Shown here piece by piece: positions 1 through 64,000 of a DNA stretch of 64,000 nucleotides. This DNA comes from Diphasiastrum complanatum. Its lineage: Eukaryota > Streptophyta > Lycopodiopsida > Lycopodiales > Lycopodiaceae. Position numbers and translations under genes: made by a program. The notes below the pieces were generated by a model. The model was not told the origin of the DNA and made no database searches. It worked only from the letters and a program-made list of their open reading frames with translations. The stretch lies in NCBI GenBank assembly GCA_029204225.1, contig CM055099.1, forward strand, positions 60,641,449 to 60,705,448. The letters run 5' to 3'. Position 1 is the stretch's first letter; the number at the start of each line of letters is the position of its first letter.

Positions 1-582
1 GAAAAATCTCATTGGCAAGCAAGAGCAGCATTTCATAAAAGTACACAACATGGCGGGACTAGCACCAAAAATAACTATATACTGCAACTTTTCCAATGGT
101 TTTACAGAAGAATCCAAATTCGTCATAATACAAAATTGATGAATTATAAAAAATTTCAAAAAGCATGCAAATTTATACAAGCCAGTAGGCTATAGACACA
201 CAATAAAATTTTGCATATTAGATGAAAATATTTACAAATTACAATTCAGCAGTATCTAATCTGCTTTCGATATTTTTTCCAATGAAAGTTGCAACTTGAA
301 TCATGCAACAATTTTTTTCTTTCGTATGGATCCAATAGCTCATAGTTTTCATACTTACTTAGATCAACATAAGCAGCATACACTGAGATGATCTGAGCAT
401 GGAATTCACTGGTCCATATCCTAAAATTTTAACCGCAATAGTTTTTTTTACAAAAATTATTTCATGCACCTTATTATGTCCTCCAAGAAAATGAGACAGT
501 GCCTTAATCGCCATAATCATAGTTTCACCATGTTGATGAAACTTTGAATGGGCAACACTTATCTCATTATTCTTGAAGGACT
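1..582. other. AT-rich left edge, no gene recognised
   Basis: This stretch lies downstream of the minus-strand gene that starts near position 1642. It is AT-rich with no coding pattern I can support. It probably holds the 3' untranslated part of that gene and flanking DNA. Confidence 0.4.
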
Positions 583-1642
583 TCAGATAGTGCCCCAATG
601 CATGATCTCTTGAAAATTCTCCAACAGAAGATCTCTGCCCTCCTCGACGAATTGCGAAATCATCGAGAAAAATTGTTTCCTAAAATGATAAAAAACAAAG
701 TAAACTCCAGTATATAAACTGACGTTGGTGAATAGACAGTTGGCTGTGGAGAACCAAGTTGACTTTGGATTCTAAGAAACTCCTCCTCAGAAGGTAGATC
801 ATCTTCTTTCTTGCGCATTTCCTCCACAGCCATTTTCAAGCAATCTTTCCCTGAATAAAACTTATCATTATATACATCGTCAACACCAGGGAGAAGATCA
901 TTAACATCAAAATCAATTATATTCAAAAATTCATCTAGATCTTTGCCAAAATGCAAAGACTCTCAGCTTCAGTGAAGCCAAAAAGATCCGATATATCCGA
1001 TATTGTCAAAAAGGTTATTATCTATATTATAAGTAGGCAAGGTGATCAAAGATTTATCAGAAGGAGAAAGAGTAGTGGGGGTTCTAGGGCCTACAAATGT
1101 AGCCGTATTTCGAGTAGGATCAAAATTAGAACAATCATCTAAACTAACACTCGTATCAATAAAAAAAGTATCTATATCTACAATCTTTGACTTTTCAGAC
1201 TTTGTACCACTAGAAGAAGCTGCTTCAAAAGTGGAGGGAACAGCCTCCGAATCGTCAGAAATATTTAGCAAAAGAAAAAAACAAAAACAGACTGAAAATC
1301 AACAAATCTACATTTCTTATTATGAATTGGGCACTCATCTACAGACTTGAAATCATTATGTAACTTGGTAAACATTCTGTCAATCTTAGCTTGATAGATA
1401 TGCTTGTCGAGTGCCACCAGGTCCTGATAATGAATCATGTCCTTATTCTGAGATCTGAATAAGAGAGTACTGAGCAGGGACTTATATCTGAGATATATCT
1501 CAGAAAATGCCTCCACACCAGGGCCCTTAGGTTTAGAAGGTAGAATAAAAAGAAAATGAGAAAAAAGAGATTTGAAATACTCCAACCTATCAATAATACC
1601 AAATTCATGAAAAAAAGAAAGCAAACTAAATTCAAAACTAGA
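583..1642 (-). pseudogene. Acidic protein of unknown family, divergent partner of the H3/C48 gene
   Basis: I do not recognise this gene. Reading leftward, a first block (about 1642-1320, starting MSSFEF) is rich in hydrophobic and aromatic residues. A second block (about 1265-970) is rich in Ser, Asp and Glu. A third (about 957-724) is strongly acidic and helical in character (KMAVEEMRKKEDDLPSEEEF). A good splice donor follows at 723-722 (GTCAGT) and an acceptor at 681-680. The last exon then reads on in phase to a TGA at 583-585 and adds a short amphipathic tail. Blocks one and two are in different frames without a convincing intron. Blocks two and three need a one-base shift near 960-1000. 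I therefore treat this as a decayed or mis-read gene. It is transcribed away from the histone-like gene and shares its upstream region, so the two may have been one unit. Confidence 0.4.
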
Positions 1643-1679
1643 CATATTAAACAAAAACAACAGAACTAATATTTTAAAT

Positions 1680-2500
1680 ATCGCTCTCAGGCATAAAACC
1701 CAGATCAGGCAAGCACATCAAGGCAACGTGCGCTCGAGAGAGATATTTCAAGTTGGAGTATCGGATCCGAGCGCAAGAACAAAGAGCAAAAAAAAAAAGA
1801 GATGCAAAGCACGCTTGAATGCGATATCGGATGATGCAGTATCAGATCCAGACGCAAAATAGTCAATGAAGGATAATGAGAGCAAGCGGCGCGCTTGAAA
1901 TCGATATCCGGCAAAGTAGTTGTAAATTTGCGTGAAAATCCGAGCCGAAGAAGACCTATTTATAAAAAAAAAAACTCGCACGTGTGGATTAGTAGCGACG
2001 GAACACTTGTTGACTTGTGATTGGTCAAAATAATTGCGCCGTACCTAGAATGATTGATCTGACATCTGTCACGTGCGAGAATGACACGCGTCGAGAGCGC
2101 ATTCGCGCACGTGTCTCAGCCCACGTGGCCTAATAATAGGGTCATCATTGTTAGTATGGACAGTCCACATGGGCTGATAATATATCGACACATGTCCTCG
2201 TCGTCTTTTCACACGTGCAAAAATTTCGTATACATAAGTCCTCAGAAATTTCATCTTTTTTTGCAAAATTTTCGCTTTTAGCTCCCAATATCGCTCTCAA
2301 GCACGCTCTTTCACCGTTCTAGATTTTGCCCTCTCACAGTGCGCTCGAGTCCGATACCGCTGGTATTCCAATATCGCTTTTGAGCGCGCATCTCGTCCAT
2401 AAAATAATCTCTGTAGATCTTGCGCTCAAAACTGATATTAAGTTCTGGTATCGATCTCTAGCGCCCTTTCATTGCAAAATTTTTTGTTTTCATCCACTTT
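1680..2500. promoter_or_regulatory. Bidirectional intergenic promoter region with inverted repeats and G-boxes
   Basis: The region separates two divergently oriented genes. It contains at least four CACGTG or near-identical G-box cores (about 1979, 2070, 2108, 2122, with another at 2212). TATA-like elements are found at about 1955-1962 (TATTTATA, suited to the minus gene) and about 2229 (TATACATAAG, suited to the plus gene). Copies of a GCGCTCRA...GATAT...GTATCGGA...GAGCGC motif lie at about 1727-1775, 1808-1860 and 1887-1910. The same motif in inverted orientation lies at about 2287-2305, 2340-2390 and 2424-2465, giving a roughly two-fold symmetric arrangement centred near 2100. The promoter role is inferred from position and motifs. 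Confidence 0.5.
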
Positions 2501-2549
2501 TCTTTTGTTCGATTTTTTTTTTTTTGTTTATTTTTTTCCTCTGAGTATG

Positions 2550-2924
2550 ATGGCTAGGACCAAATCCATTGCCCATGCCATAACCACTGTACAGCCATCC
2601 CATTCACGTGTTCCTCTTGGTACTAGCCGTAGGCATGGCAGGAAGCAGGTCTGGCTGAGGGAGATAAGAAAACTCCAGAGATCAACTGAATTGTTGATCC
2701 CTAGAGCTCGAGCTCCTTTCAGCCGATCTATACGGAATGTCACTCTGTCACTTGGGCTGGATGTTCGTTTTGCCGTGACAGCCATGCAGGGTGCTGCAAA
2801 AGATTTTTTATCCTAGTTTTTTGAGGATTCGTGTCTTTTGGCAGTGCATGGTAAGCGTGTCACCATCATGCCGAAGGATTTTGTCATTCTCAAAAGGCTT
2901 CGGGACAGATATTTTGGTCTGCAT
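2550..2924 (+). other. Histone H3-like fold domain with mixed canonical and CENH3-like features
   Basis: The domain keeps the H3 start MARTK but loses the standard lysine-rich tail spacing. Core matches are LREIRK, STELLI, KDFL, FFED and KRVTIMPKD. The residues after STELLI (a Pro) and the KDF before the last helix recall centromeric H3 variants. KRVTIMPKD itself is closer to canonical H3. No intron interrupts the domain, unlike plant CENH3 genes, which usually have several. A TAG at 2814-2816 replaces the residue two positions before the FFED motif. The strand continues in the same frame after it, so this is a single point lesion, a read-through site or a sequencing error. Confidence 0.8.
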
Positions 2925-4652
2925 GTTGATAATGCCAGCACCTCCAGAGACCTGCCTCTGGATAGAACCGATTTGCCTACTACCTCTAGGAGGAAGAGAA
3001 AGCAGCCTGTCCCCAAGAAGGCTGGATCTCGTAGGCCAGCTGCTTCCCTTCCTCCTAGAGTTATCCCGGCCAAGAGATCTCGTGTCTTCTTGAGCTCTGA
3101 GTCAGATGCTGGAGAATCTGACTCAAATCGAGAATCTTCACCCCTTCCTCCATCTGTTATTCGTCCAGCTCCTCAGCATGTTTCATCACCAAAAGTGTTG
3201 ATTACCCAAGAGGAGCTAGACAAAATAAGAGAGAAATATGTAAATATTGTTTCCACTTCTGTTTCCACTCCTGTACATAATCTTTTTGTGAGAATTCCAT
3301 ACGATCCAGCCCAAGTTTTTTTTTATTCTGACCATTATAATCCATACGAGGCCTACCTAGCTAACAAAATTGATTTTCTTGGCAACGTTTTTGATTTTTT
3401 TTCTTCCACATACACGTAGAAGCTTTAGATTAGGTCTCAAATTTTGTGCCAAGCTAAAAGATAAGACTTCAAAAGTTTCAGATGCAATAGTAGAGGCCGG
3501 AGTTTCTTTTTTGCAGAATAGTATTAGTTTCGATTCCCATGGTACAATTTTTATAGTTAGTCCATTTTTCATGGAAGCGGTAAAGGCGAAAGAAGCCAAT
3601 TTTGAGAAGGCTGTCTATTTTATCGAGTGTAGTCCTATGGTGAAATTCTATTTGATTCCATATGAAAATAAGTAAGGATTGCTCTTTTGTTTTTGTTGCT
3701 TTAATCTGGATTGTTGCATGCCTCATTGCTTTAATAAGAACGGAATTTTTTCATAAATATGAATTTATCGATATTTGTATCTTGGTTGTTGTAGTCGGCA
3801 TTGGAGCCTAAACATTCTTTTTGTAAAGATAAATAAGGAGGGAGTATCAAATTTTCTAGGTGTAAAATTAAACTCAACTGCAAATACACATAGAGAATTT
3901 GAATCTCTACTTCATGATGCCGTTCGAGAAATACCGACAACGGCAACTTCAATTGGAGATATAACCATTAAATCTCTCAAAGTATATTCAATTTATTTCT
4001 GATATGCATGTATTCAATTTTTAATCCAAATGTATTGTCATAGCATAAATAAAATTTCTATCATAATATTACTAATTTTCGTTCTATATATGCAGTGTGT
4101 ACAACAAAATGACGCTTTTAGTTGTGCATGGTTCGTCTTGTACAATACGAAACTATTTTTTGAATGGTATAATTACAAACGGATGTTGATATTGAAAAGG
4201 TAATATTCTATTCATTTGTAGTTCATTTCATTCTGATTCATATTTTATTACTATCATTGTTTGTAATTTGCTGATTCTCGTGTTTTGTGATGACAGTTCA
4301 TTCTTGAGACGTATACTCCTGATGATGTATATAGATTTCAGCAAGAGTTGATCAGAACCTTTGCCCAGTACGGTGTAAGTGTTGCACCTGCAATCGAGGG
4401 CCCTCAAAGGAAGCTGCTCCTGCCTTAACAGCCTTTCAGGTTGTTCAGGATGTAGATCTTATTTTATATGATCAAAAAGGAATAAAAGTCCTTCCTAATA
4501 CAGAGGAAGGCAATTTTGTAGCAGCTATTCCTCTTGCCTTAAATGGCATTGAGGCCCTTCTCGAAACAGAGGAGGGCAAGATTATAGAAGGAGTTGTTGC
4601 CTTATCAGTTCCTAATACTGATATAGACAATATAGAAAAATTGATTGAATAG
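2550..4652 (+). pseudogene. Histone H3-like domain fused to a C48 (Ulp1-type) cysteine protease, interrupted
   Basis: Exons as read: 2550-3671, 3795-3981, 4096-4199 and 4297-4652. Exon 1 begins MARTK like histone H3 and carries H3 core motifs LREIRK, STELLI and KRVTIMPKD, so the whole histone fold is represented (about 105 residues). A linker of about 150 residues follows, with basic nuclear-localisation-like patches (RRKRKQ, PAKRSR) and Ser-rich acidic stretches. The protease region follows: exons 1 and 2 join in phase to give RHWSL (catalytic His), then an LNS motif at the Asp/Asn position. Exon 3 gives QQND and SCAWF (oxyanion Gln and catalytic Cys). Donors and acceptors of introns 1 and 2 are canonical and phase-consistent. 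Damage: an in-frame TAG at 2814-2816 inside the histone domain, a one-base shift in the T-run near 3391-3398, a phase mismatch at the third junction and a one-base shift near 4405. C48 enzymes cleave SUMO-like or viral precursor proteins; the substrate here is unknown. Confidence 0.72.
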
Positions 4653-4687
4653 AGGATGGGACCGCCACCAATTTTGGTGGGGAATAC

Positions 4688-4924
4688 TGTTGGAGGGTTT
4701 GCCGATATCAAGGCAATTAGATTATTCATTTATCAGAAGGTAATAAGTGAGAGGGATTTTGCACCCTATGTGTGTAATGTTCATTTCAATATGAGCAGGT
4801 CAAACCTCGATCAAATTGGAATTGGATGTCCTTGCTCTTCTATCTTGCTTCATCTCTCATGCTTTATTTGGATTTTGATGTTGCTTGGTTTTGCTAATTG
4901 TTGGAATTGATCCTTGTTATACTT

Positions 4925-5022
<98 letters not shown>

Positions 5023-5210
5023 AAGCTTGATCTTTGGTTGAGTAATATTTTGGATCGTAGTGTTAATTTTGAAATCATAATCATGTGTATGAATCTGAAC
5101 TATGCTATCGCTCTCATGGGAACGAATCTCCGCGTGACACCTTAATCTTCTTCATCCTTTGATGCTTGATTGTGCTAGGATCTAGGGTTGAAGGTGGATA
5201 GGAAATACTC
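4688..5210 (+). repeat. Left inverted LTR-like arm
   Basis: The arm starts TGTTGGAGGGTTTGC and is matched, on the opposite strand, by 6070-6894. Shared blocks include the start, an AATAAGTGAGAGGGATTT block, TGTTCATTTC, ATGTCCTTGCTC, CATCTCTCATGCTTT, a (GA)n tract and TATCGCTCTCATGGGAACGA. Compared with the right arm it lacks about 290 bp between the GTGTGTAA and TGTTCATT blocks. An apparent ORF at 4656-4910 runs into this arm and is not a gene. Confidence 0.6.
4930..5019. repeat. (GA)n microsatellite, about 90 bp
   Basis: Uninterrupted GA dinucleotide tract lying inside the left LTR-like arm. The matching inverted arm carries its own tract at the homologous place, so the microsatellite seed belongs to the repeat family. 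Confidence 0.97.
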
Positions 5211-6069
5211 GCTTCATATTCAATGGTCTATCACCCTTCAGGGTGGAAAGCCATGAGGTAACTCAAACAAAGTCTACACTATCTCTACACTTATGGCAAA
5301 GTATTTTAGTAGTAGTGTTTTCAAAATATAAGACTTCACAATGAGGCATATAGGTTAACTTTCCGTCATAATGGGAGTTCCATGATAGTAATTGGGTGGT
5401 GATATAAAGGATGTTGACACCATTGGCATGCTTTGTGGTATCAGCATATAAGCTCTATTTTTTTTGAAATGGTAGATGTGGTTGCTAGGGCACAAGTAAA
5501 ATGTGGAGAATCAACAAGATTGTAGGCTCATAGACCACTAGGCCTCCTATGTGATAGTGACATGTGTCTCTGTTGTATCCTTGCTAGGGTGGATTAGATA
5601 CTTATGTGAAACTACCTTTTCCCTTCATCCATGTGGCACTCAGAACATATAACTTGGCCTAGAATTTTCCTCTAAACATGGAGGAGTAAACACTTGTTAA
5701 AGCAACTAAAAAAATGCTGATTAGCACCAATGCATTTTCAAGATGATGAATTGCAATTGAGAATATGCTATAGAGATGCTCAAATTGAGCATTGTCGATG
5801 AGATGCATGCCACAATGTGCTTTCTAGCACGCCTCAAGCTTGGATTGACATTCAAGCACAACAACGAACTCTTGAAGGATCAAGTGGCATAGAAAGAAAA
5901 CGCCTTTAAGACCAAGAGGAGCCTTGTGGGTGACATGCATGCCACAATATGCTTTCGAGCACACCTCAAGCTTGGATTGACATTCAAGCGCAACAACCAA
6001 ACCAACTTGCATAAAAAGAAAATGCCTTTAAGCCCAAGAGGAGTAATTTTTAGTGACTAGTGTAGTGGG
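5211..6069. other. Spacer between inverted arms with an internal tandem duplication
   Basis: No gene recognised. A block of about 110-130 bp occurs twice with a period of 132 bp, beginning GCATGCCACAAT at 5805 and again at 5937. Both copies contain CTCAAGCTTGGATTGACATT. The rest is unannotated. Confidence 0.5.
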
Positions 6070-6894
<825 letters not shown>

Positions 6895-7426
6895 CTAGCC
6901 TCTAGGAAAGACAACAAGCATGCAGACACCCTCGCATGCTTGAATCTCGCCATGTCCAAAAGTTAGTCCATCTTTCAAATTTGAGTTCGTTCACAATGCC
7001 ACATGGAAAATTCTATAACAACTAACTAGCCTTTCCTTCTACAAGACCGGTGCTATTGTAATTAGTTGATTGGTGACCCTTTATTACTATGAAATGGTGA
7101 GCATGTGGCCATGGTCCAATACCCACTAGAAATTACTTGTTAAGGGGATTTTGGGTAAAAGCATATGAGATTGTTACATAGTGGATTCCTACCCTATAAG
7201 ATAAGCCAATGTTTTTTTTAATTCTAAGCTAATATGCTACATCATGTGTCATTGCACACTTACATTAATACATGTGATTTTTCTTACAATTCAACATCTT
7301 TTTCATGTAGCTTTAAATCATTGATTAACAGTTTTAAAGCCCAAACCAAGTCAAAGAATGCCAATTCATCCCATGCCCAATTCCACTTGGTTTCATTGCA
7401 TTTTATGGCCTCACTTTTCACTCTTG

Positions 7427-7502
<76 letters not shown>

Positions 7503-9690
7503 AAATATGTTGATTATATTTGAAAAATTGGTTCATCCTTTTCATAAGGCAATCGATTCTCCAAATATATTTCCACTAGCTCATCCTATCATAAATTGAC
7601 CTTCTCACATAACTATTATGCATTCGAGGATTTGCGTGAGTTTAGGAAACCCGTCTACATTTGTGCTAAATATTTTGCACTTATTTAGGCTATAAGAGAA
7701 TGCATAATCCAAATAACCAATTTTTTGAGGCTATAGGTGAATGTAGTATCCAAGAGACCTTCATGCAATAGGCTAGTTTCTTTCCATATTGTGTTGTTCT
7801 TTTCATTTGCAAGGCACATTTGGAAGGGAGGCATATCTAGAAATATTCAAAGGCCCAAAGCCATAACAAGGGCCAAAGCCAACATAGATTATGTCATGCC
7901 CATGCATAGATGGAGATTCAAGCTTGGGTCATTCCTACAGGAACTATTTTTGTGTATCTCAATTATGAAGGAGAACTTTGGAAGTTTTCTCTTGTGGCAA
8001 TACCACTCACAATCCTTGGATTAAAACCTTGGGATACGGAGGTGACAAGCAACATTATTATATACCATGATAACATCATTGTTGTTAAAATTGGCCATTT
8101 TTATGGCCACTTTGATAAGTTCACCTAGATAATCCATTTCCTATACCTTGGAAAATGCAAGATATTAGATACATGACTCAAAGGTCACTTGGATAATCCA
8201 TTCCCCTCATGCTCGAGCCTCAAAAAATGCAAGATATAAGACGTGAGAGATTATGATGGCTTGTTACAAATATTGTACATTGTTTGGACAAGGGTGGGGC
8301 CCTAACGTTTGTTGTATTGTAATATGGGGTGTCATAACCTAGCTCAAAATAAGAATCAACTATTTTCATCTAAGGATTCATATACCTTGCCCAAATCCTT
8401 GAATGCAAATAGGGGCAGCTATTAGAGTAGGGCCCCATGGGCCGGAGGAGAGCATTGGATATTTCTGGCTTCAAGAACGATATCTCCTAAAAAAAATATG
8501 GCCCCATGAAAAATGCTTTTCAGGAGTTTTCCCAAGATCCGGGGCAGAGCATCTCCTCTCTGATTGCCAAAAGCACATAATCTACTCATCGAGAAACCTG
8601 AGAATTTTTTGAAGAGAGAGCAATAGTCACCCTTTAGGCACATCCTCGCTCCCACCCCATCCAACATTAAGTATGCTTGAAATTTGCCATGGCCTATGCA
8701 AAATCATGGACTCTTCTCCACCAGGGGATGAGGGTGGCTACCTTTGTGCAACATGGGTCAACTTTAAGCATACGCTCCTACATCAAATAAGTTTCATGAA
8801 AGCATCAAGCGTAGGTCCCACACCCTCTTCTCATCTCCTTTCTAAGTTTGGTTAGAGAAAGCTAACAAGAAAATCTCACTTTAGTGGGTGGTGATTGGGT
8901 AACCACCTTTGCGGCCCTACCCCACCTAACTAGTAACAAAGTCTACGTGCATCGCACTGGCACTACGCTTGGGGAAAGGAGGCAGATTGCTGGAGTTGGG
9001 CGATGTGGGTGAGTGACATGTCAGATCACAATGCACATTACAGGATGTCCGACGATATAGTGCAGTTGTACTGTTGTAGAGTCGTAGAAAATGGCACCTG
9101 TCCGCACTTTTGTGAGCTTGGGCGCTTCGCTGGATGAGCATTGAGGATTGTTGCAACTTGCGGGGCTCCAGCAACTGCAGGGACAGGGACAGGATCAGGA
9201 TTTAGGAAGGTAGTTACTGCTTCCATAGCGGCCAGCGACTCTTTTTAAATGTATTAGGAGTCACAATTAACGAATTCAATCTATAGAACGATAGAATCAT
9301 GCACAGAATTTATTTGTGGGTGACGTGATCCATTCATGTATACTATCTTACCTTTGAAGATTTTGCAGTATTTAATACGGTTAAGAAAGGGCTCCATCAT
9401 CCATCATTCTACGATCCCCATCGTTCCTAATGTGACACACTTACCGATGGCATGTCGCCCATGTGGCACAGCAGGTTGCACTGTGCAGTGTGCACAACGC
9501 AGAACAAGATAAGGCCAGCAGAGAATGGGTCCAGACTCCAGCGCAAATGCTCTTCATTTCGTTTCAATCCAACCTACATCCTTAACGGAAGACGAGAGGA
9601 AAAATAATATTGTAAAATTTTTGCTAAAATAATTTGCATCAAAATAAAAAGATCAAATACAGACGGAAAGTTTTGTTGTTTGGGGGAGGG
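6895..9690. other. Intergenic DNA, no gene recognised
   Basis: I looked at both strands for conserved protein motifs and found none. The reading frames here are short and have no family resemblance. The only clear structure is the microsatellite at 7431-7498. It may be old transposon sequence. Confidence 0.4.
7431..7498. repeat. (GA)n microsatellite, 68 bp
   Basis: Perfect GA tract. The short frames encoding Arg-Glu or Leu-Ser dipeptides across it are artefacts. Confidence 0.97.
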
Positions 9691-9696
9691 GAGTGA

Positions 9697-9833
9697 GGGC
9701 CTTCCTTGTCGGGAGGGTTGGGAGTACCCTTGTCCGAGGGCAGGCTCCGACCAGCAAGGAAGGCCCGAGGGCTTCGGGCCTTCTCCTACGTAATGCGATT
9801 GTGCGAAGGTTTTTTTTTTTTTTTTTTTTTTTT
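9697..9833. repeat. GC-rich hairpins followed by a poly-T run
   Basis: GGGCCTTCCTTG near 9697 pairs with CAAGGAAGGCCC near 9755. A second, perfect 10-bp stem GAAGGCCCGA/TCGGGCCTTC spans 9759-9783 with a five-base loop. A run of 24 T follows at 9810-9833, immediately before the gypsy insertion site. This was one continuous sequence with 15114 onward before the insertion. Confidence 0.6.
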
Positions 9834-9849
9834 CCTTTCTTGGCCGTAC

Positions 9850-9854
9850 GGTAC
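9850..9854. repeat. Left target-site duplication GGTAC
   Basis: Five bases immediately before the 5' LTR, identical to 15109-15113 immediately after the 3' LTR. Confidence 0.93.
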
Positions 9855-10774
9855 TGTTGTAAAGCTGACTTGGGTGCACCCAGCGTGCCCTGTAAGACTC
9901 AAAGGGGTGACACTCCCTAAGGTCCCAGAGCAAGTTAGAATGTCAAGGACTGAGCCTCCGACCTGTGGTGAGCCAGTCAAGTAGTCACAAAGTCATGAGC
10001 TAGCTCTGGAGCTCGAGTCATGGCCTAGTCAGGAAAGCAGGTTGATTCGGCCGCCGGGACGGCTCCCGGGACCCATGTCCGGGAGCCAGACTGATTCTGC
10101 CAGGCTTGCCAGGCTTAATCAGCAAAATAAAAACTAAGTCCTAAAAAGCGTGCTTTACCAGAAAGCACTATGTTTCAAACCAGAGGGGGTGCGCCGAATC
10201 ACAGCAGAACTATAGGGGGAGTCCGGCAGACAGAAACTTGGGCGGCTCAACCAGCGCCAGGAATCCAGTCGCCAGGTCTCAGCTCCCTCTACCAGCACGA
10301 GCCAGGCACAATGCCCAGCACGTGTTGGTGGCCCCGAGACCGGTCAGTCTATGTATGAATGTAACCTCTTCCAAATCTAATAAAGTTGATCCTTGGGGAT
10401 GATTACCATTTCGGTTTCGCCTCCGGGACTGGTCCAAGTGGAAGGACCCTTACTACAACCTTTTTGCGTCGCTGGCGCCTAAGGGTCCCTGTCATCGACA
10501 TGGGGCTTGCCGCTATGCCAATTGGTCAGTTTGGCGACCACTATGCCTTGGGTTTCATGTGTGGCTTGTCTTTGCCTTTGGTTACCTTTTGGGGACGGAT
10601 TCTGAGTTGGCTTTCGGGTTGGTTGGGATTCCAGTTTTCTTAAGTCTGAATGGTTAAGCTTGTTACGATTCTGAGTTGGCTTTTACGTAAGTGCGAGATG
10701 GATGAATGTTAGACTTAAGCGCGTGTTGGGGAAACCGCTCAAGTCCCAGCGCCCTTTGAGGCGCCGGCGCAACA
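9855..10774 (+). repeat. 5' LTR of the gypsy-type element
   Basis: Starts TGTTG and ends CAACA, the usual short inverted termini. It contains an AATAAAAACTAAG polyadenylation-like signal near 10125 and an AATAAAG near 10379. Small frames within it occur identically in the 3' LTR and are not genes. Confidence 0.95.
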
Positions 10775-10776
10775 TG

Positions 10777-10788
10777 TGGTATCAGAGC
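10777..10788 (+). other. Primer-binding site, initiator tRNA-Met type
   Basis: TGGTATCAGAGC lies two bases after the 5' LTR and is complementary to the 3' end of plant initiator tRNA-Met, the standard primer for this class. Confidence 0.93.
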
Positions 10789-10863
10789 CGACTAGCCGGT
10801 CAGCTACGCAAGTCTCACAGGGATGGCCACGTTTTTGGGATTTGTCAGGACAACCGTTGCGCA

Positions 10864-11255
10864 AGGTGCTGCCCACAGTGTAAGCACGGGTGCGTCCACG
10901 GTCGGGGTGGTCGGCAGAACGGGGGACTTGATGAGTCAAAGTGCTGCCCTCGAGGTGTAAGCACGGTCAGTTCTCGCGGTTCGGGCCTGGCGCTGTCTGC
11001 ACGTAGGACGGATGAGGCAAAGTGCTGCCTAGGTAGGTGAAAGCACGGTCTGTACCTTGTGGGGTGCGGGGCGACATATTCGAACTGTACGGGTTAACCA
11101 TTGATACAGAGATGCTGCTCGAATTCGGGTGTAAAGCACGGGTGGTTAGCTGCCGGTGCGGGATAGCTGCCGATCGTTTAGCTATAAGGGCTATCGACCA
11201 AAAAGTGGTGGGGCGTGACTGAGGCAATGTGCTGCTTAATGGTGAAAGCACGGAT
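10864..11255 (+). repeat. Five spaced hairpin repeats in the retrotransposon leader
   Basis: The pattern (R)TGCTGC ... GTRAAGCACGG occurs five times. The stem is GTGCT (or ATGCT) pairing with AGCAC: 10866/10883, 10941/10960, 11022/11042, 11112/11135 and 11229/11247. Loops are 12-18 bases and spacing is 75-117 bases. The region between the primer site and gag is where packaging and dimerisation signals sit in retroelements. That role is inferred. Confidence 0.75.
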
Positions 11256-11607
11256 GGTTGGATGGATGTTTCCCCGTGGGCTAATTCTGTGATAGATTTG
11301 TGTGGGCGCGGCTAGGCAAAGGTCCTACGTCCGGTCTCAGGGGGGGTTTGTGGCTTGAGAGGGATCCTCTATGTTTGCTTTGGTTGGTATGTTCCGTTTG
11401 TCGTGTGCTTGCTTGGACACAAATGACCTGGTTCCTACTTGGCTCTCAGGTGATGTGGGCGTGCTAAGTTTGAGGAAGGGATATTTTCATTGAAGCTGAT
11501 TTAATAAAGAAGAAAAGAGAGCTGTGGGGCCCGGCTGACAGAAGGGAGAGCTTCAAATATAAAAAGGATTGAGGCGATAATCTGTTGGAAGTACACCTCT
11601 GACTATA

Positions 11608-13821
11608 ATGGAGGACCATCTTGAAGAGTTACGAGCACTGACGGACGGAGAAGAGCTGACTCGAGAATACAGCTCTCGCATGCATCGAGATGGCACCAGG
11701 TCCAAGTCGAGAAAGAAAGAGCGTATGCACTCCACAGTGGCGCCCCTCCATGAAGAGATGGGTGGCCCTTCTGAACCTACACCAAGAGATGAACCCTTGC
11801 CAGAGGCACAACAGGACCTCTTTGAAGTGAAGATGCGGCAATACTTATCAAGCGCAATGACGGCTATGCTTAGCGAGGTGAAGAAGGATAGAGAAACCGA
11901 AAGGAAAGAATGGCAAACATCCTTGCGAGCCATGAATCTTACCCAAATTAACCTTGCTAGAGAAATGAGAGACGGGCTAACACAGCTCGAAGCCAGGTTT
12001 GAAGAGTTGGAAGCAACTAGGGAGAATGCAGTGGCGCCTCCTCCACAGATACCAAGAGAACCACGAGCGCGAACCACGGAGGGCCCAAGAAAGACTGCCA
12101 AAGTGAAAGCACCACCTACTTTCAAAGGAGAGCGTGATATTCGAGTTGTGGAAGATTGGTTGTTTCACATGGACCATTACTTCCGTCTAATGAACACTCC
12201 TGAGGAAGAAAGAACTGACTTGGCATTAGCATATTTTGAGGGCTACACTACAAATTGGTACCGGATGGCAGGAATGCATTTTCAAACATGGGACGCATTC
12301 AAAGCCGCGTTACGAGAGGAGTTCATACCGAAGGATTCACACATGAGATTGAGGACAGAATTATCGGGGCTCAAACAGAAAGGGTCATTGCGAGAGTACC
12401 TCAATAGATTCAGACAGAGTGTATGGGTTATTGAAGATATGTCCGAGGCGGACAAAACTCATTACCTATTGTCTGGAATGCAATCCTGGACCCGACGTGC
12501 GATAGACAGCTACATGCCCCATGATTTCAATTCAACTATTCGAGCGGCTGAAATGGTTTGTGATTATGAGAGCACATTGGCACCAGCTGCTCCCGCAACC
12601 TCAACAAGAGTATTTAGTGGATCCAGACCGAGTCCGAGCTTCTTTTCAAGAGGGGACTCAGCTCCAAATGGCAACCAAGCCTCGAGTAGCGTGAATAAAT
12701 TCCCAACAAAAACAGGGTTTGGCAACCAAGGCAACAATGGAGGGAACATGTTCCAGAGAAGAAACAATGTTGGATCTTCGACTAGTCACAGCAACAGCTC
12801 ACCAACAGTGGGCAGTTCCATGCGTTGCTTCAACTGTCATCAGCAAGGTCACTCTTGGAGATCATGCCCCAAACCATTGAATAAGCAAATCATGGCTGCC
12901 ATTGAAGGATTTGATAGGATGGAGAGAGAGGCATTTGATCAAGAAGATGGTGAACAAGATGATGAAGAGGACCCAGAAACGGATTTGACGGAGTCTGACC
13001 TGAATGCCTTGCAACAGATAGGGGCACTTGCGGCTTATCGTGAACATCTTATGGCGACTCCTGCGAGAGGATCCAAGTTATTGTACCTGAAAGGCTGTAT
13101 TCAAGGCAGGATCATTTACTTCATGGTAGACCTGGGGGCGTCTCATAACTACTTGTCAGAAAAACTGACAGGAGAATTGGACATCCAATGTGAAGAAAAT
13201 GTGACTCCTATTTGTGTGGAGACCGCGAAAGGTACAATGACCACTTGTAGATTGGCAACCAACTTACCAATCTCTCTGGGAGCCTGGAAGAATCGACTAA
13301 CGTTCACAATCTTGAAGATGGATGCCTTCGACGCTATTTTGGGATTAAGTTGGTTTAACGAACATGTGGTGGCCTTCTTGGCAAAAGGGGTTAACCTTGT
13401 GTTATTATATAATGGCAGGAGACCTTGTGTCGTCAGAGCTGTGCCAGGGGACCAACTAGAAAAGAACGACACAAATGAACCTGAGCCAACCATTCCTCCC
13501 AATCTCATTCACCTATTTAACGAAGGACAACCAACAGTGACAGACCAGCTGGCACGGGAACAAATGGAGCCAAAATTGCCTATAGTCTCTACACCAAAGG
13601 TGAATTCAAGTGCCGATGCAGAGCTCAAGGAGCTCACCTTGTGTGACCAAGCGAAAACTCATCTTCTTAATGAAAGACATCCAACAGTGACAAACCAGTT
13701 GACGCGAGGTCAAATGGAGCCAACATTGCCTGCAGTTTCTACGTCAAAGGTGAATCTAAGTGCCGATGCAGAGCTCAAGGAGCTCAACCTGGACGACCAA
13801 ACGAAATATCTAAAGTCCTAG
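11608..13821 (+). CDS. Gag-aspartic protease polyprotein of the gypsy-type element
   Basis: This 737-residue ORF is intact. A coiled, charged N-terminal part (to about residue 170) precedes a retrotransposon-gag domain at about 175-320 (VEDWLFHMDHYF, REEFIP, LREYLNRFRQ). A Ser/Asn/Gly-rich stretch follows, then a CCHC zinc knuckle CFNCHQQGHSWRSC at about 407-420. A retropepsin-like region has the active-site motif VDLGASHNYLS near residue 506 and ILGLSWF near 576. The usual DSG or DTG triad reads DLG, which may impair catalysis. The C-terminal 100 residues are two copies of a 50-residue repeat (150-bp period from 13510 and 13660). The protein should form the particle core and bind RNA; enzymes must come in trans. 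Start chosen at the first ATG of the open frame. Confidence 0.9.
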   Translation: MEDHLEELRALTDGEELTREYSSRMHRDGTRSKSRKKERMHSTVAPLHEEMGGPSEPTPRDEPLPEAQQDLFEVKMRQYLSSAMTAMLSEVKKDRETERKEWQTSLRAMNLTQINLAREMRDGLTQLEARFEELEATRENAVAPPPQIPREPRARTTEGPRKTAKVKAPPTFKGERDIRVVEDWLFHMDHYFRLMNTPEEERTDLALAYFEGYTTNWYRMAGMHFQTWDAFKAALREEFIPKDSHMRLRTELSGLKQKGSLREYLNRFRQSVWVIEDMSEADKTHYLLSGMQSWTRRAIDSYMPHDFNSTIRAAEMVCDYESTLAPAAPATSTRVFSGSRPSPSFFSRGDSAPNGNQASSSVNKFPTKTGFGNQGNNGGNMFQRRNNVGSSTSHSNSSPTVGSSMRCFNCHQQGHSWRSCPKPLNKQIMAAIEGFDRMEREAFDQEDGEQDDEEDPETDLTESDLNALQQIGALAAYREHLMATPARGSKLLYLKGCIQGRIIYFMVDLGASHNYLSEKLTGELDIQCEENVTPICVETAKGTMTTCRLATNLPISLGAWKNRLTFTILKMDAFDAILGLSWFNEHVVAFLAKGVNLVLLYNGRRPCVVRAVPGDQLEKNDTNEPEPTIPPNLIHLFNEGQPTVTDQLAREQMEPKLPIVSTPKVNSSADAELKELTLCDQAKTHLLNERHPTVTNQLTRGQMEPTLPAVSTSKVNLSADAELKELNLDDQTKYLKS

Positions 13822-14188
13822 GGGACTCATCCAGATGTGCGACCACAACGACATATCTGAGGCTTAAGGGAGCCGTGAGTACCTTTTTCTTTCATGCTAA
13901 TAAAGTAAGCCGCATTTCTCATTGAGGAGTGAGCTTCAGTTTGATGTCTAAGTGCAGCAGCTTCACACAGGTTTTACGTAAGTGAACTAGATCCACACTT
14001 TTCCTGTGCTGGGTGTAAAACACAATATCATTACTCTGCTTTACAGTTGGTTTTCTTTGGCCGGTGAATCAAGCCCGTGCCCTTGTATATGTGACTAAAG
14101 TCTGGCCGGTGAATTAAGCCCGTGCCATGAGTCTTAGGTTCTAGTTTGGCCCTGATGAGGACATCAGCTTTCTCAAACGAGGGGAGGA
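13822..14188 (+). other. Short 3' non-coding segment and polypurine tract of the element
   Basis: Between the gag-protease stop and the 3' LTR lie 367 bp without polymerase motifs. A GGCCGGTGAATYAAGCCCGTGCC block occurs twice (about 14059 and 14104). The segment ends in the purine run GAGGGGAGGA next to the LTR, the plus-strand priming site. Confidence 0.85.
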
Positions 14189-15108
14189 TGTTGTAAAGCT
14201 GACTTGGGTGCACCCAGCGTGCCCTGTAAGACTCAAAGGGGTGACACTCCCTAAGGTCCCAGAGCAAGTTAGAATGTCAAGGACTGAGCCTCCGACCTGT
14301 GGTGAGCCAGTCAAGTAGTCACAAAGTCATGAGCTAGCTCTGGAGCTCGAGTCATGGCCTAGTCAGGAAAGCAGGTTGATTCGGCCGCCGGGACGGCTCC
14401 CGGGACCCATGTCCGGGAGCCAGACTGATTCTGCCAGGCTTGCCAGGCTTAATCAGCAAAATAAAAACTAAGTCCTAAAAAGCGTGCTTTACCAGAAAGC
14501 ACTATGTTTCAAACCAGAGGGGGTGCGCCGAATCACAGCAGAACTATAGGGGGAGTCCGGCAGACAGAAACTTGGGCGGCTCAACCAGCGCCAGGAATCC
14601 AGTCGCCAGGTCTCAGCTCCCTCTACCAGCACGAGCCAGGCACAATGCCCAGCACGTGTTGGTGGCCCCGAGACCGGTCAGTCTATGTATGAATGTAACC
14701 TCTTCCAAATCTAATAAAGTTGATCCTTGGGGATGATTACCATTTCGGTTTCGCCTCCGGGACTGGTCCAAGTGGAAGGACCCTTACTACAACCTTTTTG
14801 CGTCGCTGGCGCCTAAGGGTCCCTGTCATCGACATGGGGCTTGCCGCTATGCCAATTGGTCAGTTTGGCGACCACTATGCCTTGGGTTTCATGTGTGGCT
14901 TGTCTTTGCCTTTGGTTACCTTTTGGGGACGGATTCTGAGTTGGCTTTCGGGTTGGTTGGGATTCCAGTTTTCTTAAGTCTGAATGGTTAAGCTTGTTAC
15001 GATTCTGAGTTGGCTTTTACGTAAGTGCGAGATGGATGAATGTTAGACTTAAGCGCGTGTTGGGGAAACCGCTCAAGTCCCAGCGCCCTTTGAGGCGCCG
15101 GCGCAACA
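14189..15108 (+). repeat. 3' LTR of the gypsy-type element
   Basis: The same length as the 5' LTR and with no difference seen by eye, including identical small reading frames. It ends CAACA and is followed by GGTAC. Confidence 0.95.
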
Positions 15109-15113
15109 GGTAC
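15109..15113. repeat. Right target-site duplication GGTAC
   Basis: Matches 9850-9854. Removing the element and one duplication restores GGCCGTACGGTACGGCC, an odd-length palindromic site. Confidence 0.93.
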
Positions 15114-15244
15114 GGCCGTACACGTGGACCAGTTTTTTTTTTTTTTTTTCAACTTTTTGTCATTTTTTTTCTAGCAAATTTTTTTACGTTTGTGGTGGAA
15201 TGTGGATGTGGACAGCCAATGACGGGCTACCACATAGCACATGC

Positions 15245-15360
15245 ACATTCCACCGGAGAGAGGAGAGAGAACGTGCATTTCACCGAAGAGAGAAGAAAGA
15301 AAGTGAATTCCATCGAAAAGAGGAGAAAGAATGATAGATTCCTTGGAGAGAGAAAATTGG
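15245..15360 (+). repeat. 30-bp minisatellite, about four units
   Basis: Degenerate units of 30 bp (each close to ACCGAAGAGAGAAGAAAGA plus a TGCATTTC-like part) follow one another from about 15245. In one frame they read as ten-residue units such as GERRENVHFT. The frame begins inside the LTR, so I do not treat it as a gene. Confidence 0.65.
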
Positions 15361-15868
15361 ATGGACATTATGCTCATGGAATTGGTCCCAAAATAACAAG
15401 GACACATGAGCACAAGGCATTACGTATGGTGGAAGGCACTCTTGAGAGTCTTTTGTGCCTTGCATAAAGACCAAATACCAAGGGAAAGTTTAGTATGGTG
15501 GAAGCCCGTCCAAGAGCCTTATGTGCATGGAGGGACCTTGCAAAAGACCTCGGGACTTTCACGACGTAATGCCAGGTGAGAAGGTGGAAAGAGAATACAC
15601 ATTTTGGAGAAAGAATGCACATTTTGGAGATACACTGACAGATGTCGGGGGAGAGAGAAAGGTGGCCTCCAAAATACACACAAAACCTTAGCACTTGGCA
15701 TTACTTATACGAATTCATCTGCATCTAAAAGGAAAAGTTATTTGGGCGGTTTGCCCTCCCAAACCGTTTTGCCGAAAAAGGGTGGAGTAGCCCGAGGTGC
15801 AAAACGGTCAAGGAGGACCTTCCTGGGTGGAAAAACATTTTTTAAATCCTTTTATTAGTCATAATTTT

Positions 15869-15957
15869 ACATGTACCTTCCGAACGAAAATTGCACTTAA
15901 GAAAAGGTAACAGAAATTTATATGCACTTTCGCGCATATGAAAGGTGCATGTAAATT
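15869..15957. repeat. GCACCTTC-type hairpin repeat, copy 1
   Basis: ACATGTACCTTCC at 15869 and ATGCACTTTC...GAAAGGTGCATGTAAA at 15921-15955 form two related inverted motifs. The same short palindromic family recurs near 17650, 17700 and 31350, each near T-runs and a GC-rich segment. Confidence 0.5.
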
Positions 15958-17640
15958 TTTTTGAGCATAAAAGGGAGTCGCATGGATTCTGCTCAGGCAG
16001 ACGTCTCCCTTTTCTTCGTAGAAAAAAACTGATTTTAGGATCTAAAATTTACTTGCCCATAAAGACCTTTAAAGGTTATATGAATTTTGATTGATTCCAT
16101 AGATGGTTTCATCACCTAAAATCAATTTTTAATGTTTTTTGAAGGAAACTTAGTGGCCTTCTCAAGCGGAATTGAATGTGTGCAACATTTTTTAATATTA
16201 TTTAATCACACTGAACTTTCGACAAAATTTGCCCTTACTTTCACTTTTCTTTGTAATTTTCTATTTTCAAAAGAAAAAAGAAAATTTTATCTTGGGAAAG
16301 ATTAGCCTCCTTGGCCCTTTCTTTTCACATTAATGCCCTTGGCCAAAGGACCTCGAGGTGAAAGGGCCTCGAAGGGTGACCTCCCTCCTTGCCTTCATAA
16401 TTTTTTTGTCTTGGCCTTTATACAAGGAATGATGTTTTTAATGAGTGTTACATGTGGCCAGAATTATTTTAAGAGTGACATGAGGCACATGTCAACTTTT
16501 GAAATAATCCTTACCACATGTAAAGGTCTCATAGAGTCCATTTCCGAATACATTATGGTCTCGAGTGGCTTTCTTGCGTTAAATGAGGATGATTACATGG
16601 CAAGAATTGCCCAAAGTTCACATGAGCTGCCCAACAAGTGCCTTCAAGCCACTTCACACTTGAAATTGCTTGCATAAGGTGCTTTTAAGCTGGTTTACAA
16701 CCAGAATGGTTGTTTAAATAATCACTCTAAATCGTATGGCGATGGACCGCCAAGCAAGGGCCCATTCTACTTGCCCTTAAATCTCAACTCGCCTTACCAC
16801 CAGTGCTCACCAAAATTCATGGGCAAGATCCTCACTAAAGAGAATGGATTTTGCCTAACACATTTCATAGTACATAAAACTCTCAAATCTAAAAAAAGAT
16901 TTACGGGTGAAATTAGTGCCCAAAAATTAGTTTATGTGTTTTGTAAATTCAAAATTTATGGCTCTTGTTTTTGCACATTTTGTTAATAAAAATATGCAAA
17001 TGTTAAAAGTAAGGGTGACTCAAAATTAACTTTAGAATGGTGAGCTTGTCATTATTCATTGATTAAAATAACCCAAAAGGACATGCAAGGCTTTACTATT
17101 GCACTAAGATGGCCCAATGTTTCATAGGAGGTGGGCAACGAAGGACATATCTTTGGGCATGGGAGAAGCGCATGGCATCTCAGCTTTCTCCATGGCAGCT
17201 CGATGGCCATTGTATTTTCTCTCTTTTTGAAGCTTTGTTGTGTTGGATTGTGACGAAGAGTTATAGAATGTCCTCGTGATGAAGAGAAGAGGATTTGGCA
17301 AATGTGACTGGGCCATCTCACTTTTTGGGGTTTTAGAACCCTAAAACTTATGGTGAATTTTTTTTTCTAACATGTTATAAAGAGAGATCTCTAGAACATT
17401 GAGATAGGATGTTAGAGTGAGAGATTCACAAATTGTGACACATTCATCTTAAAAGAGTTAGGTAACACAAAATATCGTAATTTAAAGTACGATTAATTTA
17501 AGATTGAGGCATGGGGATAAATCAATAGAGGTATGGTGAAATGTCTATATATTTTTAATCATCTTGACATATCGGGGGGCCTCCGAGGGCGTTCCACCCA
17601 CGAGACACAATTTTTTTCACTTTTTTTTAGCTTTAATTTT
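15958..17640. other. Unannotated AT-rich DNA
   Basis: No gene recognised. The frame at 16333-16677 has no family resemblance and no supporting signals. Confidence 0.4.
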
Positions 17641-17650
17641 TTTTTAACAC

Positions 17651-17735
17651 GCACCTTCTGGCGGAAGGTGCATGTAATAAAACGATAAATTTTTTTATGT
17701 GCACGTTTCGGCAACCAGAAGATGCATGTAAACTC
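17651..17735. repeat. GCACCTTC-type hairpin repeat, copies 2 and 3
   Basis: A perfect stem GCACCTTC/GAAGGTGC at 17651-17658 and 17664-17671 is followed by CATGTAA. A weaker copy (GTGCACGTTTC ... GAAGATGCATGTAAA) ends near 17732. Both repeat the motif found at 15869 and 31350. Confidence 0.55.
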
Positions 17736-17968
17736 ATTTCTACAGATTATGTTGTGGTAGCCATCACCATTTCTTCATTAAAAAGTTAAAAATGAGATTA
17801 CAATTGATTTTAGTATATATAGATTCATTTCGCATTCTAGTTTCAACTTTGTATAAAAATATGCAATAAAGCACACAAAGCTAAAAAGAAAAAATAGTTG
17901 AGGTCTGGGAATCCTATTGATCATGGGTCAAAAACCAGTATTAATAATTTGTCCTGAATTGCAAAAAG

Positions 17969-18130
17969 TATATGCAACGAGTTTATGAGGAATTGAGATC
18001 AACAATGCATAGATCATGAATTATCTTCAAATGTGCTTAGCATGCAAGGTAATTAAGTTATATGCAATGCGTTTAAGAGAAACAGTGCAAAGATCATGAA
18101 TTATAATCCAATGTGCTTAGCATGCAAGCT
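17969..18130. repeat. Imperfect tandem duplication, about 80-90 bp unit
   Basis: TATATGCAACGAGTTT ... AGATCATGAATTAT ... GTGCTTAGCATGCAAG is repeated once with small changes (second copy from about 18059). No coding potential is seen. Confidence 0.65.
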
Positions 18131-19219
18131 AGTCTCAAACAACCCACAACCCATGATACAGTGAAATGACATTCCAACAAATTGCCACTAAAAATTTACC
18201 CTTTTTTGGTGACCTGACTAAGTCTCTACACTGCCCAGCAGCCTCACTGGTCTGTGGCAGAGATGCTCAGAGGCTACACAATAGTATATGTGACAGGCCC
18301 CGGCAACACACGAGTAATTGAGTTTAGCCTTCGGCATTTTATCTGTTGTTAGTACTAAAAACTGAGAAACTACAGAGTTAGAGTTATAGTAGCTACTAGC
18401 GTGGACAGATCCAAAGCCACACAGCACAAAAGTAGCTGGGGATGAACTCTCAGATTTGCTGAAGCCAATGTTCGATCCAAGCTGCCGACGATCAGCAAGC
18501 CATGGCGCCGCGTAGCTATAACTTATAGACTTGTAGTAGTATGTATAATGCGTGATTAGTGCAGGATCTTGCAGGCATTGTTGTACGGAGATAGAAATGG
18601 CACTGTAGTTGATCTTCTGAAGAACGAAAATGGTTTGAAAGTACTACTAAATATGCTTTGTGATATGAAAAGGAAGAAGCCTAGAAGGGTAGAAGCTATG
18701 CAATTGAGGAAGATGCGAGACGGGGTTAAAGCTTAAAGCCTGTTTGATGGCTTGCGTAAGAACCTCGATTTTGCTCGCTAGTGCGTACGGGTAGACAGAC
18801 GTCTATGCCGGCGAGGACGAAAATTTTCGTGAGAAAGGATAGTACCGAAGAACTCAGATGGGTCCACTTCCGATCCTGATGCAAGTTACAAAGTTACAGC
18901 GTACGTCGCTGCACTTTCGAAAGATGTATCAAGTTTCAAAATGCTGGAGGAGTATTCAAGTTAATCCCTCTGGCTGGTGATTGTAGCTTTGCAAGACGAC
19001 GGGCGATAAACGGCATGGAAGTTTATGCACAGATCTGATCTTTCCACGAAGATTCAGATGCTTTGATGAAAAGGAAGTGATATGTTCATTTACATCATAG
19101 GCGAAGGTAGCTAGATACTTGAGTTGAAAATTGGTTTTGAACAACGACTCGTGTGAATTTGTATGCATTACTTCATATTTCACGTGGATTAGCTTGAAGC
19201 TCTGCAAACCTTGAAGAAA
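18131..19219 (+). promoter_or_regulatory. Upstream region of the TBL gene
   Basis: About 1.1 kb without a recognisable gene precedes the TBL start codon. It is less repeat-rich than its surroundings. I cannot place a transcription start or a convincing TATA box. Confidence 0.3.
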
Positions 19220-19451
19220 ATGAAATCACCTACAGCTTCAGAGATGTCGGGTACGATTGCGCCACTGCCACAGAAAAACTCCTCATGCGTATACATTCCA
19301 CTGTTGATGATTACACTGCTGATTGTTCAGCTATATTTCTCGAGCGATCCGCCGTTTCGCCTCTCGCAGCAAGCTGTCGATCCTTCCAACGTTGATGGAC
19401 TGCATCCGGCATCATTATCTCCTGAGGCTTACAGAAAATTTCCTGAGTCTG
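19220..19451 (+). CDS. TBL exon 1 (cytosolic tail, signal anchor, stem)
   Basis: Starts at ATG 19220 (MKSPTAS); an in-frame upstream TTG is not used. It ends GAGTCTG with donor GTGAGC at 19452, leaving phase 1. The membrane segment is [17 protein letters not shown]. Confidence 0.85.
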
Positions 19452-19554
19452 GTGAGCTCACAACAGGTTCTGCTGCTTAGAACTGTTCTCTTGTGTACCA
19501 TCTTTCGACCTCCTTGTTTGCCAGCCTTTGAGAAGTGTTTTGGTTGAAACTATG

Positions 19555-19632
<78 letters not shown>

Positions 19633-22600
19633 GCGTTTATAAGCTGCATCACGTCCACCTCTGCTGTTTTTTTTCTGAACGAAAAGCTCTGCAACATTTT
19701 CAAACGAGTATAGCTATGGATCAGCTACACATACAATGTTTCACAGGCATACAGAAACGACACTTGAGTCGTAACTCTGTTTCGATTGCTTATGAGCCTT
19801 AATAAACTTCATAGACATGCCGGATGAGACAGTCTTGGCTTGTGATTCACAGCCTTGTTTCACCCTTTTGAAGGCAAATTGTTCTATGCTCTCAAATCTG
19901 ATGTGGGCATTCCAGGTCTTTACCAGAGATTTCACTAATCCCGTGAAACGTACTTTGACCTTTTGAGCAGTCTTGCCTTTGCAAAAAGGGGAAATTAAAA
20001 TAAAGCCGACTCCATCGAAATGTACCACAGTGACACTGATGGATACCTCCAAAATAAAATCACCCCACCAGCCCCCAAAACCCTTGCCCAGGATCGCAGT
20101 CATATGACTGCACATTCTCAGTCATTTTCATAAAACTTGTCTCTTTTATTCTTTTATATCAAACTTACAAATTGACAACAATAATTTACCAACTCAAAAC
20201 GTGTGCCTCTGATTTGGAAACAAGAGTCTGTTGTCACTTCTAATGGCTTTTAATGGCTAAATGTAGTTTGGATGATATTCATTTTAAAATTTTGATAACA
20301 TTTTGGAGCTGAGAAACCTTTTGACGAGTGTTTACACAGAATGGAACGTTATGAACCCTGCTATGTTTCAATACATTTATCTTCCCACATGTGGTGAGTT
20401 GGTGTATAGGGCTTGAGTTGGGCTCGCCCACCCAAGTTCTATTCTCTAAGATCTCATGGCTTGATAATACCAAAGGGCATATTTTAATACATTTATGCTG
20501 TTTGCCAGCAAACGTTACTACGTTTGAAAAACTCTCTGAAGAATTCACAGTTTAAAAGGGTTTTGACAAAAAAACTAAAATTTTGATTCTGGGACTTGTT
20601 GCATTGCAAATTATTTTGAAACCTCAGATATTTTTTTCTGGCTCCCTTGTGGTGGATTTAAAAAATCTCTTACCTTCACGCGTCCATCCAAATCAATTTG
20701 AGCAGTCTGTCTGTACTAGCTGAGGGGACTGGTGAAAAGTTTCTTCACATAATTCAATGCAATTTTTACCCTTCGTTTTGTATGATCATTGTGAGAATAA
20801 CATGTGTAGCTGACAATAAAATGTTTCCACTTTTGACCTCGAAAATTACAGTGGTGCCTTTTAGATGTTGCAAACTACTTCCAAGCAAGGGCCCAGGGGG
20901 TAAAATTGCACAACATGTTGAGGAATGATCACGCTGACTCAGTTATGAGGACTTGTACCGTGAGGTGTGCTTTGTATTGTAGACTGATGTGGGCACTTTG
21001 TATCTCTATTTGTAAGGTGACAATATGGCAAAGTTGGCTTGATTTAGAGAACAATATAGACCTGCCTGCCAAAGAGCATTGCACTGAAAGCACTTGATGT
21101 CCAATACATTTGACAATGGATAACGTTAATATGGATCAATGAGGTATGCCATAATGAGGATGTGCCAGCTAGACGAGTCCTCTGATCCTATATGAGGGAT
21201 AAATTCTTTGTATCTTGGCTTCCCAATTTCTCATTTGCAAGGATTTTGTGGATCCTCTTATCTTCTCCTTTGTGTATGTTTTTGCTCCCTTTCCATGCTT
21301 TTCACCGTAAATGTTCTTGAAGCTCTGCCCTAACTCACAATACTTGTGATATGAACCTTGCTTGATAGGTGGAGGAGAAGCTTATGAGCAGTGTTAGCTA
21401 AGGTTGTGTGGTTGAGCTTTTGGAGTTTATAGTATCTTTTGCTTTTTGGCTGGAGTATGAAGAAGAGCAAAAAGAAGTAACAGAAGAAAAAGGAAAGAGA
21501 TGAAGAAGAAATAACTAGGAAAAGATAACTCTCTTTTCATTTTTGTAGTGGATAAGCATTTTGTAGCTTGATTTCTAATGCATAAACTCCTCATAATAGC
21601 TCCATATTGGATCCGTACATGCTAGAGATATAAGTAGAGGTTGTCCTCCATTGATGCAGTGGAGACAGTAAAAAGAGCAAGAACATTATCCTGATGCAAT
21701 GGAGGCAGTAAAAAGTGCAAGAACATTTACCTGAGAACTTAATGCTTTGATCAATTCATTATAGAGGCATTGATCCCTGTGGCAAAATATTGCAAAACCT
21801 AAACCTTTAGCTACTTATTGAGTCTGACAATTTTTGAAAGTTCCTAGACAGAAAATTGGTGGGTAGTGTCATCAGTGCTCCCAGTGAAATAAAGTAATTC
21901 TGTTAGTTTCAACCTGATGATGGTTATTTCGTGTTTAATCTCTTTTGAGATACCAAAGAATGAACATGCTTCTTACTAAAGGTACGTGTGCCACTCACTG
22001 AAAACTGGAAAAATTACATGACAAAATATTGGAGACATTGCAATGCCAAAGACACTTCTTGTAAATTTGGACTTCGACAATCCACAAAGTTTCCTTGTAC
22101 GTCTATCATACTATTTTGAGTATTACTATGCTTCCTGCCATAAATTGACCAAGTTCTTTGATTTGTTATCCTTCATGAAAAACAACAAATCATTGGTGCA
22201 TATTACATAAACTGCACATAAATTAGGGAATCTGAATACGAAGATTGGCCTGAACAGTTTTGCATAGTTCTGCCATAGAAGCATATAATAGAGAAAGGTC
22301 ACCTTCACCATTGTAAACATACTGTCCTCACCTTCAAATTTTTATGCATTGAGAGTGACTATTTTCACCCTGATTCTTTGCTGGCAATACATGCATAACA
22401 TTTAAAGTCCACTGACAATACGTGCATGACATCTAAAAGTCCAATTTTTTCAGGAACGTGTAATATTTCCAAAGGCGAATGGGTAATTGATCTGAAGGGT
22501 CCTCTTTACACAAATGCATCTTGTGCATTTATCCAGGAACATCAAAACTGTCTTAAAAATGGAAGGCCTGATCTTGGCTACATGAATTGGAGATGGAAAC

Positions 22601-25600
22601 CAGTAGAGTGCGATCTTCCCCCTTTCGATGGTCGTTTGTTTCTGAATATGATGACCCACAAGACGATGGCTTTTGCTGGTGATAGCATTGCTCGCAATCA
22701 CATGCAGTCACTTATTTGTGCTCTTTCACAGGTATTTACTTGATTTTGAATTCCCTATCAAGGTCTGTTTGAAGTATTGTGAAACAGAATGTCTAAATAT
22801 ATAGATGGAGCATTGCTAATAGCTAGATTTTCCAAATGAGCATGTGCACATGTTGGCACTGCGTGTCCAACAACGCCTCTGCTACTTTGTGTTATTGATA
22901 TGCCATTACAGGCTTTTGCTTCAGCATCAAACCTACACGTATAAGCAAATGAGATTTTTTTGACATTTGCCTTTTGTTTAAAAGCTTTTAAGATTGAAAT
23001 GAAGAAGCTTCTAACATAGATCTCTCTCTCTCTCTCTCTCTCATGCATTCAATGAAGCTTGTTAATGATGGTTTTACAAGCAAAATGTTTAGTTTTTGGT
23101 GAGTGTCTATCTTCATTTCTTTGCATGCTTGGTAACCTTTGGCTCTTCCTCTCTTTCTTTTCACTCTTCACTCTTCATTCTCTTTGTCGTCCTCTGCTTC
23201 ACACCTTTATTACCACAAGCATTGTTTTGTAGTTATAATCCAATTACAAATGTGAGGCTTTTTATTTTCTTTACCCCACGTTTTAGTTCAAATTCTTGTT
23301 TCAAAAGTAGTACTAATATATAAAGTTAAAGTGAAACAAAAAAGTGAATTTGTAAAGAAACAAGATCGAAGAATTCTCCTTGGCCAATAAAGTATAGTTG
23401 GGTTTGGAAGGTGGATGGTGGGAAAAATCTCCTATTCGTCAATTTTCACTAAGTAGTACAAAAATATAAAGTTAAAATGAAGCAAAAAATTGAATTTGTA
23501 AAGAAACAAGATCGAAGAATTCTCCTTGGCCAATGAAGTACAATTGGGTTTGGAAGGTGGATGGTTGGAAAAATCTCCTTAGTGTTTAATTTTCTTTCTG
23601 ACTTGGGCACGTAGATCTTGGAATGGTTTTTGGTTCTGTGGCAGATTGTCCTTATCTCGAAAGAAAGAAACATCTTCATATTCAATTACTACCAATTTTG
23701 GCCCCCCACCCCTCTCTTTCCATGCATGACACCTTTGTTTAAGTGTGCATACAAAACACTGGTTTTCCTTCTACCACCACACAACAATGAACATCTACCT
23801 CGAATGTTCAATGACTTTGTTTCATCTTACCACCTCTCATCTACCTTTCTTCTTAGGCTTTGCAATTTTCTGTTGATGCTAGTAGGCTGGGATAACTTCA
23901 TGATGTATCTCCATTTTTCAACTTTGTATTACTCTCATTGTAGACTTTCTTTTTGTCCCGTTAACTCTCTCGACTTGTGTAAAAGCTTCAGGTGCTGACA
24001 CAGAGATATGGGATGTTAAGGTCCCCGATTTGGAGCTTCGGATGTAGGACTATGCTAAGTGGCTCACAGTCCATGTCATGCACCTAATCGCACTGTCCAT
24101 GTCATGCACCTGATCGCACAATTATCATTCTAGGATATGAGTGGTTTTTTGATAAATTTGATACGTTAGGTAAGCTTGATGTAATTGTGTTTTATGATTG
24201 TAACACTGGAAATTTCCATCAAGAGCAATAGATAATGCAAGCTTTAAAATAGGAATTTATTGACGTTTTTCCTAAGTAGTTGCCGTATGGTTTACCACTT
24301 GCTTGGTGTGTGGACCATCAAATAGAATTTGTGCTCGATAGCCACCCCATTTTTCGACAACCGTATAGGTTTAATCATAAGGAACAGGGGGAAGTGGCTA
24401 GGCAAGTTGACGATCATCTTAGGATGGGGCATAGTAGGCAAAGTAAATCACCATGGGGAGTGCCCGTCCTTCTCAAGAATAAGAAAGATGGGTGGTTTCG
24501 GTTGTGCATGGATTAGAAAGGCCTAAATAAAGTTATCGTTAAAAATAAATACCCGCTCCCTAGAATGGATGATCTCATAGATCGATTAAGTGGAGCAAAA
24601 TTCTTCACGAAAATTGACCTTTGAACAAGATATCATCAAATACGGATACATCTGGAGACCAATTTCAGAGCATGGTTTGACCATTACGAGTTCTTAGTTT
24701 TACCTTTTGGTTTGACAATGCTCTAACTACTTCCCAACAGATGATGAACGATTTCTTTTGTCCTTTTTTGGGAAGATTTGTTGTGGTGTTTCTAGATGAC
24801 ATTTTGGTCTATATTAGACCACTAAAGAGCATGTAAAGCTTCTCGTCTCAAGGATTATAAGACAAGAGAAGCTTTTTGCAAAAAGAATCTAAGTGTAAAC
24901 TCTTAAAGAAAGAACTTCTTTGCCTTGGTCATAAGATTACCATGGATGGGATCAAAATTGACGATGAAAAGGTAAGATGGTAGTTGGATGGCCCATTGTT
25001 GAAACCGTATGTGAACTCAAGTCATTTTGAAAATTTGTTGTGTTCCTCCAAAAGTTTATTGAGGAATATTCGAAGATTGATGCCCCTCTTTATAATGTTT
25101 TAAAGGGAGTGAAAAGTCGAAAAGGTAGGCCTAGCCCTCCAATCAAGACTGAAAGAACTAATCAGACGGAAAGAACTAATTAGACAACATGCATGAGTCA
25201 GATTAGTGTGAGTCAGCAAGATGCATGCATACCATGCAGTAGGTATGAGGGCCAATAATGCCCACCCATGTAGTAGGTATGAGGGCCAATAATGCCCGCC
25301 CATGCAGAGACATGCATGACAGTGAGGAGCCATGCAGTCCTTTAGCAGTGGACTGGGACTCCTCATGCATTAGTAACCCCATGCATGCAGCATGATCAGT
25401 GAGTGTCTACCAACTGCCACTTACTGCATGCAAACCCACACTGGGCTAGGAGGGACATTCTATCAGGGAGTGCATTGGCTGGGTAGATTAGACTAACTTT
25501 GCCTTCCTTGTGGTTATGTTGTTCCTAACACTGGTATCCGAGCAAGCGGTTTTGCAGTCAGAAGGGAGGACCAACGCACCATTTCAGGGCAGGCAATTTT

Positions 25601-28600
25601 GTAGTCAAAAGGGAGGAGGACCAGCGCATTGCTTCCATCTGATCAGATGTTCAGCATTCTTCCCCTTGGGCATCACCTGTCCTCTTAGTTAAAAAGAGAG
25701 AACGGTCAATGCATTTATGTGTAGACTACAGAGCATTAAATAAGGTCACAATTAAGAATAAAGACGAGCTGTTTGATCAGCTCGACGGGGCCAGATATTT
25801 TAGTAAAATAGATCTATGTTCGGGGTATCATCAAGTCTGTATTAAGGCAGAAGATGTTCCAAAAACAGCTTTCAAAACTTGTCACGGTTAATATGAGTTT
25901 AAGGCAATGCCGTTTGGGCTCACCGACGCTCTGACAACTTTTATGATTTTGATGAACAATGTTCTTCGGCCATATTTAGGGAAATTTGTGGTTGTTTTTC
26001 TAGATGATATTTTAGTTTACAAAAGAACGAAAAAAGAGCATTTGGCTCACCTCAGAAAGGTGCTCTGTTTGCTCAAAAAGCATAAGCTATTAGCAAAGAA
26101 ACCTAAATGTGAGTGTTTTACTGAAGAAGTGGTATATTTGGGCCATATTATCTCGAAAGATGAAATGGATCCAAATAAGGTCAAAGCCATTTTCAGCTGG
26201 CCTAGACCAAGCAGTATTTCAGAAGTTCAGGTTTTTCTTGGCCTTTCGGGATACTATAGACGATTATGCTCAGATAGCGGTTCCCATGACAAATCTTCTT
26301 AAGGGGAAGGGATAGGAGTTCGCCTTGGGGCCAGACAACAGGAGAGTTTTGATGTTCTCAAAACAACATTGGTTACAACACCAATACTAAAAGTTGTAGA
26401 CCCAAATCAACCTTTTGTGGTCGAAACATATGCTAGTGGCTTTGCAGTAGGTGCGGTGTTGAACCAAAATGGACGACCAATAACGTTCAAAAGTAAGAAG
26501 CTCGAACTTGCTTAGACTAGATACATCACTTACGAGAAGGAGCTCTGTTCAATAATTCATGTCCTTAAGACTTGGCGGCACTATTTGTATGGTGCTAGTT
26601 TCGAGATCCTGATCAGGGAAAATTCAATATAGTGGCAGATGCTCTTAGCAAAATGCCAATGGTAGACGAGTTTAGTTTTACTCAGATTTGTAATGAGTTA
26701 CTTAAGTCCTTGAGGGGGAAATGCATGAGTGATTGGTATTTCTCCATAGTCTGGAAAACGGTCCAGAACAGAGATGTATAGACTTCTGAACCAGTTCCTA
26801 GGCTTGGGGTTCATCGAAATATACGACAGGTTTCATTGAGGATAAGGGTCCAAGCATATGCCAGATTGCATTGAGGATTCTGAGTCTGTAGACCCCAATC
26901 ATACCATTACGGTTGGGGGATCTAGTTCTCGAGGATTCAAATGGAAACAATATTTCATTCAAGATGAGTATCTACGTACAGAAACAAAATTTGTGTTCCC
27001 GACTTAGAGGATTTTGGGCGCCAAGTATTATATGAATGTCATGAAAAGCCCTAGTGCGGGACACCCAGGAATACAAAAGACCTATGAGCTTCTTCGTAGG
27101 ATTTCCAGCAATATGTATGTATATATGTGTGTGTGTGTGTGTGTATACATATATATTTGAAATGAAATCATACGAAACCATGTTGAACCACAACAAACCA
27201 ACAAATGTGGCTGGCCAAAGTTGGTACTCATTGGGCCTATTGTTCAGCTGTATGTGTGAGCTTTACACCTCCAGGATTTTTCATCTAATGCACTCATATC
27301 TTGTTGAGCTACTTAATGTTCTTGTAGCAACCTCCGAGAATTGTTAAGCTCAAGCTCCACGGCGATGGGGGACTTGTGGCTCAAAGTTCTTGAAGCTCTG
27401 ACTCGCAAGGTTATTGTGATATGCATACTTAATAAAAGTTGGATGGTGTTCTATATGGCTTTTTTGAGCAACAAGGAATTGATGAAGTAGATGTAGCGTG
27501 CTTTATCTTTTCATACGGTTTTCTTCAAAAATTTTGAATCAGAATACAAATTTTTTTTCATGGAAAAGTCTTCTTAAGTAAATTTATCTGCTTCTTAAAC
27601 TGTCCATGTGGGAAATCATAAATTTTTAATCCCTTTCATAAACAAAAAGATTTTCTTATTACGTGTACAAAAATTGCTTAGTTGAGTACATAATCTTACC
27701 ACTACTTTTTTAAATTTTCCTTACAACTAATTGTACAATAAAATTTTGCTTGAACTTTCACTTTAGCAAATAGCTTTCCGACACCTTGATTGGTGGTTTT
27801 ATTCATTATTTTTAGTTAATTTTTGCTCTAACTGGTTTGTGTAACTTCTGAAATGATCTTGACCATTGGCCCAGAGCCTCTCTGAGAGAGATGTTGACCT
27901 CAAGACAACAATTGCTGAATTTTGTATATTGACCGAACCAAGAATGTGAGGCGCCTGTGAACACATTCTTCTTTGATTCATATGGACTGTAATTTCTGTT
28001 TTATTCTCCACCTCTGCAAGAACACAGAAAATGCTGAGCAAATCCTTTCATATATTGCTGGCGAAATCTTCCATTTGATAGCAGTTTTGTAGCATTTTAC
28101 TGTCAACAATGAAAGGCCTTAACTTTTCCTTTGTCAGTACTTTGAACACACTTCTCGTGGAAATTTTCTAAAGGATTCTGACCCAAGTAGCAAACTTTTG
28201 CTGTTATAAAACTTTATTTTTCTGTGACGTGGTGCTTGAAATCCTGAGTTGCTAGTTTATAGTTTTCAACCCAGATGATGAGATATAGCAGAGATTCAAG
28301 TCTGCTACGTAACCTGTTTCTCTGATTGCAGATTGAATCTCCTCAAAATCTGTACCGCGATGCTGAGGACAAATTCTTGACATGGAATTTTCCTTCTTAC
28401 AACTTCACTTTGGCAATACTATGGTCACCTTATCTTGTTAAGAAAACAGAAGACGCATACAAGAATGTACCTGAAGGTGTCACAAAGCTGTTCCTGGATG
28501 TTGTTGATGATGCGTGGGTGAGTTCTTTACCTCAATATGACTATGTGGTCTTATCTTCAGGGCAATGGTACTTCAAGCCAGGAGTTTATATCATAGGTGG

Positions 28601-29093
28601 TGAAATTGTAGGTTGCCATTACTGTCCTGGTATGAACATCAGTCAAGTCGGGTTTTTCTTTGCCTATGAGGCTGCATTACATTCAGTCTACAAGAATATT
28701 ATCTCAACACCCCAATATAAGGGCACGACCATCCTGCGGACTATATCACCAGATCATTTTGAGAATGGTACATGGTCTACTGGGGGAACTTGCTTGCGGA
28801 CTGTACCTTTCATGAATCATAGTATGGATGGAATTAACGCCCTAATGCGAGACAGTCAGCTAAAAGTTCTCAACAATGTCTCTGCAAACGAACCTGCTCA
28901 CGCACCAAAATTGAAACTGCTAGACATAACTTACAGTGCATTGATGCGGCCTGATGGTCATCCAGGGCCTTATCGGTATCCATTTCCCTTCTCCAATGGC
29001 AAATCTGGCCATGTGCAAAATGATTGTTTGCACTGGTGTCTTCCAGGACCAATAGATACTTGGAATGAAATGCTTTTATGGATACTCAAATAG
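19220..29093 (+). CDS. TBL/DUF231 family polysaccharide O-acetyltransferase (three exons)
   Basis: Joining 19220-19451, 22454-22731 and 28332-29093 gives 1272 bases in one open frame, 423 residues. All junctions are GT-AG and phase-consistent. Residues about 24-42 form a single hydrophobic signal anchor typical of Golgi type II proteins. The PMR5N/DUF231 region starts at about 80 ([32 protein letters not shown]). The esterase-like GDS motif has its Ser at 155 ([12 protein letters not shown]). The DxxH motif has Asp401 and His404 (DCLHW). Family members transfer acetyl groups to xylan, mannan, xyloglucan or pectin in the Golgi. Sequence style ([16 protein letters not shown]) suggests the TBL19-27 group, but the substrate is not determined. 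Length is normal and all catalytic residues are present. The introns are unusually long (3.0 and 5.6 kb). Confidence 0.9.
19452..22453 (+). other. TBL intron 1 (3.0 kb)
   Basis: Contains the (GA)n tract at 19558-19629 and otherwise no recognised element. A 124-codon minus-strand frame at 19741-20115 has no family resemblance. The intron ends TTTTTTCAG at 22453. Confidence 0.75.
19558..19629. repeat. (GA)n microsatellite, 72 bp
   Basis: Perfect GA tract about 100 bases after the exon 1 donor of the TBL gene. Confidence 0.97.
22454..22731 (+). CDS. TBL exon 2 (PMR5N part and GDS motif)
   Basis: Acceptor CAG at 22451-22453. Encodes residues 78-170 including Ser155 of the GDS motif. Donor GTATTT at 22732 after CTTTCACAG, phase 0. 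Confidence 0.9.
23303..23585. repeat. 146-bp tandem duplication
   Basis: The block containing AAGATCGAAGAATTCTCC and TTGGGTTTGGAAGGTGGA occurs twice. CAAGATCGAA at 23361 recurs at 23507. The copies differ at several places, so it is not very recent. Confidence 0.8.
24150..25110 (+). pseudogene. Decayed Ty3/gypsy reverse transcriptase fragment A
   Basis: Conceptual translation shows the gypsy RT order: [41 protein letters not shown], and [12 protein letters not shown] with the catalytic DD. This is followed by a worn LGH and ridge segment ending YNVLKGV. Several stops (for example after LCMD) and frameshifts kill it. It lies inside TBL intron 2, same strand as the gene. Confidence 0.85.
25120..25531 (+). 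repeat. Possible LTR remnant ending CCTAACA, with 34-bp tandem units
   Basis: Ends GTTCCTAACA directly before an initiator-tRNA-like primer site, as a 5' LTR would. It contains two 34-bp units (GTAGGTATGAGGGCCAATAA at about 25239 and 25273). The 5' limit is not clear. Confidence 0.45.
25533..27110 (+). pseudogene. Decayed Ty3/gypsy pol fragment B (primer site, RT, RNase H, integrase start)
   Basis: A TGGTATCCGAGC primer-site-like sequence at 25535 leads almost at once into RT at about 25690, so gag and protease are missing. RT motifs: [42 protein letters not shown] and YLGHIIS. The RNase H region (about 26380-26620) keeps [13 protein letters not shown] and TYEKELC. At 26640 VADALSKMP ends RNase H. 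Near 27030 the integrase zinc-binding part [15 protein letters not shown] appears and is cut off at the (GT)n tract. Stops and frameshifts are frequent. Confidence 0.85.
27116..27156. repeat. Compound (AT)(GT)n microsatellite
   Basis: TATATATGTGTGTG... followed by TATACATATATATTT. It marks the truncation point of gypsy fragment B. Confidence 0.9.
28332..29093 (+). CDS. TBL exon 3 (catalytic C-terminal part)
   Basis: Acceptor TTGCAG ends at 28331. Encodes residues 171-423 and ends with TAG at 29091. Carries [12 protein letters not shown] (Asp401, His404) near the C-terminus, the conserved second catalytic block of the family. Confidence 0.92.
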   Translation: MESPQNLYRDAEDKFLTWNFPSYNFTLAILWSPYLVKKTEDAYKNVPEGVTKLFLDVVDDAWVSSLPQYDYVVLSSGQWYFKPGVYIIGGEIVGCHYCPGMNISQVGFFFAYEAALHSVYKNIISTPQYKGTTILRTISPDHFENGTWSTGGTCLRTVPFMNHSMDGINALMRDSQLKVLNNVSANEPAHAPKLKLLDITYSALMRPDGHPGPYRYPFPFSNGKSGHVQNDCLHWCLPGPIDTWNEMLLWILK

Positions 29094-30249
29094 TGGGTGG
29101 AGTAGAGAACACTTTCCATGGCTTTCTCGTCTACATTCACCAGGATTGAAAGGCATCAGTTCTCAGTAAGCTTTACCTGAATGAATATGCAATTTTTTAT
29201 CCTGCCCACCCAGGTGTTGTTTGGATACTTAATGCTCTATTCAAAGCATGATCTATATTGTAATAGCTTTTGCATGTACAAGACATATTTTTTCTGCTGT
29301 GGTGGCAGTGCCCACAGCCCAAAACCTAAAATTGCAAATTTTACTGGTCAGTCCAAAGCAGGCCTTGATTGAGCTGCTATTATTGTTCTCAGCATGCAGC
29401 AATGCAATTGGAGTTATATCATCCGGAGCTTGACATGTTTAGCTTGAGAGAATAACAGACATGACTTGCTGTAGCAAAGTTTTGTCTTCAGCAATCCATA
29501 TGGACATTGACTGGAAACTATTCTGGATCCAACATCAGAAAGAGAACATATCTCCCGACGATTTGTAAGACTACTTGGATTTGGTGACTATTCTGAATTT
29601 AGGAGAGGCAAGAAAATTCTCTCATCAGCTATGCATACCCTTCAGCCTACTTTCTCAACTTCCATCATTGGGTCACTAGTTCTACTCTTGCCTCCACTTC
29701 ACCACTTCCTTCAATCTCTTAATCAATATGCTAGGCTCAACTTACGACTGTGATTTCATTCAACTTTTTGCAAGTAGCGAGGGAGGAAAACTTGACACTT
29801 GTCATTCTAGGAACTTATGCATAAGAACTCCGAAATATTTCGTTTAAAGCACATGCACTCTATTTAACACAAGGTTGTGGTCTATGCCTTGCCATAACGG
29901 TGAAATTGTGGGATTGAAAAAAAAAAACATCTAGTAAATTTTTCTCTTTTCTTTGAGATTCAGTCAAATGCACTAGGTTTTTTCATGATTGTGATATCAT
30001 GAGATTCATTCGTTTTTTTAACATTTTAAGCTGCAAGAGGCTATGCTATTGAAATCACTACCACAAAACTAGTTAAATTTTTTTACAATTGTAAAACTAA
30101 GATTGCATATTGGGATTTAAAAAGACTAAGAATTGTGTATGAAATGATTTTGCCAATAAATAGGTGATCTTCATTTGATGAGAATTTTTTACAATAGATT
30201 TCATATTTTGATCATGAAATATGTCATTTTGGATTTGGCAAGGATTCAA
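29094..30249 (+). other. TBL 3' flank, no further gene
   Basis: The first few hundred bases are probably 3' untranslated. I see no strong polyadenylation signal that fixes its end. The remainder is AT-rich without recognisable features. Confidence 0.4.
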
Positions 30250-30925
30250 GAATATCTGCGATCAATATTCACAATAATTACGATTAGTATTCAGAATGTT
30301 TTAGTATTCACGATCATATTCACAATAATCATGATCAATTCTCAAGATATTTATTTTTCAATATTTACAATTTTAAATAATCGTCACCATTCATCAATTG
30401 GGTAACTTTATCTCTGAAGAGTTGATTAACTTTTCATCCAATATATGGAAGACATTTTGTATACATCTTGCAAAAGAAGATATTATTAGAAACATTAAAA
30501 ATATATGGTCAAAGAAATTATCAAAATATATTGTCGTTTGTCATCTTTTTTCATTCAAGCATGCGGGAGTACAATAAGAAGAATAAACTAGAACATCGTG
30601 GAATAAAACATGCATAAGCTTTCAAGTCTTTTTTTTATAAATGTGATTATGTTCACAATTGAGCATGCAATAGCCAAATAAATTTGTTTGCTTTTGTTCA
30701 TGCATGCAAGCTAAGTTTTGTTTTACATGTATGCACACTCACTTTCATGTTGGGTAATTGCACCCGCCCATCAAAATCCAAATCTTAAAAGAGGAGTCTC
30801 GGTCACCACCATTTATCTTAAAAGAAGAGTTTCGGCCGCTATCATTTATCTTTTAACATTGATTTTTTTCAAATTTCATTGATCAACCTCAACACATGGT
30901 ATTGCCTTTGCAAAGGCAAGGCCAA
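30250..30925 (-). repeat. Dispersed repeat family R, copy 1
   Basis: Read on the minus strand it starts near 30925 with AAAGGCAATACCATGTGTTGAGG. It passes through ACCCAACATGAAAGTGAGTG and ends in AT-rich units like GAATAYTGATCGTGAA. It is homologous to 31575-31950 (same strand) and to 55985-56165 and 56870-57500 (opposite strand). The family is not identified and shows no protein motif. Confidence 0.65.
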
Positions 30926-31350
30926 AAAAGTAAATCATGTCATTTTTATTTGCATCTTTAAAGGGTATGTGCTTAGCCATATAACTGTTTATATATTATA
31001 AAGGTAAAAGATCCTTCCAATCATGATGCATGCTATTATTGAAGGAAAGAATCTAAAAAAGAAACATGATAAAACGAAAAACTATGGTGCAATGCATTGT
31101 TCTATGACCATGCTTTTAGTTGTCATGAATGGCAAATGCATGTGGTAGATCTTAAAACTATAAATTGGAACCAAAGGTATTATAGTCGACTATAAATCTC
31201 CTCATTCACCATACTTGGTGCAAAAAGACCAACAGTTGCGTTTACACTACCCACGTAAAATCAGTTTTGACATGTTTGTGAAGGAATTGGAAGAGCCTCA
31301 CAGAATGGAATCTATGGGGCAAAATCTTTTTATGTGAAATTTTTTGATGT

Positions 31351-31500
31351 GCACCTTCCAAGTGCCAAAAGATGCATGTAAAAAAATTGAAGGCAAAAAA
31401 AGAGAAAAAAAGAACAAGGTAGACACAGAATTTATGGGAAGGAAGAAGCGCCCCCTCTGGTAGTGCCAGGACGCCCTTCTTGGGCGGACCCCCCCTTTCT
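31351..31500. repeat. GCACCTTC-type hairpin repeat, copy 4, with GC-rich tail
   Basis: GTGCACCTTCC ... GATGCATGTAAA repeats the motif of 15869 and 17651. A GC-rich segment (GCGCCCCCTCTGG ... TTGGGCGGACC) follows, resembling the GC-rich segments beside the other copies. Confidence 0.5.
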
Positions 31501-31574
31501 AAAAATAGTCAAAGCAAGGACATTGAAGATCACCACCCAAAACCAAAAGCCAATCATCAAATGACCTCATCATA

Positions 31575-31950
31575 GACTTGTCACTTGTCATATTTTTTCA
31601 TTTAAGTATGCGAGATCACAATAAGAAGAACAAGAAACTAGTACATTGTGGAATCAAGCCCACATCAAAGTCCTATTTCCATATGTGATTATTATAATAT
31701 GCACCTTCAAGATCAAGCATGCAATAGCCAAATTAATTTGTTCGCTTTTTTTTTTTTATTGCATGCATGCTATGTTCTTTTTTTCATGTGTGAAGGCTCA
31801 CTTTCATGTTGGGTAATTCAGCTTTCCACCAAAGTTCAAACTTCAAAAATGGAGACGACCACCACCATATATCCCTTAACATTAACTTTTTTTCAAACTC
31901 CATTGACCAACCTCAACACACAGTATAATAGCCTTTGCAAGGCAATGCCA
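31575..31950 (-). repeat. Dispersed repeat family R, copy 2
   Basis: Direct repeat of 30535-30925. Shared blocks are CATGCAATAGCCAAAT, CACTTTCATGTTGGGTAATT and CAACCTCAACACA. Divergence is substantial. Confidence 0.7.
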
Positions 31951-32261
31951 AAAATAAAATTCTATATTGGGTTGACTTAATGTAAACTCATTTCCCATCT
32001 ACTATATGAAGGGACATGACTACATATGGATTGTGTTCAGCCATAGATCTGTAGCTCGATCAATAATGAATGCATATGATCATAGTGGTTCTTAGCTTGT
32101 TTTTCTATTACACACTACTTTCAAACAAGTAGCAAAAACAAAACATGAATGAAAGAAATATTAAGGAGAACAACATTGAAAGTATTATTAAATTTCAATT
32201 GAAGATAAAAATAGGTGGAGGAAAGTATTTTTATTTGTGAGTGTCTTGTTTTTAAAATTAT

Positions 32262-32560
32262 ATTGTAAAGTTGACTCAAGTGCAACAAGCATGCCCTCAA
32301 AGACTCAAATGAGTGACTCTCCCAAAGTCCCAAAGCTAGTATAGAAAGTCCAAGGTTGAGCTGTAGGAGCTAAGTTGATTCTGCCAACCTAGATAGCTTC
32401 CAAGATCCATGTTCAGGAGCTCGGTTAGTTTTGCAAGGTTTGCCAAGCTTAATCAACAAAATAAAAACTAAGTCTAGAAAAGCGTGCGCTACTAGGCAAT
32501 GCTATATTCCAAGATAGAGGGGGCACATAGAAACCTAGCAGAATTATAGTGGGCATAACA
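32262..32560 (+). repeat. Old truncated relative of the young gypsy LTR
   Basis: From TATTGTAAAGTTGACTC onward the sequence follows the LTR at 9855 block by block, including CCAAGCTTAATCAACAAAATAAAAACTAAGT and GATAGAGGGGGC. It has many differences and a deletion and covers only about the first third to half. Many changes are CG to TG or CA. The family has thus been present for a long time. Confidence 0.8.
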
Positions 32561-34649
32561 CTTTGGACATTTTAATATGGTATGTAATGGAATTGGAAAG
32601 CACTTGGATTCATATCTCAGATTTGGAGTGCTGATTTCTCAAGAGAAGTTTGGATTTTGATTCACTAATTCAGGGTGAAGCCTGGTTGACAAATATGGTG
32701 GTAGAGTGCACTTCCACTAGTTTGATTTTTGTTAATATTGCTTCTAGTTAGTGTTTGACATATTTCCAATTTCTTGGTTTTTTGAGTAATTCCTATTAAA
32801 TGTGGAATGATTTGCTTGTGTAAATCAAGGGATTTGTAGCTTTGAATCTGCATATTAAAGGAGTTTGAATTATGATGCAAAAATCCATAATGTTCAAGGT
32901 AGAGGATTCAAATTATATTAGCTATATTCATAGAGAAATCGATTTTAAATTGATTTATCCCGGTGCATGAACAGTTCATAGCTAGGAATTTTGAATCTAG
33001 CAAACTGCTTATTTGTGCTATGTTACACAAATCCTCCTATGGAACCTACGATTTGTGTTCCATGTAAATGGATTGGTTATGGAATTTCCCTGTTTTTGTT
33101 AAGCTTTTAAAGCATAGTTGAAATAGAGGGAATTAGTCATAACAAATATGGAATGGATAGAGCATCCTTGTTTCCTCCTCATCTGTGAGAAGCTTTTGCA
33201 ATTTGATTCTACGTCGATTTACTGTACTCTAGCTATTGAATGGAATGATGATTTCTGGTTTGGTTGCTCAAAGGAAAGGCCTTTTGCTGTATTGGAGTTT
33301 TTTTTCCTAGAATCAAAACTTCAAGATGTTGAAGATTTGAGGTAAGATTTTTCGAAAGAGTGCTTACAATTGGTGTGCATTCAATTCTCCACCAATTGTT
33401 GAACCGTTTGAAGCAAATTCTCTCTCATAACAGGGTGACCTCAGAGAGGTGTGCAACTGCAAGAAGAAGCCTAAGAAGATGTTGAAATTGGCTCAGAATA
33501 GAGGCTGGTTGTAAACCGGGTTTGAAGTTGTAAAAGCTGAGAGATCTCTCTATACTTGAGCTTTCTCAGAGATGTAAATCTACATAGCAGGGCGCCCAGG
33601 TGTGTAAAAGGTTCTGTAAAAAGACCGTGGGCTGCAGAAAACCCCAGGTTGAAGCCATAGCCATATTTCACAGCAAAGCAAAGCAAAGGGGAGAGAAGAG
33701 AGCCCGGATCGCGCGCAGCCAGTGGGTGAAGCCACTTAGCGGCCTAAGGTGCCCAGTGTGTTCAAGAGCATGTGTTGGTGCTCATATTTGCGGATTACCA
33801 TCAGATCTTGGAGTCTGAAGATCGACGGTCCAGATCAAAAGAAGTGTGAGCCATTGGATGAGAAACAATGGCCTTGATGGAGCTGAAAGGGTTGGAAGGC
33901 TTTTGAAGGGTATTTAGGCCTTCAATTTTATTGAAAGTTTTCAATCTGAAAACTAAGCTGGGTCTTGAATTTTTGGAAGAGTGAAACCCTGTCAAAGTGA
34001 CAAGATTGTTCAAAAAACTAAAAAGCCGTTATTTACATGTCCTTAAGCCATTTTTGGCCAAACAAAAGGCTATAGCCTCTAAACGAAAGGCATTCAGACT
34101 GTACCTGCAAGTATTTTGCCATGGAGAAAGTGATCGGTGGATGCCAAAAGCATTGAGCGTCGAGATAGGAGCGTGTGCCTAAAGGCATTTTTGAAACAAA
34201 CACTGTCTTGGTTTCTGATTTGGCAACAAAGCGGCAGGTGGCCTAGTAAGCTAAAAAGCGCATGTCACGCGTGGCAATATCAAAATCCAACTCTGTAACT
34301 CTCTGTAATTCCCTGGAAATTTGCCACGCATGGCAAATCTCCAAAATTACACTTCGAGTGGAAGTTGGTTTAAATAACAGCCATGCGTGTCACTTCCACG
34401 CATGGCTCAACCACGGAAATCACTTTGGCGATCATTTTTTTTAAATTATGTTTAAAATTTTTTTTGTGCGGCACTACCACATGCCTCCAGCCTGGATTTC
34501 ACCGGCAGGGTCCCCGGAGTAATTTGACGTGGATGTGCCACGCGTGGCAGAGCCACGCAAAAGAGAAATGTCAAAATTTCGGTTAAGTATCGAGTTCACG
34601 TGGCAAGGTCGTGTGGCAAAAGGCCCATATGTGTAGTTGTGTTGTAAGT
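32561..34649. other. Unannotated region with CACGCGTGG palindromes
   Basis: No gene recognised. In 34262-34556 the palindromic core CCACGCGTGG or CCACGCATGG occurs about five times (near 34266, 34324, 34384, 34397 and 34538). The segment may be leader or LTR sequence of the copia remnant that follows. Confidence 0.4.
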
Positions 34650-35230
34650 CAGTTTATGGAATCACCTACCTTAGAGCATTGGAAAGCAGCAAACGCATTC
34701 TAAGGTATGTGAAGTGCATGCTTGATCTTGGTCTAGTTTACTCGAGACAATTTGATGTATATGTGTTGAGAGGTTATGTTGATGCTGATTAGAGTGGCGG
34801 TCTGGATGATAATAGATCTACCACTGGATATGCTTTCAATGTTGGAAATGGCTATTTTTCATGGTCAAGTAAAAAGTAGGATATTGTATCATTTTCCACT
34901 ATAGAAGCTGAATACAAAGCCTTATGTTCTTTGACACAAGAAGCGGTTTGGCTACGAGAGGTACTAAGAGAAATTGGGGTAAGGCAAGCCAAAGGTGCAA
35001 TCATTTTTTGTGATAGTCAAAGTGGAACCTAGCTAGTTAAAAATCCAGTATTTTATGCTAGGACAAAGCATATAGAAGTCAAGTATCATTTTACACACGA
35101 GAAGCTTTGTTCAAAATATATAGATAATCCATTGCTCTCTTGCTATGCAAGTTGCTGATATTTTTACAAAGCCACTAAGTAGGGACAAATTTGAAGACTT
35201 TAGACTAAAGCTTGACATTGAAACAATATT
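34650..35230 (+). pseudogene. Ty1/copia RNase H remnant
   Basis: Translation gives the copia end of pol: RILRYVKCMLDLGL, RSTTGYAFNVG, FSTIEAEYKAL, EAVWLREVL, FCDSQS and TKHIEVKYHF. At least four stops interrupt it. No RT precedes it. Confidence 0.85.
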
Positions 35231-35553
35231 CTAAAAACTATGCAAGTTATAAGACATGTGTTGTGTCTTGCTTGTATTTCTCTTGTGAGATGTACTTTTA
35301 CTCTTCGAGTTAAGAACATAGAGGCATATTCCATGAACAGTTTGTTTACAGTTGGATAGACAATGTTAATTATTGAGAGAGAGGGTTGAATAGCAATAAT
35401 TAACGTGTAAACTTATGATGGTCACTTGCTATATTCAACGACAACTTTCTATCTTTAGCTTTTTAGTCGGTGGGCCAATCTTTTATGAGCCCCAAAGTTG
35501 CTACTTAACAAGTTGTCTTTGTACTTGAGTTAATAATAATGTGAATACACAGG

Positions 35554-35603
<50 letters not shown>
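35554..35603. repeat. (GT)n microsatellite, about 50 bp
   Basis: Perfect GT tract between two copia remnants. Confidence 0.95.
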
Positions 35604-35604
<1 letters not shown>

Positions 35605-35810
35605 AGTTGCTTGACAAAAACTAATTGATAAAAAGACATCCATTATTTTTGTTGCTATTTTATGTTTACATGGAAATTTTAATGTCATATGGTAGCGCTC
35701 ACTTACAAGATGATTGGCAACATGTACAAGCATCATTGAGTGATGTTCATGATGAAGGCATATTTAAGTTGTTAATCATTGTTTTTGAATTGATTATTTC
35801 AGCTATAATA

Positions 35811-36510
35811 TGTTGGATTTATCTCCTTTACTCTCCTAAATTTTATGTTAATCTGCCTCTGTTCATGCTACTGTATTCTACTTGTGTTGTTGCACAGTCT
35901 GCATATTTACATGTAAAATAAGACAGACGAATAAAACAGAGAGACGAAATAGATGCCTTCACGCATCGATTCTTTGTATTGTCAGTAATAGGCTTATCAC
36001 CTTTTACAGATTGGATTAGCTTTGTGAAGCACGCGGTTTCGTCCGCTATTGTCTTGTGCTCACCAGCATTATTGACCTGTATATTTTGTTATACTTAATC
36101 TGATTACAACTTTGTTTGTTCTGTGTTTAGATTTGCGTCAATATTGCTATGCTTTTCTACATTCTGTCTGACTCTCTTATTGCTTAATCTAGTAGTTTGT
36201 TCTTCGCGAATTATTATTAGTTTAGTTGTTCGCGACTGATATTTAGTCTCGTCTTTTGCGACTAATTAGCGACTGATAATTTGTCTAGCTGTTCGCGACA
36301 AATTATTTTTCTGATGTCTTGTTGCTTAATGTTTTGCTACGTAATCAAATCAAACGTGATTTCTATCACTAATGTTCTATTTGTGTCTGATAGGCGTAGT
36401 CATGCTTAGGAAAAGAGTGAGATAGCTCATTCCGCTACGCACGAACACTTTATGTTCGAGTTCGAGCTATTTTCATTTTCGTTTCTCACATACACCCTCT
36501 TCCTCCAACA
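35811..36510 (+). repeat. 5' LTR of the copia element
   Basis: Begins TGTTGGATTTATC and ends CTCCAACA. It contains several TTCGCGA(C) motifs between 36203 and 36300. Compared with the 3' LTR it lacks about 390 bp after GACGAATAAAAC. Confidence 0.8.
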
Positions 36511-36522
36511 TGGTATTAGAGC
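36511..36522 (+). other. Primer-binding site of the copia element
   Basis: TGGTATTAGAGC directly follows the LTR end and matches the initiator tRNA-Met complement with one change. Confidence 0.85.
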
Positions 36523-36666
36523 TATTCTCCGTAGCCTGATAAGCTTCCACAGTAACAAGACTCTACTAGCCGATAGAGTAATTGTCTTCTTGCTCTGTAT
36601 TTTTGCACCAGATTTTCATACTTAAGTCACTGATAGTTTTTCCTATCACCTCGACTAATCTTCCAC

Positions 36667-37800
36667 ATGGATTTCCAAGGGAAAGCCAGTCTTATCATGG
36701 ACAAGCTTGATGGAGCCAATTACCATTTGTGGAAATTTAAGATGAAAACAGTGCTAATGGCTAAAGAATTGTATGACGTTGTTACAGGTGCAAAAGGGAA
36801 ACTCGAAGCAGACGACACAACAATCGCCAGATGGAAGCTGAAGGATGGAAAGGCTTTCGCGCTGATCATCCTCAACATTTTGAATACTCAGATTGGCCAT
36901 GTATCCGAGGCCCAGACATCCAAAGAAGTCTGGGACATCTTGAGCACACTATACGAAGTGCGAGATATGGCTTTCAAGCTACATCTCAGGAAGAAATTTT
37001 ATTCCCTCAAGATGGCGAATGGTGATTCCCTGTAGAATCACATCAACCAATTCAAGAACCTGGTGAAGCAAATGACCATTGTCGGATCTGTCATAGACGA
37101 TCAAGACGCAGTGATGCAACTGCTTACAAGCTTGCCAAGCTCATCCAACAATTGGGTGATGATCATCACGAGACATCCAAAACTGACTCTTTCAAGAGTC
37201 ATTACAATGTTGTTGTAGGAAGACACGCGGAGGAACGAATTCTCAAGTTCCTCAGCTGATTCTCACGCTTTGTACACCAACAAGAGCACGACTAAGCAGA
37301 AGAAGAAGAAAGACCCGAAGCAATCAAAGCAATACCAAAAACCAGCACAACACAAGGAACAGTCAAATCTGCAGACGAAGAAGAAGCTGTTCTGTAGATA
37401 CTACAAGCGAAACAACCACGAAATTCAAAATTGTCGGATACTGCAAGCAAAGAACAATAGCAAGGGGCAGTCAAATCAAGTGGAAAATGCAACTACATAA
37501 GCTCCACAACCCATTCAAGAAGCGGATCATGATGCCTTCATGACCAGCCATCAAGGAGCATCCAGCGACAATTCTTGGTTTCTGGATTCCGATGCCACTC
37601 AGCATATGACCAGCCTCATTGGTTGTTTCGAGTCCTATACACCTTAGAGTATCAACAAATATGTTCACCTTGGAGATAATAGCACACAAGCTATTAAAGG
37701 TGAAGGTATTGTAAGATTAAGCTTTGCAAATGTTAATCTAAGCTACTTTCTAAAGTCTTGTATGTACCACACTAATCTACAAATCTGCTCTCTGTAAGCA
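36667..37800 (+). pseudogene. Copia gag and protease region, interrupted
   Basis: MDFQGKASLIMDKLDGANYHLWKFKM is a typical copia gag start. The frame stops at 37036 (TAG) but continues in phase (NHINQFKNLVKQM), with a further TAG near 37216. The zinc knuckle reads CRYYKRNNHEIQNC with the second Cys replaced by Tyr. The protease motif WFLDSDATQHMTS has DSD instead of DSG. Both changes indicate loss of function. Confidence 0.85.
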
Positions 37801-37969
37801 GGATCGCATATCTAGACATAGAGTAGAATTCGAATGTGATCAGTGCAAAGTAGTTGATAGGATACGCAAGATCCTAGCACTCGAAAAGAGGCATGGATAC
37901 TTGTATAAATTAAGTCATTGCTTTTCTGCCTCTAGTTAGGCGCTCAGTACTTCTATTCATGCAAATAAA

Positions 37970-38860
37970 AGTTATAGACTTGGTCACTTGAATCATCCTG
38001 ATGTACAACAAATGTCTAGACAATCTATTGTTCTTGATCTCGACTATCCTCGTGATGAAGTCGAGTTACCTGTCTGTCAAGACTGTCTAGTTGGTAAACA
38101 GACTAGGACCATTTAGATCAAGCCATCAGCATACTGCTAAAGGATTGTTAGACATTCTACATTCAAACATTTGTGGCCCGATGAGAAATCCTTCGCTAAA
38201 GGATACAAAATATTTTATAACTTTTATTGATGAATTTTCCAAAAGGACTATGGTGTACTTTATAAAGAAAAAATCAGAAGCCTTCAATTGCTTCAAAATC
38301 TTCAAGGTGCATGCAGAAAAGGAGGCTGGAAGGACGATCGAGGCCTTAAAGTCACACAATGGTGGAGAGTATATCTCTATTGAGTTTAAGTACTGCCAGA
38401 GCCAAGGCATTGAGCAGCAATTCATCACTCCTTGCAGTCCTCAGTCGAATGGCTTAACCGAGAGGAACAACCGTACCCTGGTTGAATCAGCCAAATGTAT
38501 GCTAACGCATGCATCGCTACCCAAGAGATTCTGGGCTGAAGTCGTCTCCACTGCAGCTTACGTTCAGAATAGATGTTCGACCAAGGCCCTCTCAAACAAG
38601 ACACCCCACGAGGTGTGGATGGGCTCTAAGCCTTCTGTGAAGAACCTAACAGTATTCGGATGCGTTGCCTACACGCAGATCCCAAAAGACGCGAGGAAGA
38701 AGACTTCCAAGGTCTCAAGACCATCTTGATTGGATATACTTCATTTGATAACACATACAATATGTATGATCCTGATACCCAGCAAATCTTATTTAGCCAG
38801 GATACAATCTTTATTGCAGCCAATATATGGCTAATCCTGGCATCCAACAACAATCTTCAT
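37970..38860 (+). pseudogene. Copia integrase region, interrupted
   Basis: The zinc-binding part (LGHLNHPDVQQM, CQDCLVGK) is followed by an open stretch 38091-38729 with the catalytic core: ILHSNICGP, FIDEFSK, LKSHNGGEY, FITPCSPQSNGLTERNNRTL and KTPHEVWMG. The first Asp position is replaced by Asn in HSNICGP, and the second acidic site reads SHNG instead of SDNG. A frameshift near 38690 precedes the GYTSFDNTYNMYDP segment. Confidence 0.87.
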
Positions 38861-39600
38861 CAGCTCAGTGGATATTCTGATGCAAGCTGAGGAGAAGATG
38901 TAGACAATCGTAAGTCCACATCTGGATTTACATTCTTCTTCAATGGTGGTCCTATCTCATGGAACAGTCATAAGCAAACCTCTATCGCTCTTTTTTCTAC
39001 TGAAGCAGAATACATTGCTGCTTCCCAATCCATTAAAGAAGCGTTTTGGTTGAGAAAATTTTGTCAGACGTTAGTCTGTATCAGTACAACCCCACAATTA
39101 TATTCTGTGATAATCATAGTGCTATTGCCTTATCGGCCAACCCTAGATTTCACTCTAGGAGTAAGCACATTGAAATTAGATATCGACTCCTTCAACTTTT
39201 TCTCCACAGAATTAAGTCGAGCTAACAGTTTCAGCTGATGAAGACGAAGACACATTTTCTCATCAGAGTCAACTAACATATTTTTCTCAAAATCAGCATC
39301 AAATGTTCACAAGAAACATTGTAAGTCAACTTTTCTTTGTTGTTGGCGAGTTGAAAATGATGATTGTTCCATTAATCCAAGTTGTTCTCTCAATATGATT
39401 ATAATTGACTTTAGGAGATGATTGGTTATTGTTAACTTAAAAATTAAATGCCATAACATCTACATCTTGTAAATTCAAATCATCGACAGGACATGATTGC
39501 AGATATATTCATGAAGGCATTGAGTGTTAATGCACACAACAAGTCTCATGCATTGCTTAGTCTGAAGATCAAGGCATTCACAGATCTAGATTAAGGGAGG
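38861..39600 (+). pseudogene. Copia RNase H end and purine tract
   Basis: SGYSDAS, RKSTSGFTFFF, STEAEYIAASQ and EAFWLRKF are RNase H motifs. After a frameshift, SANPRFHSRSKHIEIRYRLL continues. A short tail (ADIFMKALS) ends at about 39590, before AAGGGAGGG and the 3' LTR. Confidence 0.85.
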
Positions 39601-39601
39601 G

Positions 39602-40690
39602 TGTCGAATTTATCTCTCCTACATCCTATGTTAATCTGCCTCCATTCATGCTGATGTACTTTACTTGTGTTGTCGCACAGTCTGGATATTTACATGTAAA
39701 GTACGACAGACGAATAAAACGTGACTGTCTGCATAAATACAAGTAGATTTCCACAAGCAAAAAAGACAAAAAACGCGATACTATGTTTTTACACGTGGTT
39801 TGTGATAGGCAAAAAAGATGACACTATCCTACAAATGCAATAGGTGCCCTTATAGAAAAGCGAAGGCACCCTGTAAATCAAATCTCAAGGCATTTGTCAG
39901 AGTGTCGCATTTTTCGCATCTTCACCAACGTTCTTTTCAACGAAGGCTGACGTCTCGGCCTTATCACACTCATCCCATGCAACTGTGCAAACAGATTTGA
40001 CAACGACAGCAGCCACCCACGATCTCCCACAGACAGCACATCTACTTTGTACCTTCTGTAAAATTATGTATATGTATTGAATATCATATGCATATTCAAT
40101 GCGTGTAATAACAGCATCAGAAATTTATCAGAGAGAGATGAAGTAGATGCCTTCACGCATCGATTCTTTTAATTGTCAATAATAGGCTTATCACCTTTTA
40201 CAGATTGGATTAGCTTTGTGAAGCACGCGGTTTTGTCCACTATTGTCTTGTGCTCACCAGCATTATTGACCTGTATATTTTGCTTTACTTATTCTGATTA
40301 CAACTCTGTGTGCTCTACGTTCAGATTTGTGTCAATATTGCTATGCTTTTCTATATTCTATCTGACTCTCTTATTGCTTAATCTAGTAGTCTGTTCTTCG
40401 CGAATTATTATTAGTCTAGCTGTTCGCGACTAATATTTAGTTTCGCCTTTCGCGACTGATAATTTGTCTAGCTGTTCGCGACAAATTATTTTTCTGATGT
40501 TTTGTTGCTTAATGTTTGGCTACGTAATCAGATCGAACTTGATTTCTATCACTAACGTTCTGTTTATGTCTGATAGGCGTAGTCATGCTTAGGGAAAGAG
40601 TGAGATAGCTCATTCTGCGGCGCATGAACACTTTCTGTTCGAGTTCGAGCTATTTTCGTTTTTGTTTCTCATATACACCCTCTCTCTCCT
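39602..40690 (+). repeat. 3' LTR of the copia element, with extra 390 bp
   Basis: Begins TGTCGAATTTATC and matches the 5' LTR before and after an extra segment at about 39721-40130. The shared part contains the TTCGCGAC repeats at 40396-40480. The last bases (expected CAACA) are missing. Confidence 0.8.
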
Positions 40691-45360
<4,670 letters not shown>

Positions 45361-46139
45361 CTGATATTATGACATCAGCAAAAGTACTTTAGGACGTGGC
45401 TAATTTGCCACTCTTGTAATCCATGATTAGTTATAGATGTTTATTCTTTCTGATCAGGGAAGTTACTCGACGCGATACGAAAAAGTTTGCGAACCATATA
45501 CATTCTGCTTAATGCATAAAACAGTAAGACAAAAATATACAACATATATGTTTGCCTGTGAGCGAGACAATTTTGTAAGAGGATTAGCATATCCAAGAAG
45601 TCCGCTAGTAAGCTAGATGTTATTCGTGGGAGAATTGTATTTCTCTCACGCCAATGCTCTGTGTGGATCTGTTGTCGCATTGGGACCACAATTAGCTGCG
45701 TGTTAAGGAATGCGAGTGAATTGGGCCAAATGCAGGGTGCATGTTGCCTAGGAATCCCATCGTATAGCATCGTTCCAACATTCCTATGTTGACGAACGAT
45801 GATGTGGATAAGTGGTGGTAGGTCCTAGAGGGATGTGGTCTTCAATGGCCATTGGTTTGAAGGCTTTATTAGGATCAAAATAGTATTCTCCGAAGCAAAG
45901 ATCCCATCTTGTATCCACTTTGACAATTGTTACCAGCGTCTCAAACGTTATAGTAGGCTTTTAAAACTATGAGATCTGGAGAATTGGCCACATCTATCAT
46001 GAATTGGTTCAAGGTCCTTTGGAAATTGAGCATTGGGACATGCGTTGAGTGGACCTTCTGCCACTTCAAGCTCAGCCTTTAGAGGTTGTACAATCTGATT
46101 ATGAGTCTGAGCCACCTGATCTACCTATTTGAGCTGCTC

Positions 46140-46859
46140 ATGGATGGCAATGACCTAGGCTCACGACTCTCATCTCTCTCTTTCTCCAACTACGAGGTCT
46201 GAGCAATTTGAGCATGTAGTGTTTGTTGTTGCCTTGTTGATCTCCGGTCATGGAATTAATCAGTTGCCCATTGAGAGTGCATCCAGAGTGAAGGCACGTT
46301 AAGGCATTCCAACAACCCAGAGCCTGATCATCCCAGTTGGCCAAGATGGGCAAGGTTGGAATGGGAGATTGTAGTATTGTTCGTAGCACAAGATCATTGT
46401 TGAGTTTTATTAGAAGAGAAGAGAAGATACAATACAAAGAAAATGGCTCCCTTTTATAGATTTGAGAGGTGAGCCTCCTTCACTCTGATTGGCTACACTA
46501 AAATGGAAAAGATTCTAATTCAAGCCCTTCAACTTACACAAACCCAATCTAATGGTTCTAACATTAGCACAAAGTAACTCACATGAATCATGTGAGTCCC
46601 ACTTTGGCCACAATTAGATTCCTTATTGCAACTTGTGTCTGTGTCTTTGGGCTATACATTATTTATTTACACCTAGGGCCCAAGTCTTTAGAAAACAACT
46701 TGAAATAAACTAACAATGTGCTCATTGGGTTGGGCTTATATGGGCAAGATGCCAGTGCCTCACACTTATTACTTTAACTGTACAATGTATTGTGACGAGG
46801 CCCACTTGGTAAGCCTAGCCAAACAGTACTTTAGTGGCGTGACCCACTAAGTGCCCAAC
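46140..46859 (-). repeat. LTR-like sequence on the minus strand
   Basis: Starts TGTTGGGCAC at 46859 on the minus strand. It has blocks in common with the arm ending at 6894 (AATAAGTGTGAGG, GCCCAACCCAATGAGCAC). A TATAAAAGGG box near 46455 is followed about 45 bases later by AATAAAAC. This is the U3-R layout of an LTR. No internal coding region is attached. Confidence 0.5.
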
Positions 46860-47394
46860 AGATATGGAAGTGGTGTGGTTAGTAAAATGGTGGTGACAGT
46901 GGGAACAACAGTTGTGGCAATGGTTGTGATGATTGTGTGATTCATTTGTTCAATCAAAGAGTTGAGCTCCCTCCTTTTTGTGATGTGAATGCTTTGAGAG
47001 AGAAGAGAGAGAGACGGAGAGAGAGTTGTGGGGCGACAGTGTTTGGCTTTTAAATGCGCGCTTGTTTTCTTTCTATGTATGTATGATGCTTTGATCGCTA
47101 GACATACATAGTATTCTCCCTTGTTGTAAAAATGTGTTGCTATGCAGGTTTCTACAGCCAGGATATGGAATTGCACTAAGGAAGACCGACTTCCAAGTTC
47201 ATTCATGACTTGTCCCTCTCCAGTTCCTTCCCTCTTGGTTGTAGCCCACAAAAGTGGTGTCAGATCCATATCACGGGCCTTAAGCCACCGTAGGTAGGAT
47301 TTCTCTTACGTTAGAAGCTAGATTTGGGCTGTTGGACCAAGATTGAAGAATTTAATTGATAGAAGCTCATCAAAGCATTCATTCAATCCAGCAA
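46860..47394. other. Unannotated region
   Basis: No gene recognised; only low-complexity GA-rich sequence near 47000. Confidence 0.35.
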
Positions 47395-47975
47395 CTGTGT
47401 CACAAACAGTTCAACAACTGCCAAGCATATGGCCTGTCACTGAAGAAAGGAACGAGATTGGTGCAACCAAAGGTGGACATGTCGACTGTTGTAGGATTTC
47501 AGTTGGAAGTGAAGTCTGTTAGTGTGAATAATGTTGCCAATGTTTCTGGCCCCAAAAAAGGGGAGGTCACATCAAACTCCAAAGCCCATGACTACAAACG
47601 ATCAAGGCATACGACAAAAGTATCAAAAATGGCACAAGCACGTATAGAGAAAGCCCTGACCTTGAATGCTTTTGTGCTGGCAGAGAAAGTAGTAATGCAG
47701 TCATAGAATGAGATTTTTGAAATTGAGACTAAATCTTCTCTGCAAGCAGGGATTCGTTATGATGTCCATATAAATGCCAATCCCTCATGTATTTGTCTAG
47801 ACTTCCAAAAACGAGTGTTTGAAAGAAAGCCATATATGGCTTGCAAGCATATGTATTTCATTTTTTTAACGATTTCGGGATTCGATCAACTAAGCAACAT
47901 GTTTATTCATCAAGCCAGTCTGAGTGAAGCTGAGGTCTTTCAAGCACTCACTCGTGGGAGAACGTACCCATGAAG
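47395..47975 (+). pseudogene. SWIM zinc-finger protein remnant
   Basis: A frame from about 47395 continues through a TAG at 47704-47706 into NPSCICLDFQKR, then MACKHMYFIF and LSEAEVFQAL. The CxC...CxH spacing is that of a SWIM zinc finger, found in plant MULE-derived proteins and in some ubiquitin ligases. The upstream half contains a basic stretch (DYKRSRHTTK). No transposase core is visible. I regard it as a broken gene or transposon fragment. Confidence 0.55.
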
Positions 47976-49800
47976 ACAATAGTTCTTGTTTTTATTTGTT
48001 GTGTTTGGCAAATTCGTACATTGCCCTTAGTGTATGTGAGAAAGCCCATGGCGACCTATGTGGAAAGCATCATATGGCATGATATGAAACGAAAAAAATA
48101 GTTATTGGCGACATGGTCCAAAATTGAATCCGCCTAGGGAAAGTAATTTTTTGTATGCATATGAATGTTCCGCTCATTTATTTCCATTACACAGTTCGCC
48201 CAATAGTATGTTTGCTGACCCTATGGGGTGCTTGTGATTCTTTGAGTTAACAAGTCTAACTAGTAGTGAATGTACTTTTTTCCTATTACGTAGTTGTTTT
48301 GTATTGCCAACAATCATTTCTTGTACACAGATGTAAAGAGTAGGATAGGTTGTTCTTTTGGATCGATGAATGTTCGATTGGCAGTTATTTTACATGTCAT
48401 GGTTTTTACAATGTTAATGCAACATTTGTAATGGGTTACATTTAGAAATAGAAAAATCTCGATCTGAACACAAAAAGGCTTGGTTTTAAAAGCCCACCCT
48501 CACTATTCTCTACAATCAAGTAAGCAGCAACTAAGCAACTCTTATGTAACAACTCCCTTGCGCCTACTACCCTTGTCTTTTGTCTTATCCACAACATTGA
48601 ATAGGCCAAGATTAAGGGTTGAATTACTATTGGAGCATGATATATGCATATGTGCTTTGTGTGGCACAATCCCAAATAGCGGTATTTATAGGTACATGGC
48701 AATGCATATTGTATTGAAGACAGTGGAAATCCGTAGTTGTTACTTGTATGTTCCATTGGGTGAAAAGCAATACTAGAAAAAGCTCGCTTCGAACACAAAA
48801 GAGTTCGCCTAGAAAAGCTCGCCGCATAAAGCTCACCAAAAATTACACCCTTGAGTTTCTTGCATTGTCGTTGTGGTTCATAAAAGCTCTTTCAAGTTTT
48901 CTAGCATTTTGCCTTCAATAATAAGTTCTCTAAACAAGATAAATGTGAACCTTGTGTATACTTAAGGGTCTTGAAAACACAAGAAGTTGCTAGAAAATCG
49001 TCAAGCTCATAGTGGCATATTATGGGCCGATGACTTGCTCATTTATTGTGGGACCCACTATTTTTTTGAAGGCCCTCTTTGTGATTTTTAAAGCATATGG
49101 TTGTAGGCTAAAAGGGGCACATATTGGATTTGACTTAGCTTGCTCACCAAGTCATTGTTCAATAGGGTAGTTTCAATCCATCATATGGATTATTGTTTTG
49201 AAAATCCTTCTTGTGATTCTTAATGCATATGGTTGTAGGCATCTCTAGAAGGGGCACATATTGGACTTGGCTTAACTTGCTCACCAAGTAATTGCTCAAT
49301 AGTATGGATAAGATAGATTTCATTCCATTGATAGATTATGTTTTTTATTACTCTTGAGTCTATGGAAGTGGCTCATTGGTCTCCTTTGTAAAGGAGCAAC
49401 TATTGCCCATATTTGACGCTGTTTTGACAATCTTAAGTTGGAGGATGCTATTTGCTTATTCCTTTATTGTCTATTTTTCTTATGTGATTGAGGGCATAAC
49501 AAAGACTTACTTGGTGTGTCTTCACACCAAGTGTGTTGGCAACACGAATTGGGGTTTTGACATTCTGCGAGTAAATTTTTTGCGACTTTTGCAAGTTTAT
49601 TCTACCTATGATCCCACAAAATGGTAGCACATGACCGTGTTACTCTTTTTATGCCACTACATCATTTTTGAAGAATAGGAATTGTGCTTTGACACATACT
49701 TAAAACTTTGACCATCCATCAAATTTTAAATAGGTCCATCATAAAATACTTTGTTACTCTATAAATATAGGTTTATTTTTAATTTAAAAAAAAAAGTGTT
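47976..49800. other. Unannotated region with a local tandem duplication
   Basis: A block of about 130 bp (GCATATGGTTGTAGGC, AGGGGCACATATTGGA, TTGCTCACCAAGT) occurs twice at about 49080-49190 and 49210-49320. No gene recognised. Confidence 0.45.
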
Positions 49801-49815
49801 ATTGAAATTGTGAAA

Positions 49816-50367
49816 GCTAGCATGCCGGCGTGCTAGCTTGCAAATTTTTTATTTCAAAAAATTGAAGTTTTTTAAAAAAAAGAATTGAAAAAATAAATTT
49901 TTGGAGCTGATTTGATTAGCATGCCGGTGTGCTAGCCGAGTAAATTATAAAATAGAAAAGCTATTTTGACACATTTGAAAATCAATTTTTGAGTAAAAAC
50001 ATTATTTCAGAATATTTTTTTCAACCTCCAGACATAGTAAGCCAATGTGCTAAGTAAAACAACTTTAAAAAAAATTTGCAACCTTTAAATATAACACATC
50101 AGCGTGCTATATGAAATGAGGAAAAAAAAATTGTAGCCTCCAAACCTAGCACGCCGGCGTGCGGCGAGACCGCCCAAAAAAAATAAAATAAAATAATTCG
50201 GGCGGTCTCGTCGTGCACGCCAGCGTGCTACCTCTGGAGGCTGCAAAAAAACAATTAATTTGAAATTTTTTTACTTTGTGTGACATTTTTAACTATGTAC
50301 CAAACCACATCTTAATAATAAACATTGAAGTAAGAGCGTAAAAAAGGTAGCACACCATGTGCTAGCT
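49816..50367. repeat. Array of TAGCACGCCGGCGTGCTA-like palindromes
   Basis: Seven related palindromes occur near 49816, 49917, 50034, 50092, 50145, 50212 and 50347. Spacing is 50-135 bases in AT-rich DNA, several preceded by a CCTCCA-type block. Copies five and six form a large inverted repeat (50136-50175 with 50200-50241) whose inner stem is CGAGACCGCCC/GGGCGGTCTCG. No protein is encoded. The role is unknown. Confidence 0.75.
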
Positions 50368-51344
50368 TTTTGTTGAATCATGGCAAAAAAGAAACTCTCA
50401 AAGCTTGCAAAAAATTTAGTCGCAATCCCCACAAATTGCCAAGGCAAAAAAGCCAAAGACATCTTGCATGCAAATGAGCCAAAGACATATTGCAAATGAG
50501 GGGGTTGACATACCCCCACCCTCTCATATTGTGAAGCATGCCTATCGAACAAAATGGTGACAAGAACAAGTTTGAAAATCTACAACAATAATTGTTTGCC
50601 TTGGGACATGCCACTTGACAAAGTGAAGATTGGTGCTTGTAATAAGAAGGAATGACTTGATTGTATGTGGTAGTTCCAAGATGCCATATAAGGGATGGGG
50701 CACTTTTAGTGTGGGCACTATCCTATTTGCCCCAGATATTCAAATGATAATTTCATATGATGTGTTTTGGACCTAGTATGTAAACACCCTGATTTGCATT
50801 CCAACAAAAAATGGGAGGGGGGGAGAGAAAGAGTGAGTGAGTTGGTTGTTATGGAGAAAAATGATGCTTGCATTCTTATTGGGCCACGTGTGCCCTAAAA
50901 CGTCCAACATGCAGTTGAAATATTATGGTGTGGTTGAAAGGCACATGGTTTTAGAAACTTCTGGAGAGAGAAAATGTGCGGTTTCAAAAACTTCTAGGAG
51001 AGAGCACGTATATTTGTGATGAGAGAGAGAGAGAGAAAGAGAGAGAATGTGGGCAACGATAGACAAAAAGGATTTCGTCTATCCTCATTGGTCCACGTTT
51101 GTCCTAAAACTTATTTGAAGGGCATTTGAAGTGCATTTGAAATGGGTTGAAAATGACGTGTGCATTTTGAAAGTTCTAGAGAGAGAACATGTGACTTTAG
51201 AAATTCATAGAAATAGAAGTTTCTAAAAAGAGAGAGGTATTAGAGGGCAAGAGAGAAGGAGAGGCATCAAGAGAGCGCTGTTTTTTTATCTTTTAGGGTG
51301 TTTTTAGGTTTTTAAAAGTTTCACATGAAAAATAGCAATAATGT

Positions 51345-51381
<37 letters not shown>

Positions 51382-51470
51382 TGAGCATGCTGCGTGAAGG
51401 GGAGGGATTTTTTTCTATTAATTTAGGGTTAGGCTTTTATTTATAGGGTTTTTGGAGAGAAAAATAGCTT

Positions 51471-51503
<33 letters not shown>

Positions 51504-53130
51504 CAAGTGTGCTTGTTTGTGTGTGCTCATGCTTGCAATACTAATAAAGCATGGGCTTTACCTAAATTGCACACGTAGCCCTCTCATTTCTATCTTGAAA
51601 GGAAATTATGAGGTTTCAAAATTATCAAGCATCCAGATTTTTCCTCCATTGCTAGGCCATCCAATGATGTTGGCTGAGTTGGTTAGCTTGGCATCCAAAG
51701 TTTCTTTGGTCCTAGGTTCATGCCCGCCTTGGAAACCAAGATGCATTGCAAGTAGGCCTTTATTCCAATCAGGCTTTGGTGGTAAACACAACCTCGACCG
51801 ACCCCTCACACCTTACCTAAAGCAGACATTTCAACTTGGAGGCCCCAAACTCTTGGCTTGAAAAGGTCAATCAAACAAAATCAGAATAATGTAAATGACC
51901 AATAGATGTGAGGATCATGAATTCTTTTTCGTGGTATTTTTAGTATCATTCTATAACAGGGAGGGACAAGTAGTGATGAAGTTGCAGTTTAGAACTCACT
52001 TAAAATGCTCTAAATGGAGCTTTAAGTACATAATTCACTGATGTACAGTTGTGATACAAGGCATACTAGAATCACATGTTTTCCCCGATTTCTATGTTGG
52101 TTTTGTGAATCAAAAGTTCTTGACTAGAAAGAAAGCCACATAACTAAATGTAACAAAAGCTCGCTGATTCTAAATCTCGTAAGCCTTTTTAGTGGACATA
52201 CACATCTATATAAAAGAACAATAGAAGCATACCGGGGGATGACTCCCAGATGCCAAATGCATTGTGATGTCTTTCTTAACAAACATGAACTTTTTCCATC
52301 CATTTTGATCGGAAATTAACATATAGTGTTCCAAGTCAAGGAAAGTACATCAAAATTGAAATACACACTGCAGTTCTATGAAGAGCATCATATGAAAATG
52401 ATGTCTATAGAAATTGTCTTTTAAGAAAATAACCGACTTTTGAGATACACAATAACAACCAGATAGACTCTGTTACTATTCCAGTCAATGACAAGAAGAT
52501 GTTTATTGATTTTCGAGGATGCTCCTTGTCTCACACAATGCTTTACTGCTTCAAGTTGAAGCTCTGAAGTTTCTTCCTGAGAAGAAACAGCTGACTATAC
52601 CATAAACACAAAGTGACTAAAAACAAACTGCAAGCATACAATCTTAGATTTGTAAAACCAAATGCCAATGTCCAAAGGATGGCCCATATATGCATTCAGA
52701 GTGTTTCCAACTGACACATTAGCCTCTCTATATTTGAAAGCACAAGCCCTAAGAAGCTGCATTTTCAGCATTGTGAATCTATTCAAAGCCCCTTTTAAAA
52801 TAATGAAACAACCCAATCCTTAAAATGTTCATTCATGAACCAGCAAAATCAACGTTGGGAAAAAGTGAATCTCACATAGCAGATTAATATACTGATAGAA
52901 AAAGAACAGGTTCGAAGAAGCTCCAGATAGTCAAGAATAATCAAAGTGCTTAACCCTATAGAGAATTGTCTCCTGCTGTTATTTTAAGACCCGAGGATCT
53001 ATAAAGGTTCAAAATATAAACAAACCTGGCAGCTTACTACAGATGACAGGTAAAAGTTCATGCCTGCAGCCCTAAAACAAGGAATGTCTGATAACAGAAG
53101 CATACATGAAATCCTCCAAGCTTCCAACTG
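50368..53130. other. Unannotated region upstream of the window's PB1 gene end
   Basis: No gene recognised. GA-rich microsatellites lie at about 51346-51377 and 51472-51499. Between 50930 and 51240 a block like TTTCAAAAACTTCTAGGAGAGAG recurs three to four times. The right end may hold 3' untranslated sequence of the PB1 gene. Confidence 0.4.
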
Positions 53131-55476
53131 CTAATTCCTCATCACAGGTTGAGGAACATGTTGCCAGCCTTCGATTGGGGTTAACTGGGCCTCGGTAAAA
53201 ATCTCTTGGAGTGGGAGCAAGGTAGCATCATGCAAGGGCATTGGAAGATCCTCAAAGGGGCTAATAACTTTATACTGAGGAGGCACTTTTGAGGAATTTT
53301 CTACATAATGTACTTGTGGCATAGAAGGATCGTATAGCACATGGCTTCCAGGATCGACAACTGGATCTACCTGATAGGCAAACTGCTGCCTGAAGCTTTG
53401 CTGAACTGGCCTAGGCGGTCTTTCTTCGGCAGGTACCATATGTTCTTGAAATCCTGAAGATAATTGCTCTCGGAACCTGGAAGGTAATTGAGTTCCATGA
53501 GGGCTCTGAGAAGCTGTTTGATCTCTAAAAGGAACGACCTTGATCTGTTGCTGAGTAACTGAAAGCTGCTGATCAGGATAAATTATGTTGGGAATGTACT
53601 GCCTTTGCACCTGAGCTGAGTGAGGAGGGGGTGCTACATAATTAGGTGCAAAATTATCAGACATCCTCACCGCATTTGGTGCAGAAGCAACACGAAGAAT
53701 GGATTCAGCAGGCACTGGCGTCAATCCAGGTCTTGGAAGGAAGCCGGGCGTCTGAGGCACAAGCTTAACGCCCTCATAGAACTGCTGCTGCTTATCTTCG
53801 GCCTGCCAAAAGGCAGTGGCGTTGGATCTATTGCTAGAAACAAAGTGTGTCGGCAAATTTTGCTGATAATAGTGTGGTTGCCCAGCTGGATCGGATGCTC
53901 TTCTCTGCATGAAGATAGTCCCCTCTGCTTGATAACCTTCCTGTGACTGTTTGAAGACATTATCATCATTCTGATGCCCCTCCCCGCTCAAGTGAAGTTC
54001 GGGCTGCTGTTGTTCAGAGGATGCCTGCCAATTAGGAGGTTTTTGAAAAGTCACGTTTTGACTATCCTCAAATTTTGGGCGTGGCTTATTAAATTCAACA
54101 TCTTGTTTTTCTAACACCCGGTCTTGACCTGGAAGTACGATTCTGCTCTGCTGCCCACCGCTTTCATCTTGAAATTCTGCAGTTTTTCGTTTATCTGTAA
54201 GATCTGAGGCACTCTGTGGATGTGAAACATTCAAAAGAACCTGGTATTCATCCTCTGGCTTGTGTTCATCCACAATCTCTTCTGCTTGAGCGAGTGAGCC
54301 ATCCAATGATTGTTTGCTAACTTCTGTGTATTCATGCGACAGGTTGCTCAGGTTGGATTCTATCTCTTCTATCGCGGATAACAGCTTAGAATCTTTCGAA
54401 TCAGACATGGCCGCCGTTTGATTCTGCGAAACGGAGAGGCCAAAGGCATTGCTAATATTGGAAGTATCTTTTGGAACAGGCAACTCTAGAAAATCCTGAT
54501 GGCTGCTCTCAACGGAGTACTGACGCAACACCATACCCTTTGGAAGTTCATCTCGGGATATCTCAACTAACGGCACGTAAGTAGATGCTGGCTGATTCGA
54601 TTCGGGAATACGAGTTGAAGGTGAAATTTGCGAAGTAGGTTCTTTTGGAGTCGTAGATTCCAAGACAGAAATCATGGGTTTTTCCGTCGATTCTTTCAGA
54701 AACTGCTTTTCCTTCACGGTTTCATCCAATGGTAAAGAGACAGTCAGCGGCTGTGCGATCGTACTCGGATCGATCGGAAGTGCCGGCTGCTGTTCGGGCA
54801 CAGTCTTCTCAAGAATTTGAAAGGTTGTCTGATGAGAATCGGAAACGATTAAAGGAAGAACAGCCGGATTGTGGTCATGAGTAGCAAGAGCGTCCAAACC
54901 GAACAAAAAATCAGGCATGTGCGTTGCTGCTGTAGCCGAACTCTGCCGTTTAGAGGTGGAAGCCAAGCCATTAACCGCATCCAAGAACCGCTGCTCCGCA
55001 TTCCTCGAATCTTCAAGAGCATCTGCCGCATTCTGCTCCTTGGCAGGAAAGAGGAAAAGCCGAAGCCTACAAGAAGCATCCCTAGACTCCAACCGATCAA
55101 ATTCTTCCATCATATTATCAAGATCCTCATCACAAATGATCGAAACAAGAACATCGAGATCCTCATTTGGCAGTTGATACTTGGCCACCACAGCCTTGCC
55201 ACACAGCCTGCCAAGCTTAGACATCAGATCTACAAACGAAATACTCCGCAACACCACCAGAATGCGCGTTTCCCCTCCAACATACCTCAACTGATTATCA
55301 TGAGGCCGGGGCATTATTCTTCCACCATAGCTGCACATCAGTTTCACCTTCAAAGACGCCCCCAGGTCATCAGATTTGATGGAATTCTGATCCTCCGACA
55401 TGGCACCTATGCGAGGAGAAGACGACTGCGACATGTAAGTGCTCACAGAATCCATGCTCCGATTCTTCACCTCCAT
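53131..55476 (-). CDS. PB1-domain (octicosapeptide/Phox/Bem1p) protein
   Basis: The frame reads on the minus strand from ATG 55476 (MEVKNRSMDS) to TAG at 53131, 781 residues. The frame is open 25 codons further up to a TGA but has no ATG there, so 55476 is the first usable start. The PB1 domain lies at about residues 43-142. A Lys-containing first strand (KVKLMCSYGGRI) is followed by GGETRILVVLRSISF, then the acidic OPCA motif PNEDLDVLVSIICDEDLDNM. Having both lets it act as a two-faced oligomerisation module. The remaining 640 residues are low-complexity, rich in Ser, Gln and Pro, with no further domain, as in other plant members. It appears to be a single coding exon. The function is not known beyond protein-protein interaction. 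Confidence 0.85.
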   Translation of the reverse strand: MEVKNRSMDSVSTYMSQSSSPRIGAMSEDQNSIKSDDLGASLKVKLMCSYGGRIMPRPHDNQLRYVGGETRILVVLRSISFVDLMSKLGRLCGKAVVAKYQLPNEDLDVLVSIICDEDLDNMMEEFDRLESRDASCRLRLFLFPAKEQNAADALEDSRNAEQRFLDAVNGLASTSKRQSSATAATHMPDFLFGLDALATHDHNPAVLPLIVSDSHQTTFQILEKTVPEQQPALPIDPSTIAQPLTVSLPLDETVKEKQFLKESTEKPMISVLESTTPKEPTSQISPSTRIPESNQPASTYVPLVEISRDELPKGMVLRQYSVESSHQDFLELPVPKDTSNISNAFGLSVSQNQTAAMSDSKDSKLLSAIEEIESNLSNLSHEYTEVSKQSLDGSLAQAEEIVDEHKPEDEYQVLLNVSHPQSASDLTDKRKTAEFQDESGGQQSRIVLPGQDRVLEKQDVEFNKPRPKFEDSQNVTFQKPPNWQASSEQQQPELHLSGEGHQNDDNVFKQSQEGYQAEGTIFMQRRASDPAGQPHYYQQNLPTHFVSSNRSNATAFWQAEDKQQQFYEGVKLVPQTPGFLPRPGLTPVPAESILRVASAPNAVRMSDNFAPNYVAPPPHSAQVQRQYIPNIIYPDQQLSVTQQQIKVVPFRDQTASQSPHGTQLPSRFREQLSSGFQEHMVPAEERPPRPVQQSFRQQFAYQVDPVVDPGSHVLYDPSMPQVHYVENSSKVPPQYKVISPFEDLPMPLHDATLLPLQEIFTEAQLTPIEGWQHVPQPVMRN

Positions 55477-55910
55477 ACTTCTGCCTCTGCCGCTGCCGCT
55501 GCTGCTGCTAAGATCCGCATCATCCACAGCGCCGGCCAGCGGTTTGGCCACCGCAATTGATCACCATATCCGCCACCAATTCCAGCGCAGCAAAAGAGAT
55601 GGATGGATCGAGCCAGGATTTGGATCGAGCGCATCAACCACCATAACCGAAACGTCACCTCTCTCGATTTCCTGCCCTCGACATTTTCTTTCGCATCCTT
55701 CGAAACTGAAGCGATCCTGTCACCATCAAAAACACTCCCCCCCCCCCCCCTCCTTTTCTCCCGCCGCCTTCTCGCCTCCTTCCTCCCTCCTCCCATGGAT
55801 GTAAAACATGCTGTCCCGGCGCAGGAGGAGGAGGCGCAACCAGTTGCGGACACGCGGCGCTTCAACCTTTTGTGGGAAGAGAGCCCCCCGGCCCCAGGCC
55901 CCAGAGGTTA
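55477..55910 (-). promoter_or_regulatory. 5' untranslated and promoter-proximal region of the PB1 gene
   Basis: GC-rich, with CT/CC-rich stretches including a C-run at about 55738-55751. A 132-codon minus-strand frame (55467-55865) overlaps the start in another frame and is Arg/Gly/Ala-rich without conserved motifs. I treat it as leader sequence or an upstream frame, not a gene. Confidence 0.45.
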
Positions 55911-55984
55911 GCCTTTGGCCCTTGAGAGGCCACCAGCCCACCTTGGGGCCAGGGCGGTAGTCGAGGTGGAAGGCCCTACCTTTG

Positions 55985-56165
55985 CCATTGCCTACCACTG
56001 ACGATATATGTGTTGAGGTTGGTCAATGGAGTTTAAAATAAAGTGGATAAAATTTGGAGGGGATCTCAACTTTTGAGGGTTGGATCTTAGCTCATGGCTC
56101 AACTACCCAACTTGCAAGTGATTCGGATAATGCATGTGTGTAAAAGCAAAAGCAAAAAGTGTGTG
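55985..56165 (+). repeat. Dispersed repeat family R, copy 3
   Basis: TATGTGTTGAGGTTGGTCAATGG, TCTCAACTTTTGAGG and GCTCAACTACCCAACTTG follow the family consensus seen at 30896 and 31920 on the opposite strand. It is shortened at the right. Confidence 0.65.
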
Positions 56166-56869
56166 GCATGTTTGCATGGTTTACCCAATTCATACTCTTT
56201 TTTTTTGGGTCACATGTTCATGCATTCCGATACAAGCAGCAGACAGGTTGGTGGTTGGCCTACGCAAGCCATCGAGCAGAGGAGAACAATGCGAGCGGGA
56301 GACATGTTGGCATGTTCGAGCCCTCGAGCAGAGGAGAAAAAAGAAGGAATGACTAGAGGAGGTGTACAATGCTTTGAGAAACGATTATGAGAAATTGAAA
56401 TGTTTGTCTATCCAGCCAAAAGACTGCTCCATGAAACGTCCACTTGCGCAATACACATTTGCTTCCTCTCCAAGTGGATTCAAGGACGTTTTACCAAGAA
56501 CATAACTTGGTTGTGAATGACAATCCTTAGTTTTTGTGGATTTTTTAAGTTCAGAAGTTCATCATATCAGTTTAGAATATGAGGTTACCGAAAGTTGTCT
56601 GCAAAAATAATCAAACAACAATGGCAGGAAGCGGGAAAAGTTTAATGGTCGTATCATTTTTTCACTTTTAGATTGAAGCCTGTATACGTTCTGTGGAGAG
56701 CTTTGGAGCATTAATTACCCTTGGGTCACGTTGAGGAATATGATGATTTACCTAGGATTGTTTCATGACAGAAGCAGTCGCAGCAAATTCTACAGTATTT
56801 CAATTTAGGAACTTTATGTATATAGGGCTTAGTAGAAAGGTAGAAAGGAGGCGAGCTTATTGGCCTCAT

Positions 56870-57500
56870 CTTGTAAAGGCAACAACACTATGTGTTGAGT
56901 TTGGTCAATGGAATTTGGAAGAAAGTCAACATTAAAGGATAAATTGTGAAGACGGTCTCAACTTTGAGGCTTGGACCTTGATGGATGGCTCACTTACCTA
57001 ACATGAAAGTGTACGTGCATAAAAAAAGTAAATCATGTTGGAGGTTGTCCTCATTTCAAGGGCTAGTTCTGCTTTGTATTATTTGTTGTGTCTACATGTC
57101 ATGCAAGAACAAATGACGTTATTTCATATTCGAATTAGGCTTTTCTGGTGTTAAAAAAAAAAAAAAACATGTGTATAGATGGTTGTTTTCTTTTTGTATG
57201 AGTTCATTTTCACACTTGTTGTGTTCATTTGTTGTTTATTATTTTAACTTAATAATTAGGGTGTTTGAATTTTTTGCAGGTTGGATGAGTTGATGGATTG
57301 AGGTGTGAATACTTAAATGTGAACACTTTGAATACTTATCGTAAAACTCTGAATATTGATCTTAATACTCTGAATATTAATCGTGAAATTCTGAATACTG
57401 ATCGTGAAACTCTGGATATTGATCGTGATACTTTGAATACTTTGACTGTGAATATTCAATATCAATCATCTATATGTTGATTGTGAAAATTTTGAAAATT
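56870..57500 (+). repeat. Dispersed repeat family R, copy 4, with GATCGTGAA units
   Basis: Begins AAAGGCAACAACACTATGTGTTGAG and continues as copy 3. From 57300 it becomes a chain of degenerate units of about 21 bp (CTGAATATTGATCGTGAAA). The inverted counterpart is 30250-30370. Confidence 0.65.
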
Positions 57501-59936
57501 AATCATGAATATTCTAAATATTTATTATGAATATTTCGAATTATGTTTTTGAATATTCTGAATAACAATTATGAAAAAGCTCATTTATGAAAAACGATCA
57601 TAAAATCAAAAGTATTTTCAAATCATGAAAACCATTATTGTAAACTACCTCTATAAATATTAATTTTCAAAATTGTAGGTAGCCAATCATGAAAACCATT
57701 ATTGTAAATTGCCTTTGTAAATATTAAATTGCAAAATTATGGGTAGTCAAAATTGTGGGTAGTCAATCATGACTTTTGTAAATTGTGAAACTATGGATAT
57801 TGATTTTGTATAGTGCAATTGTGAACAATGAAATGGCAATTCAATTGATTATATCGAATTGTGAAATTAGTGAATATTGAATCATGATTTTTATGATTAT
57901 TTTCATGAATACTATAATCAAATTTGTTAAAACAGATTGTGAATTGTGAGTAAAATCATAAACAATAAATCATGATATTAATTTTTTGAAATTGTGAACG
58001 TGCATCATGAAATCGTAAATATTACATCATAAAATTCACGAAGAACATTAAGTTTGGAATTTTTATAGTGAGCTATAAAATCACAAATACTTAACAATAA
58101 AATTAAACTGTCATTACTTTTATGAAAATTGACTGCAATATAGTAAATCTACTATTCCAAAATTCATGTATGATTTTGTGACTATATTTGATTGTGAGAT
58201 TGTCCCATGATAAATACTTATTATTGTCAAATGAAGACTAAAATTGTTGAAAATCTAAAATCATTAATATTATATAGTCAATAATGAAAATCATATCACA
58301 AAATAATCATTGTTGATAAAAATAAAAAAACCATTTCAATTACAAAACACCAAGGCCTTTGTGGTATACCACAATGTCCTTGTTTAGATTTTTTTAAGTA
58401 AATTTCGTGCACTTTTAACCTTTCGCAACTCAAAAGGGGCTGTAACAAAAAAATTGCATGGAAAATAAAAATTCCCAAATTTTTGTGGAGGCCTCAAACA
58501 CGAATGTTTTAACTTTTCAATGTAAAACATCAAAAACTAACTTTAGATATTGTAATTTGTCCAAGGCTTGGAGTTTGCACTCGCAATTCCAAGGTCCTTC
58601 AAGATTTTTTGGCCTTTTTAACCTTTTGGAAACACTTATATGTTTTTCCCTTGGAGAGTATTATGCTCGAGACAAGAGGATTGGTGGACCAGTGGTAATG
58701 TTGTGGTCTCACATGGAAAAGGGCAAAGTCCATTTCAAAATATGTACTTAACTTCCCAATTTGGCAGCTCATATCCTTCCATGTCATTGTGATAGCTTCT
58801 TTCATCGTCTAGATTCAAATTAGATAAGGTATTTTTGTCTTTTATTACAACGATGAGAAAGGGGCCACCAGGTACCTCTATCTTGAGTTACCCCAAATTG
58901 GCACCTTTCAATGCCACCTAGGGGCAACTCTCACCCAAAGCCACTCCATGTGAAACCGCCCTAAAGTCCCACTAGAGGTGCTTGTCCCTTTGGGCTCCTA
59001 TCCTTGCATAGTTCCCACATAGGTCTAACGCCCCACCTACAAAGTAGCTACTTTATGATGTACCTAAACAACTCCCAAGTTTGCTTGGGTAAGTCATTAA
59101 TTCCATACAGACCTATTTAGGTAGCTCGATCTCACAAGGTCTTATGTTGTGGGCAAGACGACTTGTCATGGCCTATGTTTATGCAAGCTAAAATTTAGAG
59201 GCCAAGGCTTTTTCTTGGAGCCTCACCCTTAAGTAGGGCACTCACTAGTAGAATTTCTTGAGGCATAACTCTATCATGTACATAAAAGAGCAAAAATCAA
59301 AATTTATCATTACCAAAAAAAGGGAGAATGCTTGATGAGGGCGGCATCCCAAGGCCCCTTCAAAGGCCATTACAACAAGTGACGCGTTACAACACTTAAT
59401 GTTAGCTTTGAAAAAAAATTGGTATTTCTTTTATGTCTTGATGAATTCATTTTGGACTAACCTTTCGTTCAAAAGGTTCATCCACATAATTAGTTTAATT
59501 GCATTTTGGTGAACTTGCACGTGAGTTAAAAAGAAAAACCAAAAGGTTGACATTAGGTCATAGGAATAAGAAGGCCAATATCAAAATATTCCCTTTGGGT
59601 AGAAATGAAGGAATAATAAGGTCAAACTTAGTATAAAAGCCAAATCATTAAAACCACCTTCCTAAATTAGTCATATAATATATTTTGAAGGTTTGAAAAT
59701 CCTTGCACATGCACTCAACTATCATATCAAGTTGAATTTTATAGAAGAAGGATGAAAACTATGCCCTTCATTAAGAAAGTCAAGCATGTCTTTCAAATTC
59801 CAAGCCATTAGAGGCTAAAAATTTGATCTCTCAAGCATCTCAAAGCCTTTTGCAAACAAATTTTGAATATATTTGAAAGTGAATTTTTTCTCTAATACAA
59901 TACTCAAATTATTCAAAGATATTAATTGACTGCAAT
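57501..59936. other. AT-rich unannotated DNA
   Basis: No gene recognised. The left part (to about 58300) continues the AATCATGAAA-type wording of repeat R in decayed form. The rest is unremarkable. Confidence 0.4.
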
Positions 59937-60118
59937 TTTTTTTTTTTTGCATACATGATTAAGCATTTAGTGGTTGTTATAAACAACATATATACAACCT
60001 CTCAATGCCATCTATGGAGCTAAGCTAATTAGACGTCACTACGCAGAGGTCAAGATTCGAGCCTGCGCTTTTCCGATGGCAATCAACAACTCTGCCCATA
60101 CACCCGACGACGATTAAC
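59937..60118 (-). mobile_element. tRNA-derived SINE
   Basis: On the minus strand, GGGCAGAGTTGTTGAT (60097-60082) resembles a Pol III A box. AGGCTCGAATCTT (60064-60052) resembles a B box, about 30 bases further on, as in a tRNA. The body runs to a run of A (T-run on the plus strand at about 59938-59949). Imperfect flanking repeats ATTGCAAGTTAAT and ATTGCAGTCAATTAAT fit a target duplication. Length is about 180 bp. I cannot assign the SINE family. Confidence 0.5.
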
Positions 60119-61330
60119 TTGCAATTAGAAAAGTTCATTTTAACGTTCTAATAACAATCGAGATTATAAAAATGTCATCCGATATAGTTTTGCCCATCAC
60201 ACTACAAATTGAATAAACAATGTCAAGTAAAGACCAAGACAAGCACTTATGCTCTAACCCACTTGGTAAGTCATTGACATCTCCAAGCCCTTGAGCTTGC
60301 AATTTAGGCTTGCACGTCATGAACTTGCTAGAACAAGGGATGCATCAACTCATCACAAAATAAAATCAAATCAAATCGTAACATGTAATTAGTTTTCATC
60401 TCTTTAAGGAAATTTGAAAAACAAATGGCATTTGAAGGCCACAAGCTCTACTAAGGGTTGTTTTCACACCCAACGAGGGCCCAACAATGATGTTGAGTCA
60501 TACTTATCCCTCGTCATGAACCCTCCATTTTACACATAAACCTGTATGGGAGACCTTTATTCTCACTCCTTTATCCTATATGAGTCACAAGGATGTTCTC
60601 CCACCTAAGGAATTCAAAATAAACTGCCCCTAAAAATAGGGGCCCTAGGGCATGTGGAGATGTCGGGCAATACTACTTGGCATAACCCCCCCCCCCCCCC
60701 CCCCCCCCATGTCAACATTTTTAAGCCAAGTCATTTGCCACATGGAAGGCCTCACTTTTCTATGTGAAATGGGGCAAGGGCCTTCCTGATTTTCCTCTCC
60801 AATGAATGTTGAGTCTTTTGACAAATAGACATGCCCTACGATTATTTGAAAACACCGTAACTAATCCATATCATAAGTGCATGATTGGCAACATCAAACT
60901 TCAAATTTATGACATTAGGTCATCCCACCAACCAATGTGTCAATCTTAAGCTTGAACCTTAGCGTCACTACCAAGATTTATAGTCATAAATATGTTGGAT
61001 ATAAAAATATTCCCTTGACTCCTCCATAGGTCCTCTAAAAGTGTTGAAATTTGGCAAGCAGTTTTGCACGTAGAACCTCATTCTAAATGCTTGTGAAGGG
61101 GTTGAGCTATACGCAAGCCTAAGCCCTTTATCAAAACATGATGGAGGTCTCAAAGTTAGAATAAGACAAGTGTAAAAATTACAGCAAATAAGGATCCTAA
61201 AACACTTGAAATGATGAGGGAAACAATAGATTATGATTTCATAAGATTAGCACAAGTTGAACCATCAAAATCCATCAAAAATCTATGCTTGAACCTCACT
61301 AAATGGCCCAAATCCTTGAAGAAGGCTTCA
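60119..61330. other. Unannotated region with a C23 run
   Basis: No gene recognised. A pure C23 run lies at 60686-60708. Confidence 0.45.
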
Positions 61331-61399
61331 CACGTGTGAAAGTACGGCCTCCCACAGTCTGAGTACTGTACACCGTACCTACATTCAATCCTATAATCA

Positions 61400-61852
61400 T
61401 TAGTAATCACAAGTACTCAAACAATCATGAACATAGAGAGCAATTGCATCATTATGAGAGAAAAAACATGAAATTGCTTGATTGATTTTGGTGAGATATC
61501 ATCACCTATATATACATGATCCATCACGGTTTTGGGCAGGTATGAGTAGCCCTAAACCTATCCCTAATGCTAATTTTGGTGGATCTTTCATCCCTACCAA
61601 GTTAGGGTTGGAATCTTGGAGATCCCTCAACAACGCAAAAATTACCAAAAATAGCTCCTATTTTTTCTCCCTTGTATCTAAGCATAATTTGGACTCATTC
61701 CAAAGGTTCTAATACTTAGGTCTACTTGAGAACATCCTTATGAATGGAATCCTATGCTATTTGGCACGTGTGACAAGCCACATCATGACCATCTAACTAT
61801 TTACAAGTCATATGACCAAAACTAGTCAAGCTAGAATTGTGAATTTTTAACA
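61400..61852 (-). repeat. 3' LTR of the minus-strand copia element (end uncertain)
   Basis: On the minus strand it starts at 61852 with TGTTAAAAATTC just after the purine tract GTGAGGAGGAG. It contains TGTATATATAGG (about 61510), a promoter-like TATA box. The far end is not fixed because the other LTR lies outside the window. Confidence 0.65.
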
Positions 61853-61866
61853 CTCCTCCTCACTAT

Positions 61867-64000
61867 CTAGCTTGGTTCAATCATTGCTTTACTAATCACT
61901 CCAAGTGATGATCTGAACTTCATAAAAGGTGTCTTTTGAAGTGGTTTAGTAAGTAGATCAGCTACACATTCATTGCTTGGAACATGCTCCAAAGCAATCT
62001 CCTTCGCTTGCACCATTTCTCTCACAAAGTGATGGCATATCTCAATGTGCTTAGATCTTGCATGGAAGATTGGGTTAGATGCAAGGTGTTGGGCTGATAT
62101 ATTGTCATTGTAGATGATTGGTGCCTCCTCTGAATCCATGATCTTTAGTTCCACCAATAATCTCTTGATCCAAAGTACCTCCTTTGTAGTGGTTGTCAAA
62201 GCTTTGTACTCGGCCTCGGTTGAAGATAGAGATATAGTTTCTTGCTTTTTTGAAAGCCATGAAACCACACCTTCTCCTATGAAAGTTGAATAGGCACTTG
62301 TTGATTTCCTATCCCTCTTGTCCCCTGCAAAATCTGAATCACTAAATGCATGAAGGTTAATCACATCTCCTCTATATAGAATCCCAAAATCTAATGTACT
62401 CGAGATGTATCTTAGAATCCTCTTAGCCTTTTTCCAATGGATATTCAATGGCTTTTGCATGGATTGGCTCAACCTACATACACTAAAGCTAAGATCTGGT
62501 CTAGTTATAGTGATCCACATTAAGGAACCTATAAGTTGCCTAAACAAAGTGATGTCCATGAAGGATCTTTCATCATCTTCATTTGGCACTTTTACATCTT
62601 GCTCCATTGGTGTGTCAACACTTTTGCATACTTCCATCTTAAACTTCTTCAAAGGACTTTGAGCATAGTTTACTTGACTTATAAAGATAAAATCAGACCC
62701 TCTAAGTACTTCTATGCCTAAGATGAAGTGAAGACACCCTAGATCTACCATCTTGAATTCTAAGGATAGATCTATCTTGATTTTTTCAATACCATCAACA
62801 CTATTTCCACTAATGATGATGTCATCTACATAAATGAGTAAAAGTACAATACCAACATCATCAAACTTAATGTAAAGAGTGGGATCATATTCACTTTGAA
62901 CAAAAGAAAGTGAAATAAGATAGCAATGTAGTCTTGAATTCCAAGATCTCGAGGCTTGCTTCAAGCCATAGATGCTACTTTGGAGATGGCATACTTTGTT
63001 CTCCATTCCATGCTTGATGAACCCTTGTGGCTGCTCCATATAGATATCCTCTTCCAAAAAACCATTCAAGAAAGCATTAGAGACATCCATTTGACATAGA
63101 ATCCATCCAAAATGTGATGCAAGTGCAATGATTAGCCTTATTGTGACCATCTTGGCCACGGGTGCAAACGTTTCCTCATAGTCTATCCCTTTCTCTTGAG
63201 CATAACCTTTTGCAACTAATCTTGCTTTATGTTTGTTAACACTCCCATTTGCATTCAACTTAAGCTTGAAGACCCACTTGCATCCTATTACATTCCTTTG
63301 AGGTCTCTCAACAAGCAACCAAGTTTCATTCTCAATCAAGGCATCATACTCATCCAGCATAGCTTTATACCATTCTTTGGAGTTCAATGCATCTTCAACA
63401 TTAGATGGTTCTTCAAAACTAGATAAAGCATAAGAAGTGGATGAGATACCCTCAATTTGTTGTCCTTTGCCTTGATATGTGAGCCTTGATGGCTCCACTT
63501 TTGCCCTTGAAGATCTCCTTGGTGTGATAGGTGGGTTTGGTGCTTGCTCCTCCATGAGCTCCTCCTCAAAACCAAGATCTTGCTCCTCGGCCATCTTCTT
63601 CTTGATTGTTGGAGCACTTGAGCCTTCTTCAAGCATATGCATATGATGTTCATCAAAGATGACATCCCTTGAAACAACAAATTTGTTCAAGGATGGGAGA
63701 TAGACTTTGTAGCCCTTGCTTGAGCTTGCATATCCAAGCATGATCCCTCTTGTGGAAGATGGATCCTCCTTGGTTCTTGTTTCCAATGGCACATGTACAT
63801 AACATATACACCCAAAAACTTTCAAGTAATTAAGACTGGGTTTCTTTCCATACAACATCTCATAAGGAGTTTTGCCTTCAATTGCTTTGCAAGGCACCCT
63901 ATTCATCAAGTAGTTTGCACATACAAGAGACTCACCCTAAAAGGATTTGGGCAAACAAGCATCTAATCTTAAAGCCTTAGAACATTCACATAATGTTCTA
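61867..64000 (-). pseudogene. Ty1/copia integrase-RT-RNase H, nearly intact, one stop
   Basis: A 680-codon frame (63909 to 61867) is open throughout. Parts in order: integrase end (KTPYEMLYGKKPS, GYASSSKGYKVY), linker, RT (WVFKLKLNANG, ETFAPVAKM, MDVSNAFLNG, IYGLKQASR, LIYVDDIIISG with the catalytic DD), SLMW, and RNase H (FSDSDFAGD, STEAEYKAL, YNDNISAQHL, HIEICHHFVRE, LTKPLQ). The integrase frame continues to the window edge after a TAG at about 63939 where the family has Trp (SFWGE). A single TGG to TAG change thus separates it from an open frame. Gag, protease and the 5' LTR lie beyond the window. Confidence 0.9.

Follow-up and report, generated by a model that had tools for sequence, protein, structure and literature searches.

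A histone H3-like domain joined to a probable C48-type protease region in a high-copy, unclassified transposon of Diphasiastrum complanatum

Positions 2547-4652 (forward strand) of the window, by which we mean the whole 64,000-nucleotide stretch of D. complanatum DNA analysed here, carry what reads as a decayed four-exon gene for an H3-like histone domain, a basic linker and a C48-type (Ulp1-like) protease region. Judged from the sequences of its copies, the fusion gene is real, mobile and present in high copy number, and the plant transposon that carries it is unclassified. The interpretation that we favour, with some reserve, is that the window holds a decayed copy of an element of ~9.9 kb that is free of target-site duplications (TSDs), and that the single H3-linker-C48 protein of this element would hold a protease on chromatin to counter silencing.

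Structure and copies of the fusion gene

Exon 1 (2547-3671) encodes the H3-like tail, the histone fold, the basic linker and the start of the protease region. The initial annotation placed the start of the gene at 2550; an ATG is present there, but the frame opens earlier, with its first ATG at 2547 and the one at 2550 as its second. The H3-like domain (2592-2894; residues 16-116 of the frame) leads in the same frame into a basic Ser/Pro-rich linker (2919-3188, as delimited by tblastn in L001, the window copy) and a frameshift follows, as had been described. This frameshift lies in a T-run near 3391-3400, beyond which the other frame reaches the donor at 3671; the exon is also interrupted by a TAG at 2814-2816. 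Exon 2 (3795-3981) encodes RHWSL, at the position of the catalytic His, and an Asn at the position of the Asp, and splicing restores the frame at the YEN|N RHWSL junction, in agreement with the first reading. Exon 3 (4096-4199) encodes QQNDAFSC (Gln, and the position of the catalytic Cys) and carries a frameshift near its end, and exon 4 (4297-4652) carries another and ends at a stop, giving one stop and three frameshifts in total. The frameshift that had been noted is borne out, but the two in exons 3 and 4 were absent from the initial annotation. All four exons lie on the forward strand, as do the three introns: intron 1 (3672-3794; GT in 14 and AG in 16 of 19 loci), which falls within the C48 profile match, intron 2 (3982-4095; GT 14/19, AG 13/19) and intron 3 (4200-4296; GT 13/19, AG 12/19). 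The first two had been placed correctly, whereas the third was missing. These counts are from 19 aligned loci, rearranged ones included, so that GT or AG is kept in 12-16 of 19 loci at each of the six sites.

The fusion gene is part of a high-copy repeat. A search with the H3 part of the window's own genome assembly (1.74 Gb, 5,176 contigs) gave 4,925 candidates, of which the best 150 were scored; the best listed matches are 88-91% identical, with the window copy and its duplicate set aside. Twenty stretches of 10 kb and twenty loci of 3.3 kb were fetched, representing 32 distinct places after removal of eight overlaps. Some of these are near-identical duplicates (L040 and the window copy, separated by 155 kb; L027 and L029; L024 and L025), and the independent events therefore number fewer than 32. 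The H3 gene of the window (C8:60642498-60645761) is nearly identical to C8:60797231-60800494, 155 kb downstream, with shared flanks, and this pair reflects either a segmental duplication of recent date or a sequence duplicated in the assembly. Thirteen copies were aligned from the twenty 10-kb loci, leaving out seven that are rearranged or duplicate, although L029, the duplicate of L027, is still included; removal of L029, L022 and L031 gives the ten-copy set (alignment A1) used for dN/dS.

Both protease exons lie 3' of the H3 exon, in the same order, in 23 of the 32 distinct copies, and at least one of them is present in 27; exon 2 alone was identified in three copies, exon 3 alone in one, and neither in five. 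Among nine copies in which exon 1 was fully read, three (L024, L026 and L027) have it open from the H3 start via the linker to the donor. When seven spliced copies were scanned, six matched C48; the match begins before the junction of exons 1 and 2 in five of the six, and in all six it ends in or just beyond exon 3. That most C48 matches cross intron 1, together with the open exon 1 of some copies, argues that the histone and protease parts were once one gene, and since the lesions vary among copies, an intact ancestor of ~590 codons is implied. The proposal that the modules had formed a single gene is thereby upheld at the level of the family. A search for further copies, which the initial annotation had suggested for related genomes, recovered the same domain order within the genome itself; in each of the 13 aligned copies at least one of the four exons is damaged. 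The alternative of two separate genes lying side by side, or of a family of host H3 variants with no transposon fusion gene, is very improbable: the window copy by itself is too damaged to decide, but other copies have a continuous exon 1 and a restored splice phase, and the inverted termini and clean empty sites described below already contradict it.

The histone and protease regions

The histone assignment is secure on profile evidence. The window frame, with the TAG given as X, matches PF00125 with an E-value of 4.6e-19, which confirms the H3-like frame first read there, and L027, with its open exon 1, matches with 2.5e-23; a chance H3-like ORF is ruled out by these values. The PDB chains closest to the window frame are CENP-A and H3 (~3e-19). 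Copies without indels align over the length of H3 without gaps; the canonical H3 of the host has the majority residue of the 13 copies at 46 of 86 sites (positions 46-131), and the copies L027 and L037 are 45-47% identical to it. The tail starts as ARTKSTAR and is followed by a complete histone fold. When the tail was compared with H3 at K4, K9 and K27, K4 was found in 13/13 copies and Ala at position 9 in 13/13; in 12/13 the stretch from K4 to the fold contains no further Lys. The DNA and H3-H3' contact residues are largely kept (H113 in 12, D123 in 13, R49, R69 and R72 in 11 each, and R83 in 10 of the 13 copies), while R63 is replaced by Pro in 12/13 and C110 by Leu in 13/13.

In a tree that also included the host H3 and reference rows of H3 and CENH3 (two plant CENH3 rows among them), the family forms a branch of its own, with a stem of 0.79 changes per site, and grouping with either H3 or CENH3 is unsupported. 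A search of the genome with CENH3 and H3 did not identify the host's own CENH3. The family resembles CENH3/CENP-A in LLIPxAPF, which we take to be a plant CENH3 pattern, and, like CENP-A, has a Trp that precedes LxEIRKLQ; it differs in its MPKD and in a loop 1 of H3 length. An origin from CENH3 was dropped on the basis of the tree, which places the domain without a supported CENH3 grouping, and of loop 1, both relative to these CENH3 rows. These features also bear on the alternative that the H3 part steers the integration or the transposase to a type of chromatin, such as centromeric chromatin, with the protease maturing the protein or clearing the target. This is consistent with the CENH3-like LLIPRAPF and Pro63 (12/13) and with a side match of L027 to Pfam CENP-T_C (1.1e-6), but the same tree and loop 1 argue against it, as do the four insertion sites read, which have no sequence in common, and we consider it doubtful.

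A second dispersed H3-like sequence was identified in the same genome, and two of its places were read (L068, in the region of C17:36125866-36126120, and L069, in the region of C156:47837-48091). It has a Pro-rich N part and a C-terminal histone fold (PF00125 E=2.3e-29 when the Pro run is excluded), and well over 100 places of this type, 44-57% identical to the query and with open frames of up to 440 aa, are among the matches listed. It shares with the window family a Trp in alphaN, Pro63 and HGK; the tree does not group the two.

The region from the C-terminal part of exon 1 to exon 3 is probably a C48 protease, as judged from a recurrent profile match. Peptidase_C48 (PF02902) matches eight of ten spliced copies at E<=1 (best 1.8e-4; window copy 0.0098), with no match in the other two. 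It is the sole recurring Pfam family among the ten copies, three other families matching one copy each, and its match spans profile positions 84-197 with the parts in the right order. The profile search bears out the C48 assignment of the initial annotation in part: the individually scored copies (the best copy not among them) reach 12.9-19.7 bits against a Pfam cut-off of 20.7, and L037 is unmatched. The C48 order that had been read from RHWSL, a downstream Asn and QQND...SC likewise stands in part: the His is kept in 12/13 copies, the Cys in 12/13, and a Gln six residues before the Cys in 13/13, but an Asn, invariant in 10 aligned rows, occupies the place of the catalytic Asp of C48. A PDB search with a profile of ten copies gave no C48 structure, and hhalign against SENP1 was not significant. 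It is from these two results, the sub-threshold individual scores and the Asp-to-Asn replacement that one could argue that the domain is unrelated to C48 and that its HW and Gln-Cys motifs arose by chance; given that C48 alone recurs, in the right order, and that His, Gln and Cys are so widely kept, we regard this as improbable.

The carrier element and its insertion

A complete copy of the element (C577:70113-80032) is 9,920 bp long and has inverted termini, CATTAGAG..., of ~31 bp and ~81% identity. Each terminus is followed by a GC-rich hairpin (z of -3.7, with 0/200 shuffles as good, and of -2.9, with 2/200). Terminus and hairpin positions were also recorded at L041:4714 and L027:8633. Comparison of copies showed that several have sharply defined ends on both the left and the right, and searches with 120 bp of each end gave 1,383 candidates for the left and 1,514 for the right, the best 40 of each being scored. 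The element encodes a left gene of several exons, a middle gene on the opposite strand and the H3-C48 gene, in that order, and possibly a short right gene.

The portion of the element within the window covers 1-4654 on the forward strand (blastn to C577:70113-80032: 92% identity over 1-723 and 91% over 724-4654). The window copy is without both termini, its right end being cut off at 4654, and a Copia-like insertion is present in the left part of the element just outside the window (seen in L039; rve E=7.6e-6). The 3' end of the left gene, a candidate transposase, lies at ~1-256 on the forward strand, co-linear with the left gene of L027. A search with the left gene gave 8,958 candidates, the best 150 of which were scored; it matches no Pfam family above cut-off and nothing in the PDB, and encodes a WHLAGDLK...GANSKHPCLYC pattern that may resemble that of transposase-like proteins of animals. 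The middle gene (~259-1667, reverse strand) is represented by ORF pieces at 359-679, 660-962, 969-1298 and 1265-1717; its ORFs in other copies are of 224-287 aa, and it has no Pfam match above cut-off. Between the middle gene and the divergent H3-C48 gene, the intergenic region (1668-2546) contains repeated TATCGCTCTCA-like words, read by eye. In C266:83360-85781 and C2015:32461-34882 the distance from the left gene to the right terminus is ~2.4 kb, and both are apparently deletion derivatives without the H3-C48 gene.

Two further repeats were observed in the window. Positions 4655-6900 hold a large inverted repeat, imperfect (70% between the arms at 4823-5205 and at 6079-6515) and with (GA)n/(CT)n runs, that begins exactly where the element homology ends and looks like a foldback element. 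Positions 9855-15111 hold two 923-bp direct repeats, 99.9% identical, of the form TGTTG...CAACA, with GGTAC flanking the pair at either outer end and TGGTATCAG following the first repeat, and look like a very young LTR element.

A TSD is present at none of the four insertions with both ends read. For L031, 40 of 40 scored genome places span the junction of the empty site with no change in length. The matches there run from query base 83/84 to 296-300, and the outermost 83 bases of the left flank are unmatched. This copy interrupts a Copia-like integrase gene; when its flanks are joined, they form one frame of 74 residues (rve E=4.6e-5, under the Pfam cut-off). For L027, 40 of 40 scored places again span the junction; in 25 of them the length is unchanged, and in the other 15 it differs by 1-4 bases. 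The two empty-site tests indicate that the element inserts without duplication or deletion, and they rule out a TSD hidden by age. The target dinucleotides at the four sites are A|A, T|C, T|T and C|A, with no common sequence. The initial annotation had offered a mobile or selfish chromatin-targeting protein as one possibility; of this, a dispersed family with inverted termini and clean empty sites substantiates the mobility at the level of the family, although the window copy itself is without termini.

Assignment to known element classes was unsuccessful. An LTR element was rejected, no direct repeats having been found in the complete copy, and so was a viral origin, for which no relative was confirmed in the two of eight parts of a viral contig collection that were scanned. 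The 8-bp TSD of hAT is absent in both empty-site tests, and no hAT domain is present in the scanned ORFs of the decayed copies. The MULE/VANDAL elements produce TSDs of 9-11 bp; the empty-site tests likewise revealed none, and a mudrA-type domain is absent from the scanned ORFs. CACTA elements have 3-bp TSDs, and were rejected on the termini, which are CATTAGAG instead, on the absence of a TSD and on the absence of tnp2 from the scanned ORFs. Helitrons have TC...CTRR ends and an A|T target; here the termini are inverted, the targets are those listed above, and no Rep/helicase was identified in the scanned ORFs. The absence of a TSD fits Spy, but its AAATTT target is absent at four of four sites. 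No transposase was recognised in the ORFs scanned, which are those of decayed copies, either in Pfam above cut-off or in the PDB. The element may thus represent an unclassified group, possibly new as a class.

Selection and the possible role of the fusion protein

Among the ten copies, pairwise dN/dS comes to 0.42 (H3 part), 0.81 (linker), 0.61 (C-terminal part of exon 1), 0.49 (exons 2-3) and 1.20 (exon 4). The corresponding wrong-frame values are 0.66/0.69 (H3 part), 0.52/0.90 (linker), 0.43/0.63 (C-terminal part of exon 1) and 0.51/0.82 (exons 2-3). The H3 part is the sole region with a signal, lying below both wrong frames (codon bootstrap 0.28-0.59), whereas the linker and the C-terminal part of exon 1 each exceed one wrong frame (0.52 and 0.43, respectively). 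The protease part had been expected to show strong purifying selection, but the wrong-frame comparison did not bear this out, the value for exons 2-3 being about equal to the lower of its wrong-frame values. Outside the histone part, these codon comparisons would point to selection only weakly. The introns diverge between copies by 0.078-0.085 and exons 1-3 by 0.065-0.103, and it follows that most of the divergence seen is neutral. Past function is better argued from a domain that is only 45-47% identical to H3 and yet still open and complete in some copies.

These data bear most directly on the alternative that the element picked up an H3 gene and a protease gene and multiplied them as passengers without a role, as proposed for fungal hAT elements. 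Capture of H3 by transposons is documented (PMC6710886, available text), the equal divergence of introns and exons and the weak dN/dS outside the H3 part are what a passenger would leave, and an apparent deletion derivative (left gene at C266:83360, right end at C266:85781, ~2.4 kb) dispenses with the H3 gene. However, the histone is highly divergent from that of the host, on its stem of 0.79, with exon 1 nevertheless open in some copies; this counts against a passenger, as a recent one would resemble H3 and an old one would be full of stops. The H3-part dN/dS, under both wrong frames, also argues against it, and we regard a passenger as unlikely.

For the favoured interpretation, of a protein that acts on chromatin, we infer every step beyond the histone fold. 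The H3 part would pair with H4 and enter nucleosomes or travel with histone chaperones, and the histone fold would thereby hold the protease on chromatin, where the C48 enzyme could strip SUMO or a similar modifier off silencing proteins. Because the K4-bearing tail is without Lys9, the nucleosomes formed with it would be unable to bear the marks normally used in silencing. Taken together, these steps would keep the element expressed. A more far-reaching version, in which a plant transposon class, possibly a new superfamily, makes a "silencing-proof" H3 variant (with K4, and no K9 or other tail Lys) with a built-in deSUMOylase, is speculative, and we would not expect it to hold in full.

The nearest published parallel for the histone part is in the hAT transposons of Dothideomycete fungi, with a captured H3, a length of ~9.5 kb and hundreds of copies (784 in P. 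fijiensis), for which the source of the H3 was a transcript or a retrocopy; copies are RIP-dead in most species, with many potentially active in P. tritici-repentis, and the elements have a hAT domain and, where ends were found, a TSD (8 bp in C. zeae-maydis) (all from the available text of PMC6710886). The D. complanatum element is likewise a large DNA transposon with inverted termini and H3-derived sequence. Unlike the fungal elements as described there, it is a plant element without a TSD and with no hAT domain found, and its H3 is divergent and fused to a protease-like domain; the word "protease" occurs 0 times in that available text. For the protease part, plant KI-MULE and CACTA-ULP transposons carry Ulp1/C48 domains (PMC2528002), and the present family is similar in being a plant DNA transposon with a C48 domain; it differs in its histone fold, none being mentioned in the available text of that source, in its low C48 scores, and in that MULE/CACTA termini and TSD types were not found in it. 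VANDAL21 is comparable in its working only, as a plant DNA transposon with extra genes, one of them anti-silencing: besides the transposase it encodes VANB and VANC, and VANC removes silencing (PMC5735166, PMC10398659), acting via sequence-specific DNA binding (PMC5735166), according to the available portions of both sources. The Spy transposons (PHIS superfamily), as described in the available text of PMC4482050, are DNA transposons that also produce no TSD, but insert within AAATTT, which is not the case at the four sites of the window family, and no DDE domain was recognised in the latter. Other counter-silencing tools known from transposons are SET methyltransferases and TET/JBP enzymes (PMC12730594, available text). 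Both H3 capture, in fungal hAT elements, and plant transposons with C48 domains are already published; searches of an open-licence library listed no fusion of histone and protease in a transposon, in line with the initial annotation, which knew of no C48 transposon with a histone fold.

If the favoured interpretation is correct, a transposon histone variant tied to a protease would give the element a direct hold on nucleosomes, and would represent a natural tool for placing an enzyme on chromatin. It would allow one to ask whether an H3 without Lys9 shields a locus from silencing, and could help to explain the very high copy number of the element in D. complanatum.
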